Of a stretch of 64,000 nt of DNA, positions 1 through 64,000 are shown piece after piece (the first letter of the stretch is position 1; each line of letters begins with the position of its first letter). Location of the stretch: positions 4,154,001 to 4,218,000 of the forward strand of contig NZ_CP052757.1 in NCBI RefSeq assembly GCF_009708005.2, read 5' to 3'. This stretch comes from Cellulosimicrobium protaetiae (GTDB lineage Bacteria; Actinomycetota; Actinomycetes; Actinomycetales; Cellulomonadaceae). The notes beneath the pieces were generated by a model. The model was not told where the DNA came from. It did not search any database and saw only the letters and a list, made by a program, of their open reading frames with translations. The position numbers and the translations under genes were made by a program.

Positions 1-1
1 G

Positions 2-652
2 ACGCTGCCCCTCGTGGAAGGCCTGATCCTCGCGACGTCGCGGCTCTCGGACTCCTCGATCCGGGTCGCCGCGAAGCAGCGGCCGACCGTCGTCATGAAC
101 CGGCACATGACCGACGTCCCGAGCGTCCTGACGGACAACGCCCAGGGCATGCGCAGCGCCGTCGAGCACCTGGCCGGGCTCGGGCACACGAGCCTCGCCT
201 ACGTCGCGGGGCCCGAGGCGTCGTGGGCCGACGGGATGCGCTGGCGCGCGTTCCGCGAGGCGACGCGCGAGACCGACGTCCAGGCGCGGCGGATCGGCCC
301 GTTCGCCCCGACGCTCGCCGGCGGGCTCTCCGCGGCCAAGTCTCTCGTCAAGCACCCCGCCACCGCGGCGGTCGCGTACAACGACCTCATCGCGATCGGC
401 GCGATGCGCGGGCTGCGCCGGCTCGGGGTCGAGGTCCCACGGGACCTGAGCATCGTCGGTTTCGACAACATCTTCGGCTCGGACTTCTGCACCCCACCCC
501 TCACGACCGTCGCCGCACCCCTGCGGCACTTCGGGTCGTTCGCAGTCCAGCGCCTCCTCGCGCAGCTCCGTCCGTCGCCCGCGCCCGCCGCCGGTCCGAC
601 GCTGCTCCCGGCCAAGCTCGTCGAGCGCGGCTCGACCGCCCGCCCGGCCTGA
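2..652 (+). CDS. LacI-family transcriptional regulator, 5' end outside window
   Basis: This is the C-terminal part of a LacI/GalR-type repressor. The open frame runs in from the left edge, so the helix-turn-helix DNA-binding domain is not visible. What remains is the periplasmic-binding-protein-like effector domain: the YNDLIAIGAMRGLRRLG segment, the VPRDLSIVGFDN motif typical of the second subdomain, and the 'TPPLTTV' strand near the C-terminus. It resembles the second LacI protein at 4569-5609, which suggests related regulators for neighbouring sugar genes. It lies 155 bp upstream of the large secreted DUF1080 gene on the same strand, with a palindrome between them, so that gene is its likely target. 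The effector sugar cannot be read from the sequence. Confidence 0.93.
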   Translation, partial: TLPLVEGLILATSRLSDSSIRVAAKQRPTVVMNRHMTDVPSVLTDNAQGMRSAVEHLAGLGHTSLAYVAGPEASWADGMRWRAFREATRETDVQARRIGPFAPTLAGGLSAAKSLVKHPATAAVAYNDLIAIGAMRGLRRLGVEVPRDLSIVGFDNIFGSDFCTPPLTTVAAPLRHFGSFAVQRLLAQLRPSPAPAAGPTLLPAKLVERGSTARPA

Positions 653-697
653 CCGCACCCCGCGGGCGCGGCCTCCGGCGGACCAGGGGCAACAAGT

Positions 698-736
698 GGC
701 AACTCGTTGCCCGGACCGCGCACGCCCCCGGATAGT
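698..736 (+). promoter_or_regulatory. Candidate LacI-type operator and promoter of the DUF1080 gene
   Basis: GGCAACTCGTTGCC at 698-711 is an inverted repeat with a two-base centre, and a direct GGCAAC copy sits just before it at 688-693. TTGCCC at 707-712 followed 18 bases later by GATAGT at 731-736 could be the -35 and -10 boxes, so a bound repressor would cover the -35. It lies between the LacI gene and the start at 807. Confidence 0.45.
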
Positions 737-806
737 GACGGCACAGCGCACCGATGCGCGCCCTGTGCGCAGTCCGACGCACGGTCCTCGACGGAGAGGC
801 AGGCTG

Positions 807-3800
807 ATGGAACACCCCTCGACCGACGCACCACCCGCGCACGTCACGCCCCGGCACCGACGCAGAAGACGGCGTGCCGTCGTCGCCGCGCTCGCCGCCC
901 TGGCCGTACCGTCCGGCGTCCTCACGGCCCAGGCCGCCGTCCCGACCGCGGCACCCGCCGTCGCACCCGCCGCGGCGCAGGCGGACATCCGCCCGCAGGA
1001 GCCCGGCGTGACGCTGCGCGTCTTCGACGTCCAGGTCATCCTCGACGACTACTGCACGCTCAAGCCCGGCCAGACGCCCAACGTCGACAAGATCATGCCG
1101 ACCATCGACTGGACCACGGCGGCCGACTTCGGCCTCACGGACAAGTTCGTCACCGAGGTGACGGGGTACCTGAACGTCCCCGAGGCCGGCACGTACGACT
1201 TCCGGATCACGAACGACGACGGCGCGCGCCTGCTGCTCGACGACGAGCTCGTCGTCGACCACCCGGGCCGCCACGGCGCGACGTCGAAGGAGGGGTCGAT
1301 CCAGCTCGACGCGGGCTACCGCGCGCTGCGCATCGACCACTTCGACGGCGAGTTCGACCAGCGGCTCAAGCTCGAGTGGCGGCCGCCGGGCGCGTCGGGC
1401 TACGTCGTCGTCCCGAACTCCGTGCTGAGCACCGACGCCGACGTCACGCGCGTCACCTCGCCCGGCCGCAAGGAGTGCGAGGGCGTCACCGAGGCCCCGG
1501 GCGACGGTCTGCCGCTCACCGAGGTGCACCCCGACTACACGCTCACCGACCTGCGCCCCGAGGGCTTCCAGCCCCAGGTGACGGGCATGGACTGGCTGCC
1601 CGACGGTCGTCTGGCCATCTCCACGTGGGGCGGTGACCGGCTCACGCAGCGCGGCGAGGTCTACCTGATCGACCACGTCCAGGGAGACACCGGCGCCGAC
1701 GACGTGACCTACACGAAGGTCGCGGAGGGCCTCACGGAGCCGATGGGCCTCAAGTACGTCGACGGCACGATCTACGTGTCCGAGAAGGACGGCCTCACCG
1801 CGCTCGTCGACACCGACGGCGACGAGGTCGCCGACGACTACGACACGATCGCGACCTGGCCGTTCGGCGGCAACTACCACGAGTTCGCGTTCGGCCTGCT
1901 CTACGAGGACGGCTACTTCTACGTCACCACCGGCATCGCCATGGTGCCGGGCGGCAACTCGCTCGACCCGCAGCTCGCGGAGAACCGCGGCTCGGTCATG
2001 AAGATCAGCAAGGAGACCGGCGAGGTCGAGTACGTCGCGGGCGGCCTGCGCACCCCCAACGGGCTCGGCTGGGGCGCCGACGGCGGCATGTACGTCACCG
2101 ACAACCAGGGCGTCCGCATCCCGACGTCGAAGCTGGTGCGCGTCGAGGAGGGCGCGTTCTACAACCACTTCACCAACCCCGACGGCCCCTACGACGACCA
2201 GCCCGTCACCGAGCCGGTCCTGTGGATGCCGCACAGCGAGATCTCGAACTCGCCGAGCAACCCGGTCGTGCTCACCGAGGGCGTGTTCGCCGGGCAGCTC
2301 GCGATCGGTGACGTCACGTACGGCGGCCTCCAGCGCGCCTACCTCGAGGACGTCGCGGGACAGGAGCAGGGCGCCGTCTTCCGTATGACGCAGGGCCTGG
2401 AGTCCGGCGTGAGCCGGACGAGCGTCGGTCCTGACGGCGCGATCTACGTGGGCGGCATCGGCTGGTCCGGCAACTGGGGCCAGGCGGGCAAGCTCTCCTA
2501 CGGGCTCCAGAAGCTCACGTATGACGACAACAACGCGTTCGACATGCTCGCGATGCGCGCCGTCGAGGGCGGGTTCGAGATCGAGTACACGCAGCCGCTC
2601 TCCGAGGAGACGGCGCAGGACCTCGCGTCGAAGTACACCGCCGCGCAGTGGCGCTACGTCGCGACCCCGCAGTACGGCGGTCCGAAGGTCGACGAGGAGG
2701 ACCTCGACGTCACCTCCGCGACCGTGTCGGAGGACCGCAAGACCGTCACGCTCCAGATCGACGGGCTCAAGCCGGGGCGCGTCGTGAACGTCCACTCCCC
2801 GCGCCCGTTCGCGTCCGAGACCGGGCAGGAGCTGTGGAGCACCGAGGCGTGGTACACCCTCACGCGTCTGCCCGACGGCTCCGTCGCACCGCCGGTCTAC
2901 GAGGCCGAGGCCGCGGACATCAGCGGCGGCGCCGGCTGGAACAGCAACCACGCCGGCTACTCGGGCTCCGGGTTCGTCGACCGCAACTGGGAGCCGGGCG
3001 CCCAGACGACGTTCGCCGTCCGCACCGAGGAGGCCGGCCCGCACGATCTCGCGATCCGCTACGCCAACGGCCAGAACAGCGACCCCGCGCCGCTGCCGAG
3101 GAACCTGAGCCTCTACGTCAACGGCGAGAAGCTCAAGCAGGTCTGGTTCGACAGCACCGTGGCGTGGTCCACCTGGGCGACCCAGGTCGAGACCGTGCCG
3201 CTGCGCGAGGGCGCCAACACCATCACGATCCGGCACGACGACGACGACATCGGCCACGTCAACCTCGACAGTCTCACCGTCACCCCGACCGAGCGCGTCA
3301 CCCTGTTCGACGGCGACGACCTCGACCAGTGGGCAGCCGTCAACGGCGGCGGTCCCGCCACGTGGCCGATCGCCGACGGGTCCGTGGAGTCGTTCGGCGG
3401 CGACATCCGCACCCGGGAGAAGTTCGACGACTTCCGGATGCACGTCGAGTGGTACCAGCCGGAGCACGACCCCTCCCAGACCGGTCAGGCCCGCGGCAAC
3501 AGCGGCGTCTACATCCAGGAGCGCTACGAGGTGCAGGTGCTCGAGTCCTTCGGCATCGACCCGCCCAAGAACAACGACGCCGGGGCGATCTACCTGCAGA
3601 AGGCCCCGGACGTGAACGCGGCGACCCCGATGGGCACGTGGCAGACGTACGACCTCGAGTTCCGGGCGGCGCGCTTCGGCCCCGACGGCAAGAAGACCGA
3701 GGACGCCCGCATCACCCTCGTGTGGAACGGGCAGGTCGTGCACGACGACGTCGCGGTCACCGGCAAGACCGGCAACGGCAAGAACGAGGGCCCGACGTCG

Positions 3801-4196
3801 GGGTACATCAAGCTCCAGGACCACGGCGACCCCGGGCTCAACCCGCGGTTCCGCAACATCTGGATCGAGCGCCTCCCCAGCGTGGAGGAGCCCGGCCAGG
3901 AGGAGGTCGCGGTCACCGCGACCGCCGAGGTCCGGTGCCTCGCGGGCACGCCGTACGTCGCCGTGCGCGCGGTCAACGACGACACCGTCCCCCTGGACGT
4001 CGTCCTCGACACGCCGTTCGGGTCCAAGACGTTCACCGACGTCGCCCCCGGCAAGAACGCCTACCAGTCGTTCGCCGTCCGGGGCGTCGAGGACCCGACG
4101 GCCGGATCCGTGACCGTCACCGCCCGTCCGTCCGACACCTCTGACGAGCGGCAGACCGTCGCGACACCGGAGCACGGCCAGCCGTCCTGCGGCTGA
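807..4196 (+). CDS. Secreted multidomain PA14 / beta-propeller / CBM / DUF1080 (3-keto-glycoside hydrolase-like) protein
   Basis: A 1129-residue exported protein. An Arg-rich n-region (R16-R23) followed by a hydrophobic stretch ending near AQA (about residue 43) is a signal peptide. Visible domains in order: PA14-like fold (about 65-190, with DFRITNDDGARLLLDD); sorbosone-dehydrogenase-like beta-propeller (about 250-600); a CBM6/35-type carbohydrate-binding module (about 695-828, starting YEAEAADISGG); DUF1080 (about 830-1025, VTLFDGDDLDQW then GNSGVYIQERYEVQVLES); and a short C-terminal domain with two Cys. DUF1080 proteins in other bacteria hydrolyse or eliminate 3-keto-glycosides, so oxidative glycoside cleavage outside the cell is a reasonable inference. 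The ATG at 807 has a purine-rich GGAGAGG site upstream; an in-frame upstream extension lacks one. LacI neighbours on both sides suggest sugar-controlled expression. Confidence 0.9.
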   Translation: MEHPSTDAPPAHVTPRHRRRRRRAVVAALAALAVPSGVLTAQAAVPTAAPAVAPAAAQADIRPQEPGVTLRVFDVQVILDDYCTLKPGQTPNVDKIMPTIDWTTAADFGLTDKFVTEVTGYLNVPEAGTYDFRITNDDGARLLLDDELVVDHPGRHGATSKEGSIQLDAGYRALRIDHFDGEFDQRLKLEWRPPGASGYVVVPNSVLSTDADVTRVTSPGRKECEGVTEAPGDGLPLTEVHPDYTLTDLRPEGFQPQVTGMDWLPDGRLAISTWGGDRLTQRGEVYLIDHVQGDTGADDVTYTKVAEGLTEPMGLKYVDGTIYVSEKDGLTALVDTDGDEVADDYDTIATWPFGGNYHEFAFGLLYEDGYFYVTTGIAMVPGGNSLDPQLAENRGSVMKISKETGEVEYVAGGLRTPNGLGWGADGGMYVTDNQGVRIPTSKLVRVEEGAFYNHFTNPDGPYDDQPVTEPVLWMPHSEISNSPSNPVVLTEGVFAGQLAIGDVTYGGLQRAYLEDVAGQEQGAVFRMTQGLESGVSRTSVGPDGAIYVGGIGWSGNWGQAGKLSYGLQKLTYDDNNAFDMLAMRAVEGGFEIEYTQPLSEETAQDLASKYTAAQWRYVATPQYGGPKVDEEDLDVTSATVSEDRKTVTLQIDGLKPGRVVNVHSPRPFASETGQELWSTEAWYTLTRLPDGSVAPPVYEAEAADISGGAGWNSNHAGYSGSGFVDRNWEPGAQTTFAVRTEEAGPHDLAIRYANGQNSDPAPLPRNLSLYVNGEKLKQVWFDSTVAWSTWATQVETVPLREGANTITIRHDDDDIGHVNLDSLTVTPTERVTLFDGDDLDQWAAVNGGGPATWPIADGSVESFGGDIRTREKFDDFRMHVEWYQPEHDPSQTGQARGNSGVYIQERYEVQVLESFGIDPPKNNDAGAIYLQKAPDVNAATPMGTWQTYDLEFRAARFGPDGKKTEDARITLVWNGQVVHDDVAVTGKTGNGKNEGPTSGYIKLQDHGDPGLNPRFRNIWIERLPSVEEPGQEEVAVTATAEVRCLAGTPYVAVRAVNDDTVPLDVVLDTPFGSKTFTDVAPGKNAYQSFAVRGVEDPTAGSVTVTARPSDTSDERQTVATPEHGQPSCG

Positions 4197-4269
4197 CCGT
4201 GCCGGTCCCGGACCCGGGGTCGTCCCACGCGCCACCCGGCGCGCGAGGCGGCCCCGGGTCCGTCGTCCG

Positions 4270-4578
4270 CCGAGGTAGAACCCTGGTACCGCGAGATAGA
4301 ACCGTGGTCACGCGAGGTAGAACCGTGGTCGTGCCCGACGGCGCATGGTTGCGTTGGGTGGTCGAGGTGAGTGGTGGTGCCGCGTCTACCATCCGCCGCT
4401 CGTTCCTCGCGGCTCCCGCCAAGCCCGCCACGACGCGGCACCACCACTCACCCCGACCGGCGTCGTCTCGCCCTGGTCGGTCCTCAGCCGGGCGGCCGCA
4501 AGCCCGCCACTCGCATGACCAGGGGCCTACCTCGGCAGACCACGGTTCTACCTCGGCAGACCAGGGGTCTACCTCGGG
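4270..4578. repeat. Family A composite inverted-repeat element, copy 1
   Basis: Three direct units of about 21 bp (4270-4330, consensus CGCGAGGTAGAACCGTGGT) face three inverted units (about 4527-4578). Between them lies a core of about 148 bp (4331-4478) that recurs at 58591-58738. Inside the core a perfect 21-bp stem (4366-4386 with 4432-4452) encloses a 45-base loop. The element fills the 372-bp gap between two converging genes, and its outermost inverted unit supplies the TAG stop of the LacI gene at 4569. No transposase is encoded, so it is non-autonomous if mobile. No gene is supported in this gap. Confidence 0.85.
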
Positions 4579-5609
4579 GGGACCGAGAGCTCGCTGGTGG
4601 GGGCGAGGGTCGTGGAGTCGCGGACCACGAGCTCGACCGGGAGGACGTCGTCCGGTGACGCCGTGGGAGCGGCCGCGGGGTCGCCGTCGGACCCGCTCGG
4701 TCGGCGTGTGCCGAGCACCGCGACCAGGCGGTCGACGGCGCGGGCGCCGAGGCGCGCGAGGTCGGTGCGGACCGTGGTGAGCGGGGGCGTCGCGAGGGTC
4801 GCGACGAACGTGTCGTCGAACCCGACCACGCTGAGGTCGCGCGGGACGTCGACCCCGCGCTCGCGCAGGCGCGCGACGAGGCCGAGGGCGACGAGGTCGT
4901 TGTAGGCGAGGACCGCCGTCGCGCCCGACGCGACGACGAGGTCGGCGGCGGCGCGGCCGCCCTCGACCCGAGGGCGGAACGACCCGACGGTCACGGTCTC
5001 GACGTCCGGGTAGCGCTCGCGGGCGGCGTCGAGGCCCGCGCGGCGCCGCGCGTCCGACCACGACCGGTCGGGCCCGCCGACGTACGCGACGCGGCGGTGG
5101 CCCAGCGCGCGCAGGTGCTCGACGGCGAGGACGACGCCGTGCGCGTCGTCGGAGGAGACGGACGGGACGCCGTCATGACGGAGGTTGACGAGCACGACGG
5201 GGGCGTCGCGCGCGGCCTCCAGGTCCGCCTCGGCCGCGCGCGGGGAGCACAGCACGAGCCCGTCCGTCTGGGACCGCAGCCCGGTCACGAGCTCGGTCTC
5301 GAGCGCGGGGTCCTCCCCCGCGTCGACGACGAAGACGGCGTGGCCGGTCTGGCGTGCCCGCGCCTGCACGCCCTTGGTCACGGACGCGAAGTAGGGGTTC
5401 TCCAGGTCGGGCACCACGAGCCCGAGGGCTCCGGTCCGTCCGGCGCGCAGCCCGCTCGCGGCGCGGTTGGGCCGGTACCCGAGACGGTTCGCGACGGCGA
5501 CGACGCGGTCGCGCGTCTCGGGGGCGACCCGCTCGGGCTCGGCGAGGGCGCGCGAGACCGTGGAGATCGACACCCCGCTCTCGCGGGCGACGTCACGGAC
5601 GGTGACCAC
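4569..5609 (-). CDS. LacI-family transcriptional regulator
   Basis: A 346-residue LacI/GalR repressor. The N-terminal helix-turn-helix (about residues 3-25, VRDVARESGVSISTVSRAL) is followed by the hinge helix and an effector-binding domain (DLENPYFASVTKGV, VGFDDTFVATLATPPLTTV). GTG at 5609 is chosen as the start because AGGAGG lies five bases upstream and the HTH begins directly after it; a longer upstream reading would add about 56 unrelated residues. The gene is divergent from uxaC, and two matching palindromes lie in the shared promoter region, so it very likely represses uxaC and itself, with a uronate or derived sugar as inducer (inference). Its last codons AGG-TAG come from the family A repeat. 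Confidence 0.94.
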   Translation of the reverse strand: MVTVRDVARESGVSISTVSRALAEPERVAPETRDRVVAVANRLGYRPNRAASGLRAGRTGALGLVVPDLENPYFASVTKGVQARARQTGHAVFVVDAGEDPALETELVTGLRSQTDGLVLCSPRAAEADLEAARDAPVVLVNLRHDGVPSVSSDDAHGVVLAVEHLRALGHRRVAYVGGPDRSWSDARRRAGLDAARERYPDVETVTVGSFRPRVEGGRAAADLVVASGATAVLAYNDLVALGLVARLRERGVDVPRDLSVVGFDDTFVATLATPPLTTVRTDLARLGARAVDRLVAVLGTRRPSGSDGDPAAAPTASPDDVLPVELVVRDSTTLAPTSELSVPPR

Positions 5610-5653
5610 GGCTGCCTCCTCGGCGCTCGGGGCCCCGCGGGGAGAACCGGGGC

Positions 5654-5724
5654 TGCGAACGATTGTAGCGCTCGGCGACGGAACACCATCGGAGTACCGA
5701 TGACGTAGGATGCAAACGTTCGCA
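5654..5724. promoter_or_regulatory. Two LacI-type operators between lacI-like gene and uxaC
   Basis: TGCGAACGATTGTA at 5654-5667 and TGCAAACGTTCGCA at 5711-5724 are near-palindromes of the same motif (ideal form TGCGAACGTTTGCA with a central CG, the usual LacI-family layout). They lie 57 bp apart in the divergent promoter region, one near each gene, a spacing that could support cooperative binding or looping. Confidence 0.7.
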
Positions 5725-5745
5725 ACGACGCCTCTGGAGGAACCC

Positions 5746-7248
5746 GTGACGAGCACGGCCCACCTGGACCCGACCACCGCGACGGCGCCGTGGTCCCTGC
5801 ACCCCGACCGCGCGCTCCCCGCCGACCCCGTGCTCCGACCGCTCGCCCGCGAGGTCTACGCCGCGACGCGCGACCTGCCGATCGTCTCGATGCACGGCCA
5901 CGTCGACGTCGCGCTGTTCGCCGACGACACCCCGTTCGGTGACCCCGCCGCGCTGTTCGTCACGCCCGACCACTACCTCGTGCGCATGCTCGTCGCCCAG
6001 AGCACGTCTCCGCACGGGTCGCCGGGCGTGCGCGGCGTGCAGGACCTCGGGGTCGAGCCGCTGCCCGGTGCCCCCTCCGGCACCGCCCCCGCCGAGACGA
6101 ACCCGCGCGAGATCTGGCGCCGGTTCTGCGCGGGCTGGCACCTGTTCCGCGGCACCCCGACGCGCTACTGGACCGAGCACGCGCTCGTCGAGGTCTTCGG
6201 CGCCCCGGTGAGGCCGTCGGCCGAGACCGCGGACGCGCTGTACGACCACCTGGTCGACCGCCTCGCGCGCCCCGAGTACCGCCCGCGCGCGCTGTTCGAG
6301 CGGTTCGGCCTCGAGCTCCTCGCGACGACCGACCCCGCGCAGTCCCCGCTGGCCGACCATGCGCGCCTCGCGGCGGACGGCTGGGGCGAGCGCGTCGTGC
6401 CGACGTTCCGCCCCGACCCGCTGCTGCACGTCGACCGCGCCGACTGGGCCGCGCAGGTGGCCGAGCTCGGCGCGGCCGCGGGGACGGACGTCGTCGACTA
6501 CCGGTCCTACCTCGACGCGCTCCGCGCCCGCCGTGCCGAGTTCGTCGCGGCAGGAGCCCGCGCGACCGACCACGGCCACCTGACGGCCGACACCACCCCG
6601 CTCGACGACGCCGACGCCGCCCGCATCCTCGACCGCGCGCTGCGCGGCGAGGTCACGGCGGCCGAGGCGCGGGCGTTCTCCGCGCACATGCTCTTCCAGA
6701 TGGCCGCGATGTCGGCCGAGGACGGGCTCGTCCTGCAGCTCCACCCCGGCGTCCTGCGCGACCACTGCGCCGGCATCGCGCAGGCCTACGGGCCCGACAA
6801 GGGCTACGACATCCCCGAGCGCACCGAGTACGTGCGCGCGCTGCGCCCCGTCCTCGAGGCGTTCGGCCACCACCCGGGCTTCCGCATGATCGCGTTCACC
6901 GTCGACGAGGACACGTTCTCGCGCGAGCTCGCGCCGCTCGCCGGCGTCTACCCGGCGCTGCGGCTCGGCGCCCCGTGGTGGTTCCTCGACACCCCCGACG
7001 GCATGCGCCGCTTCCGCGAGGCCGCGACCGACTCCGCGGGCTTCTACAACACGAGCGGGTTCGTCGACGACACGCGCGCGTTCTGCTCCATCCCGGCGCG
7101 CCACGACCTCGCGCGCCGCATCGACGCGGGCCACCTCGCCCGTCTCGTCGCCGAGCACTGCCTCGACCTCGACGAGGCGGTCGAGACCGCCGTCGACCTC
7201 GCCTACCACCTGCCGAAGGCGTCCTACCCCACCCCCGCCCCCCGCTGA
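5746..7248 (+). CDS. uxaC: Glucuronate (uronate) isomerase
   Basis: A 500-residue uronate isomerase of the amidohydrolase superfamily, which converts glucuronate to fructuronate (and galacturonate to tagaturonate) as the first cytoplasmic step of uronate breakdown. Visible marks: the metal-binding H-x-H near the N-terminus (SMHGHVD, H50 and H52), TPDHYLVRMLVAQ, an internal LLATTDPA segment, and the C-terminal PWWFLDTPDGMRRF and DDTRAFCSIPARHD segments of the family. Length is close to the usual 470. GTG at 5746 follows GGAGG by five bases. It is divergent from a LacI gene with shared operators. No other uronate-pathway genes are nearby. Its TGA stop lies inside the arm of a downstream hairpin. 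Confidence 0.92.
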   Translation: MTSTAHLDPTTATAPWSLHPDRALPADPVLRPLAREVYAATRDLPIVSMHGHVDVALFADDTPFGDPAALFVTPDHYLVRMLVAQSTSPHGSPGVRGVQDLGVEPLPGAPSGTAPAETNPREIWRRFCAGWHLFRGTPTRYWTEHALVEVFGAPVRPSAETADALYDHLVDRLARPEYRPRALFERFGLELLATTDPAQSPLADHARLAADGWGERVVPTFRPDPLLHVDRADWAAQVAELGAAAGTDVVDYRSYLDALRARRAEFVAAGARATDHGHLTADTTPLDDADAARILDRALRGEVTAAEARAFSAHMLFQMAAMSAEDGLVLQLHPGVLRDHCAGIAQAYGPDKGYDIPERTEYVRALRPVLEAFGHHPGFRMIAFTVDEDTFSRELAPLAGVYPALRLGAPWWFLDTPDGMRRFREAATDSAGFYNTSGFVDDTRAFCSIPARHDLARRIDAGHLARLVAEHCLDLDEAVETAVDLAYHLPKASYPTPAPR

Positions 7249-7301
7249 GTGCGGAAATTTGCTGTTCGAGAGCCGTCTGGACTGCAGATACCCCGCACTC
7301 A
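7246..7301. terminator. Family C hairpin at the uxaC 3' end (terminator candidate)
   Basis: TGAGTGCGG at 7246-7254 pairs with CCGCACTCA at 7293-7301, with weaker pairing inside (TTTGCTG against CTGCAGA). The first TGA is the uxaC stop codon. The same CCCCGCTGAGTGC beginning recurs at 56430-56440. There is no clear T-run. Confidence 0.5.
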
Positions 7302-7435
7302 CGCTTGAGACGGTCCCCGGAGAGACCCGTGACCACCCCGGATCGCGGTGAGGCCCGCCGCGCGGGCGCGTCGCCGACCCCTCCACGCCCGCCCCAGTTG
7401 GCCTGACCGGCACCAGAAAACTCGTCGGCGCGACG

Positions 7436-7462
7436 TGTCGATCTCGCAGCCCGGGCTTCGTC
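7436..7462 (+). promoter_or_regulatory. Candidate ECF42-type promoter
   Basis: TGTCGA (7436-7441), a 17-base spacer, then CGTC (7459-7462). As I recall it, the ECF42 sigma group recognises a TGTCGA-type -35 with a CG-containing -10 upstream of its own DGPF operon. The site lies 46 bases before the first ORF of just such an operon, which is consistent with autoregulation. Confidence 0.5.
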
Positions 7463-7507
7463 GTCCTGGTGAGCGGCCGCACGGGCCGCACCGACGGAGG
7501 AGGCACG

Positions 7508-7678
7508 ATGCGATTTCTGGAGACGATCCTCGCGGCGAACCGGGAGCAGCCGCCGGAGCTCGCGCGCTACCGTGACGGACGGCGCAGCGTCGGCGACGGG
7601 ATCGACGTCGCCGACGTGGTGCTCTACGGGACGACGGTGCTCCGCCGGCCCGCGACGACGAGGGCGGAGGACCTCTGA
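7508..7678 (+). CDS. Small hypothetical protein (56 aa) of the sigma/DGPF operon
   Basis: I do not recognise this protein. It starts at ATG 7508 behind a strong GGAGGAGG site and encodes 56 residues with no signal peptide or membrane span: a basic/hydrophobic start (MRFLETILAANREQPPELARYRDGRR), then DVADVVLYGTTVLRRP. Its TGA overlaps the ATG of the DGPF gene (A of ATG is the last base of TGA), so the two are probably translationally coupled. The tight coupling and good ribosome site argue that it is real rather than a chance ORF. Confidence 0.6.
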   Translation: MRFLETILAANREQPPELARYRDGRRSVGDGIDVADVVLYGTTVLRRPATTRAEDL

Positions 7679-8034
7679 TGCGCTACCTGATGCTCGTGCT
7701 CGGCACGCCGCACGACCCTGACCTGCGCCCCGAGGAGTTCGAGGCGGCGCCCCCGATCGAGGAGTGGGTCGGGCGCCACTACGGCAGCGGCGCCGCCGTG
7801 GTCGGCGACCGGCTACGACCGGCGGAGGACGCCGTCGGCGTCCGGGTGCGCGGCGGCAAGGTCCTCGTCACCGACGGGCCGTTCTCCGAGACCAAGGAGA
7901 CGATCGCCGGGTTCGACGTCCTCGAGGCGCCCGACCTGGACACCGCGATCGCCATCGCGTCCGAGCACCCCATGGCGTACGGCGGGGCGATCGAGCTGCA
8001 CCCGGCCTGGCCGCTCGACCTCGACGGGTCGTGA
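7678..8034 (+). CDS. YCII-related DGPF-domain protein
   Basis: A 118-residue protein of the YCII/DGPF family. The name-giving D-G-P-F motif is at residues 66-69 (VTDGPFSETKE), followed by the IAGFDVLEAPDLDTAIAIA region and the C-terminal AYGGAIELHP strand. Its catalytic role is unknown; related YciI proteins are ferredoxin-like fold enzymes or binding proteins. These proteins are characteristically encoded beside ECF42 sigma factors, as here, ten bases before the sigma gene and on the same strand. It is likely a target and partner of that sigma factor rather than an anti-sigma factor of the usual membrane type. Confidence 0.9.
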   Translation: MRYLMLVLGTPHDPDLRPEEFEAAPPIEEWVGRHYGSGAAVVGDRLRPAEDAVGVRVRGGKVLVTDGPFSETKETIAGFDVLEAPDLDTAIAIASEHPMAYGGAIELHPAWPLDLDGS

Positions 8035-8044
8035 CTCGTCGGTC

Positions 8045-9376
8045 GTGACGGACCCGAGCCGCGCCGTCGAGGACGCGTTCCGCACCGAGTGGGGACGCGT
8101 CCTCGGCGCGGTCGCGCGCAGCACGGGCGACCTCGACCTTGCCGAGGAGTCCGCGCAGGAGGCGTTCGCGACCGCGCTGCGCACGTGGGGCCGCGACGGC
8201 GTCCCCGAGCGGCCCGGCGCCTGGCTCACGACGACGGCCCGCCGGCACGCGATCGACGTCCTCCGACGGCGCCGGGTCGAGGCCGACCGGGTCGCCGCGT
8301 CGGGACGCCTGGGCGAGCGCGTCGACCCGGGTCCCCGCGACGGCAGCCCCACCGCCGACCCCGTCGTCGAGCAGGTCGCCGTCGGCCTCGACGACGACGC
8401 GTGGGTACTCGACGACCCTGACGGCGACCTCCTGCGCCTGCTGTTCACGTGCTGCCACCCGGCCCTGCCCGTCGAGGCCCGGGTCGCGCTCACCCTGCGG
8501 TCGCTGACCGGCATGACGACCGCCCAGGTGGCACGCGCCTTCCTCGTCCCCGAGGCGACGATGGCGCAGCGCCTCGTCCGGGCCAAGCGCCGCATCCGCG
8601 CGACGGGTATCACGTTCCGCGTGCCGCCCGCAGAGCTCCGGGCGGAGCGCGTCGACGGCGTCCTCGCCGTCCTGTACGTGCTCTTCACGGAGGGCTATGA
8701 CGCCTGGGCGGAGCCTGCCGACGTGGTCGAGGGATCGGCCGAACGGCGCGCGCTCGCCGACGTCGCCGTCCGGCTCGCGCGCCTGGCCGCGCGGCTGCTC
8801 GACGACGAGCCCGAGGCCCGCGGGCTGCTCGCCCTCTTGTTGCTCCAGCACGCCCGCCGGGACGAGCGCGTCGACCGGGACGGCTCGACGCGGACCCTCG
8901 CCGAGCAGGACCGCGCGCGCTGGCGCCGCGACGAGATCGCCGAGGGCGTGGCCGAGCTCGAGGTGGCGCTCGCCGTCGGCCGCCCCGGGCCCTACCAGGT
9001 GCAGGCCGCCGTCGCGGCCCTGCACGACGAGGCCCCCGACGCCGCCGCGACCGACTGGCCGCAGATCCTCGGTCTGTACGACGTGCTGCTCGACCTCACG
9101 GACTCACCGGTCGTGGCGCTCAACCGCGCGGTCGCGGTCGCCGAGGTGCACGGCGCGGACGCCGGCCTGGCCGCGCTCGACGCCATCGCCGCCGAGCCCA
9201 CGCTCGCGGGGTACCACCTGCTGCCTGCCGTCCGGGCGGAGCTGCTCGTGCGCGCCGGACGGCCCGCAGAGGCCGCCGTCGAGCTGCGCCGCGCCCTGAC
9301 GCTCGTCGATCGCGAGGGCGACCGCCGCCTCCTGGAACGCCGCCTGGCAGCCCTGCATCCCGCGAGATCACCCTAG
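8045..9376 (+). CDS. ECF sigma factor, ECF42 type with long C-terminal extension
   Basis: A 443-residue RNA polymerase sigma factor. Region 2 spans about residues 8-75 (AEESAQEAFATALRTW, then the RRHAIDVLRRRR end), region 4 about 135-185 with the helix-turn-helix TTAQVARAFLVPEATMAQRL. After that comes a C-terminal extension of about 250 residues rich in helices (TEGYDAW, LLALLLLQHARRDERVD, LDLTDSPVVALNRAVAVAEV), the TPR-like extension of the ECF42 group, thought to replace an anti-sigma factor in control. No anti-sigma gene is nearby. GTG 8045 is the start, ten bases after the DGPF gene. The signal it senses is unknown. Confidence 0.9.
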   Translation: MTDPSRAVEDAFRTEWGRVLGAVARSTGDLDLAEESAQEAFATALRTWGRDGVPERPGAWLTTTARRHAIDVLRRRRVEADRVAASGRLGERVDPGPRDGSPTADPVVEQVAVGLDDDAWVLDDPDGDLLRLLFTCCHPALPVEARVALTLRSLTGMTTAQVARAFLVPEATMAQRLVRAKRRIRATGITFRVPPAELRAERVDGVLAVLYVLFTEGYDAWAEPADVVEGSAERRALADVAVRLARLAARLLDDEPEARGLLALLLLQHARRDERVDRDGSTRTLAEQDRARWRRDEIAEGVAELEVALAVGRPGPYQVQAAVAALHDEAPDAAATDWPQILGLYDVLLDLTDSPVVALNRAVAVAEVHGADAGLAALDAIAAEPTLAGYHLLPAVRAELLVRAGRPAEAAVELRRALTLVDREGDRRLLERRLAALHPARSP

Positions 9377-9382
9377 CCGTCG

Positions 9383-9411
9383 CGAGATCGACCCACCGAG
9401 GGTCGATCTCG
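9383..9411. terminator. Hairpin between convergent genes (bidirectional terminator candidate)
   Basis: CGAGATCGACCC (9383-9394) pairs perfectly with GGGTCGATCTCG (9400-9411) around a five-base loop. It sits between the sigma-factor gene and the GntR gene, which converge. Further CGCGAGATC copies occur at 9361 (inside the sigma gene's last codons) and inverted at about 9423, so this too looks like a repeat cluster. No T-run follows. Confidence 0.5.
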
Positions 9412-9507
9412 AACGCTCAGGCCGATCTCGCGGGACCCTGGATCGACCGTCACGCCCCGAACATGGCGCGGCGACGCACGCCCGCAGCGCGTCACCGCGG
9501 GTGGCCC

Positions 9508-10251
9508 TCATTGGCCCGTCTCGGCGTAGAAGCCCTCGATGTGGGCGCGGACCTCGCACGCCGCGCGCTCGCCGTCGCCCGCGGCCACGGCCTCGAGGAC
9601 CGTGCGGTGCTCGGCACGCAGGCGTGCCGCCGTCCGCTCCCAGGACGGCAGGTCCGCGCTCCCCGCGGCGACGTACGACTCGATCGCGCCGCGCAGCCCG
9701 GTCATGACCGCCTCGACGAGCGGGTTGCCCGCGAGCCGCACGAGGAGCACGTGGAACGACGCGTCGAGCTCGCGGAACCCGTCGGCCGCGAGCGCCGGGT
9801 CGTCCATGCGGTCGAGCAGCGCGCGCGCCGCGGCGAGCGCCTCGGCGACCTCGGGCGTGCCCGGCCCCGGGTCGGCCCCCCGCTCGCCGGTGCCCTGCGC
9901 GGCGACGACCCGCTCGGCTGCCGCGCCGGCGGCCCACGTCTCGAGGAGCACGCGCGTCTCGACCACGTCGCGCACGGCGAGCGTCCCCGACGCGACGTGC
10001 AGCCGCACGGCCGCCCCGAGGCCGGCGGCGGGCCGGTCGACGACGGTCGCCCCGGCGTCGGGCCCGGACCCTACGGCGGTGCGCACGATGCCCATGGCCT
10101 CGAGGACGCGGATCGCCTCGCGGACCGAGGGGCGCGAGACGCCGAGCTCCTCGGCGAGCGCGCGCTCGGCCGGGAGCCGCTCGCCGAGCGCCCAGCGGCC
10201 CGCGGCGAGGTCCGCCTCGATGCGGGCGAGGACGCGTTCGTGGGTGCGCAC
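9508..10251 (-). CDS. FadR/GntR-family regulator, probable repressor of lutABC
   Basis: A 247-residue GntR-family protein. The winged helix-turn-helix is at about residues 10-72 (RLPAERALAEELGVSRPSVREAIRVLEAMG), followed by an all-helical FCD ligand-binding domain (about 95-240; LETWAAGAAAERV, FRELDASFHVLLVRLAGN, AEHRTVLEAVAAGD), in which metal-binding Asp and His residues can be seen. It is divergent from lutABC with two perfect palindromes between, the same arrangement as LldR/LutR regulators, so lactate is the likely inducer. Upstream it starts with ATG at 10251; the gene runs up to the hairpin region shared with the sigma-factor gene. Confidence 0.93.
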   Translation of the reverse strand: MRTHERVLARIEADLAAGRWALGERLPAERALAEELGVSRPSVREAIRVLEAMGIVRTAVGSGPDAGATVVDRPAAGLGAAVRLHVASGTLAVRDVVETRVLLETWAAGAAAERVVAAQGTGERGADPGPGTPEVAEALAAARALLDRMDDPALAADGFRELDASFHVLLVRLAGNPLVEAVMTGLRGAIESYVAAGSADLPSWERTAARLRAEHRTVLEAVAAGDGERAACEVRAHIEGFYAETGQ

Positions 10252-10278
10252 CCGCCCAGGGTAGGCGACCTCGCGGCA

Positions 10279-10339
10279 CTGTGGTCAGACCACATGCGGT
10301 CGCGTGGTCTACAGTGGACGATCTGTGGTCAGACCACAG
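10279..10339. promoter_or_regulatory. Twin FadR/LldR-type operators of lutABC
   Basis: TGTGGTCAGACCACA occurs twice, at 10280-10294 and 10324-10338, perfectly palindromic about a central A; the second extends to a 17-bp palindrome. A half site (GTGGTCTACAG) lies between them. The TGGTC-N-GACCA core is typical of FadR-subfamily regulators of lactate genes. Centre spacing is 44 bp, about four helical turns, placing both on one face. Confidence 0.88.
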
Positions 10340-10426
10340 CCGCGGCGCCTCACCGCGGCGGTCTCGGCAGGCGGCGCGGACGCGGCCCGGCGAGACTGGA
10401 CCGACTCGCCCTCCCCCGGAGCAACG

Positions 10427-11221
10427 ATGCGCATAGCCCTCACCGCGACCTGCATCGGCGACGTGATGTTCCCCCAGGCACCGCGCGCCACCGCCCTCCT
10501 CCTCGAGCGCCTCGGGCACGAGGTGTTCTTCCCCGAGCGCCAGACGTGCTGCGGCCAGATGCACGTCAACACCGGCTACCTCGACGAGGCGGTCCCCGTC
10601 GTGCGCAACCACGTCGAGGCCTTCTCCCCCGTGCTCGACGGCGAGTGGGACGCCGTCGTCGTCCCGTCCGGGTCGTGCACCGGGTCCGTGCGGCACCAGC
10701 AGGGCATGGTGTGCCGACGCGCCGGGCTCGACGAGCTCGCACGCACCGCCGACGCGGTCGCCGCGAAGACGTACGAGCTCTCCGAGCTGCTCGTCGACGT
10801 GCTGGGCCTGACCGACGTCGGCGCCTACTTCCCCCACCGCGTCACCTACCACCCGACGTGCCACTCGCTGCGCATGCTCCACGTGGGCGACAAGCCGCTG
10901 CGGCTCCTGCGCGCGGTCAAGGGCATCGACCTCGTCGAGCTGCCCGCGGCGGAGGCGTGCTGCGGGTTCGGCGGCACGTTCGCGCTGAAGAACGCCGAGA
11001 CGTCGACCGCGATGCTCGCCGACAAGATGACGCACGTGAAGTCCACCGGTGCCGAGGTCCTCACCGCGGGCGACGCGTCGTGCCTCATGCACATCGGCGG
11101 CGGGCTCTCCCGCATCCGCGCGGGTGTCCGCACGCTGCACCTCGCCGAGATCCTCGCGTCCACCAAGGACGAGCCCGCCCCGGCCGGGACCGGCCCGTCG
11201 ACGCGCGGAGGTGCCCGGTGA
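10427..11221 (+). CDS. lutA: L-lactate utilisation protein LutA (CCG-domain iron-sulfur subunit)
   Basis: A 264-residue LutA/YkgE protein. Two cysteine-rich CCG motifs are present, CCGQMHVNTGY at C41-C42 and ACCGFGGTFAL at C178-C179, expected to bind an iron-sulfur cluster. With LutB and LutC it forms the cytoplasmic L-lactate oxidation complex giving pyruvate. ATG 10427 follows a GGAG four bases upstream; an in-frame upstream extension to 10304 would run through the operator region and is unlikely. The lutB GTG start overlaps the stop. Expression should follow lactate through the divergent FadR-type regulator. Confidence 0.93.
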   Translation: MRIALTATCIGDVMFPQAPRATALLLERLGHEVFFPERQTCCGQMHVNTGYLDEAVPVVRNHVEAFSPVLDGEWDAVVVPSGSCTGSVRHQQGMVCRRAGLDELARTADAVAAKTYELSELLVDVLGLTDVGAYFPHRVTYHPTCHSLRMLHVGDKPLRLLRAVKGIDLVELPAAEACCGFGGTFALKNAETSTAMLADKMTHVKSTGAEVLTAGDASCLMHIGGGLSRIRAGVRTLHLAEILASTKDEPAPAGTGPSTRGGAR

Positions 11222-12945
11222 GCCGCACGTTCCTCGGCCTGCCCGTGCGGCGCGGCGCGCGCACCCTGCCCGACGACGTCGCCCGCCCCGGAGGGCACGG
11301 CACCTCGGCGGGTGCAGCGGCAGCGTCGGACGCGTTCGGCGACGTGCCGCACCCGGACGCACCGCTGCGCTGGGGCGGGTCGTTCCCCGACGCGGCGCGC
11401 GAGGCGCTCCAGAACACCCAGCTCCGCCGCAACCTCGCGCACGCGACCTCGACCATCCGGGCCAAGCGCGCCGCCGTCGTCGGCGAGGTGCCGGACTGGG
11501 AGGCGCTGCGCGACGCGGGCTCCGCCATCAAGACCGACGTCATGGCGCGCCTGCCCGAGCTCCTCGAGGAGCTGGAGCGCAACGTCGTGGCGCGCGGCGG
11601 CGTCGTGCACTGGGCGCGCGACGCGGACGAGGCGAACCGGATCGTCGCGGACCTGGTCCGGGCCAAGGGTGTCGACGAGGTCGTCAAGGTGAAGTCCATG
11701 GCGACGCAGGAGATCGGGCTGAACGAGGCGCTCGCCGCGGAGGGGATCGCCGCATACGAGACCGACCTCGCCGAGCTCATCGTCCAGCTCGCCGACGATA
11801 TGCCGTCGCACATCCTCGTGCCCGCCATCCACCGCAACCGGGCGGAGATCCGCGAGATCTTCCTCGCCCGGATGGGCGACGCCCCGCCCGACCTGTCCGA
11901 CGTGCCGCGCGAGCTCGCGATGGCCGCGCGCGCCCACCTGCGCCGCAAGTTCCTCTCCGCGAAGGTCGCGATCAGCGGCGCGAACTTCGGCGTCGCGGAC
12001 ACGGGGACGCTCACGGTCGTCGAGTCCGAGGGGAACGGGCGCATGTGCCTCACGCTCCCCGAGACGCTCATCACCGTCATGGGGATCGAGAAGGTCGTGC
12101 CCACGTACACCGACCTCGAGGTGTTCCTCCAGCTCCTGCCGCGCTCGTCCACCGGGGAGCGCATGAACCCGTACACCTCCCTGTGGACGGGCGTCACGCC
12201 CGGCGACGGCCCGCAGGAGTTCCACCTCGTGCTGCTCGACAACGGCCGCACCGACGTCCTCGCCGACGAGGTCGGACGGGCCGCGCTGCACTGCATCCGC
12301 TGCTCCGCGTGCCTCAACGTGTGCCCGGTGTACGAGCGCGTCGGGGGCCACGCGTACGGGTCGGTGTACCCCGGCCCGATCGGCGCCATCCTCACGCCGC
12401 AGCTCACCAAGTCCTCCGGCGGGCTGTCCGGCCACCACGACCCGAACGCGTCCCTCCCCTACGCCTCGACGCTGTGCGGCGCGTGCTACGACGTGTGCCC
12501 CGTGAAGATCGACATCCCGTCGATCCTCGTCGAGCTCCGGGCCCGCGAGGTCGACGCCGACCGCGGCCGCCCCACCGGCTGGGGCGCCGCCATGAAGGCC
12601 GCGTCGTACGTCATGTCCGACGCGCGGCGGTTCGAGCTCGCAGAGAAGGCGGCGGGACTGGGGCGCGTGGTCGCCGGATCGGAGGGCCGGATCTCGACCC
12701 TCCCGCCGCCCGCGTCCGCGTGGACCCGCTCACGCGACCTCCCGGCCCCCGCGAGTCAGACCTTCCGCGACTGGTGGCGCACCCGCCCCGCCCCCACCGC
12801 CCCGCCCGCCGACCCCGGGATCCCTCCCCGAAATGGGGCTGCGGAGAGGAACAACCCAGGGTTCGCCGAACCCGGGATCACTCCTCAGGATGAGCCCTTG
12901 CTGGGGGACGACCCCGGGTTCGGCGAGAAGGGCGAGGGCCGATGA
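11218..12945 (+). CDS. lutB: L-lactate utilisation protein LutB (LUD domain plus ferredoxin)
   Basis: A 575-residue LutB protein, about 100 longer than usual. The LUD domain (about 60-330; KSMATQEIGLNEAL, ISGANFGVADTGTL, EGNGRMCLTLPE) is followed by two 4Fe-4S motifs: C359-C362-C365-C369 (CIRCSACLNVCP) and C420-C423-C427 (CGACYDVCP). GTG 11218 overlaps the lutA stop. From about residue 532 the sequence is a low-complexity tail (PGIPPRNGAAERNNPGFAEP and onward) that is plainly the translation of a family B repeat sitting in the 3' end of the gene. The lutC ATG overlaps the TGA. Electron transfer from lactate through the clusters is the family role. Confidence 0.93.
   Translation: MSRTFLGLPVRRGARTLPDDVARPGGHGTSAGAAAASDAFGDVPHPDAPLRWGGSFPDAAREALQNTQLRRNLAHATSTIRAKRAAVVGEVPDWEALRDAGSAIKTDVMARLPELLEELERNVVARGGVVHWARDADEANRIVADLVRAKGVDEVVKVKSMATQEIGLNEALAAEGIAAYETDLAELIVQLADDMPSHILVPAIHRNRAEIREIFLARMGDAPPDLSDVPRELAMAARAHLRRKFLSAKVAISGANFGVADTGTLTVVESEGNGRMCLTLPETLITVMGIEKVVPTYTDLEVFLQLLPRSSTGERMNPYTSLWTGVTPGDGPQEFHLVLLDNGRTDVLADEVGRAALHCIRCSACLNVCPVYERVGGHAYGSVYPGPIGAILTPQLTKSSGGLSGHHDPNASLPYASTLCGACYDVCPVKIDIPSILVELRAREVDADRGRPTGWGAAMKAASYVMSDARRFELAEKAAGLGRVVAGSEGRISTLPPPASAWTRSRDLPAPASQTFRDWWRTRPAPTAPPADPGIPPRNGAAERNNPGFAEPGITPQDEPLLGDDPGFGEKGEGR
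12863..12926. repeat. Family B inverted repeat inside the lutB 3' end
   Basis: TCGCCGAACCCGGG (12863-12876) pairs with CCCGGGTTCGGCGA (12913-12926), a perfect 14-bp stem with a 36-base loop. The same unit recurs at 26624-26715 and 33503-33566, there between genes. Here it is translated in frame as the LutB tail. Confidence 0.8.
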
Positions 12946-13625
12946 GCGCGCGCGACGACGTCCTCGGCCGCGTCCGCGCCGCGCTCGGCGGGTCGACGAC
13001 GACCGGCTCGGCGGCGTCCGGCTCCGTCCCGCGGGCGTACCGCGAGCGCGGCGACCTCGCGCCCGGGTCGCCGGAGGCCGTAGACGTCCTCGTCGATCGG
13101 CTCGTCGACTACCGGGCGCACGTACACGTGGCCGCCACCCCCGGCGAGGTGGCGGCGATCGTCGGCGACCTGCTCGCGGACGCCACGTCCGTCGTCGTGC
13201 CGCCCGAGCTTGACACCGCGTGGCTGGGCGCGCTGGGCGCCGGGAGCGCCGTCGTGCCCGATGCACGCGACGACCCGCGCACTCCCGACGAGCTCGATCA
13301 GGTGGACGCCGTCGTCACCGCGGCGCGCGTGGCGATCGCCGACACCGGGACGATCGTGCTCGACGGCGAGCCCGACCAGGGGCGCCGCGCGATCACGCTC
13401 GTCCCCGACCTGCACGTGTGCGTGGTGCGCACCGACCAGGTCGTGGGGACGGCCCCGGAGGCCGTGCGGCTGCTCGCCGCACACCCGGAGCGACCGCAGA
13501 CGTGGATCAGCGGCCCCAGCGCGACGAGCGACATCGAGCTCTCCCGCGTCGAGGGCGTCCACGGCCCGCGCACCCTGCACGTGGTCCTCACCCCGCCGAG
13601 GGAGAACCGTAGTCGCGCGAGGTAG
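12942..13625 (+). CDS. lutC: L-lactate utilisation protein LutC (LUD domain)
   Basis: A 227-residue LutC/YkgG protein, third subunit of the lactate oxidation complex. The LUD fold shows VVVPPELDTAWLG, VDAVVTAARVAIADTGTIVLD, the conserved RRAITLVPDLHVCVV strand and SGPSATSDIELSRVEGVHGPR near the end, a strongly conserved family signature. ATG 12942 overlaps the lutB TGA (ATGA). The last ten residues (PPRENRSRAR) and the TAG stop are encoded by the first two family A repeat units, so the natural C-terminus probably ended slightly earlier before the repeat arrived (inference). Confidence 0.93.
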   Translation: MSARDDVLGRVRAALGGSTTTGSAASGSVPRAYRERGDLAPGSPEAVDVLVDRLVDYRAHVHVAATPGEVAAIVGDLLADATSVVVPPELDTAWLGALGAGSAVVPDARDDPRTPDELDQVDAVVTAARVAIADTGTIVLDGEPDQGRRAITLVPDLHVCVVRTDQVVGTAPEAVRLLAAHPERPQTWISGPSATSDIELSRVEGVHGPRTLHVVLTPPRENRSRAR

Positions 13626-13721
13626 AACCGTGGTGGCGCGAGGGAGAACCGTGGTGGCGCGAGGGAGAACCGTCGTCGCGACCACGGTTCTCCCTCGGCG
13701 AACCAGCGTTCTACCTCGCGG
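13596..13721. repeat. Family A repeat array between lutC and the Nudix gene
   Basis: Four direct units of 21 bp (13596-13616, 13617-13637, 13638-13658, 13659-13679; consensus CGCGAGGGAGAACCGTGGTGG) are followed by two inverted units (13679-13698 and about 13699-13721). Both converging genes end inside it: lutC with TAG at 13623-13625, the Nudix gene with TAG at 13711-13713. The whole could fold as nested hairpins and act as a two-way terminator. Unlike loci at 4.3 and 58.6 kb it has no central core. Confidence 0.85.
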
Positions 13722-14400
13722 GGAGTCCTGCCCGACGGCGGTGGCGCACCTCGGCGAGGACCGTCGCCAGGCGGGCGGTGAAGTCTGGCGGCGTGCCGGG
13801 CGGCAGCGCGTCGACCGGGAACCAGGCGACGTCCTCGCTCTCGTCGCTCACGACCGGGCGTGCGTCCGGGTCGGCGAACGCGACGAACCCGACGTCCCAG
13901 TGCGTGCGGCACGTGCCGAACGCGGCAGCGAGGTCGTGCCGGTGCACGTCGACCGGGGCAGCAGGCACGGTGTCGATACGGGACGCGGCGTCCGTGCAGG
14001 GCGCGGCGTCCGTGTCGACGGACAGCTCCGGGTCCGGGTCGAACGGGACGAGGTCGGCGATCCCGCTCTCCTCGCGCGCCTCGCGGTAGGCAGACCCGGC
14101 GAGCGTCGTGTCGCCCGGCTCGGTGTGGCCGCCCACCTGGACCCAGAACTGACCCTTGCGGTGGAAGCAGAGCAGGACGCGGTCCAGGTCCGGGCTGAGC
14201 ACGAAGCAGCTCGCCGTGAGGTGCTGCGGGCCGCCTTCGCGTCGGACGGCGTCGGCGCGCGCGCCGGAGTCGTCATCGCCGCGGACGAACGCGCGGTACT
14301 CGGCCGCGAGCGCCGCCTGCCGGTCGTCGGCCGGCTCCCACCGGTCGAGGCGGGCGAGGGCGTCACGGGCGAGCAGTGCGGCGGGGTCGAGAGCGGTCAC
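13711..14400 (-). CDS. Nudix hydrolase
   Basis: A 229-residue Nudix-superfamily protein. The Nudix box lies at about residues 90-114 (GGHTEPGD followed by REAREESGI), with the metal-binding REAREE helix intact and one residue more than the classical spacing, as in many actinobacterial members. Preceding it are LTASCFVLSPDLDRVLLCFHRK and FWVQVGGH strands. These enzymes hydrolyse nucleoside-diphosphate-linked substrates; the specific substrate cannot be told. It converges on lutC. The last codons GCG-AGG-TAG come from the family A repeat. A divergent kinase gene shares its upstream region. Confidence 0.9.
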   Translation of the reverse strand: MTALDPAALLARDALARLDRWEPADDRQAALAAEYRAFVRGDDDSGARADAVRREGGPQHLTASCFVLSPDLDRVLLCFHRKGQFWVQVGGHTEPGDTTLAGSAYREAREESGIADLVPFDPDPELSVDTDAAPCTDAASRIDTVPAAPVDVHRHDLAAAFGTCRTHWDVGFVAFADPDARPVVSDESEDVAWFPVDALPPGTPPDFTARLATVLAEVRHRRRAGLPAR

Positions 14401-14484
14401 CGGGGAAGGCTACGCGGGCCGGGTGCGCGCGCCCGCACGGTGACGGCCGTCCACCGTCGGCGACCGTTGCACCGTCGAGCGACC

Positions 14485-14522
14485 GATGCGCTGGCGCGCG
14501 AGCGATGCACTGGCGCGCGAGC
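14485..14522. repeat. 19-bp tandem duplication in a divergent promoter region
   Basis: GATGCGCTGGCGCGCGAGC (14485-14503) is followed directly by a copy with one change (14504-14522). It lies in the 228-bp gap between the Nudix gene and the kinase gene and may hold regulatory sites; no promoter is obvious. Confidence 0.5.
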
Positions 14523-14628
14523 GAAGCACCACGGAGTGCGTCGTTCGACCGGGAGCGCGCCGCTCGGTGGTGGGAGCGAGGTCCGTCGTGGGGGCGCCGG
14601 GTTCCACGCGCTGCGAGAATGGTGTCCC

Positions 14629-15342
14629 GTGAGCGACCCTCAGCACCACGACGGACTCCCGGTCGAGGCCGGACCCGGTCCCGGTCTGGAGACCGACGAC
14701 TCGGGCGCGGACCCGGCCCTCTTCGACCTCCCGCCGGGCTCGCGCGAGGTGCCGACGCGCATCGTGCTCCTCACGGGTGCGTCCGGCTCCGGCAAGACGT
14801 CGCTCACGCGGCGCCTCGGCCTCCCGGTCGTCGCGCTCGACGACTTCTACCTCGACCACGACCATCCCAACCTGCCCCAGCGCTTCGGCATCGTAGACTG
14901 GGACGACCCGCGCTCGTGGAACGCCACGGATGCCGTCGCGGCGCTCGTGGACCTGGCTCGCACGGGGCACGCGGACGTGCCGGTCTACGACATCCCGACG
15001 TCGACGCGCACGGGGATGACCCACCTCGACGTCACGGGTTCGCGCGTCGTGCTCGCGGAGGGCATCTTCGCGGCGGAGATCGTCGCCGCGCTGCGAGCCG
15101 AGGACGTGCTCGCCGACGCGATCTGCCTGCGCCGCAACCGTCTGGTGACGTTCTGGTTCCGCCTCCTGCGTGACCTCGCGGAGATGCGCAAGCCGCCGCC
15201 CACGCTGTTCCGGCGCGGATGGGCGCTGCTGCGGGCCGAGCCGGGATTCGTGCGGCACTGGGAGTCGCTGGGCTGCCGCGCGCTCACGCCCGCGCAGGCC
15301 GAGAAGGAGATCCGCGCGCTCCTGCGGCCGTCCTCGGCGTAG
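14629..15342 (+). CDS. Uridine kinase-like P-loop ATP-binding protein
   Basis: A 237-residue P-loop kinase of the uridine kinase / phosphoribulokinase group. Walker A is at residues 50-57 (GASGSGKT). LPVVALDDFYLDHDHPNLP matches the acceptor-binding Asp-Asp-Phe-Tyr segment of uridine kinases, and VPVYDIPTSTRTG is the second typical element, with VLAEGIFAAE following. A disordered acidic N-terminus of about 40 residues precedes the domain. Phosphorylation of uridine or cytidine in nucleotide salvage is likely, but the exact substrate is uncertain. GTG 14629 was chosen because the frame upstream is unrelated; a weak GAGAATGG lies before it. Confidence 0.88.
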   Translation: MSDPQHHDGLPVEAGPGPGLETDDSGADPALFDLPPGSREVPTRIVLLTGASGSGKTSLTRRLGLPVVALDDFYLDHDHPNLPQRFGIVDWDDPRSWNATDAVAALVDLARTGHADVPVYDIPTSTRTGMTHLDVTGSRVVLAEGIFAAEIVAALRAEDVLADAICLRRNRLVTFWFRLLRDLAEMRKPPPTLFRRGWALLRAEPGFVRHWESLGCRALTPAQAEKEIRALLRPSSA

Positions 15343-15366
15343 GCGTCACGCCCGCGGGTCGGCGAC

Positions 15367-15924
15367 CTAGACCGTCGCGACCGACGGCCCGCCGCACTCG
15401 GCCCCGAAGTCACCGGTCGTCGGCAGGAACTCCGGATCCACCTCGCGCTCGACGACGACGTCACCCGACGCGAGCTCCACGACGCGCACGACGATCGGCC
15501 CGACCGGGCCGTTCAGCGCGGAGCCCGTCCAGTCGCCTCGCGACGGTTCGGCCTGCGGGTCCTCCCTCGTCGGCTCGGGCGACGTCCCGGCGGCTTCGGG
15601 CGGGTCCGGCGAGGCCGGCTGGACCGGCTGGACCGGCTGGACCGGCTGGACCGGCGCGATCGTCGTGGGGACCGGCTCCGGCCCGGGCTGGATCGTGCCG
15701 TCGCGTACGAGTCCGCACGTCTCCACACCGACGCAGCTCACGACGACACCGTAGGCGTCCCGGTCCTGCCAGGAGTCGTCGAGCCGGACCTCGAGGCGTG
15801 CCACGTAGCCGATCGCGGGGCACGCGGTGACCAGGCCACCCGGGCCACCGCACGCGGGCAGCACGGCGACGAACAGCGCCGCGGCGAGTCCGTGCGGACG
15901 CCGTCGTCCTCGTCGGTCACTCAT
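15367..15924 (-). CDS. Hypothetical lipoprotein with Pro-Val-Gln repeats
   Basis: A 185-residue exported protein of unknown function. The N-terminus has a basic start, a short hydrophobic stretch and the lipobox LPAC-GG (Cys at about 25), so lipid anchoring to the outer face of the membrane is likely. The middle is proline-rich with four perfect VQP repeats, encoded by four identical 9-bp units at 15615-15650, then a Ser/Glu/Pro linker. The last 55 residues are more ordered (PVGPIVVRVVELASGDVVVEREVD) with further cysteines. It converges with the kinase gene. The copy number of the 9-bp repeat may vary between strains. Confidence 0.75.
   Translation of the reverse strand: MSDRRGRRRPHGLAAALFVAVLPACGGPGGLVTACPAIGYVARLEVRLDDSWQDRDAYGVVVSCVGVETCGLVRDGTIQPGPEPVPTTIAPVQPVQPVQPVQPASPDPPEAAGTSPEPTREDPQAEPSRGDWTGSALNGPVGPIVVRVVELASGDVVVEREVDPEFLPTTGDFGAECGGPSVATV
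15615..15650. repeat. 9-bp tandem repeat, four copies, coding
   Basis: CCGGCTGGA repeats four times without change inside the lipoprotein gene and encodes Val-Gln-Pro units on the minus strand. A likely length-variable site. Confidence 0.85.
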
Positions 15925-16086
15925 GATCGGCTTCCCCTCCGCGGGCCGGCACGTCCTCCGTGACGCCCACGTCCAAGCCTGTGTCGCGTGAGGCTGGATC
16001 CTTGCTCCGAGACCTGCGCGTCTACCCGCGGGACCTGCCGAGAAGGGGATCGTGGCCCCGGATCGACACTGCTCCCGGGCTACGTC

Positions 16087-16974
16087 TCACGTCTTGGCGG
16101 GGAGGGTCCCGACGACGATCGTCGCGCCGATCTCCTCGTCCCGGACGACGCGCGCGACCAGCCCGGCGCGCTCGAGCACCGCGACGGCGCCCGCCGACTG
16201 CCGCTCGCCCGACTCGGTGAGCAGGTGACCGCCGGGCGCGAGCCACTCCGGCGCCTCGGTCGCCACCCGGCGCAGCACCTCCAGCCCGTCGCCCCCGCCG
16301 TCGAGCGCGACGTGGGCCTCGTGGTCGCGCGCCTCGCGCGGCAGGAACGGGATCTCGCCCGTCGGGACGTACGGGACGTTGGCGAGCAGCAGGTCGACGC
16401 GTCCCCGGAGCGCGACGGGCAGCGGGCCGAACAGGTCGCCCTCGTGGGCGGTGCCGCCGACGGCGGCGACGTTGCGCGCGGCGCACGCGACGGCGGCCGG
16501 GTCCACGTCCGTGGCGTGCAGCTCGATGTCGGCCAGGCCGCCGAGGTCCGTCGCCGTCGCGAGCCCGAGCGCCCCCGCACCGCAGCACAGGTCGACCACG
16601 ACCACCCGCGAACCCTCGGGGCCGTCGTCGGGCGCGTTCCCCGGCGCGTCGTCGGGGATGTCGTCGAGCGCGTCGTCGTGCAGCGCGACCGCACCCGCGG
16701 TCCGGCGCCCGAGCGCGGCCGCCTCGTCGACGAGCAGCGCGGTGCGCTGGCGGGGCACGAAGACCCCGGGGTCGACGGCGACGCGGAGCCCGTGGAAGTC
16801 GACGTACCCGAGCACGTGCTCGAGAGGCTCGCCCGCGACGCGGCGCGCGACGAGCGCCTCGAGGTGCGCGTCGTCGTCTGACCGCTCGGCGAGGAGCGCG
16901 GCCTCGTCCTCCGCGAAGACGCACCCGGCGGCGCGCAGGCGGAGGGTGATGTCGTCGAGTCGGCTCGGGTCCAC
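16087..16974 (-). CDS. PrmC/HemK-related protein N5-glutamine methyltransferase-like protein
   Basis: A 295-residue class I methyltransferase related to PrmC/HemK, which methylates the Gln of release factors. An N-terminal helical domain (1-80, LEHVLGYVDFHGLRVAVDPGVFVPRQRT) precedes the SAM-binding motif VVDLCCGAGALGL (about 127-138). The catalytic N-P-P-Y of true PrmC is N-V-P-Y here (199-202), which marks the related family of unknown substrate found beside genuine PrmC. An insertion of about 30 acidic residues (DDALDDIPDDAPGN) splits the two domains. ATG 16974. The region between it and the lipoprotein gene (15925-16086) holds nothing I recognise. Confidence 0.85.
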   Translation of the reverse strand: MDPSRLDDITLRLRAAGCVFAEDEAALLAERSDDDAHLEALVARRVAGEPLEHVLGYVDFHGLRVAVDPGVFVPRQRTALLVDEAAALGRRTAGAVALHDDALDDIPDDAPGNAPDDGPEGSRVVVVDLCCGAGALGLATATDLGGLADIELHATDVDPAAVACAARNVAAVGGTAHEGDLFGPLPVALRGRVDLLLANVPYVPTGEIPFLPREARDHEAHVALDGGGDGLEVLRRVATEAPEWLAPGGHLLTESGERQSAGAVAVLERAGLVARVVRDEEIGATIVVGTLPAKT

Positions 16975-17166
16975 GTCCGGACGGTACCCCGTGCCGTGCC
17001 TCGACGGGCAGGCGTCGGCGCGCGTCCCGGCGCCGCCCCGCTGCTCGCCCGAGCACTCGCCGAAGAGGCGGACCCCGTCGCCGCACGAGACCGACCCGCA
17101 CGTCCGCGATCGACCCTCCGGAGGTCGACCGGGACGCGCGGGCCGGTCGGCGCGTCGGCTCGGGGC

Positions 17167-18243
17167 TCAGTCGCGGAGCAACGGGAGGAGCTGCGACCCC
17201 TGGCGCTCGATCTCGCGCAGGTACGGGGTGTCGGAGAGCACGAAGTGCGTGACGCCGAGGTCCTGGTAGCGCCGCAGCGACTTGGCGACGTCCTGCGGCG
17301 AGCCGACGAGCCACGTCGTGCCCGCTCCCCCGCCGCCGAACCGGCCGGGCGTCGTCCACAGGTTGTCGTCGAGCACCTCGCCGCGTGCCGCGAGGTCGAA
17401 CAGTCGCTGCTGCCCGACGGCGGTCTTCCGCCCTCGGTCGCGCGCCGACCAGGCCTCGCCCTCCTGCGACCGCGCGGCCAGCTCCGCGACCTTCGCCTCG
17501 GCCTCGGCCCACGCCTCCTCGGTCGTGTCCCGCACGAACGTCGTGATCCGGAGCCCGAACTCGAGCGGCGCGTGCTCGCGCCCGAGCTCGTCGCTGAGCC
17601 GCTTGAGGCGGTCGATCCGCTCCGCGATCCCGTCGAGCGGCTCGCCCCAGAAGAGCTGCACGTCGGCCTCGGTCGCGGCGACGCGCTCCGCGGCCGGTGA
17701 CGCGCCGCCGAAGTAGATCCGCGGGTGCTTGCGTTCCCCGCGGACGACCGGGCGCGGCCCGAGCGTCGACCGGGTCACGGAGAAGTGCTCGCCCGCGTAG
17801 GTGACCTCCTCCTCCGTCCACAGGCGCCGCACGATCTGCAGGAACTCGCGCGTGCGGGCATACCGGTGCGCGGGGTCGGCCTCGGCGTCGCCGTACGCCT
17901 CCTGCCCGTCGGTGCCGGACACGATGTTGACGCGCAGCCGTCCGCCGCTGAGGTGGTCGAGCGTCGCGGCGGCGGACGCGAAGTGCGCGGGCCGCCAGAA
18001 CCCGGGCCGGATCGCGACGAGCGGCTCGAACGTCGTGGTGCGGGCCGCGAGCGCCGTCGCGACCGTGAACGTGTCGGGACGCCCCCAGCTCGTCCCGAGC
18101 AGCGCCCCCACGAACCCGTGGCGTTCCAGTGCGTGCGCGTGGCTCGTCAGGGTGTCGAGGCTGTTGTGGCCTCCCACCGCGTCGTCCCCGCGGTGGCCCG
18201 GACGGACCTGGTTCGGGATGTACCAGAGGTGCTCGGCGCTCAC
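17167..18243 (-). CDS. LLM-class flavin-dependent monooxygenase, alkanesulfonate type
   Basis: A 358-residue bacterial-luciferase-like monooxygenase of the SsuD type. Family features: WYIPNQVRPGHRG at the start, EPLVAIRPGFWRPAHFA, HLSGGRLRVNIVSGTD, the RTREFLQIVRRLWTEEEVTYAGEHFSV block and YFGGASPAAERVAA. It would use reduced FMN and oxygen to release sulfite from an alkanesulfonate in the cytoplasm. GTG 18243 overlaps the TGA of the preceding monooxygenase gene. It is the last gene of a five-gene operon with its own ABC importer. No NAD(P)H:FMN reductase is present in the operon, so reduced flavin must come from elsewhere. Confidence 0.92.
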   Translation of the reverse strand: MSAEHLWYIPNQVRPGHRGDDAVGGHNSLDTLTSHAHALERHGFVGALLGTSWGRPDTFTVATALAARTTTFEPLVAIRPGFWRPAHFASAAATLDHLSGGRLRVNIVSGTDGQEAYGDAEADPAHRYARTREFLQIVRRLWTEEEVTYAGEHFSVTRSTLGPRPVVRGERKHPRIYFGGASPAAERVAATEADVQLFWGEPLDGIAERIDRLKRLSDELGREHAPLEFGLRITTFVRDTTEEAWAEAEAKVAELAARSQEGEAWSARDRGRKTAVGQQRLFDLAARGEVLDDNLWTTPGRFGGGGAGTTWLVGSPQDVAKSLRRYQDLGVTHFVLSDTPYLREIERQGSQLLPLLRD

Positions 18244-19679
18244 GCGAGGGCCCCCTCGAGGACGGGCGCGCCGTCGTCGGACACGGGGCGGGCGGGGGCG
18301 GTGCCCGTGGTGGCGGGGGCGGCTCCCGCCACCCCCGCGTACCGGTTCGCCGGCCGTTCGAGGCCGTAGTGCTCGCGCAACGTGCGGCCCTCGTACTCCT
18401 CGCGGAACAGGTCGCGCTCGCGCAGCACGGGCAGCACGTGCTCGACGAACTGTTCCAGCCCCGACGGCAGCACCGCGGGCATGATGTTGAACCCGTCGGC
18501 GGCCTCGGCGTCGTACCACTCCTGGATGGCGTCGGCGACCTGCTCGGGCGTGCCCGCGAACGTGCGGTGCCCGCGGCCTCCCCCCAGGCGTCCGATGAGC
18601 TGGCGCACCGTGAGCCGCTCGCGCCGCGCGAGCTCGACGATCAGCGTGTACCGGCTCTTGGCCCCCTCGATCTCGTCCTCGGACGGCAGGTCGGCGGGGA
18701 GCTCGCGGTCGAGCGGGAGGTCCTCGGGCGCGAGCCGCAGCGTCTTTGCGAGCTGGGCGCGCGCGTACTCGGGGACGATGAGCTCGTCGAGCTCGCGCTC
18801 CCGCGCGAGCGCCTCCGCCTCGGTGGACCCGATGACGGGGACGATGCCCGGCAGGATCTTCACCGTGCCCGGGTCGCGGCCGACGGCGACCGCCCGGGCC
18901 TTGAGGTCGCGGTAGAACGCCTGGGCGTCGTCGAGCGTCTGGTGCGCGGTGAACACCGCCTCGGCGTAGCGCGCGGCGAGGTCCTTGCCGTCCTCGGACG
19001 ACCCCGCCTGCACGACGAGCGGCCGTGCCTGCGGCGAGCGCGGCGTCGTGAGCGCACCGTGCACGGAGAAGTGCGTCCCCGCGTGCGCCGGGGCGTGGAT
19101 CTTCGACGCGTCCGCCCACACGCCCGCAGCCTTGTCCGCGAGCACCGCGTCGTCCTCCCACGAGTCCCAGAGCCGGAACGCGACGTCGAGGAACTCCGCC
19201 GCGCGCTCGTACCGGACCGCGTGGGCCGGCTGGTCGTCGAGGCCGAAGTTGCGCGCGATGTCCGGGCCCGCCGTCGTCACGACGTTCCACCCGGCCCGGC
19301 CGCCGGAGACGTGGTCGATCGACGCGAAGCGCCGCGCGAGGTTGTACGGCGAGTTGTAGGTCGTCGAGGCGGTGGCGATGAGCCCGATGCGCTCGGTGAC
19401 CGTCGCGATGGCCGTGAGGACGATGAGGGGGTCGAGCGACCCGGCCGGGCGTCGCCCGACGTCGGACCGCAGGCCCGGCCCGTCGGCGAAGAAGATCGAG
19501 TCGAGCTTCCCGGCCTCCGCGACCTGCGCGAGGCGCTGGAGGTGCGCGATGTTCGTCGACGTCCACGACGGGTCGCTCTCGGGGAGCCGCCACGACGCCT
19601 CGTGGTGGCCCGTGCTCATGAGGAACGCGTTGAGGTGCAGGCGGCCGGGGCGGTGGCCCTGGGGGTCGTAGCGGGTCAT
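18240..19679 (-). CDS. NtaA/SnaA/DszA-family FMN-dependent monooxygenase
   Basis: A 479-residue luciferase-like monooxygenase of the NtaA/SnaA/DszA (SoxA) family. Typical elements: HLNAFLMSTGHHEASWR at the start, KLDSIFFADGP, ATASTTYNSPYNLARRFAS, HVSGGRAGWNVVTT, RYERAAEFLDVAFRLWDSWED and the AGSSEDGKDLAARYAEAVFTA segment. These two-component enzymes attack sulfones, thioethers, dibenzothiophene sulfone or aminopolycarboxylates using reduced FMN. In this operon, between an SsuABC-like importer and an SsuD-like enzyme, an organosulfur substrate is most likely. ATG 19679 overlaps the TGA of the ATPase gene. Confidence 0.92.
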   Translation of the reverse strand: MTRYDPQGHRPGRLHLNAFLMSTGHHEASWRLPESDPSWTSTNIAHLQRLAQVAEAGKLDSIFFADGPGLRSDVGRRPAGSLDPLIVLTAIATVTERIGLIATASTTYNSPYNLARRFASIDHVSGGRAGWNVVTTAGPDIARNFGLDDQPAHAVRYERAAEFLDVAFRLWDSWEDDAVLADKAAGVWADASKIHAPAHAGTHFSVHGALTTPRSPQARPLVVQAGSSEDGKDLAARYAEAVFTAHQTLDDAQAFYRDLKARAVAVGRDPGTVKILPGIVPVIGSTEAEALARERELDELIVPEYARAQLAKTLRLAPEDLPLDRELPADLPSEDEIEGAKSRYTLIVELARRERLTVRQLIGRLGGGRGHRTFAGTPEQVADAIQEWYDAEAADGFNIMPAVLPSGLEQFVEHVLPVLRERDLFREEYEGRTLREHYGLERPANRYAGVAGAAPATTGTAPARPVSDDGAPVLEGALA

Positions 19680-20494
19680 GCGGCGGTGTCCTTCCTGTCG
19701 TCCCGGACGACGCCGAGCGCGTCGAGCAGCTCGGTGCGCAGCCGGGAGAAGCGGGGGTCGGCGGGGTCGCGCGCCTCGCCGGGGCGGTAGCTCTGGTCGA
19801 TGCGGCGCTCGGCCGCGATGCGTCCCTCGTCGAGCACGACGACGCGGTCCGCAAGGACGATCGCCTCGTCCACGTCGTGCGTCACGAGCAGGACGGCGGG
19901 GCGGTGCCGGGCGCACAGGTCGCGCAGGAGCGCGTGCATGCGGATGCGGGTCAGGGCGTCGAGCGCGCCGAACGGCTCGTCGGCGAGCAGGAGCCGCGGG
20001 GAGCGCACGAGCGAACGGGCGAGCGACACGCGCTGCTGCTCGCCGCCCGAGAGCTCGTTGGGCCACGCGCGCTCGCGCCCGGCGAGCCCCACCTCGGCGA
20101 GGCTCGCGCGGCCGGCGTCGCGCGCCGCGCTCCGGCCGCGCGCCCCGGCGTCGAGACCGAGCACCACGTTGTCCAGCACGCGCGCCCACGGCAGGAGCCG
20201 CGAGTCCTGGAAGACGACGGACACCTGGTCCGGGACGACGACCTCGCCCGAGCCCTCCACGCCGTGGTCGAGCGCGGCGAGCGCGCGCAGCAGCGTGCTC
20301 TTGCCCGAGCCCGAGCGGCCCAGGATCGCGACGAACTCGCCGTCGTCCACGGTGAGGTCGAGGTGGTCGAGGATGCGCTTCTCCCCGTACGACCGCACGA
20401 GCGAGCGGACCCGCACGGCCGCACCGACCGCCGTCGGGCGGGCCACGACCGAGCCCGACGGCGCGGTCCCGCCCTGAGCGGGCGCCGTCCCCAC
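19676..20494 (-). CDS. ABC transporter ATP-binding protein, sulfonate/nitrate/taurine type
   Basis: A 272-residue ABC ATPase of the SsuB/TauB type. Walker A at about 59-66 (GRSGSGKS), Q-loop VFQDSRLLPW, signature LSGGEQQR at about 148-155, Walker B LLLADEPFGALD and the H-loop VTHDVDEAI are all intact. It energises the permease encoded next to it. GTG 20494 lies just after the permease stop and is preceded by GGAGG with seven bases spacing; a start nearer the first beta-strand would cut a disordered leader of about 20 residues. Second half of the importer in a sulfur-scavenging operon. Confidence 0.92.
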   Translation of the reverse strand: MGTAPAQGGTAPSGSVVARPTAVGAAVRVRSLVRSYGEKRILDHLDLTVDDGEFVAILGRSGSGKSTLLRALAALDHGVEGSGEVVVPDQVSVVFQDSRLLPWARVLDNVVLGLDAGARGRSAARDAGRASLAEVGLAGRERAWPNELSGGEQQRVSLARSLVRSPRLLLADEPFGALDALTRIRMHALLRDLCARHRPAVLLVTHDVDEAIVLADRVVVLDEGRIAAERRIDQSYRPGEARDPADPRFSRLRTELLDALGVVRDDRKDTAA

Positions 20495-20496
20495 GG

Positions 20497-21360
20497 TCAG
20501 TCCTCCAGCGTGCGCCGCCACGACAGCACCCTCCTCTGCAGGAGGCGAACGGCGAGGTCCGCGGAGTAGCCCAGGACGCCGTAGACCACGAGGCCGACGA
20601 GGATGATCTCCGTCTGCCCGTACGTCCGCGCGAGCTCCATCATGTAGCCGATACCGGCCGTCGCGTTGACCTGCTCGACGACGACGAGCGCCAGCATCGA
20701 CCCCGTGACCGCGAACCGCAGCCCGAGGAAGAACCCGGGCAGCGCGCCGGGCAGGATGACGCGGCGCACGAACTGCCAGCGCGAGAGCTGCACCGTCTCG
20801 GCCAGCTCGACGTACCGGCTGTCGATGGCCCGCAGGCCGTTGTGCGTGTGCAGGTAGATGGGGATGAACACCCCGAGCGCGATGGTGATGACCTTCATCT
20901 CCTCGCCGATCCCGAACCACAGGATGAGCAGCGGCAGGAGCGCCAGGTTGGGGATGGCGCGCTTGACCTGGATCGGGCCGTCGAGCACGGCGTCGCCGAC
21001 CCGGCTCAGCCCGGCCGCAAGCGCGAGCACGACGCCCGCGACGATGCCGAACGCCAGGCCGAGCGCGGCACGCGTGAGGGACACCCCGAGGTGTGCGCCG
21101 AGCTTGCCGTTCGCGACGAGCTCCGCCCCCGTCGTGACGACGGTCCACGGCGCGGAGAGCACGCGCGGGTCGATGAGCCCCGTCGCGGACCCGACCGACC
21201 AGACGCCCACGAGGAGCGTCACGCCGACGAGCGCGGCGAGCGGGATCGGTCGTCCCAGCCCCAGGCGCGTACCGCGGGGCCGGACGTCCGTCGTGACCGC
21301 GGGTGCGTCGTCGAGCCTCGGGACGGCGAGGTCCACCCGGTCGACCACCGCCGCGCTCAC
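20497..21360 (-). CDS. ABC transporter permease, sulfonate/nitrate/taurine type
   Basis: A 287-residue inner-membrane permease of the SsuC/TauC type with about six membrane segments (first at about 35-55, LAALVGVTLLVGVWSVG). The EAA-like loop VELAETVQLSRWQFVRRVILPGALPGFFLGLR, which docks to the ATPase, is clear. GTG 21360 overlaps the TGA of the binding-protein gene, and the ATPase starts three bases after its stop, so all are tightly co-translated. It should import the organosulfur substrate bound by the lipoprotein. Confidence 0.92.
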   Translation of the reverse strand: MSAAVVDRVDLAVPRLDDAPAVTTDVRPRGTRLGLGRPIPLAALVGVTLLVGVWSVGSATGLIDPRVLSAPWTVVTTGAELVANGKLGAHLGVSLTRAALGLAFGIVAGVVLALAAGLSRVGDAVLDGPIQVKRAIPNLALLPLLILWFGIGEEMKVITIALGVFIPIYLHTHNGLRAIDSRYVELAETVQLSRWQFVRRVILPGALPGFFLGLRFAVTGSMLALVVVEQVNATAGIGYMMELARTYGQTEIILVGLVVYGVLGYSADLAVRLLQRRVLSWRRTLED

Positions 21361-22502
21361 GGCGTGCCCCCGTCGCGCGCCGCCGCCGCGGCCTCGCCCG
21401 CGACCGGGCCGAAGCGCTCGTCGAAGAGGTCGGTCGCGTCGAACGGCTCCTGGTCGAGCTCGGTCGCGAGCAGGTCGATCGTCGCCTGCGTGCGCTCGAT
21501 GCCCTCGGTGAGGTCGGACGGGATGTCCGGGACCGGCGCGTGGTCGATGAGGTACTGCGCATCCTCCTCGCTGAGGCCCTGGTCCTCGACGTAGTACCCC
21601 TGCTTCCACTCCTCGGGGTGCTCGTCGATCCAGACCTTCGCCGCCGCCCACGCGGCGACGTACTCGCGCAGCGCCGCGGCCCGGGCCGGGTCCTCGACGA
21701 CCTCCGTCGGGCCGTAGAGGTGCGAGGCGTCGTCGCGCAGGTGGTGCTTGACCGACGTCGCGCCGTCGGCCTCGTACGTGGCCAGGTAGCGGAAGAGCTG
21801 CGTGCCGCCCAGCGGGGCGATGTCGACCTCGCCCGCGGCGAGCGCCGTCGAGTACACGTCGCCCGTGCTCGGCAGCTCGACCAGCTCGACGTCGTCCTGC
21901 GTGAGGCCCGCCTCCTGGAGCGCCTTGAGCACGATCGCGCCCTGCGCCTGGCCCGGGCTGAACGCGATGCGGTGGCCGCGGAAGTCCTCGAGCGAGTCGA
22001 GCTCGACGCCCGGCGCGCCCGCGAACTCGTAGATCGGCGCGTCCTCCCAGTTCTCGCGGTAGATCGACGCGTAGATCTGCACGTCCAGGCCCGTCCACGT
22101 CGCGTGGATCGGCGGGATCTCGGCCACCGCGCCGACGTCGAGCGAACCGGCGCGGAACGCCTCGGTCGTCGCCGGACCGCCGGAGATGTTGGCCCACTCG
22201 ACCTCGAACGAGAACTCGCTGTCGATGTCGTCGCCCGCCAGCTCGAACGCCTTCTGCGTCGTCGGGTCGCCGATCCGCAGGACCGTGCCCTCGGGCACCT
22301 CGGTGGGGAGGTCGGCGTCGGCCGCGAGGGCCGCGCCGTCGGCCGGGTCTGCACCGCCAGAGGCCTGCGCGGCGCTGCACCCACCCGTCGCGAGCAGCGC
22401 GACGAGGCCGAGCGCGACGGCGGTCGCGCTGCGACGGCCCGACGGACGGCCCGACGTGCGGCCGGGAGGTGCGGAGGAACGGACGAGCGGGTGTGCGGGC
22501 AT
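21357..22502 (-). CDS. ABC transporter substrate-binding lipoprotein, SsuA/NMT1 type
   Basis: A 381-residue extracytoplasmic binding protein. The leader (RR then ATAVALGLVALLATGGC) ends in a lipobox with Cys at about 42. The mature part shows the family pattern: VLRIGDPTTQKAFELAG, EVEWANISGGPATTEAFRAGSLDVGAVAEIPPI, YRENWED, and HRIAFSPGQAQGAIVLKALQEAGL. It would capture an aliphatic sulfonate, sulfone or similar anion outside the cell. ATG 22502 is first gene of the operon; GAGAGGACTCGCC precedes it. Control by sulfur supply is expected for this operon type but no regulator site was recognised. Confidence 0.92.
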   Translation of the reverse strand: MPAHPLVRSSAPPGRTSGRPSGRRSATAVALGLVALLATGGCSAAQASGGADPADGAALAADADLPTEVPEGTVLRIGDPTTQKAFELAGDDIDSEFSFEVEWANISGGPATTEAFRAGSLDVGAVAEIPPIHATWTGLDVQIYASIYRENWEDAPIYEFAGAPGVELDSLEDFRGHRIAFSPGQAQGAIVLKALQEAGLTQDDVELVELPSTGDVYSTALAAGEVDIAPLGGTQLFRYLATYEADGATSVKHHLRDDASHLYGPTEVVEDPARAAALREYVAAWAAAKVWIDEHPEEWKQGYYVEDQGLSEEDAQYLIDHAPVPDIPSDLTEGIERTQATIDLLATELDQEPFDATDLFDERFGPVAGEAAAAARDGGTP

Positions 22503-22856
22503 GGCGAGTCCTCTCGGGGAGAGCGCACGGGGGCATGCGGAAGCCGCGCGCGGGAGGTGAGGTGGGTGAACGAGCCCGACGGCGGCCGGGGCGGCCGTCG
22601 GTCAGTGCTTCGACGTGCTCAGCGGCACGGGGTCGGACGACACGCGGCGCGGCGACACGCCCGCGAGTCGGTCGCGCGACGACACACGAGGCCGGGCACG
22701 CGCCCGGCGTCGGCGGCGGGGACGGCGACAAGGCCCCCGGGTGTCGTCTGCATGCGGCGACTGTGCCAGCACGCGCACCACCCGGAAAGGAGCATCGCGC
22801 CCCGTCCCACGAGGAGGACGAACGTAACGCCGTGCAACGGCGCCGGCTCCTCGACG
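22503..22856. other. Intergenic region upstream of the organosulfur operon
   Basis: About 350 bp with no convincing gene. It should hold the operon promoter. Short minus-strand ORFs rich in Cys, Arg and His exist here (for example starting ATG near 22795) but none has a clear ribosome site and stop typical of a leader peptide. An inverted repeat GACGGCGGCCG / CGGCCGTCGG near 22580-22605 could be a regulatory site. Confidence 0.4.
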
Positions 22857-22930
22857 GCGAGGTAGAACCACCGGTCGCGAGGTAGGACTCGCCGAGCTCT
22901 ACCTCGCGACCGCTCGTTCTACCTCGCGGG
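22857..22930. repeat. Family A repeat cluster downstream of clpC
   Basis: Two direct units (GCGAGGTAGAACCACCGGTC and GCGAGGTAGGACTC) followed by two inverted ones (GAGCTCTACCTCGCG and GTTCTACCTCGCGG). It lies between the clpC terminator and the organosulfur operon and touches no gene. Confidence 0.8.
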
Positions 22931-22960
22931 GCCCCGGCTCTCCCCCGGCGGGACGACGAC

Positions 22961-22994
22961 GGGCCCCGACCCTCCCGGAGGAGGGTCGGGGCCC
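22961..22994 (-). terminator. Terminator hairpin of clpC
   Basis: A perfect 15-bp stem (GGGCCCCGACCCTCC at 22961-22975 with its complement at 22980-22994) closes on a four-base loop CGGA. It lies 62 bp beyond the clpC stop on the minus strand. There is no strong T-run, as is common in high-GC actinobacteria. Confidence 0.75.
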
Positions 22995-23056
22995 GTGTGT
23001 CAGGCGGCTGCCGCTGGAGCAGTCGTCGTCAGGCTCTCAGGAGCGGATCACACCAC

Positions 23057-25624
23057 TCACTCAGCGCCGGCCTGCAGCTCGCCCGTCGGGGGCAGGTCGC
23101 GGACCGAGACGCCGGTGGGGGCGTCGAGCGCGGCGGCCGCGCCCACGCTCACCGGGCCGCGGTCGTGCTCGCCCTTGGAGACACCCCGGAAGGTGAACTC
23201 CCCGAGCAGGCCCTCGCCGTCGGCGTCCACCAGGACGATCTCGCCGGCCTTGAGCTCGCCGAACAGGATCTTCTCGGACAGCACGTCCTCGATGTCGCGC
23301 TGGATCGCGCGGCGCAGCGGACGAGCGCCCAGGACCGGGTCGTAGCCCTTCTCGGCGAGCAGGACCTTCGCCGCCGGGGTGAGCTCGATGCCCATGTCCT
23401 TGTCCCGCAGGCGAGCGTCGAGACGGGCGATCATCAGGTCGACGATCTGGATGATCTCGGCCTGCGAGAGCTGCGGGAAGACCACCACGTCGTCGACGCG
23501 GTTGAGGAACTCGGGCCGGAAGTGCTGCTTGAGCTCGTCGTTGACCTTCGCCTTCATGCGCTCGTAGGACGTGACCAGGTCGCCGCCGGCGTTGAAGCCG
23601 GTCTGGACGCCCTTGGCGATGTCCCGCGTGCCGAGGTTGGTCGTCATGATGATGACGGTGTTCTTGAAGTCCACGACGCGGCCCTGCGAGTCGGTCAGGC
23701 GACCGTCCTCGAGGATCTGCAGGAGCGAGTTGAAGATGTCGGCGTGCGCCTTCTCCACCTCGTCGAACAGGACGACCGAGAACGGCTTGCGCCGCACCTT
23801 CTCGGTGAGCTGGCCACCCTCGTCGTACCCGACGTAGCCGGGGGGCGAGCCGAACAGCCGCGAGACGGTGTGCTTCTCGGAGAACTCCGACATGTCGAGC
23901 TGGATGAGCGCGTCCTCGTCCCCGAAGAGGAACTCGGCGAGCGCCTTGGCCAGCTCGGTCTTCCCGACGCCGGTCGGGCCGGCGAAGATGAACGACCCAC
24001 CGGGGCGCTTGGGGTCCTTGAGGCCCGCACGCGTACGGCGGATGGCCTGCGACAGCGCCTTGATCGCGGCCTCCTGGCCGACGACGCGCTTGTGCAGCTC
24101 GTCCTCCATGTGCAGCAGGCGGCTGGACTCCTCCTCGGTGAGCTTGAAGACCGGGATGCCCGTGGCCATGGCCAGGACCTCGGCGATCAGCTCCTCGTCC
24201 ACCTCGGCGACGGTGTCCAGGTCACCGGACTTCCACGCCTTCTCCTTGTCGGCGCGCTTCGCGGTGAGCTGCTTCTCCTTGTCGCGCAGGCCGGCGGCCT
24301 TCTCGAAGTCCTGCGCGTCGATCGCGGACTCCTTCTCGCGACGCGCCTCGGCGATCTCCTCGTCGAGCTCCTTGAGCTCCGGCGGGGCCGTCATGCGGCG
24401 GATGCGCAGGCGCGCGCCCGCCTCGTCGATGAGGTCGATCGCCTTGTCCGGGAGGAACCGGTCGTTGATGTACCGGTCCGCGAGCGTGGCCGCGGAGACG
24501 AGCGCGGAGTCCGTGATGGACACGCGGTGGTGCGCCTCGTAGCGGTCGCGCAGGCCCTTGAGGATCTCGATCGCGTGGTTGAGCGACGGCTCGGCGACCT
24601 GGATCGGCTGGAAGCGGCGCTCCAGGGCCGGGTCCTTCTCGACGTGCTTGCGGTACTCGTCGAGCGTCGTCGCGCCGATGGTCTGGAGCTCGCCGCGCGC
24701 GAGCATCGGCTTGAGGATGCTCGCGGCGTCGATCGCGCCCTCGGCGGCACCCGCCCCCACGAGGGTGTGGATCTCGTCGATGAACAGGATGATGTCGCCG
24801 CGCGTGCGGATCTCCTTGAGGACCTTCTTCAGGCGCTCCTCGAAGTCACCGCGGTAGCGCGAGCCGGCCACGAGCGCGCCGAGGTCGAGCGTGTAGAGCT
24901 GCTTGTCCTTGAGCGTCTCGGGCACGTCGCCGCGCACGATGTCCTGCGCCAAGCCCTCGACGACGGCGGTCTTGCCGACGCCGGGCTCGCCGATCAGCAC
25001 CGGGTTGTTCTTGGTGCGGCGGCTGAGCACCTGCATGACGCGCTCGATCTCGAGGCTGCGCCCGATGACCGGGTCGAGCTTGCCCTCGCGCGCGGCCTGG
25101 GTGAGGTTGCGCCCGAACTGGTCGAGCACGGCCGACCCCGACGGCTGGCCCTCGGCGGGGCCGCCCGCGGCGACGGGCTCCTTGCCCTGGTAGCCGGACA
25201 GGAGCTGGATGACCTGCTGGCGCACCTTGTTGAGGTCGGCGCCCATCTTGGTCAGGACCTGGGCGGCGACGCCCTCGCCCTCACGGATGAGGCCGAGCAG
25301 GATGTGCTCGGTGCCGATGTAGTTGTGGCCGAGCTGGAGCGCCTCGCGCAGCGACAGCTCGAGCACCTTCTTGGCGCGCGGCGTGAACGGGATGTGCCCG
25401 CTCGGGGCCTGCTGGCCCTCGCCGATGATCTCGGTCACCTGGGTGCGGACGCCGTCGAGGGAGATCCCGAGGGACTCCAGCGCCTTGGCCGCGACACCCT
25501 CGCCCTCGTGGATGAGGCCGAGGAGGATGTGCTCGGTGCCGATGTAGTTGTGGTTGAGCATCCGTGCCTCTTCTTGGGCAAGGACGACGACCCGACGGGC
25601 TCGGTCTGTGAATCTCTCGAACAT
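23057..25624 (-). CDS. clpC: ATP-dependent Clp protease ATP-binding subunit ClpC
   Basis: An 855-residue AAA+ unfoldase. Two Clp N-repeats (about 1-145, each with the [14 protein letters not shown] motif) are followed by the first AAA+ module with Walker A GEPGVGKT (212-219), a UVR-bearing coiled middle domain (about 420-465), and a second AAA+ module with Walker A GPTGVGKT (549-556). It feeds unfolded proteins to ClpP and is essential or near-essential in actinobacteria. ATG 25624 with GAGCAGCAC upstream gives the canonical [13 protein letters not shown] start. A strong hairpin ends the transcript. A ClgR-like box lies about 110 bp upstream. clpP is not in the window. Confidence 0.98.
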
Positions 25625-25734
25625 GTGCTGCTCCTCGTGAGCGGCGTACACCTGCCCGCCGGACGACGGGTACAAGCCTGACCGCATTGACTCTATGCGG
25701 TTCGAACGAGCCGCACCCCCTCCGTATGCCGTTG

Positions 25735-25751
25735 TTCGCCAGGGGCGTGAA
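25735..25751. promoter_or_regulatory. Candidate ClgR-like box upstream of clpC
   Basis: TTCGCCAGGGGCGTGAA contains CGCC-A-G-G-GGCG, close to the CGC-N5-GCG core of ClgR sites that control clp genes in actinobacteria. Its position fits regulation of clpC, but the match is short and the region is GC-rich. Confidence 0.35.
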
Positions 25752-25936
25752 AGAGGGGTCGGGCCGTGACCTGCGAGGGCCGTGGCCGACGTCGTCCCCG
25801 CCGTCGCCGCGAACGGTCGGGGCGGTCCCGCCGCAGATCACCCGGCCCGACACGCGTGTCGGGCGTTGACCGGGACCCGCCGCGCGGGCAGGCTCGGAGT
25901 GCGTCCGCACGGACGGCCAGAAGGGTGGCGAGAGCG

Positions 25937-26584
25937 ATGCACCAGCCGGACCAGCAGCCCGAGGACCCGACCGCGCCGGGACCCGAGGAGCACGACGCGC
26001 GGCCGGCCGCCACGCCGGTGACGTGGGAGCAGGTGGTCGCCCGGTTCCACGGGGTGGTCGCGGAGGTCGACGACCCGCTGACGTGGGGCCTCGACCTCGA
26101 CGAGGAGACGCTCACCGGGGCGGGTCGCGGGGCTCACGACCCGGCGGAGGAGCGGTTCCTGCGTTCCTACGTGTCGTTCACGGGCGAGACGCTCGACGTC
26201 GAGACGCTGCGCGTCCTGGCCGCGCACGACGAGCAGGCGGAGGACATCGTCCGCACCGCCCTCAGCGGGGCGCTCGCCGCGCCGCTGCACTCCGACAACC
26301 CCGGCGACGACGACTTCCTCGACTCCTACCAGGAGTACCGCGCGGCGATGCGCGCGATCGTCGAGGAGGTCGACGTCGCCCCGGCCACGCGGGCCACGTT
26401 CGTGGTCGACGGCGCGGCGCGCCCGTGCCTGCACGTCTCCGTGCGGGAGCACTCGGCCGTCTACGTGCCGCTCGGCGACCGGGCGGTCGTCGCGTCGGGC
26501 CCGTCGGACCTGCTCGCGCGCGTCGACGTCGTGACCGGTCCGCTGCGCAACATCCTCCACGACGAGCCGGAACCACGATTCTGA
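25937..26584 (+). CDS. Hypothetical protein
   Basis: A 215-residue acidic, apparently cytoplasmic protein that I do not recognise. No signal peptide or membrane span. The first 30 residues are disordered (Gln/Pro/Glu-rich); then TWEQVVARFHGVVAEVDDPLTWGLDLDEETL, helices around RFLRSYVSFTGETLDVETLRVLAAHDEQAE, and a C-terminal beta-rich part (ATFVVDGAARPCLHVSVREHSAVYVPLGDRAVVASGPS is cut here by an obvious strand pattern). ATG 25937 follows GAGAGCG. It is divergent from clpC. Codon use is that of the chromosome, so it is likely real. Confidence 0.65.
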   Translation: MHQPDQQPEDPTAPGPEEHDARPAATPVTWEQVVARFHGVVAEVDDPLTWGLDLDEETLTGAGRGAHDPAEERFLRSYVSFTGETLDVETLRVLAAHDEQAEDIVRTALSGALAAPLHSDNPGDDDFLDSYQEYRAAMRAIVEEVDVAPATRATFVVDGAARPCLHVSVREHSAVYVPLGDRAVVASGPSDLLARVDVVTGPLRNILHDEPEPRF

Positions 26585-26623
26585 CCCCCTGACTCCCCTG
26601 ACTCCCGGCCCGGCCCGACCCGC

Positions 26624-26715
26624 CGCCGAACCCGGGTTACGGTCACCCAGGCCGCCGAACCCGGGGATACGGGTGGGTTCGGCGCCGGCAGGGACGACAA
26701 CCCCGGGTTCGGCGA
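26624..26715. repeat. Family B inverted-repeat cluster
   Basis: Two direct CGCCGAACCCGGG units (26624-26636 and 26653-26666) face two inverted ones (GGGTTCGGCG at 26675-26684 and CCCCGGGTTCGGCGA at 26701-26715). It lies between the hypothetical gene and the stress-protein gene and is intergenic here, unlike the copy in lutB. Confidence 0.8.
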
Positions 26716-26870
26716 CCATCTGGTGACCCTCGGCCGTCCGTCCGGGACAGGCGTCCCGGGCGGATCGCGGTGTCGCGGCCTAGGGTCGAGTCAGCACCGG
26801 TGCCAGGTGACGGCGTCGGGACAGCACGCCGACGGCGCACGCGGTCGGCCGACCGGGCGGAGGTGGCGGG

Positions 26871-27824
26871 ATGCGCGGCGTGATCGTCGGTGTGGACGGG
26901 TCGGAGGAGTCCGGCAGCGCGCTCGACTGGGCGCTGCGCGAGGCGGCGGACCGGGGAGTGTCGCTCACGGCCGCGCTCGCGTTCGAGTCGCGGCAGGGTC
27001 CGGGCGACGGCCCGGACGCGGCGGCCGAGGAGAAGCGGGCGCTGGTCCAGGAGTGGCTGGACGCCGCGCACGCGCGCACGGGACTCGGCCCGGACGCGGT
27101 GACGACGACGGCGGTCGCCGAGCGCGGCAGCCCGGCAGCGGTCCTGCTCGCTCTCGCCCAGCCCGGGACGGCCCAGCCCGTCCAGGACGACGTGCGGCCC
27201 GCAAAGGGCGACGGCGACGACGCCGACCTGCTCGTCGTCGGGCGCTGCGGCCGGGGACGCCTGGGACGCATGGTCCTCGGGTCGGTGCCGACCGCCGTCG
27301 TGCAGCACGCGACGATCCCCGTGACCGTGGTGCGCGGCACGCCCGACGTGCGTCACGACCACGCGCGGCCCGTCGTGGTCGGGGTCGACGGGTCGTCGAC
27401 GTCGGTCCAGGCCCTGCGGCACGGCGCGGACGTCGCGCGGCGCACGGGCGCGACGCTCGAGGCCCTGTTCTGCTGGCAGATCGTGTCGCTCGCCCCGTTG
27501 CCCGACTCGTGGGGATGGACGCCGCCGATCGACGACTACGAGAAGTTCGCCTCTCAGAAGCTCGACGCCGCGCTCGAGGCTGCGGGCGTCGACCTGCCCG
27601 ACGACCGCGTGGTGCGGAGCGTGAAGCACGTGCACGCCGCGAAGGGGATCATCGAGGCGTCGTCGCACGCGGAGCGGCTCGTGCTCGGCAACCGCGGCGT
27701 CGGCGGGTTCGACCGCCTCCTGCTCGGGTCGGTGAGCCGGCACGCCGTCGAGTACGCGCACTGCCCGGTCACGGTCGTGCGGCCCCCGGACGCGACCCAC
27801 CCCTCCGGCGCGCACGACGCCTGA
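26871..27824 (+). CDS. Universal stress protein, two UspA domains
   Basis: A 317-residue protein with two tandem UspA domains (about 1-155 and 160-315). Each begins with the nucleotide-binding strand (VIVGVDGSEES; VVVGVDGSSTS) and ends with the G-x2-G-x9-G-S/T ATP-binding pattern: GRCGRGRLGRMVLGSV in the first, GNRGVGGFDRLLLGSV in the second, then PVTVVR. The domain duplication is common in actinobacteria, where such proteins bind ATP and are induced in hypoxia or stationary phase. ATG 26871 follows GGAGGTGGCGG. It is followed 50 bp later by an ABC exporter on the same strand. Confidence 0.95.
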   Translation: MRGVIVGVDGSEESGSALDWALREAADRGVSLTAALAFESRQGPGDGPDAAAEEKRALVQEWLDAAHARTGLGPDAVTTTAVAERGSPAAVLLALAQPGTAQPVQDDVRPAKGDGDDADLLVVGRCGRGRLGRMVLGSVPTAVVQHATIPVTVVRGTPDVRHDHARPVVVGVDGSSTSVQALRHGADVARRTGATLEALFCWQIVSLAPLPDSWGWTPPIDDYEKFASQKLDAALEAAGVDLPDDRVVRSVKHVHAAKGIIEASSHAERLVLGNRGVGGFDRLLLGSVSRHAVEYAHCPVTVVRPPDATHPSGAHDA

Positions 27825-27873
27825 GGGTTTCGCCCCTCGAAACGATTCGACGCCGCCCGCCCGCGGGTGGACG

Positions 27874-29649
27874 ATGTGGCACGTGCAGATCGAGGACACC
27901 TACGACGGCTCCCGACCCGTCCGCACCGTCACCCGGCTCTTCGCGCCCCAGCGCGGGCGGCTCGCCGCCGCGGCGCTCGCGTTCGCCGTCAAGCACTCGC
28001 CCGTGTGGGTGATCCCGGCGCTCACGGCGACGGTGATCGACGTCGTCGTCGAGCACCGGCCGCTGCGGGAGCTGTGGATCACGGGCGCGATCATGCTCGC
28101 CGTGGTCGCGCAGAACCTCCCGCTGCACACGCTCTACGTGCGGTGGCTCTCGACCGCCGTGCGCACGGTCGAGAACGGGCTGCGCATGGCGCTCTCGCGC
28201 CGACTCCAGGAGCTGTCGATCGGCTACCACCGCCGCGTGAGCGCGGGCGTGCTCCAGGCCAAGATCGTGCGCGACGTCGAGAACGTCGTCGAGGCGTCGC
28301 GCACCACGTTCGACTCGGGCATGGCCGCGCTCACGACGCTCGTCGGCGCGGTCGTGCTCACGGCCGTGCGCGTCCCGGAGTTCCTCGTGATCTTCGCGCT
28401 CACCGTCCCCGCGGCGGCCTGGCTCGTCGTCGCGATGCGCCGCCGCATGACCACCCGCAACGCGGCGTTCCGGGCCGAGGTGGAGAACATGTCGGCGCGC
28501 GTCGCCGAGATGACGCACCTCATCCCCGTGACGCGCGCGCACGCGCTCGAGGAGCGCGAGCTCGACCGCATGGGCTCGGTGCTGCACCGCGTGCGCGAGG
28601 CCGGGATCCGGCTCGACGTCGTCAACGGCCGGTTCGGCGCGCTGTCGTGGATCGTGTTCCAGGTGCTCTCCGTCGCGGGGCTCGTCGGCGCGGCGTGGGT
28701 CGCGTGGACGCAGACGTTCGCGGTGTCCCCCGGCGACGTCGTCATGCTGTCGAGCTACTTCGTCACGCTCACCGCGTCCGTGACGGGGCTGCTGAGCCTC
28801 GCGCCGATCATCACGAAGGGTCTGGAGTCCGTGCGGTCCATGGGCGAGGTGCTCGGCGAGCCCGACGTCGAGCGCAACGCCGGCAAGCGCGTGCTCGACC
28901 GCGTCGAGGGTCGCGTCGCGTTCGAGGACGTCACGTTCGCGTACGACGACGTTCCCGCGCCGGGCGAGGAGCCCGCCCTCGCGGTCGACCACCTGTCCCT
29001 CGCGGCACGGCCGGGCGAGACCGTCGCCCTGGTCGGGGCGTCGGGGTCGGGCAAGTCGACGGTCCTCAACATGGTCATCGGGTTCCTCGCGCCGACGTCG
29101 GGGCGCGTCCTCGTCGACGGCGTCGACACCGCGACGGTCGACCTGCGCTCCTACCGCCGGTTCCTCGCCGTCGTGCCGCAGGAGTCGATCCTGTTCGAAG
29201 GGTCCGTACGCGACAACGTCACCTACGGCAGCCCCGACCTCACCGACGCGGCCGTCGAGCAGGCGCTCCGCGACGCGAACGCCTGGGACTTCGTCACCGA
29301 GATGGGCGGCCTCGACGCCGTGATCGGCCAGCGCGGCGGGCGCCTCTCCGGCGGGCAGCGCCAGCGCCTCGCCATCGCCCGCGCCCTCGTGCGCGACCCG
29401 CGCGTGCTGGTCCTCGACGAGGCGACGTCGGCGCTCGACACCACGTCGGAGCGGCTCGTGCAGGAAGCGCTCGGCCGGCTCATGCGCGGACGCACCACGT
29501 TCGTCGTCGCGCACCGGCTCTCGACCGTCCGCGGTGCCGACAGGATCGTCGTCATGGACCACGGCCGCGTCGTCGAAGTGGGCAGCCACGACGAGCTCGT
29601 CGCCGCTGGCGGGACTTACGCGCAGATGCACGCGACGCCCGCGGCCTGA
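27874..29649 (+). CDS. ABC transporter, fused permease and ATP-binding protein (exporter type)
   Basis: A 591-residue half-transporter: an N-terminal six-span transmembrane domain (about 30-330; ALTATVIDVVVE, AIMLAVVAQNLPLHTLYV) followed by an ATPase domain with Walker A GASGSGKS (388-395), Q-loop VPQESILFEGSVRDNV, signature LSGGQRQR (from 491), Walker B VLVLDEATSALD and H-loop AHRLSTVRGADRI. It would work as a dimer exporting lipids, peptides or drugs; the substrate is unknown. ATG 27874 overlaps no other gene. It is separated by only about 50 bp from the stress-protein gene, so they may be co-transcribed. Confidence 0.94.
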   Translation: MWHVQIEDTYDGSRPVRTVTRLFAPQRGRLAAAALAFAVKHSPVWVIPALTATVIDVVVEHRPLRELWITGAIMLAVVAQNLPLHTLYVRWLSTAVRTVENGLRMALSRRLQELSIGYHRRVSAGVLQAKIVRDVENVVEASRTTFDSGMAALTTLVGAVVLTAVRVPEFLVIFALTVPAAAWLVVAMRRRMTTRNAAFRAEVENMSARVAEMTHLIPVTRAHALEERELDRMGSVLHRVREAGIRLDVVNGRFGALSWIVFQVLSVAGLVGAAWVAWTQTFAVSPGDVVMLSSYFVTLTASVTGLLSLAPIITKGLESVRSMGEVLGEPDVERNAGKRVLDRVEGRVAFEDVTFAYDDVPAPGEEPALAVDHLSLAARPGETVALVGASGSGKSTVLNMVIGFLAPTSGRVLVDGVDTATVDLRSYRRFLAVVPQESILFEGSVRDNVTYGSPDLTDAAVEQALRDANAWDFVTEMGGLDAVIGQRGGRLSGGQRQRLAIARALVRDPRVLVLDEATSALDTTSERLVQEALGRLMRGRTTFVVAHRLSTVRGADRIVVMDHGRVVEVGSHDELVAAGGTYAQMHATPAA

Positions 29650-29815
29650 ACGCCGGCGCAGACCCACTCCTGGCCGCTGAGGCGAGCACTCAGAGTTGGC
29701 GTCACGCCGAGCAATCTATCGAGCCTCCAAATCCATTTAAAATAACTCATCGCCGCAGCGTTTGTACTGGTCAGACGGGGTCCCCGACTCGAAGCCAAAC
29801 CCGATCGGTCGAAAT

Positions 29816-30496
29816 TCAGCCAGAATCCGGACGCTTGCGGACGGATATCCTCCGCAGCGCTGACGCCGCTGCGCGCTTCGCCGGCAGGTCCCCTGTGAGA
29901 GCGAGCCTAGCGAGCGCAGCCCTTGCTTGAGGCCAGCGCATCTCACCGAGCGCCTCAGCTGCGAAAACGGCGACGCTAGGGTCATTGAGCAACGCGAGTA
30001 GAACCTCGGGCACTCTTTCATCGCGCGACTTTGAAAGGTTATGGATAATCTCGAAACGCGATCCTCCGAGACCGCGGTCGCTAGCCAGTTCGAGGAATAT
30101 GTCGGCCCAGTCCGGGGCCACCAACTGGCCGAGCGCCGACCCTATGTAGTCACGAATTCGCTCCTGCCAGGTTGGATCGCCCTCCCGCCCTGATTCGGCC
30201 TCGATGGGATCGCGATAATCCGCAGGGACGCGACGGATAAAGAAGGCAAGCTGTGGAATAGCAAAATTCGCGGCCTGCGGCACGGAGACCTTGTCGATGA
30301 GCGCCTGCACGAATGGCGGATAACGGGCCGAAAACACGTGCGCAAGGAGCAGTGGCGCGAGAACTTCCACATTATCCCCATCGAGACGGACATCATCTAG
30401 GCTCGCGACTGCGATTCCTCGCGCTTCAAGTTCGCCGAGAAGACCCGCAGCCGCCTCGTTGACGAGACGCTGGGACTCAAACGCCTTTTCGAACAT
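29816..30496 (-). CDS. HEAT-repeat-like protein, probable immunity partner of a toxin remnant
   Basis: A 226-residue cytoplasmic helical protein. The C-terminal half has HEAT-like repeats (RVPEVLLALLNDPSVAVFAAEALGEMRWPQARAALARL is the clearest, about 170-205). ATG 30496 is chosen because GAGGG lies four bases upstream and because its A is the last base of the TGA ending the upstream toxin-like frame (TGATG overlap); an in-frame extension to 30577 would read through toxin sequence in another frame. Base composition is clearly poorer in GC than all neighbours, with many A/T third positions, so the pair was acquired from outside. Immunity against the adjacent toxin tip is inferred from the coupling, not from homology I can name. 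Confidence 0.65.
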   Translation of the reverse strand: MFEKAFESQRLVNEAAAGLLGELEARGIAVASLDDVRLDGDNVEVLAPLLLAHVFSARYPPFVQALIDKVSVPQAANFAIPQLAFFIRRVPADYRDPIEAESGREGDPTWQERIRDYIGSALGQLVAPDWADIFLELASDRGLGGSRFEIIHNLSKSRDERVPEVLLALLNDPSVAVFAAEALGEMRWPQARAALARLALTGDLPAKRAAASALRRISVRKRPDSG

Positions 30497-30840
30497 CAGA
30501 CCCTCGTCATTCTGCGTACCGTAATGCGTGAATGATTGGCCAGCGTGCGAGATACGCGAGTATGAGACGCTACCCATACGTGAGCCCTGCCGCCGGATCC
30601 AGCAATCCCGCAGATCATCCTTGATCTGGCGCGAAGGTACTGATACCGAATGTTCTTCACCTCATGGACGTGGCGAATCTGAGACTGCCACCCATCTGGA
30701 ATTCGAGTTCTAGTTCCCACACGGAATGACTTTGCGTTCTTCACGAGCCCCGTGATTTGCTGCCATTCTGCTTCACCTCGCTTGCCAAGATTACAGGACG
30801 CGACACCTCCCGCGTTGTGCACGAGGACTTCGCGTTCGAC
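30496..30840 (-). pseudogene. Degraded polymorphic-toxin C-terminal domain (restriction-endonuclease-fold type)
   Basis: A fragment of about 110 residues. It starts with VLVHNAGG (30828 downward), the motif that ends the pre-toxin or HINT region of many polymorphic toxins, then GKRGEAEWQQITGLVKNAKS, RIPDGW and HVHEVKNIRYQYL. The PD and E-x-K residues match a PD-(D/E)xK nuclease; the pattern recalls the Tox-REase-7 group. In the same frame the end AHVWVASHTRVSRTLANHS also fits that group. Between them the open frame gives RARSRMICGI, while the plus-one frame gives SRQIKDDLRDC, which is what the family has, so two compensating shifts occur near 30630 and 30605. No secreted body, start codon or ribosome site is left. 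Its TGA overlaps the immunity ATG. Confidence 0.6.
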
Positions 30841-30942
30841 GTCGCGGTGATGGCGCCGGTGGTGCCCGGACAAGTACCGGTGGCGTCGCCCGTCGCCGTC
30901 GACCACTCGGCCGTCCCGGGGGCCTGGAGGTGTCCGGCCAGG

Positions 30943-33018
30943 TCAGCGCGTCTGGCCGCCTCCCGCGCCGGTCCCGCGGAACGCGAACACGAGGACGCGC
31001 ACGGCCAGGACGGTCCCGACGAACCCGAGCGCGGCGCCGAGGACGGCGAAGAGGCGCAGTCCCTCGACGAGCTCGGGGCCGGAGTCCGCGGAGACGAGCA
31101 CGACCGCCGCCACGACGGCCGCGGCGGCGATGACCGTGGACACGACCTGCTGCACGAGGCCGGTGAGGAACGCGCGGTCGTCGGGGTGGGCGAACGACCG
31201 GACGTTGACCGTGAGCCGCCCGGCCTCGACGTCGCTCGTGATCTTGGCGAGGCGCCGCGGCAGCCGTTCGAGCTCGGGCGCGAGGCCGAGGAAGAGGCTC
31301 GTCGCGCGCTCGCGCAGGCCCTCCGGCGTGACGACGCGCCGCACGAGCGGCTGCGCGGTCGCGCGGGCCCCGGCGACGAGGTCGAACCCGGGGTCGATCA
31401 GGCGCAGCGTCCCCTCGAGCGACGTGAAGGTGCGGAACGCGGCGGCGACCTGCGACGGGACGGCGAGCCCGGCGTCGGTGACGAGCCGGAACAGCGCGGT
31501 GAACATCGCGCCGCTCGCACCCGCGCCGCGGAACCGCACGATCACCTGCCCGACGGCGCGCTCCAGGCGGCGCACGTCGAGGTCCGCCGGGGCGTCGAGC
31601 AGCTCGAGCAGCGCGTCGGTCGCGGCGACGGCGTCGTCGGCGTCGACCGCGAGCAGCACGGCCGCGAGCGCCAGGCGCTCGGGCTCGCCGAGGCGTCCGA
31701 CGGAGCCCATGTCGAGGAGGCCGAGCCGGCCGTCGTCGGTGACGAGCACGTTGCCGGGGTGCAGGTCGGCGTGGAACGTGCCCGCGACGAGCACCTGCTC
31801 GAGCGTCGCGGTGAGGAGCCGCGACGCGAGGTCCGCGCGCACGACGTCGTCCAGGCCCGCGAGCACGTCCGCGGCGCGGCCGACGGGAACACCGTCGAGC
31901 CGCTCCATGACGAGCAGCGTCGTCCCCGACAGCTCGGGGTAGACCTCCGGGACGCGGACGCGCGGACCCGCGGCCGCTCCGGCGCCGTCGCCCTCAGGAC
32001 GCCGCTCCCCCACCGCACCCCGCTCGAGCGCCGCGCGCAGCGCGAGCGTGTTCTCCAGCTCGACCGTGTAGTCGAGCTCCTCGCGCAGCGACGCCGCGAA
32101 CCCGTCCGCGAGGTCGACGACGCCGAGCGAGCGCCCCCACGCGGTGTCGCGCTCGATGCGACGCGCGAGGCGGCCGAGGATCGCGAGGTCGGTCTCGACC
32201 TGGGCCCGCGCACCGGGCCGCTGCACCTTGACCACGACCTCCGGCCCGTCGAGCAGGCGCGCCGCGTGCACCTGCCCGACCGACGCCGACGCGAGCGGAT
32301 CGGGCGAGAACTCGGCGAACGCCTCGTCGATCGGGCACCCGAGCGCGTCGACCACGGCCGCCTCGACCTGCGACCACGGAGCGGGCGGGACCTCGCTCTG
32401 GAGAGTCGCGAGCGCGTCGGCGAACGTGGCGGGGAGCAGGTCGCGCCGCGTCGAGAGGACCTGCCCGAACTTCACGAACGTCACGCCCGCGTCGCTCAGG
32501 GCGTCGCGGAGCGCGGCGGCCTGCCGGCGCTGGTCGGTGCGTGAGAGTCGCGACCCGTCGGGCTGCCGCGCCCCGCGCGTGAGCGCCCCGCCGAGGCCGT
32601 GCCGGACGCCGATCGCAAGGATCTGCGCGTACCGCCGGGTCTCGCGACGCCCCTGCCGCAGGCCGCGCAGCGCGCGCCACGGCCCGGGCACCGATCCCGT
32701 GGGGACCAGCAGCTCGAGCACGAGCAGCACGCAGAGCCCGAGCACGAACGCCCACGCGAACGCCAGGACCACCGCGACGAGCGCGACGCCGGGTGCGACG
32801 GTGAGCGTCCCGTCCGCACGCGACCAGCCGGCGTCGGGCAGGCCGTTGGTGAGCACCCACGACGCGACGGACAGCATCGCGAACGCCACCACGGCGGAGC
32901 GGACCCAGCCGACAGCCGCCCCCATGACGCGTCGTGCCGTCGCCGCGAGCAGCAGGAGCATGACGACCGTGAAGACGATGCCGACGAGGCCGATGAAGAA
33001 CCCGGAGACGACCTGCAT
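30943..33018 (-). CDS. AarF/UbiB-family (ABC1) atypical kinase, membrane anchored
   Basis: A 691-residue protein with three or four N-terminal membrane segments (about 1-115), a kinase-like ABC1 domain, and two C-terminal membrane segments (about 625-685). Diagnostic ABC1 motifs are intact: VTFVKFGQVLSTRRDLLP (the KxGQ motif), the Ala-rich loop ASASVGQVHAA, EELDYTVELEN, and the catalytic HADLHPGN followed by LLDMGSVG. Family members support isoprenoid-quinone biosynthesis or lipid homeostasis as ATPases. ATG 33018 is spaced properly from GGGAAGAG; an in-frame GTG nine bases earlier is too close. It is followed by the toxin remnant. Confidence 0.93.
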   Translation of the reverse strand: MQVVSGFFIGLVGIVFTVVMLLLLAATARRVMGAAVGWVRSAVVAFAMLSVASWVLTNGLPDAGWSRADGTLTVAPGVALVAVVLAFAWAFVLGLCVLLVLELLVPTGSVPGPWRALRGLRQGRRETRRYAQILAIGVRHGLGGALTRGARQPDGSRLSRTDQRRQAAALRDALSDAGVTFVKFGQVLSTRRDLLPATFADALATLQSEVPPAPWSQVEAAVVDALGCPIDEAFAEFSPDPLASASVGQVHAARLLDGPEVVVKVQRPGARAQVETDLAILGRLARRIERDTAWGRSLGVVDLADGFAASLREELDYTVELENTLALRAALERGAVGERRPEGDGAGAAAGPRVRVPEVYPELSGTTLLVMERLDGVPVGRAADVLAGLDDVVRADLASRLLTATLEQVLVAGTFHADLHPGNVLVTDDGRLGLLDMGSVGRLGEPERLALAAVLLAVDADDAVAATDALLELLDAPADLDVRRLERAVGQVIVRFRGAGASGAMFTALFRLVTDAGLAVPSQVAAAFRTFTSLEGTLRLIDPGFDLVAGARATAQPLVRRVVTPEGLRERATSLFLGLAPELERLPRRLAKITSDVEAGRLTVNVRSFAHPDDRAFLTGLVQQVVSTVIAAAAVVAAVVLVSADSGPELVEGLRLFAVLGAALGFVGTVLAVRVLVFAFRGTGAGGGQTR

Positions 33019-33150
33019 GACCGTCACTCTTCCCGACCGCGCCGCGGATCACCACCACATACGGCGTGCTCAGTCCGCGGGAGTGCCCGAGACAGGCACT
33101 CGACCGCCCGGCGCGGCATGATGGAGCTCCCCCCACAGGTCGGAGCCCCG

Positions 33151-33483
33151 ATGACGAACGTCGACCTTCTCACCGACGCCCACCTCACCCACGCCCGGAC
33201 CGCCCCGAACGGGCGCAGCGCCGAGGTCGTGCTGCACGACGGCCCCCTGCGTCAGACGATCCTCGCGCTGCGCGCGGGCGTCGAGCTCGGTGAGCACAAC
33301 TCGCCGCCCGCCGCGTCGATCCAGGTGCTGCGCGGACGTGTCCGCGTCACGGCGCTCGGCGAGGGCGACGTCGAGCTGGGCGCGGGCGAGCTGCGCGTCC
33401 TCACGCACGAGCGGCATGCCGTGGGCGCCATCGAGGACTCTGCGTTCCTGCTCACGACGGTGACGAGCATCCCGGGCGCCTGA
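33151..33483 (+). CDS. Cupin-domain protein
   Basis: A 110-residue single-domain cupin. The beta-barrel shows LALRAGVELGEHNSPPAASIQVLRGRVRV and the second motif LGAGELRVLTHERHAVGAIEDSAFLLTTV. The first motif keeps a His (GEHNSP) but has only one of the usual metal-binding residues, and the second has one His, so metal binding is uncertain. Similar small cupins are annotated only as LuxR-associated or stress-type proteins. ATG 33151 follows GGAG. It is divergent from the UbiB gene. Confidence 0.82.
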   Translation: MTNVDLLTDAHLTHARTAPNGRSAEVVLHDGPLRQTILALRAGVELGEHNSPPAASIQVLRGRVRVTALGEGDVELGAGELRVLTHERHAVGAIEDSAFLLTTVTSIPGA

Positions 33484-33502
33484 GCGACGGCGCACGACCC
33501 CG

Positions 33503-33566
33503 GTCGCCGAACCCGGTTTCTCGGGTCACCGGCACTCGGCCTCGCCCGGCGACCCGGGTTCAACAG
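33503..33566. repeat. Family B inverted repeat
   Basis: GTCGCCGAACCCGG at 33503-33516 faces CCCGGGTTCAACAGG (33553 onward), with a further CGGGTCACC / GGCACTCGGC region between. It separates the cupin gene and the frameshifted DUF4126-like gene, which converge. Confidence 0.65.
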
Positions 33567-33570
33567 GTCG

Positions 33571-34049
33571 TCAGCGCCGCACGGCCCACGCCGCGAGCGA
33601 GAGCGCGACGACGTCCTCCGCGACCGCGCCGGGCCAGTCGGGTCGCGACCCGACGGAGAGACGTCGCCAGGCCGCGCCGCCCCACGTCCCGACGGCCGCA
33701 CCCGCGGCACCGGCCACCGCGGCGGCGACGACGCCCGCCGGGCCCGTGCGATGCCGGGCAAGGAGGAACCCTCCGGCGGCACCGCTCCCGAGCCGGAACA
33801 CCGGCCCGGGCGGGTCGAGGCGGCTCGGCGTCTGCGGCAGCTTGTCGCCGACCATCTCGCCCACGACCCCGGCGACGGCGCCGGCGCGCGCGAGCAGGCC
33901 GGGTCCGCCGGACCCGCCCCCGACCCACCCCCGAGCACCGGCGCCGCGGCGCCGAGGCTGCTGCGCGACCCCGCGGCGACGCCGAGAGCGAGCGCCCGGG
34001 CGAGGAGCGCCGTCGTGCCGGGTGCGGGTGCTGCGTCATGAGACGTCAT
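33571..34049 (-). pseudogene. DUF4126-like membrane protein gene broken by one frameshift
   Basis: The start (ATG 34049, with AGGAGG six bases upstream) encodes MTSHDAAPAPGTTALLARAL then GVAAGSRSSLGAAAPVLGGG. The sense then moves to another frame: GLLARAGAVAGVVGEMVGDKLPQ, followed by TPSRLDPPGPVFRLGSGAAGG and ending RRLSVGSRPDWPGAVAEDVVALSLAAWAVRR at 33571. GDKLPQTPSR is the hallmark of the DUF4126-type family of small membrane proteins. The switch must lie at about 33900-33935, in a run of C-rich blocks (CCCCCGACCCACCCCCG). Either a one-base indel inactivated the gene or the assembly has an error there. About 158 residues would be made if the frame were restored. Confidence 0.7.
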
Positions 34050-34161
34050 CGGGGTCCTCCTGCGGCTCGTCGGCCGGGCATCGGGTGGCGGTCCCGTCGA
34101 ACGTAGCCGCTCCGGGCGCGGCCCACCCGGGGTGCGGGAGCGGTCCCGCTAGCCTGGGTCC

Positions 34162-35208
34162 GTGCCCGGACCCACTCTGAGCGAGGTCGCGCGCGACGCC
34201 GGCGTCTCCCTCGCGACCGCCTCCCGCGCGATCAACGGGAGTGCGAACCGCACGGTGCGCCCCGACCTGCGGGAGCGGGTGCTCGCGTCGGCCCGCCGGC
34301 TCGGCTACTCGCCGGACCCGAGCGCGCAGGCCATGGCGCGCGGCCGCACGACGAGCGTGGGCCTCGTGGTGCACGACATCGCGGACCCGTACTTCTCGTC
34401 GCTCGCCGCGGGTGTCGCGGAGGCGGCCGACCGCGACGGTCTCATCGTCACGCTCACGAGCACGCGGCACTCGCCCAAGCGGGAGCGCGCGTTCGTCGAG
34501 CTCATGGACCGCCAGCGCGCCCGGGCGGTCGTGCTCGGCGGCGGACGGCTCGCGGAGGACGCCGACGGCGCGCTGCGGGGCGCGCTCGAGCGGTACCGCG
34601 CGTCGGGGGGCGGGGTCTCGCTCGTGGGCCAGCCGCTCGGCGACCTGCCCGCGGTGGAGATCGCCAACGCCGACGGCGCCGCGGACCTCGCGCGCGCCCT
34701 GCACGGCCTGGGCTACCGCGCGTTCGGCGTGCTCGCGGGCCCGGCAGGCCACCGCACCGCGCTCGACCGGGCGCGCGGCTTCACCGAGGCGCTGGCCGAC
34801 CTCGGGTCCCCCGTCCCCCCGGACGCGGTCGTCGAGTGCGCGTTCACGCGCGACGGCGGCCACGGCGGGATGCGCGACCTGCTCGACCGTCTGGGGTCGG
34901 GTTCGCTCGGCACGGGCACCCCGCCCGTCGCCGTCTTCGCGGTGAACGACGTCATGGCCGTCGGGGCGATGGCCGCCGCGCGCGAGGCGGGACTGCGCGT
35001 CCCCGAGGACGTCGCCGTGGCGGGCTTCGACGACATCGTGACGCTGCGCGACGTCACGCCGGGCCTGACGACGGTCCGCATCCCGCTCGCCGAGGTCGGG
35101 GAGCAGGCGCTCGCGCTGGCGCTCGCGGCGCCGGACGACGACGCCGAGCCCCGGCGGGTCGAGGTCCGCGGCGAGGTCGTCCTCCGCGAGTCCACGCCCC
35201 GGCTCTGA
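34162..35208 (+). CDS. LacI-family transcriptional regulator of the Gfo/DUF993 operon
   Basis: A 348-residue LacI/GalR repressor. The HTH is at residues 5-27 (LSEVARDAGVSLATASRAIN), followed by the hinge region, the effector domain (VGLVVHDIADPYFSSLAAGVAEAA) and the VAVAGFDDIVTLRDVTPGLTTVRIP C-terminal segment. GTG 34162 immediately precedes the HTH. It lies 124 bp upstream of the oxidoreductase operon on the same strand, and two palindromes of identical type lie in that operon's promoter, which makes it the probable repressor. The inducer should be the substrate or an intermediate of that pathway. Confidence 0.94.
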   Translation: MPGPTLSEVARDAGVSLATASRAINGSANRTVRPDLRERVLASARRLGYSPDPSAQAMARGRTTSVGLVVHDIADPYFSSLAAGVAEAADRDGLIVTLTSTRHSPKRERAFVELMDRQRARAVVLGGGRLAEDADGALRGALERYRASGGGVSLVGQPLGDLPAVEIANADGAADLARALHGLGYRAFGVLAGPAGHRTALDRARGFTEALADLGSPVPPDAVVECAFTRDGGHGGMRDLLDRLGSGSLGTGTPPVAVFAVNDVMAVGAMAAAREAGLRVPEDVAVAGFDDIVTLRDVTPGLTTVRIPLAEVGEQALALALAAPDDDAEPRRVEVRGEVVLRESTPRL

Positions 35209-35240
35209 CGCGCCGACGCAACCCTGACGACACGACGCTG

Positions 35241-35286
35241 TTGACGTCGGAAAGCGGTTCCCCTAGGCTCGCGGAAAGCGCATTCC
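35241..35286 (+). promoter_or_regulatory. Promoter with two LacI-type operators ahead of the Gfo/DUF993 operon
   Basis: TTGACG (35241-35246), 17-base spacer, TAGGCT (35264-35269) is a near-ideal housekeeping promoter. GGAAAGCGGTTCCC (35249-35262) fills the spacer and GGAAAGCGCATTCC (35273-35286) covers the expected start of transcription. Both are LacI-family palindromes (GGAA-x-GCG-x-TTCC) 24 bp apart, a layout that allows complete repression. Confidence 0.82.
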
Positions 35287-35332
35287 GCGACCGGCAGATC
35301 GCCGGACGCCCGACCGACGACGGAGCCGATCG

Positions 35333-36499
35333 ATGACCACCACCCGAACCCTGCGGATCGCGATGAACGGCGTGACCGGCCGCATGGGGTACCGCCAGCA
35401 CCTCGTCCGCTCGATCCTGCCGATCCGCGAGCAGGGCGGCGTCGAGCTCCCCGACGGCACGCGCCTCCAGGTCGAGCCGGTGCTCGTCGGGCGCAACGAG
35501 ACCAAGCTCCGCGAGCTCGCCGCGCAGCACGACGTCGAGCACTGGACCACCGACCTCGACGGCGCGATCGTCGACCCGGCGACCGACGTCGTCTTCGACG
35601 CCTCGATGACCGCGCTGCGCGCCAAGACGCTCACCAAGGCGATGCAGGCCGGCAAGCACGTGTACACCGAGAAGCCGACGGCCGAGACCCTCGCCGAGGC
35701 GATCGACCTCGCGCGGCTGCGCGAGGAGACCGGGGTGACCGCCGGCGTCGTGCACGACAAGCTCTACCTGCCCGGCCTCGTCAAGCTCCGCCGCCTCGTC
35801 GACGAGGGCTTCTTCGGCCGCATCCTGTCCCTGCGCGGCGAGTTCGGCTACTGGGTGTTCGAGGGCGACCACCAGGCCGCGCAGCGCCCCTCGTGGAACT
35901 ACCGGACCGAGGACGGCGGCGGCATGACGACCGACATGTTCTGCCACTGGAACTACGTGCTCGAGGGCATCCTCGGGTCCGTCAGGACCGTCACCGCGCA
36001 GACCACGACCCACATCCCCACGCGCTGGGACGAGCAGGGCCGGGAGTACGCCGCGACCGCCGACGACGCCGCGTACGGGATCTTCGAGGTCGAGACCCCG
36101 GGCGGAGACCCGGTCGTCGCGCAGATCAACTCGTCCTGGGCCGTGCGCGTCTACCGCGACGAGCTCGTCGAGTTCCAGGTGGACGGGACGCACGGCTCCG
36201 CGGTCGCCGGGCTGCGCCGGTGCGTCGCGCAGCAGCGCGCCCACACCCCCAAGCCCGTCTGGAACCCGGACCTGCCCGTCACGGAGCCGTTCCGCGACCA
36301 GTGGCTCGAGGTGCCCGCGAACGCCGACCTCGACAACGGCTTCAAGGCGCAGTGGGAGGAGTTCCTGCGCGACGTCGCCGCCGGCCGCCCGCACCGGTAC
36401 GACCTCCTCTCCGCCGCGCGCGGCGTCCAGCTCGCGGAGCTCGGCCTGCGTTCGTCGGCCGAGGGCCGCCGCCTCGACGTCCCGGAGATCGCGCTGTGA
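35333..36499 (+). CDS. Gfo/Idh/MocA-family oxidoreductase
   Basis: A 388-residue NAD(P)-dependent sugar dehydrogenase of the Gfo/Idh/MocA family. The Rossmann N-domain (IAMNGVTGRMGYRQHL, with a G-x-x-G-x-x-G type loop) leads to the family motif EKP at 113-115 (GKHVYTEKPTAE). The C-terminal substrate domain contains GEFGYWVFEGDHQAAQRPSWNYRTEDGGGM and DMFCHWNYVLEGILG with a likely active His. It would oxidise a sugar hydroxyl, often at C3. The unusual 'MNGVTGRMGYRQHL' start and the length distinguish it from the other Gfo/Idh gene at 51615. ATG 35333; stop overlaps the DUF993 GTG. First gene of a three-gene operon. Confidence 0.93.
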   Translation: MTTTRTLRIAMNGVTGRMGYRQHLVRSILPIREQGGVELPDGTRLQVEPVLVGRNETKLRELAAQHDVEHWTTDLDGAIVDPATDVVFDASMTALRAKTLTKAMQAGKHVYTEKPTAETLAEAIDLARLREETGVTAGVVHDKLYLPGLVKLRRLVDEGFFGRILSLRGEFGYWVFEGDHQAAQRPSWNYRTEDGGGMTTDMFCHWNYVLEGILGSVRTVTAQTTTHIPTRWDEQGREYAATADDAAYGIFEVETPGGDPVVAQINSSWAVRVYRDELVEFQVDGTHGSAVAGLRRCVAQQRAHTPKPVWNPDLPVTEPFRDQWLEVPANADLDNGFKAQWEEFLRDVAAGRPHRYDLLSAARGVQLAELGLRSSAEGRRLDVPEIAL

Positions 36500-37815
36500 G
36501 CGCGCCCGCCGCGGCGCCCCGGGCCGCCGCCCCGTCGCTCCCCGGCGCGCGCGAGCTGCGCGACCGGGACGGCAGCGGCGCCGTCGTGCGCCTGCCCCGC
36601 TTCGCCGACGACGGCCGCGTCGCCGGGACCGAGATGCGCGAGCTGCTCGTGCCCGGTCCCTGGACGACGCCGTCCGCGCCCTTCACGTCGCGCGTCGCCT
36701 TCGCGGCCGCGCACGTCGTGCCGCAGGTGGGCGCGGAGAACGTGCCCGGGGCGCCCGCCGTCGTCGACTGGGACACCACGCTCGCCTACCGGCACCGGCT
36801 CTGGGAGCACGGGCTCGGCGTCGCCGACGCGATGGACACCGCGCAGCGCGGCATGGGACTCGACTGGGCCGCGACGCAGGAGCTCGTGCGGCGCTCGGCC
36901 GCCGAGGCGCGGACGGTCGGCGGCCGGGTCGCGTGCGGCGCGGGCACGGACCAGCTCGACCCCGCCGTCGTCGCGGGCTGGGAGCCGGGCGACCCCGCTG
37001 CGCTCGCCGCCGTCACCGACGCGTACCGCGAGCAGGTGCGCGTGGTCCAGGACGCGGGCGCCCAGGTGATCGTCATGGCGTCGCGCGCGCTCGCCCGGGT
37101 CGCCCGCTCCCCCGAGGAGTACGCGCGCGTGTACGACGCCGTGCTCGCCGAGGCCGACGCGCCCGTGATCCTGCACTGGCTCGGCACCATGTTCGACCCC
37201 GCGCTCGCCGGGTACTGGGGCACGGGCGACGACGTCGCCGCGGCCACCGACGTGTTCGTCGACCTGGTCCGCGCGCACCAGGGGCGCGTCGACGGCGTGA
37301 AGGTCTCGCTGCTCGACGCCGAGCACGAGAAGGAACTGCGGGCCCGCCTCGCGGCGCTCGACCCGGGTGACGGCCCCGGCGCGCCCGGTCCCGTGCGCCT
37401 CTACACGGGCGACGACTTCAACTACCCCGAGCTCGTGGTCGGCGACGGCCGCGCGCACTCGGACGCGTTGCTCGGCATCTTCGCCGCCATCTACCCCGCC
37501 GCGTCGACGGCGCTCGGCGCGCTCGACGCCGGGCACCCCGACCGCGCGCACGCGATCCTCGCGTCGACCGAGGCCCTGGGACGCCACGTGTTCGCCGCAC
37601 CGACGTACTACTACAAGACGGGGATCGCGTTCCTGTCCTGGCTGAACGGCACGCAGCCCGCGTTCCAGATGGTCGGCGGGCTCCAGTCCGGGCGCTCGGT
37701 CGCGCACCTCGTCGCGCTCGTCCGGCTCGCGGACCGGGCCGGGCTCCTGCTCGACCCGGACCTCGCCGCACGCCGCGCGCGCGCGTTCCTCGAGGCGAAC
37801 GGGGCAGCGGCGTGA
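36496..37815 (+). CDS. DUF993 protein (dihydrodipicolinate synthase-like TIM barrel)
   Basis: A 439-residue protein of the DUF993 family, annotated in databases as dihydrodipicolinate-synthase-like. Family marks: WDTTLAYRHRLWEHGLGVADAMDTAQRG, ELVRRSAAEAR, ILHWLGTMFDPALAGYWG, VDGVKVSLLD (the Lys in a TIM-barrel strand where Schiff-base Lys of DHDPS enzymes lies), YTGDDFNYPELVVGD and YYYKTGIAFLSWLNGTQPAF. Aldolase-type cleavage of a keto-sugar is an inference from fold and context. GTG 36496 overlaps the upstream TGA; its own TGA overlaps the next GTG. No biochemical function is established for this family to my knowledge. Confidence 0.9.
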   Translation: MSAPAAAPRAAAPSLPGARELRDRDGSGAVVRLPRFADDGRVAGTEMRELLVPGPWTTPSAPFTSRVAFAAAHVVPQVGAENVPGAPAVVDWDTTLAYRHRLWEHGLGVADAMDTAQRGMGLDWAATQELVRRSAAEARTVGGRVACGAGTDQLDPAVVAGWEPGDPAALAAVTDAYREQVRVVQDAGAQVIVMASRALARVARSPEEYARVYDAVLAEADAPVILHWLGTMFDPALAGYWGTGDDVAAATDVFVDLVRAHQGRVDGVKVSLLDAEHEKELRARLAALDPGDGPGAPGPVRLYTGDDFNYPELVVGDGRAHSDALLGIFAAIYPAASTALGALDAGHPDRAHAILASTEALGRHVFAAPTYYYKTGIAFLSWLNGTQPAFQMVGGLQSGRSVAHLVALVRLADRAGLLLDPDLAARRARAFLEANGAAA

Positions 37816-38714
37816 CCGCCGCGGCGCCTGACCTCTCGCGCTGCTCGCTCAACACCGCGACGGTCAAGCGCGCGACGATCGAGGAGGCGGTCGCGCTCGC
37901 CGCGGAGGCGGGCTACGGGGCCGTCGGGTTGTGGCGCGACCGGGTCCAGGAGATCGGCGCCGAGCGGGCCGCGAAGGTCGTCGCCGACGCCGGGCTGCGC
38001 GTGTCGTCGCTGTGCCGGGGCGGGTTCCTCACCGCGACCGGCGCGAACGACGTCGCCGCGGCGCTCGACGACAACCGGCGCGCGATCGAGGAGGCGGCCA
38101 CGGTCGGGACGCGCGAGCTCGTGCTCGTCGTCGGCGGGCTCCCGGCGAACGGCACGCCCGGGCAGGGGCCGCGGCCCGACGCCGGCCCGGCCGACCGCGA
38201 CGTCGTCGCGGCTCGCGGGCGCGTCGCCGACCGGCTCGCCGACCTCGCGCCGTTCGCCGCGGACCACGGCGTGCGGCTCGTGCTGGAGGCGCTGCACCCG
38301 ATCTTCGCGGCGGACCGCGCGGTGCTCTCCACGCTCGGCCAGGCGCTCGACCTGGCCGCACCGTTCGACCCTGCGGTCGTCGGCGTGGTCGTGGACACCT
38401 ACCACGTGTGGTGGGACCCGGACCTGCGGTCGAGCGTCACGCGCGCCGGGGCCGAGGGTCGGCTCGCGGGGTACCAGGTGTGCGACTGGATCCTGCCCCT
38501 GGCCCCCGACCCGCTCCTCTCGCGCGGCTACGTGGGCGACGGCTACGTCGACTTCGCGACCATCACCCGGTGGGTCGCCGAGGCCGGGTACGTCGGCGAC
38601 GTCGAGACCGAGATCTTCCACCAGGAGGTCTGGGACGACGAGCCCCGGACCGTCGTCGCGACCGTGGCGGACCGCTACGCCCGCCACGTGCTGCCCCACC
38701 TGATCCCGGCCTGA
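37812..38714 (+). CDS. Sugar phosphate isomerase/epimerase-family TIM-barrel protein
   Basis: A 300-residue AP-endonuclease-2-like TIM barrel. Features: CSLNTATVKRATIEEAVALAAEAGYGAVGLWRDRVQE, VLVVGGLPA, LEALHPIFAADRAVLSTL with the first metal-ligand Glu, VVDTYHVWWDPDL with Asp and His ligands, and VGDVETEIFHQEVWDDEP with the last Glu. Metal-dependent isomerisation, epimerisation, dehydration or beta-elimination of a keto-sugar is the family range. GTG 37812 overlaps the upstream stop, so all three proteins are made in step. A strong hairpin ends the operon at about 38885. Confidence 0.92.
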   Translation: MTAAAPDLSRCSLNTATVKRATIEEAVALAAEAGYGAVGLWRDRVQEIGAERAAKVVADAGLRVSSLCRGGFLTATGANDVAAALDDNRRAIEEAATVGTRELVLVVGGLPANGTPGQGPRPDAGPADRDVVAARGRVADRLADLAPFAADHGVRLVLEALHPIFAADRAVLSTLGQALDLAAPFDPAVVGVVVDTYHVWWDPDLRSSVTRAGAEGRLAGYQVCDWILPLAPDPLLSRGYVGDGYVDFATITRWVAEAGYVGDVETEIFHQEVWDDEPRTVVATVADRYARHVLPHLIPA

Positions 38715-38836
38715 CCTCGGCCTGACCTCGGTCTGCCCTCGGCCGGCCCCGGCACCGACGAGGGCCGGACGACGGCCCGTTCGCCGTCCGGTGCACCGGA
38801 CCCCGCACGACCGGACGGCGTCCCGGTCCACCCACC

Positions 38837-38885
38837 ACAGCCCGTGCGCTGCTCGGCACCCTCCCGCCGAGCGGCGCACGGGCTG
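38837..38885 (+). terminator. Terminator hairpin of the Gfo/DUF993 operon
   Basis: AGCCCGTGCGCTGCTCGG near 38837-38854 pairs with CCGAGCGGCGCACGGGCT near 38868-38885 with a single G-T wobble and a loop of 12-13 bases. It lies about 120 bp after the isomerase stop and before the copper ATPase promoter. No T-run. Confidence 0.6.
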
Positions 38886-38918
38886 TCGTGCGCCGTGGGC
38901 CGCGACACCCCCGGGGGG

Positions 38919-38976
38919 TTGACGAAACGGACATGGAGGTGCATGATCGTGAGCAGAGCATACCCCCTAGGGGTAT
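38919..38976 (+). promoter_or_regulatory. Promoter with CsoR-like copper operator
   Basis: TTGACG (38919-38924) and CATGAT (38942-38947), spacer 17, form a plausible promoter. Thirteen bases further on, ATACCCCCTAGGGGTAT (38960-38976) is a near-palindrome of the type bound by CsoR-family repressors (TACCCC / GGGGTA). It ends five bases before the GGAGG site of the ATPase gene, so a bound repressor would block transcription until Cu(I) arrives. No csoR gene is in the window. Confidence 0.8.
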
Positions 38977-38991
38977 CTGGAAGGAGGAACG

Positions 38992-41292
38992 GTGGACCAC
39001 CGTACGGAGCACGACCACGGGCACCAGCCCGGTCCGGACGCCGGCGACGCGCACCGGTCGCACGCGCACCATGCCGAGCGCACCGCGCACGCAGCGACCG
39101 CTGCGCACGCGGGGCACGACCACGCGAGCCACGACACCGCCGCGCACGGTCACGACGCGCACGACATGCCCGGGTACGAGAAGTCCGGCCACGAGACGTC
39201 CGGCCACGACGCGCACGCCGGGCACGACATGTCCGGCCACGGCGGCCACGGCGACCACGTCGGCCAGTTCCGCCGCCTCTTCTGGATCATGCTCGTGCTC
39301 GCCGTCCCGACGGTCGCGCTGAACCCCATGTTCGCGATGCTCCTCGGCTACGACCTGCCCGACGCCACGTGGGCGTCGTGGGTGTCCCCCGTGCTCGGCA
39401 CCGTGATCTACCTCTGGGGCGGGCGCCCGTTCCTCAGCGGTGCCGTGAGCGAGCTACGGAGCCGCAAGCCCGGGATGATGACGCTCATCTCGCTCGCGAT
39501 CACGGTCGCGTTCGTGTCGTCGCTCGGTGCGAGCCTCGGGCTGCTCGCGCACGAGCTCGACGTGTGGTGGGAGCTCGCGCTCCTCGTCGTCATCATGCTG
39601 CTCGGCCACTGGCTCGAGATGCGCTCCCTCGCGCAGACCGCGTCGGCGCTCGACTCGCTCGCCGCGCTCCTGCCGGACGAGGCGGCGCGCGTCGCCGAGG
39701 ACGGGACGGTCACGACCGTCGCGCCGACCGACCTGCGCGTGGGCGACCTGGTCGTCGTCCGCCCGGGCGGGCGCGTGCCCGCCGACGGCGAGGTCGCGTC
39801 GGGGTCCGCGGACGTCGACGAGTCGATGATCACCGGTGAGTCGCGGCCCGTGCGCCGCACCGTCGGCGACGCGGTCGTCGCCGGGACCGTCGCGACGGAC
39901 GACGCGCTGCGCGTGCGGATCACGGCCGTCGGCGAGGACACCGCGCTCGCGGGCATCCAGCGGCTCGTCGCCGACGCCCAGGCGTCCTCGACCAAGACGC
40001 AGCGCCTCGCCGACCGCGCCGCGGGCTGGCTGTTCTGGTACGCGCTCGGCGCGGCCGCCCTGACCATCGCCCTGTGGCTCGTCTTCGGGACGCCGGAGCA
40101 GGCGCTCATCCGCGCGATCACCGTGCTCGTCATCGCGTGCCCCCACGCCCTCGGCCTGGCGATCCCGCTCGTCGTGTCGCTCTCGACCGAGCGGGCCGCG
40201 AAGGCCGGCGTCCTGGTCAAGGACCGCCTCGCGCTCGAGCGCATGCGCACGGTGGACACGGTCCTGTTCGACAAGACCGGGACGCTCACGGCGGGCGAGC
40301 CCGTCGTCGCGCACCTGGCCACCGCGGGCGGCACGACCGAGGACGAGCTCCTCGCCCTCGCTGCCGCAGCCGAGGCCGACAGCCAGCACCCGCTCGCACG
40401 GGCGATCGTCGACCGTGCGGCCGAGCGCGAGATCGAGGTCCCGCAGGCGACCGGCTTCCGCTCGCTCACCGCGGTCGGGGTCGAGGCGACCGTGCCGACG
40501 CCGCAGGGCGCACGCCGCGTCGCCGTCGGTGGCCCCGCGCTCCTGCGCGAGCGCGGCCTCGACCCGCTGCCCGACGCCGACGCGTGGGCGCACGACGGCG
40601 CGACCGTCCTGCACGTGGTGGTCTCGCCCGAGCCGGGCCCCGGTCCCCACGATGACGAGCACGGTCACGAGCACGGCCACGCGGCCGGCGAGGTCGTGGG
40701 CGCGTTCGCCCTCGCGGACGCGATCCGCCCCGAGTCGCGCGAGGCGGTCGACGCCCTGCACCGCCGCGGCATCAAGGTCGTCATGATCACGGGCGACGCC
40801 GAGCCCGTCGCCCGCGCGGTCGGGCGCGAGCTGGGCATCGACCAGGTGTTCGCGGGCGTGCGCCCGGAGGACAAGGACGCGAAGGTCGCCGAGCTCCAGC
40901 ACGACGGGCGCGTCGTCGCGATGGTCGGCGACGGCGTCAACGACGCCCCGGCGCTCGCGCAGGCGGACGTCGGCATCGCGATCGGCGCGGGCACGGACGT
41001 CGCCATCGCGTCGGCCGGGGTGATCCTCGCGAGCTCCGACCCGCGCGCGGTGCTGTCGATCATCGAGCTGTCGCACGCCTCGTACCGCAAGATGCAGCAG
41101 AACCTGTGGTGGGCCGCGGGCTACAACATCGCGGCGGTGCCGCTCGCGGCGGGCGTGCTCGCCCCCGTCGGGTTCGTCATGCCGATGGCGGTGGGCGCCA
41201 TCCTCATGTCCGCCTCGACGGTCATCGTGGCGCTCAACGCGCAGCTCCTGCGCCGGACCGACCTCGACCCGGCCCACCTCGCATCCCGCTGA
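38992..41292 (+). CDS. P1B-type metal-transporting ATPase, copper type (CopB-like)
   Basis: A 766-residue cation pump. The first 90 residues are extraordinarily rich in His, Asp, Gly and Ala (repeating GHD, SGH, AGHD) and replace the usual CxxC heavy-metal domain. The transmembrane metal site is C383-P384-H385 (IACPHALGLAIP), the class seen in CopB-type P1B-3 pumps, rather than CPC. The actuator TGES (MITGESRPV), phosphorylation site DKTGT (D427), HP motif (QHPLARA) and GDGVNDAPAL hinge are intact. A second short His-rich loop (HDDEHGHEHGH) lies in the nucleotide domain. Export of Cu(I)/Cu(II) is likely. GTG 38992 follows AAGGAGG. Control by a CsoR-like repressor is suggested by the palindrome upstream. 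Confidence 0.94.
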   Translation: MDHRTEHDHGHQPGPDAGDAHRSHAHHAERTAHAATAAHAGHDHASHDTAAHGHDAHDMPGYEKSGHETSGHDAHAGHDMSGHGGHGDHVGQFRRLFWIMLVLAVPTVALNPMFAMLLGYDLPDATWASWVSPVLGTVIYLWGGRPFLSGAVSELRSRKPGMMTLISLAITVAFVSSLGASLGLLAHELDVWWELALLVVIMLLGHWLEMRSLAQTASALDSLAALLPDEAARVAEDGTVTTVAPTDLRVGDLVVVRPGGRVPADGEVASGSADVDESMITGESRPVRRTVGDAVVAGTVATDDALRVRITAVGEDTALAGIQRLVADAQASSTKTQRLADRAAGWLFWYALGAAALTIALWLVFGTPEQALIRAITVLVIACPHALGLAIPLVVSLSTERAAKAGVLVKDRLALERMRTVDTVLFDKTGTLTAGEPVVAHLATAGGTTEDELLALAAAAEADSQHPLARAIVDRAAEREIEVPQATGFRSLTAVGVEATVPTPQGARRVAVGGPALLRERGLDPLPDADAWAHDGATVLHVVVSPEPGPGPHDDEHGHEHGHAAGEVVGAFALADAIRPESREAVDALHRRGIKVVMITGDAEPVARAVGRELGIDQVFAGVRPEDKDAKVAELQHDGRVVAMVGDGVNDAPALAQADVGIAIGAGTDVAIASAGVILASSDPRAVLSIIELSHASYRKMQQNLWWAAGYNIAAVPLAAGVLAPVGFVMPMAVGAILMSASTVIVALNAQLLRRTDLDPAHLASR

Positions 41293-41330
41293 CCCCTCCA
41301 CCACCGTCCCCACCCCCGCCGAACACGTCT

Positions 41331-41363
41331 TGAGGGACGGAAAGGGCCGTTCGACGACCCTCA
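41331..41363 (+). terminator. Possible terminator after the copper ATPase gene
   Basis: TGAGGGACG (41331-41339) and CGACCCTCA (41355-41363) pair except for one A-A mismatch, with an AAAGGGCCGTT loop. It lies 39 bp beyond the ATPase stop. Confidence 0.4.
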
Positions 41364-41415
41364 GGTCGTGCTCGACCGCGGGCGAGGTCGTGGTCGGCTG
41401 CGAGAGACTGGGCCG

Positions 41416-42012
41416 GTGACCACGCCGAACCCCGTCCGGCCCGTCGCCGGCGTCCTGCTCACGCCGGGCGCCGGCGCGAGCCGTGACCACCGCGCGCTCG
41501 TCGCGATCGACGACGCGCTCGGGGCGCTCGACCCGCCGGTGCCCGTGCGGCGCGTCGACTTCCCGTACCGGACCGCGGGCAAGCGGATGCCCGACCGCCC
41601 GCCCGTCGCGATCGCCCACGTGCGCGCCGAGGCCGAGGCGTTCGCCGCCCAGCTCGGCACGACGACGGACCGCCTCGTGCTCGGCGGTCGCTCGTACGGC
41701 GGGCGCATGTGCTCGATGGCCGTCGCCGAGGGGCTGCCCGCCGCCGGGCTCGCGCTCGTCAGCTACCCGCTCCACCCGCCCGGGAAGCCCGAGCGCCTGC
41801 GCACCGAGCACTTCCCGGACCTCCGCGTGCCCGTGCTCCTCGTCTCGGGGCGCACCGACCCGTTCGCGACGCCCGACGAGCTCACCGAGCACACCGCCGC
41901 GATCCCCGGTCCGGTCACGCGCGTCGAGCTGCCCGGTGCGCACGACCTCAAGGGCCAGGACGCGGCGGTGTGCGACGCGCTCGTCGCGTGGCTCACGACG
42001 CTCAGCGCCTGA
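41416..42012 (+). CDS. Alpha/beta hydrolase, KANL3/Tex30 (dienelactone hydrolase-like) family
   Basis: A 198-residue compact alpha/beta hydrolase. The nucleophile elbow is GRSYGGRM with Ser93; the acid (TDPFATPDEL, Asp about 155) and His (GAHDLKG) follow, giving a complete triad. The LLTPGAGASRDHRALVAIDDAL start carries the oxyanion-hole loop. The KANL3/Tex30-type proteins have no established substrate in bacteria. GTG 41416 is used; an in-frame extension upstream would add 16 Arg-rich residues without a ribosome site. It converges with the Erm-like gene. Confidence 0.86.
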   Translation: MTTPNPVRPVAGVLLTPGAGASRDHRALVAIDDALGALDPPVPVRRVDFPYRTAGKRMPDRPPVAIAHVRAEAEAFAAQLGTTTDRLVLGGRSYGGRMCSMAVAEGLPAAGLALVSYPLHPPGKPERLRTEHFPDLRVPVLLVSGRTDPFATPDELTEHTAAIPGPVTRVELPGAHDLKGQDAAVCDALVAWLTTLSA

Positions 42013-42031
42013 CGGCTCGCGGCGCCGGCCG

Positions 42032-42574
42032 TCAGCGCCGCCCGCGCCGGACACGGAGCACGGCCGCGTCGACACGTGGCGGCGGCCGGAACGCCGACCG
42101 CGGCACGGCCCGCCCGACCTCGACGGCCCAGCGCCGTGCGGCGCGCCCCGCCGTGCCCTCGCCCGCGACGATGCGCCGCGCCGCCTGGCGCTGCACGACG
42201 ACGTCCGCCGCCACGAGCGCGGAGCCCCGCGCGAGCACGCGGGCGAGCAAGGGCGACGTCAGGGCGAACGGCGGGTTCGCGACGACGCGGAACGGGCGCC
42301 GCGGCAGGCGCAGGTCGGCGAGGTCGACCTCGAGGACCGTCACGTCGGCGTCGGCGAACCGCTCGCGCAGGGCGCGGGCCCGCCGCGGGTGCAGCTCGAC
42401 GGCGAGGACGCGCGCGCCCGCCGCGACGAGGTGACGCGTGAGGGCGCCGTCCCCGGCCCCGAGGTCGAGGACGAGCTGGCCGGGACGCACCCCGGCGTCG
42501 TCGACCACGCGCGCCGCGTGCTCAGTCGTGAGCGGGTGCCAGCCCCACTCGCGTCGCGTGCCCGGCCCGGCCAC
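42032..42574 (-). CDS. Short rRNA adenine N6-methyltransferase of the Erm/KsgA family
   Basis: A 180-residue methyltransferase. SAM motif LVLDLGAGDGALTRHL (about 34-49), acidic loop AVELHPRRARALRERF (Glu binding the ribose), VLEVDLADLRLP and catalytic N-P-P-F (ANPPFALTSPLL) identify the rRNA N6-adenine dimethylase family. The usual C-terminal helical domain is nearly absent, so it is about 60-80 residues shorter than typical Erm. Short forms in actinobacteria are annotated as Erm and may confer macrolide-lincosamide-streptogramin resistance by methylating 23S A2058. No leader peptide or attenuator is visible upstream of GTG 42574, so expression is probably not drug-inducible in the classical way. 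A genuine KsgA is expected elsewhere. Confidence 0.82.
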   Translation of the reverse strand: MAGPGTRREWGWHPLTTEHAARVVDDAGVRPGQLVLDLGAGDGALTRHLVAAGARVLAVELHPRRARALRERFADADVTVLEVDLADLRLPRRPFRVVANPPFALTSPLLARVLARGSALVAADVVVQRQAARRIVAGEGTAGRAARRWAVEVGRAVPRSAFRPPPRVDAAVLRVRRGRR

Positions 42575-42742
42575 GACGCACCGCCGTCAGGAAGAGCATG
42601 GCGGCCACGCTAGGACGGCGGGACGTCTCCGTCGAGCGATTTGTCCGGGCTCGTGACGGGTCTCTCCCACGCCTTTCCGAGGGCGCGCCGGGACTGCGTA
42701 CGATGTGCCGCGGACCACGCCCGAGCCGAGCCGGAGGTGATG

Positions 42743-43495
42743 ATGCGCGTCGTTGGCCGCCTGCTCGCGCTCGCGACCCTGGGGGTCGTCACGACGACGC
42801 TCGCCGCGGCACCCGCCGTGGCCGACGACCGGGACGGGGGCGGCGGTCTCGCCGTGACCGTCGACGCCGTGTCGTTCGACGCGAGCAGGATCGAGCAGGA
42901 CTGGGGCTGGTACGGCTGGGTCGTGACCCGTCTCGACGGGTCGGGTGCCCGTCACCTCGGGGAAGGTTTCTCCTCGCGCGACGTCGAGGACGGCGTCCTC
43001 GAGCTGAAGATCCCGAGCCGCAACGGACAGTTCGCCGACGGCTACTGCATCACGTGGGTCCTCGTCCAGGGGATCGACCACCAGTTCGCGGACTGGAACG
43101 GGGACACACCCGTGTGCACGACCCCGCCGGCCCCCGACCCGACGACCCCGCCGCCGGCACCCGAGACCGGTCAGCCCGCGGAGGCGCAGCCTGCAGCCGA
43201 GGCCCCCGCCCCGGTCGTCGAGCAGCCGGAGCCGACGGCCGCCCCGGAGCCCGTCGTCACCGAGGAGCCGACGCAGGAACCGACGACCGAGGCCCCCGTC
43301 GAGCCCACCCCCACCGCGGAGCCCACGACGCCCCGGCCCGACCCGTCACGCACGCCCCTGACGTCCGCGGCCGAGCGCATGGCACCGCCCCCTCCCACGG
43401 AGGAGGCGTTCCCGACGCTCGCCGTGGTCGGCGTCGGCGGGCTCGTCGCCGCCGCCGCGGGTGGGGCGATCCTGCTCGTCCGTCGCGTCGGCTGA
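42743..43495 (+). CDS. Secreted, C-terminally membrane-anchored hypothetical protein
   Basis: A 250-residue exported protein of unknown function. Signal peptide (MRVVGRLLALATLGVVTTTL then AAAPAVA-DD, cleaved near residue 24), a folded part of about 100 residues (LAVTVDAVSFDASRIEQ, WYGWVVTRLDGS, NGQFADGYCITWVLVQGIDH with a Cys pair), a long Pro/Glu/Thr-rich linker (about 105-215) and a final membrane span (TLAVVGVGGLVAAAAGGAIL) with positive RR after it. No LPxTG is present, so it is anchored by the span. ATG 42743 is spaced five bases from GGAGG; the ATG three bases before is too close. Confidence 0.8.
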   Translation: MRVVGRLLALATLGVVTTTLAAAPAVADDRDGGGGLAVTVDAVSFDASRIEQDWGWYGWVVTRLDGSGARHLGEGFSSRDVEDGVLELKIPSRNGQFADGYCITWVLVQGIDHQFADWNGDTPVCTTPPAPDPTTPPPAPETGQPAEAQPAAEAPAPVVEQPEPTAAPEPVVTEEPTQEPTTEAPVEPTPTAEPTTPRPDPSRTPLTSAAERMAPPPPTEEAFPTLAVVGVGGLVAAAAGGAILLVRRVG

Positions 43496-43541
43496 TCACC
43501 GCGCTCGGCACACGCTCAGCGCATACGGGCGCAGCGCTCCT

Positions 43542-43590
43542 GGCGGCGCGGCGGCGCGGCGGCGCGGCGGCGCGGCGGCGCGGCGGCGCG
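43542..43590. repeat. 8-bp GC tandem repeat (about six copies)
   Basis: GGCGGCGC repeated without interruption between the secreted-protein gene and the tRNA. Purely GC with Z-DNA or hairpin potential; a likely slippage site. No coding role seen. Confidence 0.75.
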
Positions 43591-43633
43591 GACGAGAGCA
43601 GCCGGACGCCGCGGCCCCGGCGCCCCGCGACAC

Positions 43634-43662
43634 AAGAAAGGCCGGGTCCGAAGACCCGGCCT
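43634..43662 (-). terminator. Terminator of tRNA-Thr
   Basis: On the minus strand a 10-bp perfect stem AGGCCGGGTC / GACCCGGCCT with a TTCG loop is followed by TTCTTG, 13 bases after the tRNA 3' end. It is the only hairpin here with a good T-run. Confidence 0.85.
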
Positions 43663-43674
43663 GACCTGCCGTGA

Positions 43675-43750
43675 TGGAGCCGCCTAAGGGAATCGAACCC
43701 TTGACCTATTCATTACGAGTGAATCGCTCTGCCGACTGAGCTAAGGCGGC
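43675..43750 (-). tRNA. trnT: tRNA-Thr (anticodon CGT)
   Basis: Read on the minus strand, 43750 to 43675: acceptor GCCGCCT pairs with AGGCGGC, D-arm AGCTCAGTCGGCAGAGC, anticodon stem ATTCA/TGAAT with loop CTCGTAA (anticodon CGT, reading ACG), T-arm AAGGGTTCGATTCCCTT, discriminator T and an encoded CCA (43675-43677). 73 nt plus CCA. A hairpin terminator follows. All stems are intact. Confidence 0.97.
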
Positions 43751-43862
43751 GTGCTACGTCCCGGTCCGCTCCGCGAACCGCTGGCAACGAGCGCCTACTG
43801 TACCCAACGACCGGGCCAGATTCCAAAGCGGCCTCCTGGGCCGCCGTCGGGCACCCTCCGGG

Positions 43863-45413
43863 TCAGCAGCGCAGGCCGTCCTCGGGCACCGTCCCGTCCA
43901 CGAGGTAGGCGTCGACGGCGTCGCCGACGCACGCGTTCGAGCGGCCGTAGGCGGTGTGGCCCTCGCCCTCCCACGTGAGCAGGACGGCCGAGTCGAGCGT
44001 GTCCGCGAGCCCCTCGGCCCAGACGTACGGGGTGGCCGGGTCGTTCGTCGTCCCGATGACGACGACCGGCGCGGCGCCCTCGGCGTGCAGGTCGAACTCG
44101 GGCTCTGCCACGGGGTACGCCCAGCCGTCGCACGTGAGGCCGCCGAACGCGAAGAACGAGCCCATCGTGGGTGCCGCCTCCTCGAGGCGCTCGAGCTGGG
44201 CCTGCATCGCCTCGGGGTCGTCGTCCTGGCGACCGTCGAGGCAGTTGACCGCGCGGAACGCCTCCGACGAGTTGGACGAGTACGTCCCGTCCGCGTTGCG
44301 GTCGTTGTAGAAGTCGGCCAGGTAGAGCAGCAGGTTGCCCGTGCCCTCCTCGAACGCCTCCGTGAGCGCCTGCGTCAGCACCGGCCAGCTCTGGTCGTTG
44401 TACAGCGTCACCGCGATGCCGTAGAAGCCGAGCGTCTGCGTCACGCGACGCTCGGAGTCGGTCGGCAGCGGGTTCGCCTTCGCGGCGTCGAGCAGGCTGC
44501 GGATCTGCCGCATCCCCTGGTCCGCGTCCCCGCGCAGCGGGCACTCGCCCCCGGCCTGGCAGTCCTCGACGTACGCGCGCAGCGCGTCCTCGAAGCCGAC
44601 CGCCTGCTGCTCGGAGATCGTGTCCGGGTCGAGCGTCGTGTCGATCGCGCCGTCGAGCACGAGCCGGCCGACCTTCTCCGGGAAGAGCCCCGCGTACGTC
44701 GCCCCGAGCTGCGTCCCGTAGGAGTACCCGAGGTAGGCGAGCTTCTCGTCGCCGAGCACGGCTCGGAGCATGTCCATGTCGCGCGCGGCGCTCTGCGTGT
44801 CGACCTGTCCGAGCAGGTCGCCCGTGTTCTCGGCGCACGCGTCGGCCCACGCCCGACGGTCCTCCGCGAGCGCCTCCAGGCCGGCCTCGTCGGTGTCGTA
44901 GTCGCGCGACAGGGACTCGTCCTTCGCGGCGTCGTCGAGGCACACCACGGACGAGGACAGCCCGACGCCGCGCGGGTCGAACCCGACGAGGTCGTAGGCC
45001 TCGGTGACGCGCTCGCCCACCGTCGGCGCGAGGGTCGCGATGAAGTCGACGCCGGAGGCGCCGGGGCCGCCCGGGTTCGTCAGCAGGGAACCGATGCGCT
45101 CCCCCGTCGCCGGCAGGCGCTTGAGCGCGAGCTCGATCTCCCCCGCGCCGGGGTCCGCCCACGACAGGGGCGCGCGCGCCGTCGTGCACTCCCAGCCCCC
45201 GCCGCAGTCCTCCCAGGCGAGGCCCTGCCCGTAGAAGTCCTCGAACCCCTCGGGTCCCGTCTCGCCCGTCCCGGCCGCGGCGGTCGCGACGTCGTCCACC
45301 GGGGTCTGCTGCTTCGGCGGCACCGAGCACGCCCCGACGACGAGGGCGAGGACGAGGGTCGCGGCGCAGGCCAGCGCGCGGCGAGCGGGGCGGCGGGAGA
45401 GGGGGGTCGTCAC
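43863..45413 (-). CDS. TAP-like alpha/beta hydrolase lipoprotein (tripeptidyl aminopeptidase-type)
   Basis: A 516-residue exported hydrolase. Leader RRPARRALACAATLVLALVVGAC ends in a lipobox with Cys near 29 (written here only to locate it; the hydrophobic core is about 12-28). The alpha/beta domain shows LTNPGGPGASG (oxyanion loop), FDPRGVGLSS, nucleophile elbow GYSYGTQ with Ser at about 231, acid in IGTTNDPATPY and His in EGEGHTAYG. The TAP-like C-terminal domain and several Cys (disulfides) match the secreted mycolyl-type peptidase family common in actinobacteria. GTG 45413 sits just before the basic residues; GTGs at 45443 and 45434 are also possible. Substrate is probably a peptide or ester in the envelope. 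Confidence 0.9.
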   Translation of the reverse strand: MTTPLSRRPARRALACAATLVLALVVGACSVPPKQQTPVDDVATAAAGTGETGPEGFEDFYGQGLAWEDCGGGWECTTARAPLSWADPGAGEIELALKRLPATGERIGSLLTNPGGPGASGVDFIATLAPTVGERVTEAYDLVGFDPRGVGLSSSVVCLDDAAKDESLSRDYDTDEAGLEALAEDRRAWADACAENTGDLLGQVDTQSAARDMDMLRAVLGDEKLAYLGYSYGTQLGATYAGLFPEKVGRLVLDGAIDTTLDPDTISEQQAVGFEDALRAYVEDCQAGGECPLRGDADQGMRQIRSLLDAAKANPLPTDSERRVTQTLGFYGIAVTLYNDQSWPVLTQALTEAFEEGTGNLLLYLADFYNDRNADGTYSSNSSEAFRAVNCLDGRQDDDPEAMQAQLERLEEAAPTMGSFFAFGGLTCDGWAYPVAEPEFDLHAEGAAPVVVIGTTNDPATPYVWAEGLADTLDSAVLLTWEGEGHTAYGRSNACVGDAVDAYLVDGTVPEDGLRC

Positions 45414-45502
45414 CCGGACACGGTAGCCGCTCACCCTGCGCACGCGGGACGGTCCCGCCGGGGCGGGACCGTCCTTTCACGCGCTCTTCACCGCAGCGGC
45501 GG

Positions 45503-46096
45503 CTACTCCTCGACCCAGACCGACTCGCCGGTCGCGCCGTCCGCCGCGGGTGGCACGGCGACGGTCCCGCCGTCGCCCAGGACGACGCTCACCTCGCCGC
45601 TCGCGTCGACGTCGTCGGGCACCTCGACCACGGACGTCGCGGGCACGTAGTCCATGGTGCACGGCGTGTCCGGGGCGATCTCGACGAACGTCACGACGAC
45701 GTCGCCGCCCTGCACCGCGGCCTCGTCCTCCGCGAGCACGGGGCACGTGCTCGACCCGTACGTCACGACGAACAGCAGCCCGGGCTCCGCGCTCCACGCG
45801 GCGCCGGTCCCGCCCTCCGTCGGTGCGTCGACGCCCGGAGGCAGGCCCTTGCCGTGCGCGCCCACGACGACGTCCATCGTCGCGGCCTCCGGCAGGCCCT
45901 CCTCCTCGGAGGCGTCGTCCGACGGGTCGTCGGACGCGTCCTCGCCCGGCTCGGTGGACTCCTCGGAGGCGGACGTGTCGTCCCCGCCGCCGTCGGTGTC
46001 GGAGGCGCACGCCCCCAGCAGGCCGACCGCGAGGACGAGCGAGAGCGCTGACGCGGCGCGGGCCGTCCGGGAGACGGGGCGGCGGACGGGAACCAT
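45503..46096 (-). CDS. Hypothetical lipoprotein
   Basis: A 197-residue exported protein of unknown function. Signal sequence RPVSRTARAASALSLVLAVG ends with the lipobox LLGAC (Cys about 29). An Asp/Glu/Ser-rich linker (DTDGGGDDTSASEESTEPG) precedes a domain with two Cys-containing strands (SSTCPVL, DTPCTMDY) that probably form a disulfide, and a strand-rich end (VVLGDGGTVAVPPA). It resembles generic actinobacterial 'lipoprotein with unknown beta-sandwich'. ATG 46096 with GAGGAG seven bases upstream. It lies on the opposite strand to the LtrA gene. Confidence 0.78.
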   Translation of the reverse strand: MVPVRRPVSRTARAASALSLVLAVGLLGACASDTDGGGDDTSASEESTEPGEDASDDPSDDASEEEGLPEAATMDVVVGAHGKGLPPGVDAPTEGGTGAAWSAEPGLLFVVTYGSSTCPVLAEDEAAVQGGDVVVTFVEIAPDTPCTMDYVPATSVVEVPDDVDASGEVSVVLGDGGTVAVPPAADGATGESVWVEE

Positions 46097-46224
46097 GGGG
46101 CACTCCTCGGTCGACGACGGGTGGCGCGACCATCGTGGTCCCTCGCCGCGCGTCGTGCGCGGCGAAACCGCGACGCGCCGGGCGATCGTGACCGGACGGT
46201 GACCCGGGGTGGGAGCATCCCCGC

Positions 46225-47457
46225 ATGGACGCACCGCTCACGGCTCCTGGTCCCGCGCCACGCTGGGGACTGCGCACCGACCTCCTGCGGCACGGCGACA
46301 GCGGCGACTCGAGCCGCGTCGGCTACGTCGAGCTCTTCTTCGACCTCGTCTTCGTCTTCGCGGTCACGCAGCTCTCGCACGGCCTCATCGAGCACCCGGG
46401 CGCCGAGACCCTCGCGCACACCCTCGTCCTGGGCGTCGCCGTGTGGTGGGTGTGGGTCGACACGATGTGGGTGACGAACTGGCTCGACCCCGAGCGGGCC
46501 GCCGTCCGGGCGATGCTCATCGTCCTCATGCTGCTCGGCCTCGTGCTCGCGAGCGCCATCCCCGAGGCGTTCGGCGACAAGGCCCTGCTGTTCGCGGTCA
46601 TGCTCGTGACGATGCAGGTGGGGCGCAGCGTGTTCGTCATGGTCGCCATGGGGCGGGTCTGGCCCGAGAACGCGCTGAACTTCGTCCGCATCTCGGTCTG
46701 GCTCGTCGTCTCGGGGACCTTCTGGGTCGCGGGCGCGCTCCTGGAGGAGCAGCGGCTCGCCCTCTGGGCCGTGGCAGCGGCGATCGACCTGGCGGGCCCG
46801 CGCGCGATGTTCTGGCTCCCGGGCCTCGGGGCGTCGCGCGCGAGCACGTGGGTCGTGCGGGGCGAGCACATGGCGGAGCGCGTCAGCCTGTTCGTCATCA
46901 TCTGCCTCGGCGAGTCGATCATCGTCACGGGCGCCGCGTTCGCGGAGCTCCCGCTCGACGCGACGACCGTCTCCGCGTTCTGCTCCGCGTTCGCGAGCAC
47001 GGTGCTCATGTGGTTGCTGTTCTTCGACCGCTCCGAGCGGCGCGCGACCGAGTACTTCACGTCGCGCGACGAGCGCGGCATGGTGGCGCAGACGGCGTAC
47101 ACGTACGTGCCGTTCGTCATCGTGACGGGCATCGTGCTCACGGCGGTCGCTGACGAGCTCGTCCTGCTCCACCCGCTGGGTCACGACGGCGCGGGCCACG
47201 CCGACGCCTGGACGGCCGCGCTCGTGTGCGGTGCGGCGGCGACGTACCTCGTCGGGAACGCGCTGTTCCGCCGGGCGACCGGCGGGGCGTGGTCCGTCCC
47301 CCACCTCCTGGGAGCCCTGGCGGTGGGCGTGCTCTTCGTGACGCACTCCTGGCTCACCCCGCTCACGCTCAACTGGGTCACGGACGGCATCCTGCTCGCC
47401 GTCATCGTGGGCGACGTGGTGCGGGCGCGGCGCCGGGCGGAGGCGGAGCCGGGGTGA
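46225..47457 (+). CDS. Low-temperature requirement A (LtrA) family membrane protein
   Basis: A 410-residue integral membrane protein with about ten to twelve spans, of the LtrA family. The family start VGYVELFFDLVFVFAVTQLSHGL is present, as is the EHMAERVSLFVIICLGESIIVTG segment and the C-terminal HSWLTPL span. Function is unknown; the family name comes from a Listeria mutant with a low-temperature growth defect. ATG 46225. It is followed by a short stem (ACCCGG/CCGGGC region near 47495-47515) that may end the transcript. The next gene starts 150 bp later. Confidence 0.92.
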   Translation: MDAPLTAPGPAPRWGLRTDLLRHGDSGDSSRVGYVELFFDLVFVFAVTQLSHGLIEHPGAETLAHTLVLGVAVWWVWVDTMWVTNWLDPERAAVRAMLIVLMLLGLVLASAIPEAFGDKALLFAVMLVTMQVGRSVFVMVAMGRVWPENALNFVRISVWLVVSGTFWVAGALLEEQRLALWAVAAAIDLAGPRAMFWLPGLGASRASTWVVRGEHMAERVSLFVIICLGESIIVTGAAFAELPLDATTVSAFCSAFASTVLMWLLFFDRSERRATEYFTSRDERGMVAQTAYTYVPFVIVTGIVLTAVADELVLLHPLGHDGAGHADAWTAALVCGAAATYLVGNALFRRATGGAWSVPHLLGALAVGVLFVTHSWLTPLTLNWVTDGILLAVIVGDVVRARRRAEAEPG

Positions 47458-47606
47458 TCCGCACCGAGTGGCGGAGTACGGGACGTTCGCGTGCTTCACC
47501 CGGCTTTCACCGGGCGCGAACCCTCCATCGTCGCTAGGTTCGCCCTGTTGGAGCGCGGCAGCCGGCCGTGCGCAGGTACGGGGATCCGTCGAGAAAGGGC
47601 GCGACC

Positions 47607-47981
47607 GTGGACTTCTGGGACTTCTTCTGGCTCCTCGTCTGGAGCTTCTTCTTCATCGCCTACCTCATCGTGCTCTTCCAGATCATCGCGGACCTGTTCC
47701 GTGACCGTGAGCTCTCGGGCTGGTGGAAGGCACTGTGGATCATCTTCCTCATCTTCCTGCCCATCCTGGCGTCGCTCGTCTACCTCATCGCCCGCGGGCG
47801 CGGGATGGCGGAGCGGCAGGCGGCCGCGGTCGTGCAGGCGAAGCAGGACACCGACGCGTACATCCGGCAGGTCGCGAACACGTCGCCGGCCGAGCAGATC
47901 ACGCACGCGAAGGCGCTCCTCGACTCGGGCGCCATCACGCCCGAGGAGTTCGCGCAGCTCAAGGCCAAGGCGCTCGCCTGA
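47607..47981 (+). CDS. Small membrane protein with PLDc_N and SHOCT domains
   Basis: A 124-residue protein: two membrane spans in a PLDc_N-type hydrophobic hairpin (FFWLLVWSFFFIAYLIVLFQ and KALWIIFLIFLPILASLVYLIARG), a helical linker, and a C-terminal SHOCT motif (QITHAKALLDSGAITPEEFAQLKAKALA is a textbook example; short helical oligomerisation). It is a common actinobacterial small membrane protein of unknown role. GTG 47607 is used because AAAGGG lies about nine bases upstream and it precedes the first span. Confidence 0.88.
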   Translation: MDFWDFFWLLVWSFFFIAYLIVLFQIIADLFRDRELSGWWKALWIIFLIFLPILASLVYLIARGRGMAERQAAAVVQAKQDTDAYIRQVANTSPAEQITHAKALLDSGAITPEEFAQLKAKALA

Positions 47982-48038
47982 CGGACGCCGCGTGACCGGA
48001 CGGGTCGGTCGCCCCCGGGCGAGCGGCCCGTCCGGTCA

Positions 48039-49175
48039 TCAGCCCTGGGGGCGCAGCGCGACGACCATCGCCTCGACGGCGAGCAGCGGCGCGACGTTGC
48101 CCTCGAGCCGCTCGCGCGCCACGCCGATCGCGTCCATCCGCCGCACGGTCTGCTCGGGCGTGGAGTCCTCGGCGAGCGAGCGCACCGTCTCGGCCAGCTC
48201 GCTGTTGACGAGCTCGACCTCGGCCCCGAGCTGGACCACGAGCACGTCGCGGTAGAGCGACAGCAGGTCGACCATGGCACGGTCGAGCACGTCGCGCTGG
48301 TGCCGCGTCGCACGCCGCTTCTGGTCGGCCTCGAGGTCGCGGAGCTGGGACCGCAGGCGGGGTGGGAGCGTCTCGCCGTCGGCGACGCCCAGGGCACGCA
48401 GCAGCTCCGCCTTCTCGGCCGCGTCGCGCTCCTCGGTCGCCGACCTCGCCTCGGCCTGCGCGAGGTCCACGAGCTCCCCGGCGGCGAGCACGGCGTCGCC
48501 CACGCCCCGGACGCGGCGCGCGAGCGAGAGCACGGACGTCCGTCGCTCGCGGGCCCCCGCGTCGCGGGCGAGCCGGCGCGCGAGACCGATGTGGCTCTGC
48601 GCCGCGCGCGCGGCGACGAGCGCGACGTGCTCGTCGACGCCGTCGCGCTGGACCAGCAGCCCGGCGACCGCCTCGACCGGCGGCACCCGCAGCACCACTC
48701 CGCGGCAGCGCGAGCGGATCGTGACGAGCACGTCCTGCGGGCTCGGGGCGCACAGGATCCACACCGTGTGCGGGGCGGGCTCCTCGATCGCCTTGAGCAG
48801 CACGTTCGTCGTGCGCTCCGCCATGCGGTCGGCGTCCTCGACGACGATGACGCGCCGCCGGCCCTGGGACGGGCTGCGGCTCGCGACCGTCACGAGGTCG
48901 CGCACCTCGTCGATCTTGATCGTCACGAGCTCGGTCGCGACGAGCGTCACGTCCGGGTGCGTCCCCGCCAGCGTCGTGCGGCACGCCTGGCAGTGCCCGC
49001 ACCCGCCCTGCTCGCACTGCAGCGCGGCGGCGAACGCGCGCGCGGCGTTCGAGCGGCCCGACCCGGGCGGGCCCGTGAGCAGCCACGCGTGCGTCATCGC
49101 GGCAGGGTCGGTCGCGGCGGCGCTCAGGGTCGCGACGGCCTGCTCCTGCCCGACGACGTCGTCCCAGACGGTCAT
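48039..49175 (-). CDS. holB: DNA polymerase III subunit delta-prime
   Basis: A 378-residue clamp-loader subunit. N-terminal AAA+ domain with VWDDVVGQEQAVATL, P-loop-like GPPGSGRS (35-42, Arg in place of Lys, so it probably does not bind ATP, as expected of delta-prime), a zinc site C54-C59-C62-C65, and the arginine-finger region AERTTNVLLKAIEEP followed by the sensor ILCAPSPQDVLVTIRSRC. It joins gamma/tau and delta to load the sliding clamp. ATG 49175 overlaps the tmk TGA. It is downstream of tmk as in most actinobacteria. Confidence 0.94.
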   Translation of the reverse strand: MTVWDDVVGQEQAVATLSAAATDPAAMTHAWLLTGPPGSGRSNAARAFAAALQCEQGGCGHCQACRTTLAGTHPDVTLVATELVTIKIDEVRDLVTVASRSPSQGRRRVIVVEDADRMAERTTNVLLKAIEEPAPHTVWILCAPSPQDVLVTIRSRCRGVVLRVPPVEAVAGLLVQRDGVDEHVALVAARAAQSHIGLARRLARDAGARERRTSVLSLARRVRGVGDAVLAAGELVDLAQAEARSATEERDAAEKAELLRALGVADGETLPPRLRSQLRDLEADQKRRATRHQRDVLDRAMVDLLSLYRDVLVVQLGAEVELVNSELAETVRSLAEDSTPEQTVRRMDAIGVARERLEGNVAPLLAVEAMVVALRPQG

Positions 49176-49945
49176 GCGCGCGTCGCCCCGCTCCCGGTCG
49201 CCGGACCGGTCGGGGTCTCGGGCAAGAGACCGACGCCCGGGGTGTAGCCGATCGCGCTGTCGGTGTCGTCGAAGCCGTCGTCCGAGTCGGCGGCGACCGT
49301 GTCCTCGGCCTCCTCGACGACGGGCGTGAGCTCGAGCCGGGCCGCGACGTCGACCCGGATCTGCGCCTGGAGGTCGCCGATCGTCGCCGACGCGTCGAGC
49401 ACGATCCAGCGCTCCGGGTCCGCCGCCGCGCGGGCGAGGAACGCCTCGCGCGTGCGGCGGTGGAACTCGGCCCCCGCGCGTTCGAGCCGGTCGTGCTGGC
49501 GGCGGATCCGTGCCGCGGCCGCCGCGGGGTCGAGGTCGAGCAGGATCGTGACGTCCGGCATGAGGTCCTGGACGGCCCAGCGCGAGATGAGCTCGACCTC
49601 GTCCGCGCCGAGCTCGCGGCCCCCGGACTGGTACGCGACGGAGGAGTCGAGGTAACGGTCCGTCACCACGATCGCGCCGCGCTCGAGCGCCGGGCGCACG
49701 AGGCTCGCGACGTGGTGCGCGCGGTCGGCGGCGTAGATCAGCGCCTCGGTGCGCGGGTCCATGTCCTGCCCGTGCAGCACCGCGGCGCGCAGCTCCTTGC
49801 CGAGCTCGGTCCCGCCCGGCTCGCGCGTCAGCACGACCTCGCGCCCCGTGAGCTCGCCGAGCCACTGCCCGAGCAGGCGCGCCTGCGTCGACTTGCCGAC
49901 GCCGTCGCCGCCCTCGAAGGAGATGAAGTACCCGGGTGCGCTCAC
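49172..49945 (-). CDS. tmk: Thymidylate kinase
   Basis: A 257-residue dTMP kinase. P-loop FEGGDGVGKST (about 10-20), LTREPGGTELG (DR-type motif), IYAADRAHH, VTDRYLDSSVAYQSGGREL and LID-region REL RRTREAFLARA are all conserved. It makes dTDP for DNA synthesis. A C-terminal extension of about 50 residues, acidic then Pro/Thr-rich, is not part of the fold. GTG 49945 is preferred because AGGGTGG precedes it and it starts just before the P-loop strand; GTG 49975 is an alternative. It is co-directional with holB and overlaps it. Confidence 0.94.
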   Translation of the reverse strand: MSAPGYFISFEGGDGVGKSTQARLLGQWLGELTGREVVLTREPGGTELGKELRAAVLHGQDMDPRTEALIYAADRAHHVASLVRPALERGAIVVTDRYLDSSVAYQSGGRELGADEVELISRWAVQDLMPDVTILLDLDPAAAAARIRRQHDRLERAGAEFHRRTREAFLARAAADPERWIVLDASATIGDLQAQIRVDVAARLELTPVVEEAEDTVAADSDDGFDDTDSAIGYTPGVGLLPETPTGPATGSGATRA

Positions 49946-50004
49946 GGCGTCCACCCTAGCCGCGGCGTCGGACACGGGTGCGGCCGCGGGCTAGCCTCGG
50001 GGAC

Positions 50005-50715
50005 ATGCCCGACCCCGCTGCCACGCCCCGTCCCCTGCCCTCGCCCGGCGACGCGTTCGCCGGACGCACGTTCGACGCCGTGCTGTTCGACATGGACGGC
50101 ACGCTCATCGACTCCGTCCCGGCGGTCGACCGGAACTGGCGGCGCTGGGCGGCGGAGCACGGCCTGCCCGACCCCGAGGAGTTCCAGGTCCAGCACGGCA
50201 CCCCGGCGCGCACGCTCATCGCGGAGCTCCTGCCGGAGGACGGGGTCGAGTCGGCGTACGACCGCATCCACGCGCTCGAGCTCGAGGACAACGAGGGCGT
50301 GACGATCCTGCCCGGGACGCGGGACGCGCTCGCCACGCTGCCGCAGGAACGGCACGCGATCGTCACGTCCTGCACGCGCCCGCTCGCCGCGGCCCGCATG
50401 GCGGCGTCGGGGCTCGTCGCACCGTCCGTGGTGGTCACGGCCGACGACGTCGCCCACGGCAAGCCCGACCCGGACCCGTTCCTGCTCGGCGCGGAGCGGC
50501 TGGGCGTGGACCCGGCGCGCTGCCTCGTCGTCGAGGACGCACCGGCCGGGATCGCCGCGGCGCGCGCCGCCGGGTGCGCCGTGCTCGCGGTGACGGGGAC
50601 GCACTCGGCGGCCGAGCTCGCGGCGGCGTCCCCCGCGCCCGACGCCCTGGCGACGGGCCTCGGGGCGGTCCGCTTCGCCGTCGGGCCGGACGGCGTCCGC
50701 GTCACGGACGCCTGA
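50005..50715 (+). CDS. HAD-family hydrolase, phosphoglycolate phosphatase-like
   Basis: A 236-residue haloacid-dehalogenase superfamily phosphatase. Motif I D29-M-D31-G-T (LFDMDGTLIDS), motif II TSCTRP (Ser/Thr), motif III Lys in GKPDPDPF and motif IV VVEDAPAGI are complete. A small helical cap lies between motifs I and II. It probably dephosphorylates a sugar phosphate; related enzymes act on glycerol-phosphate or glucose-phosphate analogues. ATG 50005, after GGGGAC. It is divergent from tmk and converges on the MarR gene. Confidence 0.93.
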   Translation: MPDPAATPRPLPSPGDAFAGRTFDAVLFDMDGTLIDSVPAVDRNWRRWAAEHGLPDPEEFQVQHGTPARTLIAELLPEDGVESAYDRIHALELEDNEGVTILPGTRDALATLPQERHAIVTSCTRPLAAARMAASGLVAPSVVVTADDVAHGKPDPDPFLLGAERLGVDPARCLVVEDAPAGIAAARAAGCAVLAVTGTHSAAELAAASPAPDALATGLGAVRFAVGPDGVRVTDA

Positions 50716-50802
50716 CCCTCCCGCCGAGCAGGGGGTTGTCTCTCGTCCTAGGCGCCTGACGGGCCAGAACCGCGTGCTCGGCAGGCGGCAGACGCACGGT
50801 CG

Positions 50803-51306
50803 TCAGTAGACGCCCGCGCGCAGCGCGGCCGCGACGACCTTGGACGCCGCGGCGTGGACCTCGGCGAGCTCGTCCAGGCTGAGCCCCGTGGCCGCGACGA
50901 TCGACGGGGGGATGCGCTCGGCGTCGCGGCGGCGCGCGCGGCCCTCGGCGGTGAGCGTCACACGGACCTGGCGACCGTCGTCGGGCGAGCGCGAGCGGCG
51001 CACGTAGCCGAGCGCCTCCAGCCGTTTGAGGAGCGGCGAGAGCGTCCCGGCGTCGAGGTGCAGCCTGCCCGCGAGGTCGCCGACGGTCGACGTCGTGCCG
51101 GCCGCGTCGTCCTGCCAGAGCGCGAGGAGCACGAGGTACTGCGGGTGCGTGATGCCGAGCGGCTCGAGCAGGGGGCGGTACAGCGCGACCATGCCGCGCG
51201 CACCCGCGGAGAGCGCGAAGCAGACCTGCGCCTCGAGCGCGAGGGGGTCGGCGAACAGCGTGCCCGCTCCCCGCGCGACCGTCACGTCGACCTCGTCACC
51301 CGCCAT
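50803..51306 (-). CDS. MarR-family transcriptional regulator
   Basis: A 167-residue winged-helix protein. The DNA-binding part spans about residues 50-110 (TVGDLAGRLHLDAGTLSPLLKRLEALGYVRRSRSPDDGRQVRVTLT), with GITHPQYLVLLALWQDDA before it. A Cys in the N-terminal helix (QVCFALSAGARG, about 29) is placed as in OhrR-type redox sensors, which bind organic peroxides, so such a role is possible. ATG 51306; an upstream GTG extension exists. A 27-bp palindrome lies directly upstream, between it and a divergent small gene, which fits autorepression and control of that gene. Confidence 0.9.
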   Translation of the reverse strand: MAGDEVDVTVARGAGTLFADPLALEAQVCFALSAGARGMVALYRPLLEPLGITHPQYLVLLALWQDDAAGTTSTVGDLAGRLHLDAGTLSPLLKRLEALGYVRRSRSPDDGRQVRVTLTAEGRARRRDAERIPPSIVAATGLSLDELAEVHAAASKVVAAALRAGVY

Positions 51307-51336
51307 GGCGCCATGGTACCGAGGATCGCGGTATTC

Positions 51337-51363
51337 TTGGCACACCAATGATTGGTGCACCAA
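51337..51363. promoter_or_regulatory. MarR operator, 27-bp near-palindrome
   Basis: The core CACCAATGATTGGTG (51343-51357) is a perfect palindrome about a central G; it extends on both sides to TTGG (51337) and CCAA (51363) with one mismatch pair. It lies between the divergent MarR gene and the 69-residue ORF. Confidence 0.8.
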
Positions 51364-51392
51364 CGACCGTCGACCCAGCAGCGGAGGACACC

Positions 51393-51602
51393 GTGACGCG
51401 GAAGAACGACCGGCGCACGCTCGGCATGCGCATCACCGAGGGCTTCCTCCCGATCTTCGGCCCCGCTCAGGTCGGCCGGCAGGACGCCGACGGCCGCGGG
51501 GTCTCGGACGTCGAGCGCGAGCGCGACCAGGAGCTGCGGACCCGGTTCGAGCGGGTGACGGGCCCGGACGGCCGCAGCTACGTCGTCGAGCACTCCGACT
51601 GA
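51393..51602 (+). CDS. Small hypothetical protein (69 aa)
   Basis: A 69-residue soluble, charged protein that I do not recognise: TRKNDRRTLGMRITEGFL, then PIFGPAQVGRQDADGRG and ERERDQELRTRFERVTGPDG. No span or signal. GTG 51393 follows GGAGGACACC. It is divergent from the MarR gene across the palindrome and probably under its control. Such paired small ORFs are often conserved in Micrococcales, but this cannot be checked here. Confidence 0.6.
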   Translation: MTRKNDRRTLGMRITEGFLPIFGPAQVGRQDADGRGVSDVERERDQELRTRFERVTGPDGRSYVVEHSD

Positions 51603-51614
51603 CCCGAGATCGAC

Positions 51615-52697
51615 TCACTCCCCCGGGTAGACGACCCCGATCTGGCGGCGCACCTCGTCGAGCGTGCGCATGACCTCGAGCGTCGAGTCCCACGACATGC
51701 GCGGGCTCTGCGTCTCGCCCGCGGCGACGCGGCGCGCGACCTCGGCCGCCTGGTACTGCTTGCCCTCGCCCGTGAAGCCGTCGTAGTACCAGGACGAGCC
51801 GTCGTGCCGGACCACGCGGAACGACGTCGGCGCGTAGAACGCGCCCTCGACCTCGATGCGCCCGGCGGTCCCCGAGATCACGGCCGTCGTCGCGGTGCGC
51901 GACCACAGCGTCGTGGACAGGGTGGCCTGGGTGTCCCCGTAGCCGAGCGTGATGCTCACCTGCCCGTCCACGCCCGTCTCGGTGAGCGAGCCCACGGCGG
52001 TGACCGACGACGGCGCGCCCAGCACGTCGTGCGCGAACGACACCGGGTACACGCCCAGGTCGAGCAGCGCGCCGCCCGCGAGCTCCGGCGCGTAGAGGCG
52101 GTGCTCCGGGTCGAACGCGAACCACTGCCCGTGGTCGGCGCTGAGGTTGACGACGTCGCCGATCTCCCCGCGCGCGATCACCCCGCGCAGCGCGGCCACG
52201 TGCGGCAGGAACCGCGTCCACATGGCCTCCATGACGAACACGCCGGCCTCGCGCGCGGCGTCGAGCACGTCGACCGCCTCGGCCTCGTTGCGCGTGAACG
52301 CCTTCTCGACGAGCACGTGCTTGCCCGCGGCGATGGCGAGGAGCGCGTGCTCGCGGTGGTGGGAGTGCGGCGTCGCGACGTAGACGACGTCGACCTGCGG
52401 GTCCTCGACGAGCTCCTGGTAGCCGTGGTGCGTCGTCGGGACGCCGTGCGCGGTCGCGAAGCGCTCGGCGCGCACGCGGTCGCGCGAGCCGACCGACGCG
52501 ACCCGACCCTGCGTGTGCAGGCGCACGGCCTCCGCGAACGACGACGCGATCCCGCCCGCACCGAGGATGCCCCACCGGATCGGGGGCGCGCTGCGCGGGT
52601 CGGGGACCGTGCCGGTGACGTCGGCGGTCAGGTCGGGGAGGGGGTGGACGGCGGACCGGGCGGCGTGCTCGGCGGGCGTCGGGGCGACGGTGCTCAT
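51615..52697 (-). CDS. Gfo/Idh/MocA-family oxidoreductase
   Basis: A 360-residue NAD(P)-dependent sugar dehydrogenase. The Rossmann fingerprint is WGILGAGGIASSFAEAV (about 42-58), followed by VYVATPHSHHREHALLAIAAGKHVLVEKAFTRNEAEA: the usual EKP appears as EKAF, as in the trans-dihydrodiol / 1,5-anhydrofructose reductase subgroup. The C-terminal domain has GGALLDLGVYPVSFAHDVLG, with an Asp/Tyr pair in the active site. The substrate is likely a sugar or a sugar-derived ketone. ATG 52697. A CebR-like palindrome lies 17-34 bases upstream, so cello-oligosaccharide control is possible. Confidence 0.92.
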   Translation of the reverse strand: MSTVAPTPAEHAARSAVHPLPDLTADVTGTVPDPRSAPPIRWGILGAGGIASSFAEAVRLHTQGRVASVGSRDRVRAERFATAHGVPTTHHGYQELVEDPQVDVVYVATPHSHHREHALLAIAAGKHVLVEKAFTRNEAEAVDVLDAAREAGVFVMEAMWTRFLPHVAALRGVIARGEIGDVVNLSADHGQWFAFDPEHRLYAPELAGGALLDLGVYPVSFAHDVLGAPSSVTAVGSLTETGVDGQVSITLGYGDTQATLSTTLWSRTATTAVISGTAGRIEVEGAFYAPTSFRVVRHDGSSWYYDGFTGEGKQYQAAEVARRVAAGETQSPRMSWDSTLEVMRTLDEVRRQIGVVYPGE

Positions 52698-52713
52698 GAG
52701 TCCACGCTATCCC

Positions 52714-52731
52714 GGTGGGATCGCTCCCACC
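52714..52731. promoter_or_regulatory. CebR-like operator upstream of the Gfo/Idh gene
   Basis: GGTGGGATCGCTCCCACC is an inverted repeat with 7-bp arms and a four-base centre. Its minus-strand core TGGGAGCGATCCCA differs by one base from TGGGAGCGCTCCCA, the operator of the cellobiose repressor CebR of Streptomyces. It lies just upstream of the minus-strand oxidoreductase start and 103 bp before the plus-strand ABC gene. Confidence 0.72.
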
Positions 52732-52833
52732 GCTCCGCGTCCACAGAACGTCGGTCCGCGCGGAGCCGCGCGCCGCGGCCTCTCCCCCGCGCGGGTGGTG
52801 CGGCGGGCGGCGCGGCGCGTCACGATGGGGACC

Positions 52834-53736
52834 ATGACGTCCCCCGCGCCCCGGACCGCCGCGTCGACCGACACCCCGGACGCGCCCGAGGCGCGCGCGA
52901 GCGCGCGCGACCTCGTCAAGGTCTACGGGTCCGGCACGACGGCGGTCCGCGCGCTCGACGGCGTCGACGTCGACTTCGCCCGCGGGCGGCTCACCGCGAT
53001 CATGGGACCGTCCGGCTCCGGGAAGTCGACGCTCATGCACTGCCTGGCGGGGCTCGACTCCCCGACGTCCGGCAGCGTCGTCATCGACGGCCAGGAGATC
53101 AGCCGCCTGTCGCAGCGCCGCCTGACGGCCCTGCGTCGCACGCGTGTCGGGTTCGTCTTCCAGGCCTACAACCTCGTGCCGACGCTCACCGCCGCGGAGA
53201 ACATCACGCTCCCCCTCGACATCGCGCGGTCCCCCGTGGACCGCGCCTGGTTCGACGAGGTCGTCGACTCCGTCGGGCTGCGCGACCGCCTGCACCACCG
53301 CCCGTCCGAGCTCTCCGGCGGGCAGCAGCAGCGCGTCGCGTGCGCACGGGCGCTCGTCTCCCGGCCGTCGATCGTGTTCGCCGACGAGCCGACCGGCAAC
53401 CTCGACTCCCGCTCCGCGGGCGAGGTGCTGGCGTTCCTGCGCCGGTCCGTGGACGAGCTCGACCAGACCGTCGTCATGGTCACGCACGACCCGCGCGCGG
53501 CGTCGTACGCGCACCGCGTCGTGTTCCTCGCCGACGGCCGCCTCGCGGGCGAGCTGCTCGACCCGACGCAGCAGGACATCCTCGACGCGCTCGCGCTCGC
53601 GGCGGACGACGGCGGTCCGCCCGGGCCCGCGAGCGCCGAGCCTGCGAGCGCCGGACCTGTGAGCACCCGGCCCGAGGCCTCGGGTGGGTCGGCGGCGCCC
53701 GTCGGGCGGCACGCTGCCCCGGCCGACCCGGCATGA
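52834..53736 (+). CDS. ABC transporter ATP-binding protein (MacB/LolD/FtsE type)
   Basis: A 300-residue ATPase. Walker A GPSGSGKS (about 62-69), Q-loop VFQAYNLVPTLTAAENITLPL, signature LSGGQQQR (about 155-162), Walker B IVFADEPTGNLDS and H-loop VTHDPRAASYA are complete and typical of the MacB/LolD group that works with FtsX-like permeases. N- and C-terminal stretches are disordered (about 25 and 50 residues, Pro/Ala-rich). ATG 52834 is used; ATG 52825 is in frame too. The permease ATG overlaps its stop (ATGA). It probably drives a mechanotransmission-type exporter of peptides or lipids. Confidence 0.93.
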   Translation: MTSPAPRTAASTDTPDAPEARASARDLVKVYGSGTTAVRALDGVDVDFARGRLTAIMGPSGSGKSTLMHCLAGLDSPTSGSVVIDGQEISRLSQRRLTALRRTRVGFVFQAYNLVPTLTAAENITLPLDIARSPVDRAWFDEVVDSVGLRDRLHHRPSELSGGQQQRVACARALVSRPSIVFADEPTGNLDSRSAGEVLAFLRRSVDELDQTVVMVTHDPRAASYAHRVVFLADGRLAGELLDPTQQDILDALALAADDGGPPGPASAEPASAGPVSTRPEASGGSAAPVGRHAAPADPA

Positions 53737-56423
53737 TCCGCGTCGCCCTGCGGGGCGTGCGGGCCCACGTCGTGCGGTTCGTGCTCTCGGTGCTCGCCGT
53801 GACGCTCGGCGTCGCGTTCGTCGTGGGCACGTTCGCGTTCCGCGGCATGCTGTCCTCCACCTTCGACGACATCATCGCGACGACGCTCACCGCCGACGTC
53901 TACGTCCGCGGCGCGCAGGAGGTCACCGGCGACGCGGCCGGTCCGGGCGGCGGGGGCGGCGGGAACGGGTTCGCGGGCGACCGCACGCTCGTCCCGGCGG
54001 ACCTCGCACCGGACGTCGAGAGGGTCGACGGCGTCGCGCGCGCCGTGCCGGACGTGTCGGGGCCGGTCGTGCTCGTCGCCGCCGACGGGACCGCCGTCGT
54101 GACGACGGGCCCGCCGAGCACCGCGTTCTCGATCGACCCCGAGGACCCGAGCCTCACCCTGCTCGACGGCGCGTGGCCCGGGCCGGACGAGATCGTGCTC
54201 GAGCAGAGCGCGGCGGAGACCGCCGGGCTGACGACCGGAGACGAGACGACGGTCGTGCTGGGCGGCGAGCCGACGCCCGTCACCGTGTCCGGGGTCTTCG
54301 GGATCGAGGCCGCCGCCGCGGGCGCGGTGCTCGTCGGGATCGACGGCGAGACGGCGCGCGAGGTGTACGCCCCGGACGGGATGGTGCCGCAGCTCTCGGT
54401 CTGGGCGTCGCCGTCGTCGGGGCCTGTCGACGAGGAGGCCCTCGCGGCACGCGTCGGGGACGTGCTGCCCGACGGCGCGGAGGCCGTCACGGGCGAGCAG
54501 GCGCGCGCCGAGGCGAGCGAGGCCGTCGAGGAGGTGCTCGGGTTCGTCGAGACGTTCCTGCTCGTGTTCGCGGCGATCGCGCTGTTCGTGGGGGCGTTCA
54601 TCATCGCGAACACGTTCGCGATGTCGGTGCGCGAGCGCCTGCGCGAGCTCGCGCTCCTGCGGGCGCTCGGCGCGTCGCCCGGCCAGGTGTTCGCGTCGGT
54701 CCTGGTGCAGGCGCTCGTCGTCGGGCTCGTGGGCGGCGGGCTCGGCGTCCTCGCCGGCGCCGGGCTGGTGCGCGTGATCCGCTGGGGGCTCACGCTCGCC
54801 GGGATGGAGTTCTCGGGGCGCGTCCCGCTCGGCGCGCCGCAGGTCGTCGCCGCGGTCGGGCTGGGGGCGGTCGTCAGCGTGCTCGCGGCCGTCCTGCCCG
54901 CGCGACGCGCCGCGGCGATCCCGCCGGTCCAGGCGATGCGCGACGACGTCGCCCCGGACCGCGGGACGGGCGTCCGGGCGGTGGGCGGGATCGTGCTCGT
55001 CGCCGCGGGAGCCGGGGTCCTGTGGCTCGCGGCGTTCCTCGGCTCGTCGGTCGCCGACGCCCCGACCGGGTGGGCGTGGGTCGACGACCTGAGCCCGCGC
55101 GTGCTGCTCGGCGTCGGCGCGGGGCTCGTGCTCGTCGGGGTGCTCGTCGGGTCACCGGCCGTCGCGCGCGGCGTGCTGACCGTGCTCGCGTGGCCGCTCG
55201 TCGTCGCGCTGCGGCCGCTCGGACGACTGGCGCGCGGCAACGTGACGCGCAACCCGCGCCGCACGGCGAGCACCGCCGGTGCCCTGCTCATCGGCATGGC
55301 GCTCGTCTCGGTCACGGGAGTCATCGCCGCCTCGACCCAGGCGTCCGTGCGGAGCATCGTCGAGAACGAGGTGCGCGCCGACCTCGTGGTGGACTCCGCG
55401 ACCCTCGTCGTGCCGGAGGGAGCCGTGGAGGCGATCGCCGCGACGCCCGGCGCCGCGGTCGTCGACACCGTGCGGCTGGGGCTCGCGCCGGTCGCGACGG
55501 TCGGCGCCTCCGGGAGCGGAACGCCCGGGTCCGACGACGGGTCCGACGAGGCGCCGGGCGACGGGTCGGGCGGCGGCGAGGCTCGCGGGACGGACGTGGC
55601 CGGCGTGCCCGCGGGCTTCTTCGACACCGCGCTCGATCCCGTGGCGCTCGCGGGAGACCCGACGGCGACGCTCGAGGCGGGGGACGTCGTCGTGCACCGG
55701 CGCACCGCGCGCGAGCGCGGGTGGGAGGTCGGCGACACCCTGCGCCTGGGCGAGGGAGACGCCGCGGTCGAGGCACGCGTCGGCGCCGTGATCGACAGCC
55801 AGCTCGTCGGGACGGGGATCCTCGTGCGCGACGACGTGTTCGACGCCGTCGTGCCCGCCGCGCAGGCGAGCGTCCGGATCGTCTACGTGTCCGCCGCGGA
55901 CGGGGCGACCCCGGCCGAGGTGGAGGACCTGCGCGCGGCGCTGACGACCGCCGTCGAGCCGTTCCTCGTCGTCACGGTGCTCGACCGCGAGCAGACCGCC
56001 TCCGCGTTCGCCGACCAGGTGAACCAGGTGCTCGTGATCCTCTACGCGCTCCTCGCGCTGTCGATCGTCATCGCGCTGCTCGGCATCGTCAACACGCTCG
56101 CGCTGTCGATCATCGAGCGAACGCGCGAGATCGGGCTGCTGCGCGCCGTCGGGCTCGGACGGCTGCAGCTCGCGGGCGTCATCGCGATCGAGTCGGTGCT
56201 CACCGCGGTGTACGGGACGGTGCTGGGCGTCGCGACGGGCATCGGCATCGGCGCGGCCCTGCCCGGCGTGCTCGCGGACGAGGGCCTGAGCACGCTCGCC
56301 GTCCCGTGGGGCCAGGTGCTCGCGATCCTCGGCGTCGCCGTCGTGATCGGCCTCGTCGCGAGCGTCTGGCCCGCGATCCGCGCCGCCCGCCTCCCGGTCC
56401 TCGACGCCGTCACGGTCGACTGA
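53733..56423 (+). CDS. FtsX-like ABC transporter permease with two FtsX domains
   Basis: An 896-residue membrane protein. Layout: one span (about 15-35), an extracytoplasmic domain of about 240 residues, an FtsX block of three spans (about 275-400; LVFAAIALFVGAFIIANTFAM), then two spans, a second extracytoplasmic domain, and a final FtsX block (about 770-890; LLALSIVIALLGIVNTLALSIIERTREIGLLRAVGLG). The second domain carries a low-complexity Gly/Asp/Ser insert (SGSGTPGSDDGSDEAPG). Both FtsX blocks end in the RTREIGLLRA-type coupling segment that contacts the ATPase. Substrate unknown. Overlaps the ATPase gene; a converging hairpin lies just after the stop. Confidence 0.93.
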   Translation: MIRVALRGVRAHVVRFVLSVLAVTLGVAFVVGTFAFRGMLSSTFDDIIATTLTADVYVRGAQEVTGDAAGPGGGGGGNGFAGDRTLVPADLAPDVERVDGVARAVPDVSGPVVLVAADGTAVVTTGPPSTAFSIDPEDPSLTLLDGAWPGPDEIVLEQSAAETAGLTTGDETTVVLGGEPTPVTVSGVFGIEAAAAGAVLVGIDGETAREVYAPDGMVPQLSVWASPSSGPVDEEALAARVGDVLPDGAEAVTGEQARAEASEAVEEVLGFVETFLLVFAAIALFVGAFIIANTFAMSVRERLRELALLRALGASPGQVFASVLVQALVVGLVGGGLGVLAGAGLVRVIRWGLTLAGMEFSGRVPLGAPQVVAAVGLGAVVSVLAAVLPARRAAAIPPVQAMRDDVAPDRGTGVRAVGGIVLVAAGAGVLWLAAFLGSSVADAPTGWAWVDDLSPRVLLGVGAGLVLVGVLVGSPAVARGVLTVLAWPLVVALRPLGRLARGNVTRNPRRTASTAGALLIGMALVSVTGVIAASTQASVRSIVENEVRADLVVDSATLVVPEGAVEAIAATPGAAVVDTVRLGLAPVATVGASGSGTPGSDDGSDEAPGDGSGGGEARGTDVAGVPAGFFDTALDPVALAGDPTATLEAGDVVVHRRTARERGWEVGDTLRLGEGDAAVEARVGAVIDSQLVGTGILVRDDVFDAVVPAAQASVRIVYVSAADGATPAEVEDLRAALTTAVEPFLVVTVLDREQTASAFADQVNQVLVILYALLALSIVIALLGIVNTLALSIIERTREIGLLRAVGLGRLQLAGVIAIESVLTAVYGTVLGVATGIGIGAALPGVLADEGLSTLAVPWGQVLAILGVAVVIGLVASVWPAIRAARLPVLDAVTVD

Positions 56424-56434
56424 CAGGACCCCGC

Positions 56435-56491
56435 TGAGTGCATGAAATAGTCGCGCTCCGGGCACCCAAACGCGCCTATTTCATGCACTCA
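56435..56491. terminator. Family C hairpin, convergent terminator supplying a stop codon
   Basis: TGAGTGCATGAAATAG (56435-56450) pairs perfectly over 16 bp with CTATTTCATGCACTCA (56476-56491) around a 25-base loop. On the minus strand the final TGA (56491-56489) is the stop codon of the MFS gene. It lies between two converging genes and shares the beginning CCCCGCTGAGTGC with the hairpin at 7246. Confidence 0.7.
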
Positions 56492-57934
56492 CGGGACCGG
56501 GGAGGGGACCGGGGTGCGGTAGCGGCGGAGCGGGGTGTTGCGCCAGGCGACCAGACCGACGACGGCGCTCGCGGCCAGGCCACCCACCACCAGCGCGACC
56601 GGGGCCGACGTGAGCGACGCCAGCACGCCGCCGCGGAAGTTGCCGACCTCCGGGCCCGCGACCCCGACGACGTGCTCGACCGCGGACACGCGCCCGCGGA
56701 ACTCGTCCGGCGTCTCCAGCTGGACGAGCGCGCCACGGGTCACCACGCTCACCGTGTCGGCGGCGCCCGCGACCGCGAGGCACGCGAGCGCGAGCCACAG
56801 CGGCCCCGCGAGGCCGAACCCGGCGAGCGCCACGCCCCACGTCGCCGCGGCGGCGAGCTGGAGCGCGCCCGACCGCGACGCGCGGGTCACCGCACCCGAG
56901 AACAGGCCCGCCCCGATGCCGCCCACCGCGATCGCGGAGAGGAACAGGCCGAGGGTCCGCGGATCGCCGTCGAACCGGATCTCGTTGACCAGGGGGAACA
57001 GCGAGACCGGCATCGCGAGCAGGGTCGCCGCGACGTCGGTCGCGAACGACCCGCGCAGCGTCGGTTTGCGCCAGACGACCGCCCACCCGCCCGCGGCGGC
57101 CCGACGACGCGGCGCGGGTGCGGCGGTCGGCGCACCCGTCGCCGGGGCCTCGCTGGGGGCGTCCGACCCAGCCGCACCGACCTCGGCCGGTGCGCCGACG
57201 GGTACGACGACACGCACGACGCCGGACACGACATCGGCCTGGGCGTCGGCGTCAGGGTCGGGGTCGGGGTCGGCGTCGGCGTCGGCTTCGGCTTCGGCGT
57301 CGGCGTCGGACGGTAGGGGCGTCCTGGACGGCACCCCGGGCGGGAGCGGTGGGAGGCGCACGAGCCCGAGCAGCGCGACGACCGCCGCCGCGGCCTGGAG
57401 CCCGTACGCCGCCGGGAGGTCCCACCGCGCGACGACGAGGCCCGCGAGCGCCGGGCCGACGAGCATCGAGACCTGGAACGCGAGGTTCTGGAGCGCGAGA
57501 CCCGCGGCGACCTGGTCCGGCGGAAGGAGGCGCGGCGGCACGGTCCGCCGGGCCGGGGAGCCCAGCGCGTTGCAGGCCGCCCCGAGGCTCACGAGCGCGA
57601 GGAGCAGCCACACCGACCGGTTGCCCGCGACGGCCTGCCCGACGAGACCGACCGCGGCGAGCGCCTGCCCGGTCGCGGCGAGCCGCATGATCGTGCGGCG
57701 GTCGTGCACGTCGGCGAGGTGCCCGCCGACGAGGCCCAGGGTCAGGAGCGGGACGGCGGTCGCCAGGCCGATCGTGCCGGTCCACAGCGGGCTGCGCGTG
57801 AGCTCCCAGACCTGCAGCAGCACGGCGACGCTCGCGACCTGGAACCCGAGCCCGCCGACGGCCGAGCCCGCCCAGAGGTCGCGGTACGCGCGGCTGGAAC
57901 GCAGGGGGCGGACGTCGAGGACGTGGTCGCGCAC
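56489..57934 (-). CDS. MFS transporter with an acidic repeat loop
   Basis: A 481-residue major facilitator exporter with 12 spans (WAGSAVGGLGFQVASVAVLLQ first) and motif A GHLADVHDRRTIMRL between spans 2 and 3. The central cytoplasmic loop (about 205-285) is enlarged; it contains a stretch of alternating acidic and Ala/Pro residues (DADAEAEADADADPDPDPD) encoded by about eleven hexamers at 57241-57309, followed by an Ala/Pro-rich tail. Drug or metabolite efflux is likely given the MarR gene just upstream. GTG 57934 lies one base after the MarR TGA. The stop lies within the hairpin arm. Confidence 0.93.
   Translation of the reverse strand: MRDHVLDVRPLRSSRAYRDLWAGSAVGGLGFQVASVAVLLQVWELTRSPLWTGTIGLATAVPLLTLGLVGGHLADVHDRRTIMRLAATGQALAAVGLVGQAVAGNRSVWLLLALVSLGAACNALGSPARRTVPPRLLPPDQVAAGLALQNLAFQVSMLVGPALAGLVVARWDLPAAYGLQAAAAVVALLGLVRLPPLPPGVPSRTPLPSDADAEAEADADADPDPDPDADAQADVVSGVVRVVVPVGAPAEVGAAGSDAPSEAPATGAPTAAPAPRRRAAAGGWAVVWRKPTLRGSFATDVAATLLAMPVSLFPLVNEIRFDGDPRTLGLFLSAIAVGGIGAGLFSGAVTRASRSGALQLAAAATWGVALAGFGLAGPLWLALACLAVAGAADTVSVVTRGALVQLETPDEFRGRVSAVEHVVGVAGPEVGNFRGGVLASLTSAPVALVVGGLAASAVVGLVAWRNTPLRRYRTPVPSPVP
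57241..57309. repeat. Hexanucleotide coding repeat
   Basis: About eleven imperfect hexamers (GGCGTC, GGGTCG, GGCTTC variants), in frame, encode Asp-Ala, Asp-Pro or Glu-Ala pairs in the loop of the MFS protein. Length changes would not shift the frame. Confidence 0.75.
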
Positions 57935-57935
57935 C

Positions 57936-58499
57936 TCAGCGGTCCTGGTGCGGGGCGCCGTCGGGGACGGGCCCGGCGGGCACTTCAGGCCCTGCGGGCT
58001 CTCCGGGCACCGGGTAGCCCGCCGCGTCGAGCCGCTCCACGAGCCGCTCGCGCAGCGAGCGGCGCGCGAGGACGCGCTCGAGCTCGACCACGACGGCGCT
58101 CAACGCGTGCGGCAGCTCGTCGTCGAGCTCCGCGACGGACTCCTCCGTCGCACGCCACTCGGCCTCGAGGAGCGGGACGATCGCCCGCGCCCTGTCGGTG
58201 AGCGCGACGCGACGCGTACGGGCGTCCGCCCCGGGTTCGGTCTCGACCCAACCCTCGCTCCGCATCGCGGTGACGGTCTGGCTCATCGCCGAGTGCGTCC
58301 GCCCGAGCGACGCCGCGAGGTCGCGGATGGTCAGCGGGCCGGTGTGCGCGAGCCGGATCAGCGGGTACACGAACCGCGAGCGCACGCCCTCGATGCCGCG
58401 GTCGGTGTAGACCGTGGCGATCTCGTCGTCGAGCCGCCGCAGCAGCGCGTGCAGCGCATCCCAGCGCCCGGGGACCGTCGTGGGGTCGATGGATGTCAC
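57936..58499 (-). CDS. MarR-family transcriptional regulator of the MFS gene
   Basis: A 187-residue MarR protein. Winged helix at about 50-115 (TIRDLAASLGRTHSAMSQTVTAMRSEGWVETEPGADARTRRVALT). The C-terminal helix pair (LEAEWRATEESVAELDDELPHALSAVV) builds the dimer. It precedes the MFS gene by one base in the same operon, as usual for efflux-pump repressors. GTG 58499 is the start: TATAAC lies exactly six bases upstream and TTGGCA 17 further, so transcription should start at the GTG itself, giving a leaderless mRNA. CTGTTATAACAG overlaps the -10 and is the likely operator. Confidence 0.92.
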   Translation of the reverse strand: MTSIDPTTVPGRWDALHALLRRLDDEIATVYTDRGIEGVRSRFVYPLIRLAHTGPLTIRDLAASLGRTHSAMSQTVTAMRSEGWVETEPGADARTRRVALTDRARAIVPLLEAEWRATEESVAELDDELPHALSAVVVELERVLARRSLRERLVERLDAAGYPVPGEPAGPEVPAGPVPDGAPHQDR

Positions 58500-58534
58500 A
58501 GCACTGTTATAACAGCACTCATCTATTCTGCCAA
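58499..58534 (-). promoter_or_regulatory. Leaderless promoter with MarR palindrome
   Basis: On the minus strand TTGGCA (58534-58529), 17-base spacer, TATAAC (58511-58506), then six bases to the GTG codon. The 12-bp palindrome CTGTTATAACAG (58504-58515) covers the -10 box. The strongest consensus promoter in the window. Confidence 0.82.
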
Positions 58535-58546
58535 CCGCTTCCGACC

Positions 58547-59085
58547 CGCGAGGTAGCGTCGTGGTCGCGCGAGGAAGAGCCGTGGTTCTTGTGCCCGACG
58601 GCGCGTGGCTGGCTGGTGTGGTCGGGGTGGGTGGTGGTGCCGCGTCTACCATCCGCCGCTCGTCCCTCGCGGCTCCCGCCAGGCCCACCACGACGCGGCA
58701 CCACCACCCACCCCGCCCGGCTTCGTCGCACCCTGGTCTGTGCGCGCCTCGGGCGACCGCCCGCGGTGCCGGATCCGCCAGCGTCGCATCGCGCCGAGCA
58801 GGTGGTCCTGGCTGGTCCTGGGCGGTGGACGAGCCATGGTCACCTGTTCGGCCTGCCGGGACCGCCTGGTCGGCCAGGCGTCGGGCATGGCGGGTCGACA
58901 GGTGAGCGGTGGGGGTGGGCTCGGATGCGAAGGGGCGTCAGAGCGGCGCTCCGAGAACCCACGGCCCAGAGACCAGGGTGACGGCGCGGCGGCCCGAGCA
59001 CCGAGACCACCCACGCCGCGGACCGACCACGCGGAGCTGAGGGCCGACCACGGTTCTCCCTCGCAGAACCGCGGTTCAACCTCGG
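58547..59085. repeat. Family A composite element, copy 2
   Basis: Left border units CGCGAGGTAGCGTCGTGGTC and GCGCGAGGAAGAGCCGTGG (58547-58585), a core of about 148 bp (58591-58738) that matches 4331-4478 almost base for base, about 300 bp of unrelated GC-rich sequence, and inverted border units (GACCACGGTTCTCCCTCG and AACCGCGGTTCAACCTCGG, about 59045-59085). The core stem is 23 bp (58624-58646 with 58692-58714). No gene is supported in the whole 611-bp gap between MarR and topA; plus-strand ORFs here have the repeat in them and no ribosome site. Confidence 0.8.
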
Positions 59086-59110
59086 CCGGCCGGGGGCCTC
59101 GCCCGAGCGG

Positions 59111-61873
59111 CTACTTCTTGGCGGCGGTCTTCTTGGCGGCAGGCTTGCGGGTCGTCGTGCGCTTCTTGGCCGGGCCCTGCGCGCGCTTCTCGGCGAGCAG
59201 CTCGATCGCACGCTCGGGCGTGATCGACTCGGGCGTGACGTCGCGCGGGAGGGTGCGGTTCGTCTCGCCGTCGGTGACGTACGCGCCGAACCGGCCGTCC
59301 TTGACGACGATCGGCTTGCCGCTGTTCGGGTCGTCGCCGAGCTCGCGCAGCGGTGGGGTCGCGGCACGCTGGCCACGGCCGCGCTTCGGCTGCTTGTAGA
59401 GCTCGATCGCCTCGTCGAGGGTGACGGTGAACATCGACTCCTCGTCGGGCAGCGAGCGCGAGTCGGTGCCCTTCTTGAGGTACGGGCCGTAGCGGCCGTT
59501 CTGCGCCGTGATCTCCTCGCCGGACTCCGGGTCGGTCCCGACGACGCGGGGCAGCGACAGCAGGCGCAGCGCGTCGTCGATCGTGATCGTGTCGAGCGTC
59601 TGCGTCTTGAGCAGCGACGCCGTGCGGGGCTTGGGCTGCGCGGCCTTGGCCTTCTTCTGCGCGGCGGCCGAGAGGCTCGTGTCGATCGGCGGGAGGTCGA
59701 GCACCTCGGTGACGTAGGGCCCGTAGCGTCCGGCCTTCGCGACGACCTCGTTGCCCGAGACGGGGTCGGTGCCCAGCACCTTGCCGTCGTCGGCGCCGGC
59801 CGCGAGGAGCTCGCGCGCCTTGGCGACGGTCAGCTCGTCGGGGGCGACGTCGTCGGGCACGGACGCGCGCGGCGGGTTCTCGCCCTCCTTGACGGGGACG
59901 GAGAGGTCCTCCACGTAGGGCCCGTACCGCCCGACCCGGAGCTGGATGCCCTCGCCGATCGGCACCGAGTTGATGCCGCGCGCGTCGATGTCGCCGAGGT
60001 TCGCGACGAGGTCGCGCAGGCCCTCGGCGTCCTCCCCCTTCGCGGCGTCGCCGAAGTAGAACTCCGTGAGCCACGCGACGCGGTCGCGGCGCCCGGCGGC
60101 GATCTCGTCGAGGTCGGCCTCCATCCGGGCGGTGAAGTCGTAGTCGACCAGCCGGTCGAAGTGCTCCTCCAGGAGCCGCACGACGGCGAACGCGAGCCAG
60201 CTCGGCACGAGCGCCTGCCCGCGCGACAGCACGTACCCGCGGTCCTGGATGGTCGAGATCGTCGAGGCGTACGTCGACGGCCGACCGATCCCGAGCTCCT
60301 CCAGCGCCTTGACCAGGCTGGCCTCGGTGTACCGGGGCGGGGCCGACGTCGAGTGGCCGTCCGCCGTGAGGTCGTCGCCGCGCAGGGCGTCACCCTCGGC
60401 CATCTGCGGCAGGCGCGCGTCGTCGTCACCCTTCGCCGCGACGACGGGAGCGTCCTCGGCGTACCGGTCGACGTCCGAGCTCTCCTCGTACGCGGCGAGG
60501 AAGCCGCGGAACGTGATGACGGTGCCCGACGCGGCGAACACGGCGTCGCGACCCGCGACGTCACCCGCGTCAGCCGACAGCGTCGCACCGAGCCGCACGG
60601 ACGCCGTCGAGCCCTTGGCGTCGGCCATCTGCGACGCGACGGTGCGCTTCCACACGAGCTCGTAAAGCCGGAACTGGTCGTCGCTCAGCTCGCGCTTGAC
60701 CTGCGCGGGGGTGCGGAACGAGTCGCCCGCGGGGCGGATCGCCTCGTGCGCCTCCTGCGCGCCCTGGTTCTTCGCGGCGTAGACCCGCGGCTTCTCCGGG
60801 ACGAACTCGGGGCCGTAGAGCTCGGCCGCCTGGCGGCGGGCCGCCGTCGTGGCCTCGGCCGACAGCGACGGCGAGTCCGTACGCATGTAGGTGATGTAGC
60901 CGTTCTCGTACAGCGACTGCGCGGTGCGCATCGCCTGGCGCGACGACATGCGCAGCTTGCGGCTCGCCTCCTGCTGGAGGGTCGACGTCGTGAACGGCGC
61001 CGCGGGGCGGCGCGTGTACGGCTTGGTGTCGAGCGAGCGCACGGCGAACGCCGCGTCCGCGAGTCCGGCCACGACCGAGCGGGCCGTCGCCTCGTCGAGG
61101 TGCGTGACGCCGTCGCGCACCGCGGCCGCCTTGAGCTGCCCGCGGTCGTCGAAGTCGCGGCCCGACGCGACGCGCGCGTCACCGACCTGCACGAGCCGGG
61201 CGCCGAACGCCTTCCCGGCGTCGGGAGCCGACGCGTCCGCGTGCTCGAACGTCCCCGTGACGTCCCAGTACTCGGCCGCGACGAACGCCATGCGCTCGCG
61301 CTCGCGCTCGACCACGAGGCGCGTCGCGACCGACTGCACGCGACCGGCCGAGAGGCCCTGCGCGATCTTGCGCCACAGCACCGGCGAGACCTCGTAGCCG
61401 TAGAGGCGGTCGAGGATGCGGCGCGTCTCCTGCGCGTCGACGAGGTGCTCGTCGAGGTCGCGCGTGTTCTGCAGCGCGCGCTGGATCGCCTCGCGCGTGA
61501 TCTCGTGGAACACCATGCGCTTGACCGGGACCTTGGGCTTGAGCGCCTCGAGGAGGTGCCACGCGATGGCCTCGCCCTCGCGGTCCTCGTCGGTCGCAAG
61601 GTAGAGCTCGTCGGCGTCCTTGAGCGCCCGCTTGAGCTCGGCGACCTTCTTCTTCTTGTCCGCGTAGACCTCGTAGTACGGGTCGAACCCGTTCTCGACG
61701 TCGACCGCGAACTTGCCGTACGGGCCCTTCTTCATGTCCGCGGGCAGCTCGGACGGCTGCGGCAGGTCGCGGATGTGCCCGACGCTCGCCTCGACCTCGT
61801 AGTCGTCGCCCAGGTAGCCCTGGATCTTGCGAGCCTTGGCGGGAGACTCGACGATCACGAGCTTGCGTGGCAT
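59111..61873 (-). CDS. topA: DNA topoisomerase I
   Basis: A 920-residue type IA topoisomerase, relaxing negative supercoils. TOPRIM domain starts MPRKLVIVESPAKARKIQ, with catalytic D95-E96-D97 (ATDEDREGE). The active-site Tyr is in YITYMRTDS (Tyr329). SAGRVQSVATRLV, the DNA-gate motif, is intact. There are no zinc fingers: the C-terminus has at least four repeats of the actinobacterial topoisomerase I type (GRYGPYVEDL, GRYGPYVTEV, GRYGPYLKKG, GRFGAYVTDG) followed by a Lys/Ala-rich tail (KKRTTTRKPAAKK) that binds DNA non-specifically. ATG 61873. Confidence 0.98.
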   Translation of the reverse strand: MPRKLVIVESPAKARKIQGYLGDDYEVEASVGHIRDLPQPSELPADMKKGPYGKFAVDVENGFDPYYEVYADKKKKVAELKRALKDADELYLATDEDREGEAIAWHLLEALKPKVPVKRMVFHEITREAIQRALQNTRDLDEHLVDAQETRRILDRLYGYEVSPVLWRKIAQGLSAGRVQSVATRLVVERERERMAFVAAEYWDVTGTFEHADASAPDAGKAFGARLVQVGDARVASGRDFDDRGQLKAAAVRDGVTHLDEATARSVVAGLADAAFAVRSLDTKPYTRRPAAPFTTSTLQQEASRKLRMSSRQAMRTAQSLYENGYITYMRTDSPSLSAEATTAARRQAAELYGPEFVPEKPRVYAAKNQGAQEAHEAIRPAGDSFRTPAQVKRELSDDQFRLYELVWKRTVASQMADAKGSTASVRLGATLSADAGDVAGRDAVFAASGTVITFRGFLAAYEESSDVDRYAEDAPVVAAKGDDDARLPQMAEGDALRGDDLTADGHSTSAPPRYTEASLVKALEELGIGRPSTYASTISTIQDRGYVLSRGQALVPSWLAFAVVRLLEEHFDRLVDYDFTARMEADLDEIAAGRRDRVAWLTEFYFGDAAKGEDAEGLRDLVANLGDIDARGINSVPIGEGIQLRVGRYGPYVEDLSVPVKEGENPPRASVPDDVAPDELTVAKARELLAAGADDGKVLGTDPVSGNEVVAKAGRYGPYVTEVLDLPPIDTSLSAAAQKKAKAAQPKPRTASLLKTQTLDTITIDDALRLLSLPRVVGTDPESGEEITAQNGRYGPYLKKGTDSRSLPDEESMFTVTLDEAIELYKQPKRGRGQRAATPPLRELGDDPNSGKPIVVKDGRFGAYVTDGETNRTLPRDVTPESITPERAIELLAEKRAQGPAKKRTTTRKPAAKKTAAKK

Positions 61874-62046
61874 CCGATCCTGCTTTCGTCCGTACGTGCT
61901 GGTTCCGTGGGGGTGCGGTCGCGGTGCCCGACGGCGGCCGGTCGCCACCGCGGGCGGCGCGGCACTCGCGCCCGTCGCGCCGTGACGGCCTTCCGGTCGC
62001 CCGCCGCGGCAGCCTCTGACGTTACGCCACTCGCGCCAGCGGCACC

Positions 62047-63189
62047 CTATCGCTGAACGCGGCGGGCGTCCGGGCGGGCTGTGGACTGTCGGACGAGGAG
62101 CAGGACCGCGAACGCGGCGGCCGTCACGGCGAGCACCCCCGCGACACCACCCGCGTAGGCCGTGACCTCCTGCGCCGTCGTCGTGTCCCACGTCGCCGGC
62201 GTCGCGCGCAGGGCGAGCGCCGCCGCGACCCCGGCCGCGCCCGCACCGAGCAGCAGCAGGACCGCCATGACCGTCGACCCGGGGGTGGGACCGGCGCCCG
62301 GGTCGAGCGACGACCGCGGGGTGAAGGCGCACACGAGCGCGGCCCAGGCGAGCACGACGAGGACCGCCGCGACGACGTCGCTCGGGCGGTGCCACTGGCC
62401 GACGAGGGTCGACACCCCGGTCGCCGCCGTGTACGCGCCACCGAGGACGGCGACGAGCGGCCGGGCGCCGCGCGGCACGACGAGGAGCAGGGCCGCCGCG
62501 ACCGAGCCCGCGACCGTGGTGTGACCGCTGGGCAGGGAGTTCTCCCAGTGCCAGCCGCCGATGAGCTCCTCGCGGCCGAGGAGCGAGTGCTTGACGAGCT
62601 GCGTCGTGACGTTCGCGCCGACGACGAGGAACGCGACCTGCACCGCGAGCCCCCAGCGGCGACGCAGCAGCGCGATGCCCATCGCCGCCGCGAGGCCCCC
62701 GACGACGAACGCGACCGAGACCGTGTCCAGGACCGGCTCGGCCACGGCCCAGAGCTCGCCCTGCCCGGTGACGGCGCCGTCGAACGCTGCGCGCTCGAGC
62801 ATCTGCCCCGCGTAGGTGTCCACGAAGTACCGCCACACGACCCACGCCGCCGCGACCGCGAGCACCGCGACGACCGCCGCGACGACTCGCGACGCGGTGC
62901 TCGGCCCGTCGTCACGGCCAGCAGGAGCACCGGGCGACGGTCGCGGGGCGGGCGGGTGCGCGGACGCTCCCGGGTGACCGCCCGCGACGGCCGGGCGGCC
63001 GGGCGGGTACGGCGGCACGGGCTGCCCGGGCTGACCCGGCGGCACGGCGGCGTACGAGGGGACGGCCGGGCCGGGCGGCGTCGCCGGTCCAGGCGTGGGC
63101 GGCAGCACCGGCGGCGTCACCGGGAGCGGCCGCGTTCCCGTCCCGCCGCTGGTCGGCAGCGGCCGGGTCGGGGCGTGGTCGGAGGGCAT
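62047..63189 (-). CDS. PAP2-family membrane phosphatase
   Basis: A 380-residue membrane protein: a disordered Pro/Gly-rich cytoplasmic N-terminus (1-100), then about six spans with PAP2 active-site motifs. K200 with R206 (KHSLLGRE) is motif 1, S219-L-P220-S-G-H223 motif 2 (LPSGHTTVAG), and H267 with D271 (WHRPSDVVA) motif 3. It would dephosphorylate lipid phosphates such as undecaprenyl pyrophosphate or phosphatidic acid on the outer face. ATG 63189. Unusually long N-terminal tail; the catalytic core is complete. Confidence 0.92.
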   Translation of the reverse strand: MPSDHAPTRPLPTSGGTGTRPLPVTPPVLPPTPGPATPPGPAVPSYAAVPPGQPGQPVPPYPPGRPAVAGGHPGASAHPPAPRPSPGAPAGRDDGPSTASRVVAAVVAVLAVAAAWVVWRYFVDTYAGQMLERAAFDGAVTGQGELWAVAEPVLDTVSVAFVVGGLAAAMGIALLRRRWGLAVQVAFLVVGANVTTQLVKHSLLGREELIGGWHWENSLPSGHTTVAGSVAAALLLVVPRGARPLVAVLGGAYTAATGVSTLVGQWHRPSDVVAAVLVVLAWAALVCAFTPRSSLDPGAGPTPGSTVMAVLLLLGAGAAGVAAALALRATPATWDTTTAQEVTAYAGGVAGVLAVTAAAFAVLLLVRQSTARPDARRVQR

Positions 63190-63265
63190 CCCTCCACCGT
63201 AGAGGACGTGTGTGTGCGTTCGGGAGAGACGACGGGCAGAGGTGCGCGCCGACCCCCGTCCGGCG

Positions 63266-64000
63266 CTACTCGACCGGGCCGGGCGCGAGCCGCGTCAGGA
63301 TCATCGACGCGGCGGGGCTGGTCGGCTGCGGCGACGCGTACGGGTCCTCGGCCGACGGGAAGCCCGTGTACGCACGGGTCGAGTACTGGGCCGCCGTCGG
63401 CCGGCCGAGCAGCGGGATCGCGGGGACCTGCTCCACGTAGACCCGCTGGATCGTGGCCAGGGCCTCCGCGCGCTCCGCGTCGTCGGTCGAGGAGGCGTAG
63501 GTCAGGAACGCGGCGTCCGCCTCGGCGTCCTGGAACCGGCCGAAGTTCGCGTCGGCCGTCGTGCCGATCGGGCGCACGTGCGCACCGTTCATCTGGCTGG
63601 AGTACGTGTCCCACGGCGTCGCGCCGCCGTCGGTCCAGTGCATCGACGCCTGGAAGTCGCCCGTGCCGATCCGGTCGAACCACTCGGCCTCGTCCTGCCC
63701 CTCGACGGTCGCGACGATGCCGAGCCGCGCGACGGCCTCCCCGACCATCTCGAGCTCCGCCATGTAGTCCGTCCACCCGGCCGGGTTCGTGAGGGTGAAC
63801 GTCACGGGGACGCCCTCGTCGTCGTGCAGGACCCCGTCCACGAGCTCGTACCCGGCGTCCTCGAGGATCGCGGCGGCGTGCTCGACGTCGACCGCGAGCG
63901 TCCGGTCCGCGAGGTCCGGGCTGACGAACGACTCGCCCGCGGGCATCGGCAGGCCCGTCGCGCTGCGCAGCGGCGGCCACACGCCCGACGTCGCGAGGTT
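63266..64000 (-). CDS. ABC transporter substrate-binding protein, peptide/nickel (family 5) type, 5' end outside window
   Basis: The C-terminal part (245 residues in frame) of a family 5 solute-binding protein. Visible segments: PAGESFVSPDL, EHAAAILEDAGYELVDGVLHDDEGVPVTFTLTNPAGW (the conserved repeat of lobe II), the WFDRIGTGDFQASMHWTDGGATPWDTYSSQMNG block and VYVEQVPAIPLLGRP. The frame is open to the right edge, so lipobox and lobe I are outside. Import of oligopeptides or oligosaccharides is likely. It ends 76 bp before the PAP2 gene starts. Confidence 0.92.
   Translation of the reverse strand, partial: NLATSGVWPPLRSATGLPMPAGESFVSPDLADRTLAVDVEHAAAILEDAGYELVDGVLHDDEGVPVTFTLTNPAGWTDYMAELEMVGEAVARLGIVATVEGQDEAEWFDRIGTGDFQASMHWTDGGATPWDTYSSQMNGAHVRPIGTTADANFGRFQDAEADAAFLTYASSTDDAERAEALATIQRVYVEQVPAIPLLGRPTAAQYSTRAYTGFPSAEDPYASPQPTSPAASMILTRLAPGPVE

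Follow-up and report, generated by a model that had tools for sequence, protein, structure and literature searches.

That a fold is under selection is usually proved by compensatory base changes, and the question raised by this locus is how far that proof carries for a long hairpin that recurs in the genome of Cellulosimicrobium protaetiae with both of its arms altered. The window analysed here, a 64,000 nucleotide stretch of that genome, contains two copies of a 148-bp core, which a sequence-only reading had taken for a two-copy structure that could be a non-autonomous mobile element, a structured RNA or a DNA-bound hairpin. The explanation that best fits our data, and which we hold with about as much confidence as doubt, is that both copies belong to a family of DNA palindromes scattered through the genome, REP/RPE-like in behaviour but with a new sequence and architecture, that is recognised through its loops and has its stems kept perfect largely by template switching.

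Copy 1 (4331-4478, plus strand), which belongs to a young main subfamily, lies between a gene for a carbohydrate-active protein and a gene for a LacI-type regulator, and copy 2 (58591-58738, plus strand; genome positions 4212591-4212738) lies between a MarR-type regulator gene and a topoisomerase gene (59111-62845, minus strand). The long perfect stems first reported for them were confirmed, at 21 bp for copy 1 (4366-4386 with 4432-4452) and 23 bp for copy 2 (58624-58646 with 58692-58714), and the pair that is A-T in copy 1 and G-C in copy 2 is real, as one among many covarying pairs. Reading along the plus strand of copy 1, the 5' arm of this outer stem, P1, ends in two bases, TC, that pair with GA and are also the first two bases of the conserved loop 1, TCTACCATCC (4385-4394). 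There follow the 5' arm of a small inner stem, P2 (GCCGC, 4395-4399), its conserved loop TCGTTCCTC (4400-4408), the 3' arm of P2 (GCGGC, 4409-4413) and the conserved loop 3, TCCCGCCAAGCCCGCCACGA (4414-4433), of which the last two bases are again paired, within the 3' arm of P1. The plus strand of copy 2 has the same order, with loop 1 at 58645-58654, the P2 hairpin at 58655-58673 (loop TCGTCCCTC, 58660-58668) and loop 3 at 58674-58693. When the four strands of the two copies were folded as DNA, z-scores ran from -6.8 to -8.1 against dinucleotide shuffles.

The boundaries given earlier are right for the core but describe the core only, as copy 1 sits within a larger inverted repeat of approximately 330 bp, bounded by arrays of a 21-bp unit: three forward units, CGAGGTAGAACCSTGGTCG, on the left (4271-4330, plus strand) and three reverse units on the right (4523-4576, minus strand). 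Copy 2 has two degenerate units on its left (58549-58590, plus strand) and two reverse units on its right (59052-59084, minus strand), the latter adjoining the 3' end of the topoisomerase gene.

Whilst the recurrence at two loci stood, the status of a two-copy element did not. A BLAST search of the own genome (G000) with the 148-bp core returned at least 40 places (the best 40 of 254 candidates scored), and a covariance model of 93 positions, R1, gave 81 matches including weak antisense duplicates, which reduce to at least 58 non-overlapping places among the matches listed. The earlier proposal to search the genome and its relatives with such a model was carried out on 59 genomes, 20 of which had matches: all 17 Cellulosimicrobium genomes, with between 12 and 70 matches each at the initial setting and 82 in G015 once more candidates were scored, and three of the 42 others, namely a Luteimicrobium genome (G025, 13 matches), G026 and G047 (one match each). 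A lack of copies in related genomes, or many unpaired changes in the arms, had been named beforehand as grounds for abandoning the idea; further copies were found in relatives, and the changes in the arms are mostly paired. Plasmid and phage records gave no match to the element, nor did viral contigs searched with one exact pattern. Records labelled Sphaerisporangium cinnabarinum ATCC 31213 also contain the element (L084, L095, L128, L145 and L152), and their species label is probably wrong. A literature search returned no description of this palindrome family, which is not proof that none exists. The family is genus-wide and has both old and young members.

In the aligned copies the order of parts is constant: one arm of P1 (approximately 20-25 bp), TCTACCATCC, the P2 hairpin (mostly 5-7 bp) with its loop TCGTNCCTC, TCCCGCCAGRCCCGCCACGA, and the other arm of P1. 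Of 71 rows aligned to the model, 68 could be parsed; in these the three loop segments have mean identities of 0.92, 0.95 and 0.95, and the inner 14 bases of P1 have a mean identity of 0.66, with 62 distinct arms. Six rows (L407, L408, L415, L416, L327 and L329) form a subtype recognised by eye, with a P1 junction of approximately CTCGGGCT...CCACGCCCTTCGC. The near-invariant loop module is carried on a long stem that varies between copies, with changes in one arm matched by changes in the other.

Covariation in the stem is strong. In a set of 31 sequences, two-sided changes occurred in 18 of 30 pairs, 97.9% were paired, and 50 two-sided cells were counted against 4.9 (sd 2.0) after shuffling. 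The statistical test of covariation that had been suggested gave 485 two-sided cells against 122.7 (sd 8.0) in shuffles of a 71-sequence set, with two-sided changes in 26 of 28 pairs and 95.5% of stem cells paired, figures that are biased towards the model because this set was aligned to it; slid controls of the same set were all less than 50% paired. By one covariation measure, further pair types were not clearly above shuffles (59 of 500 shuffles reached the observed value). The earlier argument that co-varying partners reveal a fold that is selected, or copied as a structure, therefore needs dividing. The fold is indeed kept, but covariation alone is no proof of selection on it, because template switching during replication can rewrite or correct both arms of a stem in a single event, as the available part of PMC8794818 describes. 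The near-invariance of the unpaired loops is a stronger sign of constraint than the covariation.

We favour a model in which some factor would recognise the element, through its loops, as a DNA hairpin or cruciform, and in which additional copies would arise by way of that recognition. Template switching, by copying one arm onto the other, would be the main process keeping the arms perfect, so that a whole stem could be replaced in place whilst the loops remained under sequence constraint. Wholesale changes of stem with few intermediates are then explained because template switching can replace the stem in one event; it does not account for the fixed loops, which need a sequence-specific use.

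The old members of the family occupy unchanged sites in different species, and in some cases in different genera, with changed stems and the same loops. The spacer between yebC and ruvC carries the element in 15 of the 17 Cellulosimicrobium genomes (14 by the loop pattern, together with the degenerate L255, a model match); the stems differ greatly between species (for example L242, L244 and L256) yet are paired, and none of the 13 outgroup loci read at this site showed the loop pattern. A second old site is the linker of ligD, where the insertion is in frame and none of the 17 linkers read contains a stop. Thirteen of the 17 genomes have an intact loop there, six in one orientation and seven in the other, and of the four remaining linkers three (L207, L209 and L216) fold as palindromes of reduced length. 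The element of the own genome makes up residues ~625-658 of LigD, after the phosphoesterase domain (481-573) and before the ligase domain (681-875), and the corresponding linker of Luteimicrobium also contains a copy, at residues ~499-531. By eye, ligD of L212 contains one half of a forward copy and, after it, an entire reverse copy, of which the simplest reading would be an ancestral tail-to-tail pair that has suffered differing losses.

Sites common to different genera extend beyond ligD. The spacer between nrdE and nrdF carries a copy in the own genome, a C. cellulans record, Luteimicrobium and G026, where it is the sole copy, and two more sites are common with Luteimicrobium (L311 with L087/L181/L195, and L325 with L416). 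Two further candidates for cross-genus sites were rejected: L329 and L408 lie in the same hrpA-type gene, but approximately 1.4 kb apart, and L420 has no copy beside the match to L321. The hrpA-type genes of G015 and Luteimicrobium have one copy each at differing sites. Within genes, a copy is also found at the same linker of MocR-type regulators in the own genome and in G015, and at the G015 loci L448 (contig C10) and L453 (contig C11) two opposite copies lie inside an error-prone DNA polymerase gene, whilst another opposite pair lies upstream of an additional gene for DNA polymerase III alpha. By a crude gene caller, intragenic copies run both along and against their host genes, and 25 of 37 copies in two G015 contigs are intergenic. 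Copies inside genes occupy tolerated positions, such as interdomain linkers. Because the family occupies both spacers and genes, in either orientation relative to transcription, recognition as DNA is favoured, probably in single-stranded or extruded form.

Counting against the model that we favour, the constancy of the loops in old copies points to selection at the level of the host, which a purely selfish element would not need. The orientation of copies was compared with the direction of replication. In G015 the ratio of plus to minus copies is 16:3 on contig C7, 3:16 on C8 and 7:0 on C12. Forty-nine of the 82 G015 matches could be mapped on the own genome (19 from C7, 19 from C8, seven from C12 and four from C1 below 430 kb; 33 were left out), and 42 of these 49 point with the replication fork (p = 4e-7; p = 0.0015 against an expectation of 65%). 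The mapping of C12 depends on one anchor, and one C8 match lies beyond the sequence examined. GC skew did not locate the origins, and the reference used was the position of dnaA and gyrB motifs at approximately 0.49 Mb in the own genome, together with a dnaA motif at 92 kb of C7. The crude gene caller split gene strands 250/250 on C7 and 130/165 on C8. We treat the polarity of G015 as real and that of the other genomes as suggestive: the copies aligned with the fork number 38 of 58 in the own genome (19 of 23 outside the main subfamily and 19 of 35 inside it), 17 of 23 in G008, 20 of 34 in G011 and seven of 13 in Luteimicrobium, counts that are not independent for the own genome, G008 and G011, as their copies are partly orthologous. 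No polarity was seen in the main subfamily of the own genome, in G011 or in Luteimicrobium. In the model that we favour, insertion or retention would be linked to the replication fork in at least one species.

The same observations support the strongest rival, a DNA signal maintained by the host, in which a loop-binding protein would read the hairpin at or behind the fork in the service of replication, repair or chromosome organisation. Near-invariant loops at cross-genus sites where stems turn over, copies within ligD, hrpA and the error-prone polymerase gene, and the orientation of the mapped G015 and the G008 copies would all be expected of such a signal. Less easily reconciled with it are the spread of match counts within the genus, from 12 to 82, the lack of the yebC-ruvC copy in two genomes (G004 and G013) and of an intact ligD copy in four, and the absence of polarity from G011, Luteimicrobium and the young subfamily, and overall we regard this explanation as possible but unlikely. 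In its narrower form, it is likewise a minority prospect that the old copies alone are a replication-oriented host signal, with approximately 39 fixed loop bases read single-stranded at the fork and a stem rewritten by template switching.

A structured RNA transcribed from the minus strand, for example a 3'-UTR element or a small RNA with functional purine-rich loops, would also predict the strong two-sided covariation, and here the wobble pairs are informative. Among 1966 cells of the 71-sequence alignment, 13 are GT/TG and 36 are AC/CA, so that wobble pairs account for 0.7% of stem cells in a plus-strand reading and 1.8% in a minus-strand reading. Such rarity favours DNA over RNA. Isolated mismatches flanked by Watson-Crick pairs are biased, with nine GT/TG against 28 AC/CA (p = 0.0026), and this excess of A-C over G-T on the plus strand, equivalent to tolerance of G-U on the minus strand, would favour folding of the minus strand unless it is mutational, which leaves some room for RNA. 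The placement of young copies at gene 3' ends would suit an RNA as well. Against it stand the low level of wobble on either strand, the occurrence of ligD copies in both orientations among species and of intragenic copies both along and against genes, and the lack of any Rfam match at the element. A scan of the window at the gathering cut-off found one tRNA, and a scan of five element loci at E up to 1 gave two weak matches, both away from the element, in keeping with the original statement that it was not recognised as any known riboswitch. We consider an RNA role doubtful, and somewhat more so than a host DNA signal. Of the three possibilities first raised, a mobile element fits one subfamily and a DNA hairpin is favoured, whereas the low wobble disfavours RNA.

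That subfamily comprises 35 very similar copies in the own genome (L001-L030 and L040-L044), including both copies of the window, and most have the inner stem GTGGTGGTGCCGCG. By a degenerate pattern, every one of the 35 is preceded on the left by one or more forward units of the 21-bp type, and for 22 of them reverse units follow on the right, no more than 400 bp away. The subfamily is patchy between species. An intact core is present at the 3' end of topA in two of 17 genomes, with one locus cut short, and at the site of copy 1 in two of 14, where some loci end at contig edges; at the latter site, the contig of L289 ends inside a core of the opposite orientation, and four relatives have short arrays of units alone. 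Similarly, of the 15 genomes with a match at the L049 site, the own genome alone has the copy, whose stem is odd. The existence of the young subfamily shows that extra copies do arise, and the conclusion that one subfamily behaves like a non-autonomous mobile element is supported. Judged as a MITE, many cores are flanked by inverted arrays, and neither a target-site duplication nor a cognate transposase gene was established; no clean empty site was established at the compared sites either. We do not propose that the core was inserted at the centre of dyad symmetry of the arrays, as the left junction ends in GGTTCT in only 17 of the 35 copies.

The arrays themselves look like an independent repeat, because two further inverted arrays in the window (13597-13718 and 22858-22926), forward then reverse, have no core between them. 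Exact units number 224 in the own genome, 157 in G004 and at most 38 elsewhere in the genus, where other species carry variants of the unit. Species-specific variants such as GAGGTAGTACCGCGGTC and GAGGTAGAGCCCTGGTC (L232, L233, L236 and L222) give the impression of concerted evolution within each genome.

Other palindromes occur near the same places. Next to copy 2, the window contains a second long palindromic module, GCGGTGGGGGTGGGCTCGGATGCGAAGGGGCGTCAGAGC...CCGAGCACCGAGACCACCC (~58905-59025), with related modules at the 3' end of topA in L222, L232 and L236, and a further repeat that starts with GAGCAGGTGGTC (~58797-58890); a palindrome of the latter type lies at the topA 3' end of L223, where the own genome has the core, and L224 is also listed. 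At the L049 site, L273-L275, L278, L279, L282, L285 and L286 have an unrelated near-perfect palindrome with the end GTCGTGCTCG or similar. In Cellulosimicrobium, gene 3' ends seem to act as hot spots for palindromes of several families.

Placement of this kind could suggest simple bidirectional transcription terminators, or stabilisers of mRNA 3' ends, and nothing more. With a crude gene caller, the spacers of the 35 young copies were 16 convergent, 15 tandem, none divergent and four unclassified, and the convergent or tandem position of all 31 classifiable copies would suit such a role. A terminator role alone would not fix loop segments of 9, 10 and 20 bases, copies are found in frame inside genes, and by eye a separate GC-rich hairpin already follows the gene upstream of copy 1; we therefore think it improbable that termination or stabilisation is the whole explanation.

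Several known systems resemble the family in part. Integron attC sites are folded DNA hairpins in which stem sequence is free and a few unpaired positions are recognised, together with outer core sites; in our family the conserved bases lie in inner loops rather than in outer core sites. The BOX elements of Streptococcus pneumoniae are modular intergenic repeats with a variable number of internal units, whereas the arrays described here stand on both sides of a separate core, in inverted order. From Rickettsia palindromic elements (RPEs) our copies differ in the conservation of their loops rather than their arms, in being mostly intergenic and in having some sites common to different genera. 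The likeness to RPEs is in the palindromes within protein genes, here in frame (PMC3733652, in the part available). Elements of the IS200/IS605 family differ from ours in that carrier genomes have no Y1 transposase match and our stems are long. The loops of their end hairpins are not known to resemble ours. Their resemblance to our family is in replication: IS200/IS605 elements use single-stranded DNA secondary structures on the lagging-strand template (PMC6006769, available in part), which would give replication-dependent orientation.

The closest resemblance is to REPs, BIMEs and REPINs, which, in the part of PMC3733652 available, are likewise numerous interspersed palindromes, mostly in convergent or tandem spacers near gene 3' ends, with some inverted pairs and with intragenic copies in genes of DNA synthesis and repair, including those for DnaE2, DNA ligase and RNA helicases; our family too is intragenic in DNA synthesis and repair genes, and plus-then-minus pairs 236-513 bp apart number five in G015, one in the own genome and one in G011. 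REPs are 20-40 bp long, with a GTAG or CGTC tag at one end, whereas our unit is of approximately 93 nt, with a two-level hairpin, approximately 39 near-invariant loop bases and freely varying stems, and is found in Actinobacteria. By eye, no GTAG/CGTC tag is present at the end of the palindrome or at the base of the stem, GTAG being seen only as the complement of a stretch of loop 1 that contains a position of 63% identity. No RAYT match was obtained either: the Y1 transposase domain PF01797 (E up to 0.001) was found in two of the 59 genomes, G050 and G057, and in none of the 20 that carry the element, and no transposase domain was found in the genes scanned around or between ten neighbouring or distant-genus copies. 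Size, two-level fold, lack of an end tag and lack of a RAYT match place the family outside REP/RAYT as defined, and despite the similar placement, inverted pairs and repair-gene copies (PMC3733652, as above) it is very improbable that these are classical REPs moved by RAYT, a Y1 tyrosine transposase.

Overall, the family that we favour, of DNA palindromes recognised through their loops, would represent a REP-like family in Actinobacteria in which no RAYT transposase was detected. Its intragenic copies lie in kinds of gene in which copies of unrelated REPs have been reported (those for DnaE2, a DNA ligase and an RNA helicase; PMC3733652, in the part available), which hints at a common mechanism. 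If the host-signal reading were true, a selected loop code would be separated from a stem maintained by mutation, at dozens of sites in one genome. As well as this, a single hairpin can be traced at one site across species and, at some sites, genera, with its stem replaced wholesale, few mispaired intermediates and constant loops, and such replacement at the same site makes it directly testable in bacteria whether template switching, and not selection alone, is what keeps a stem. The palindrome family looks like a natural test case for how hairpins in DNA are kept perfect.
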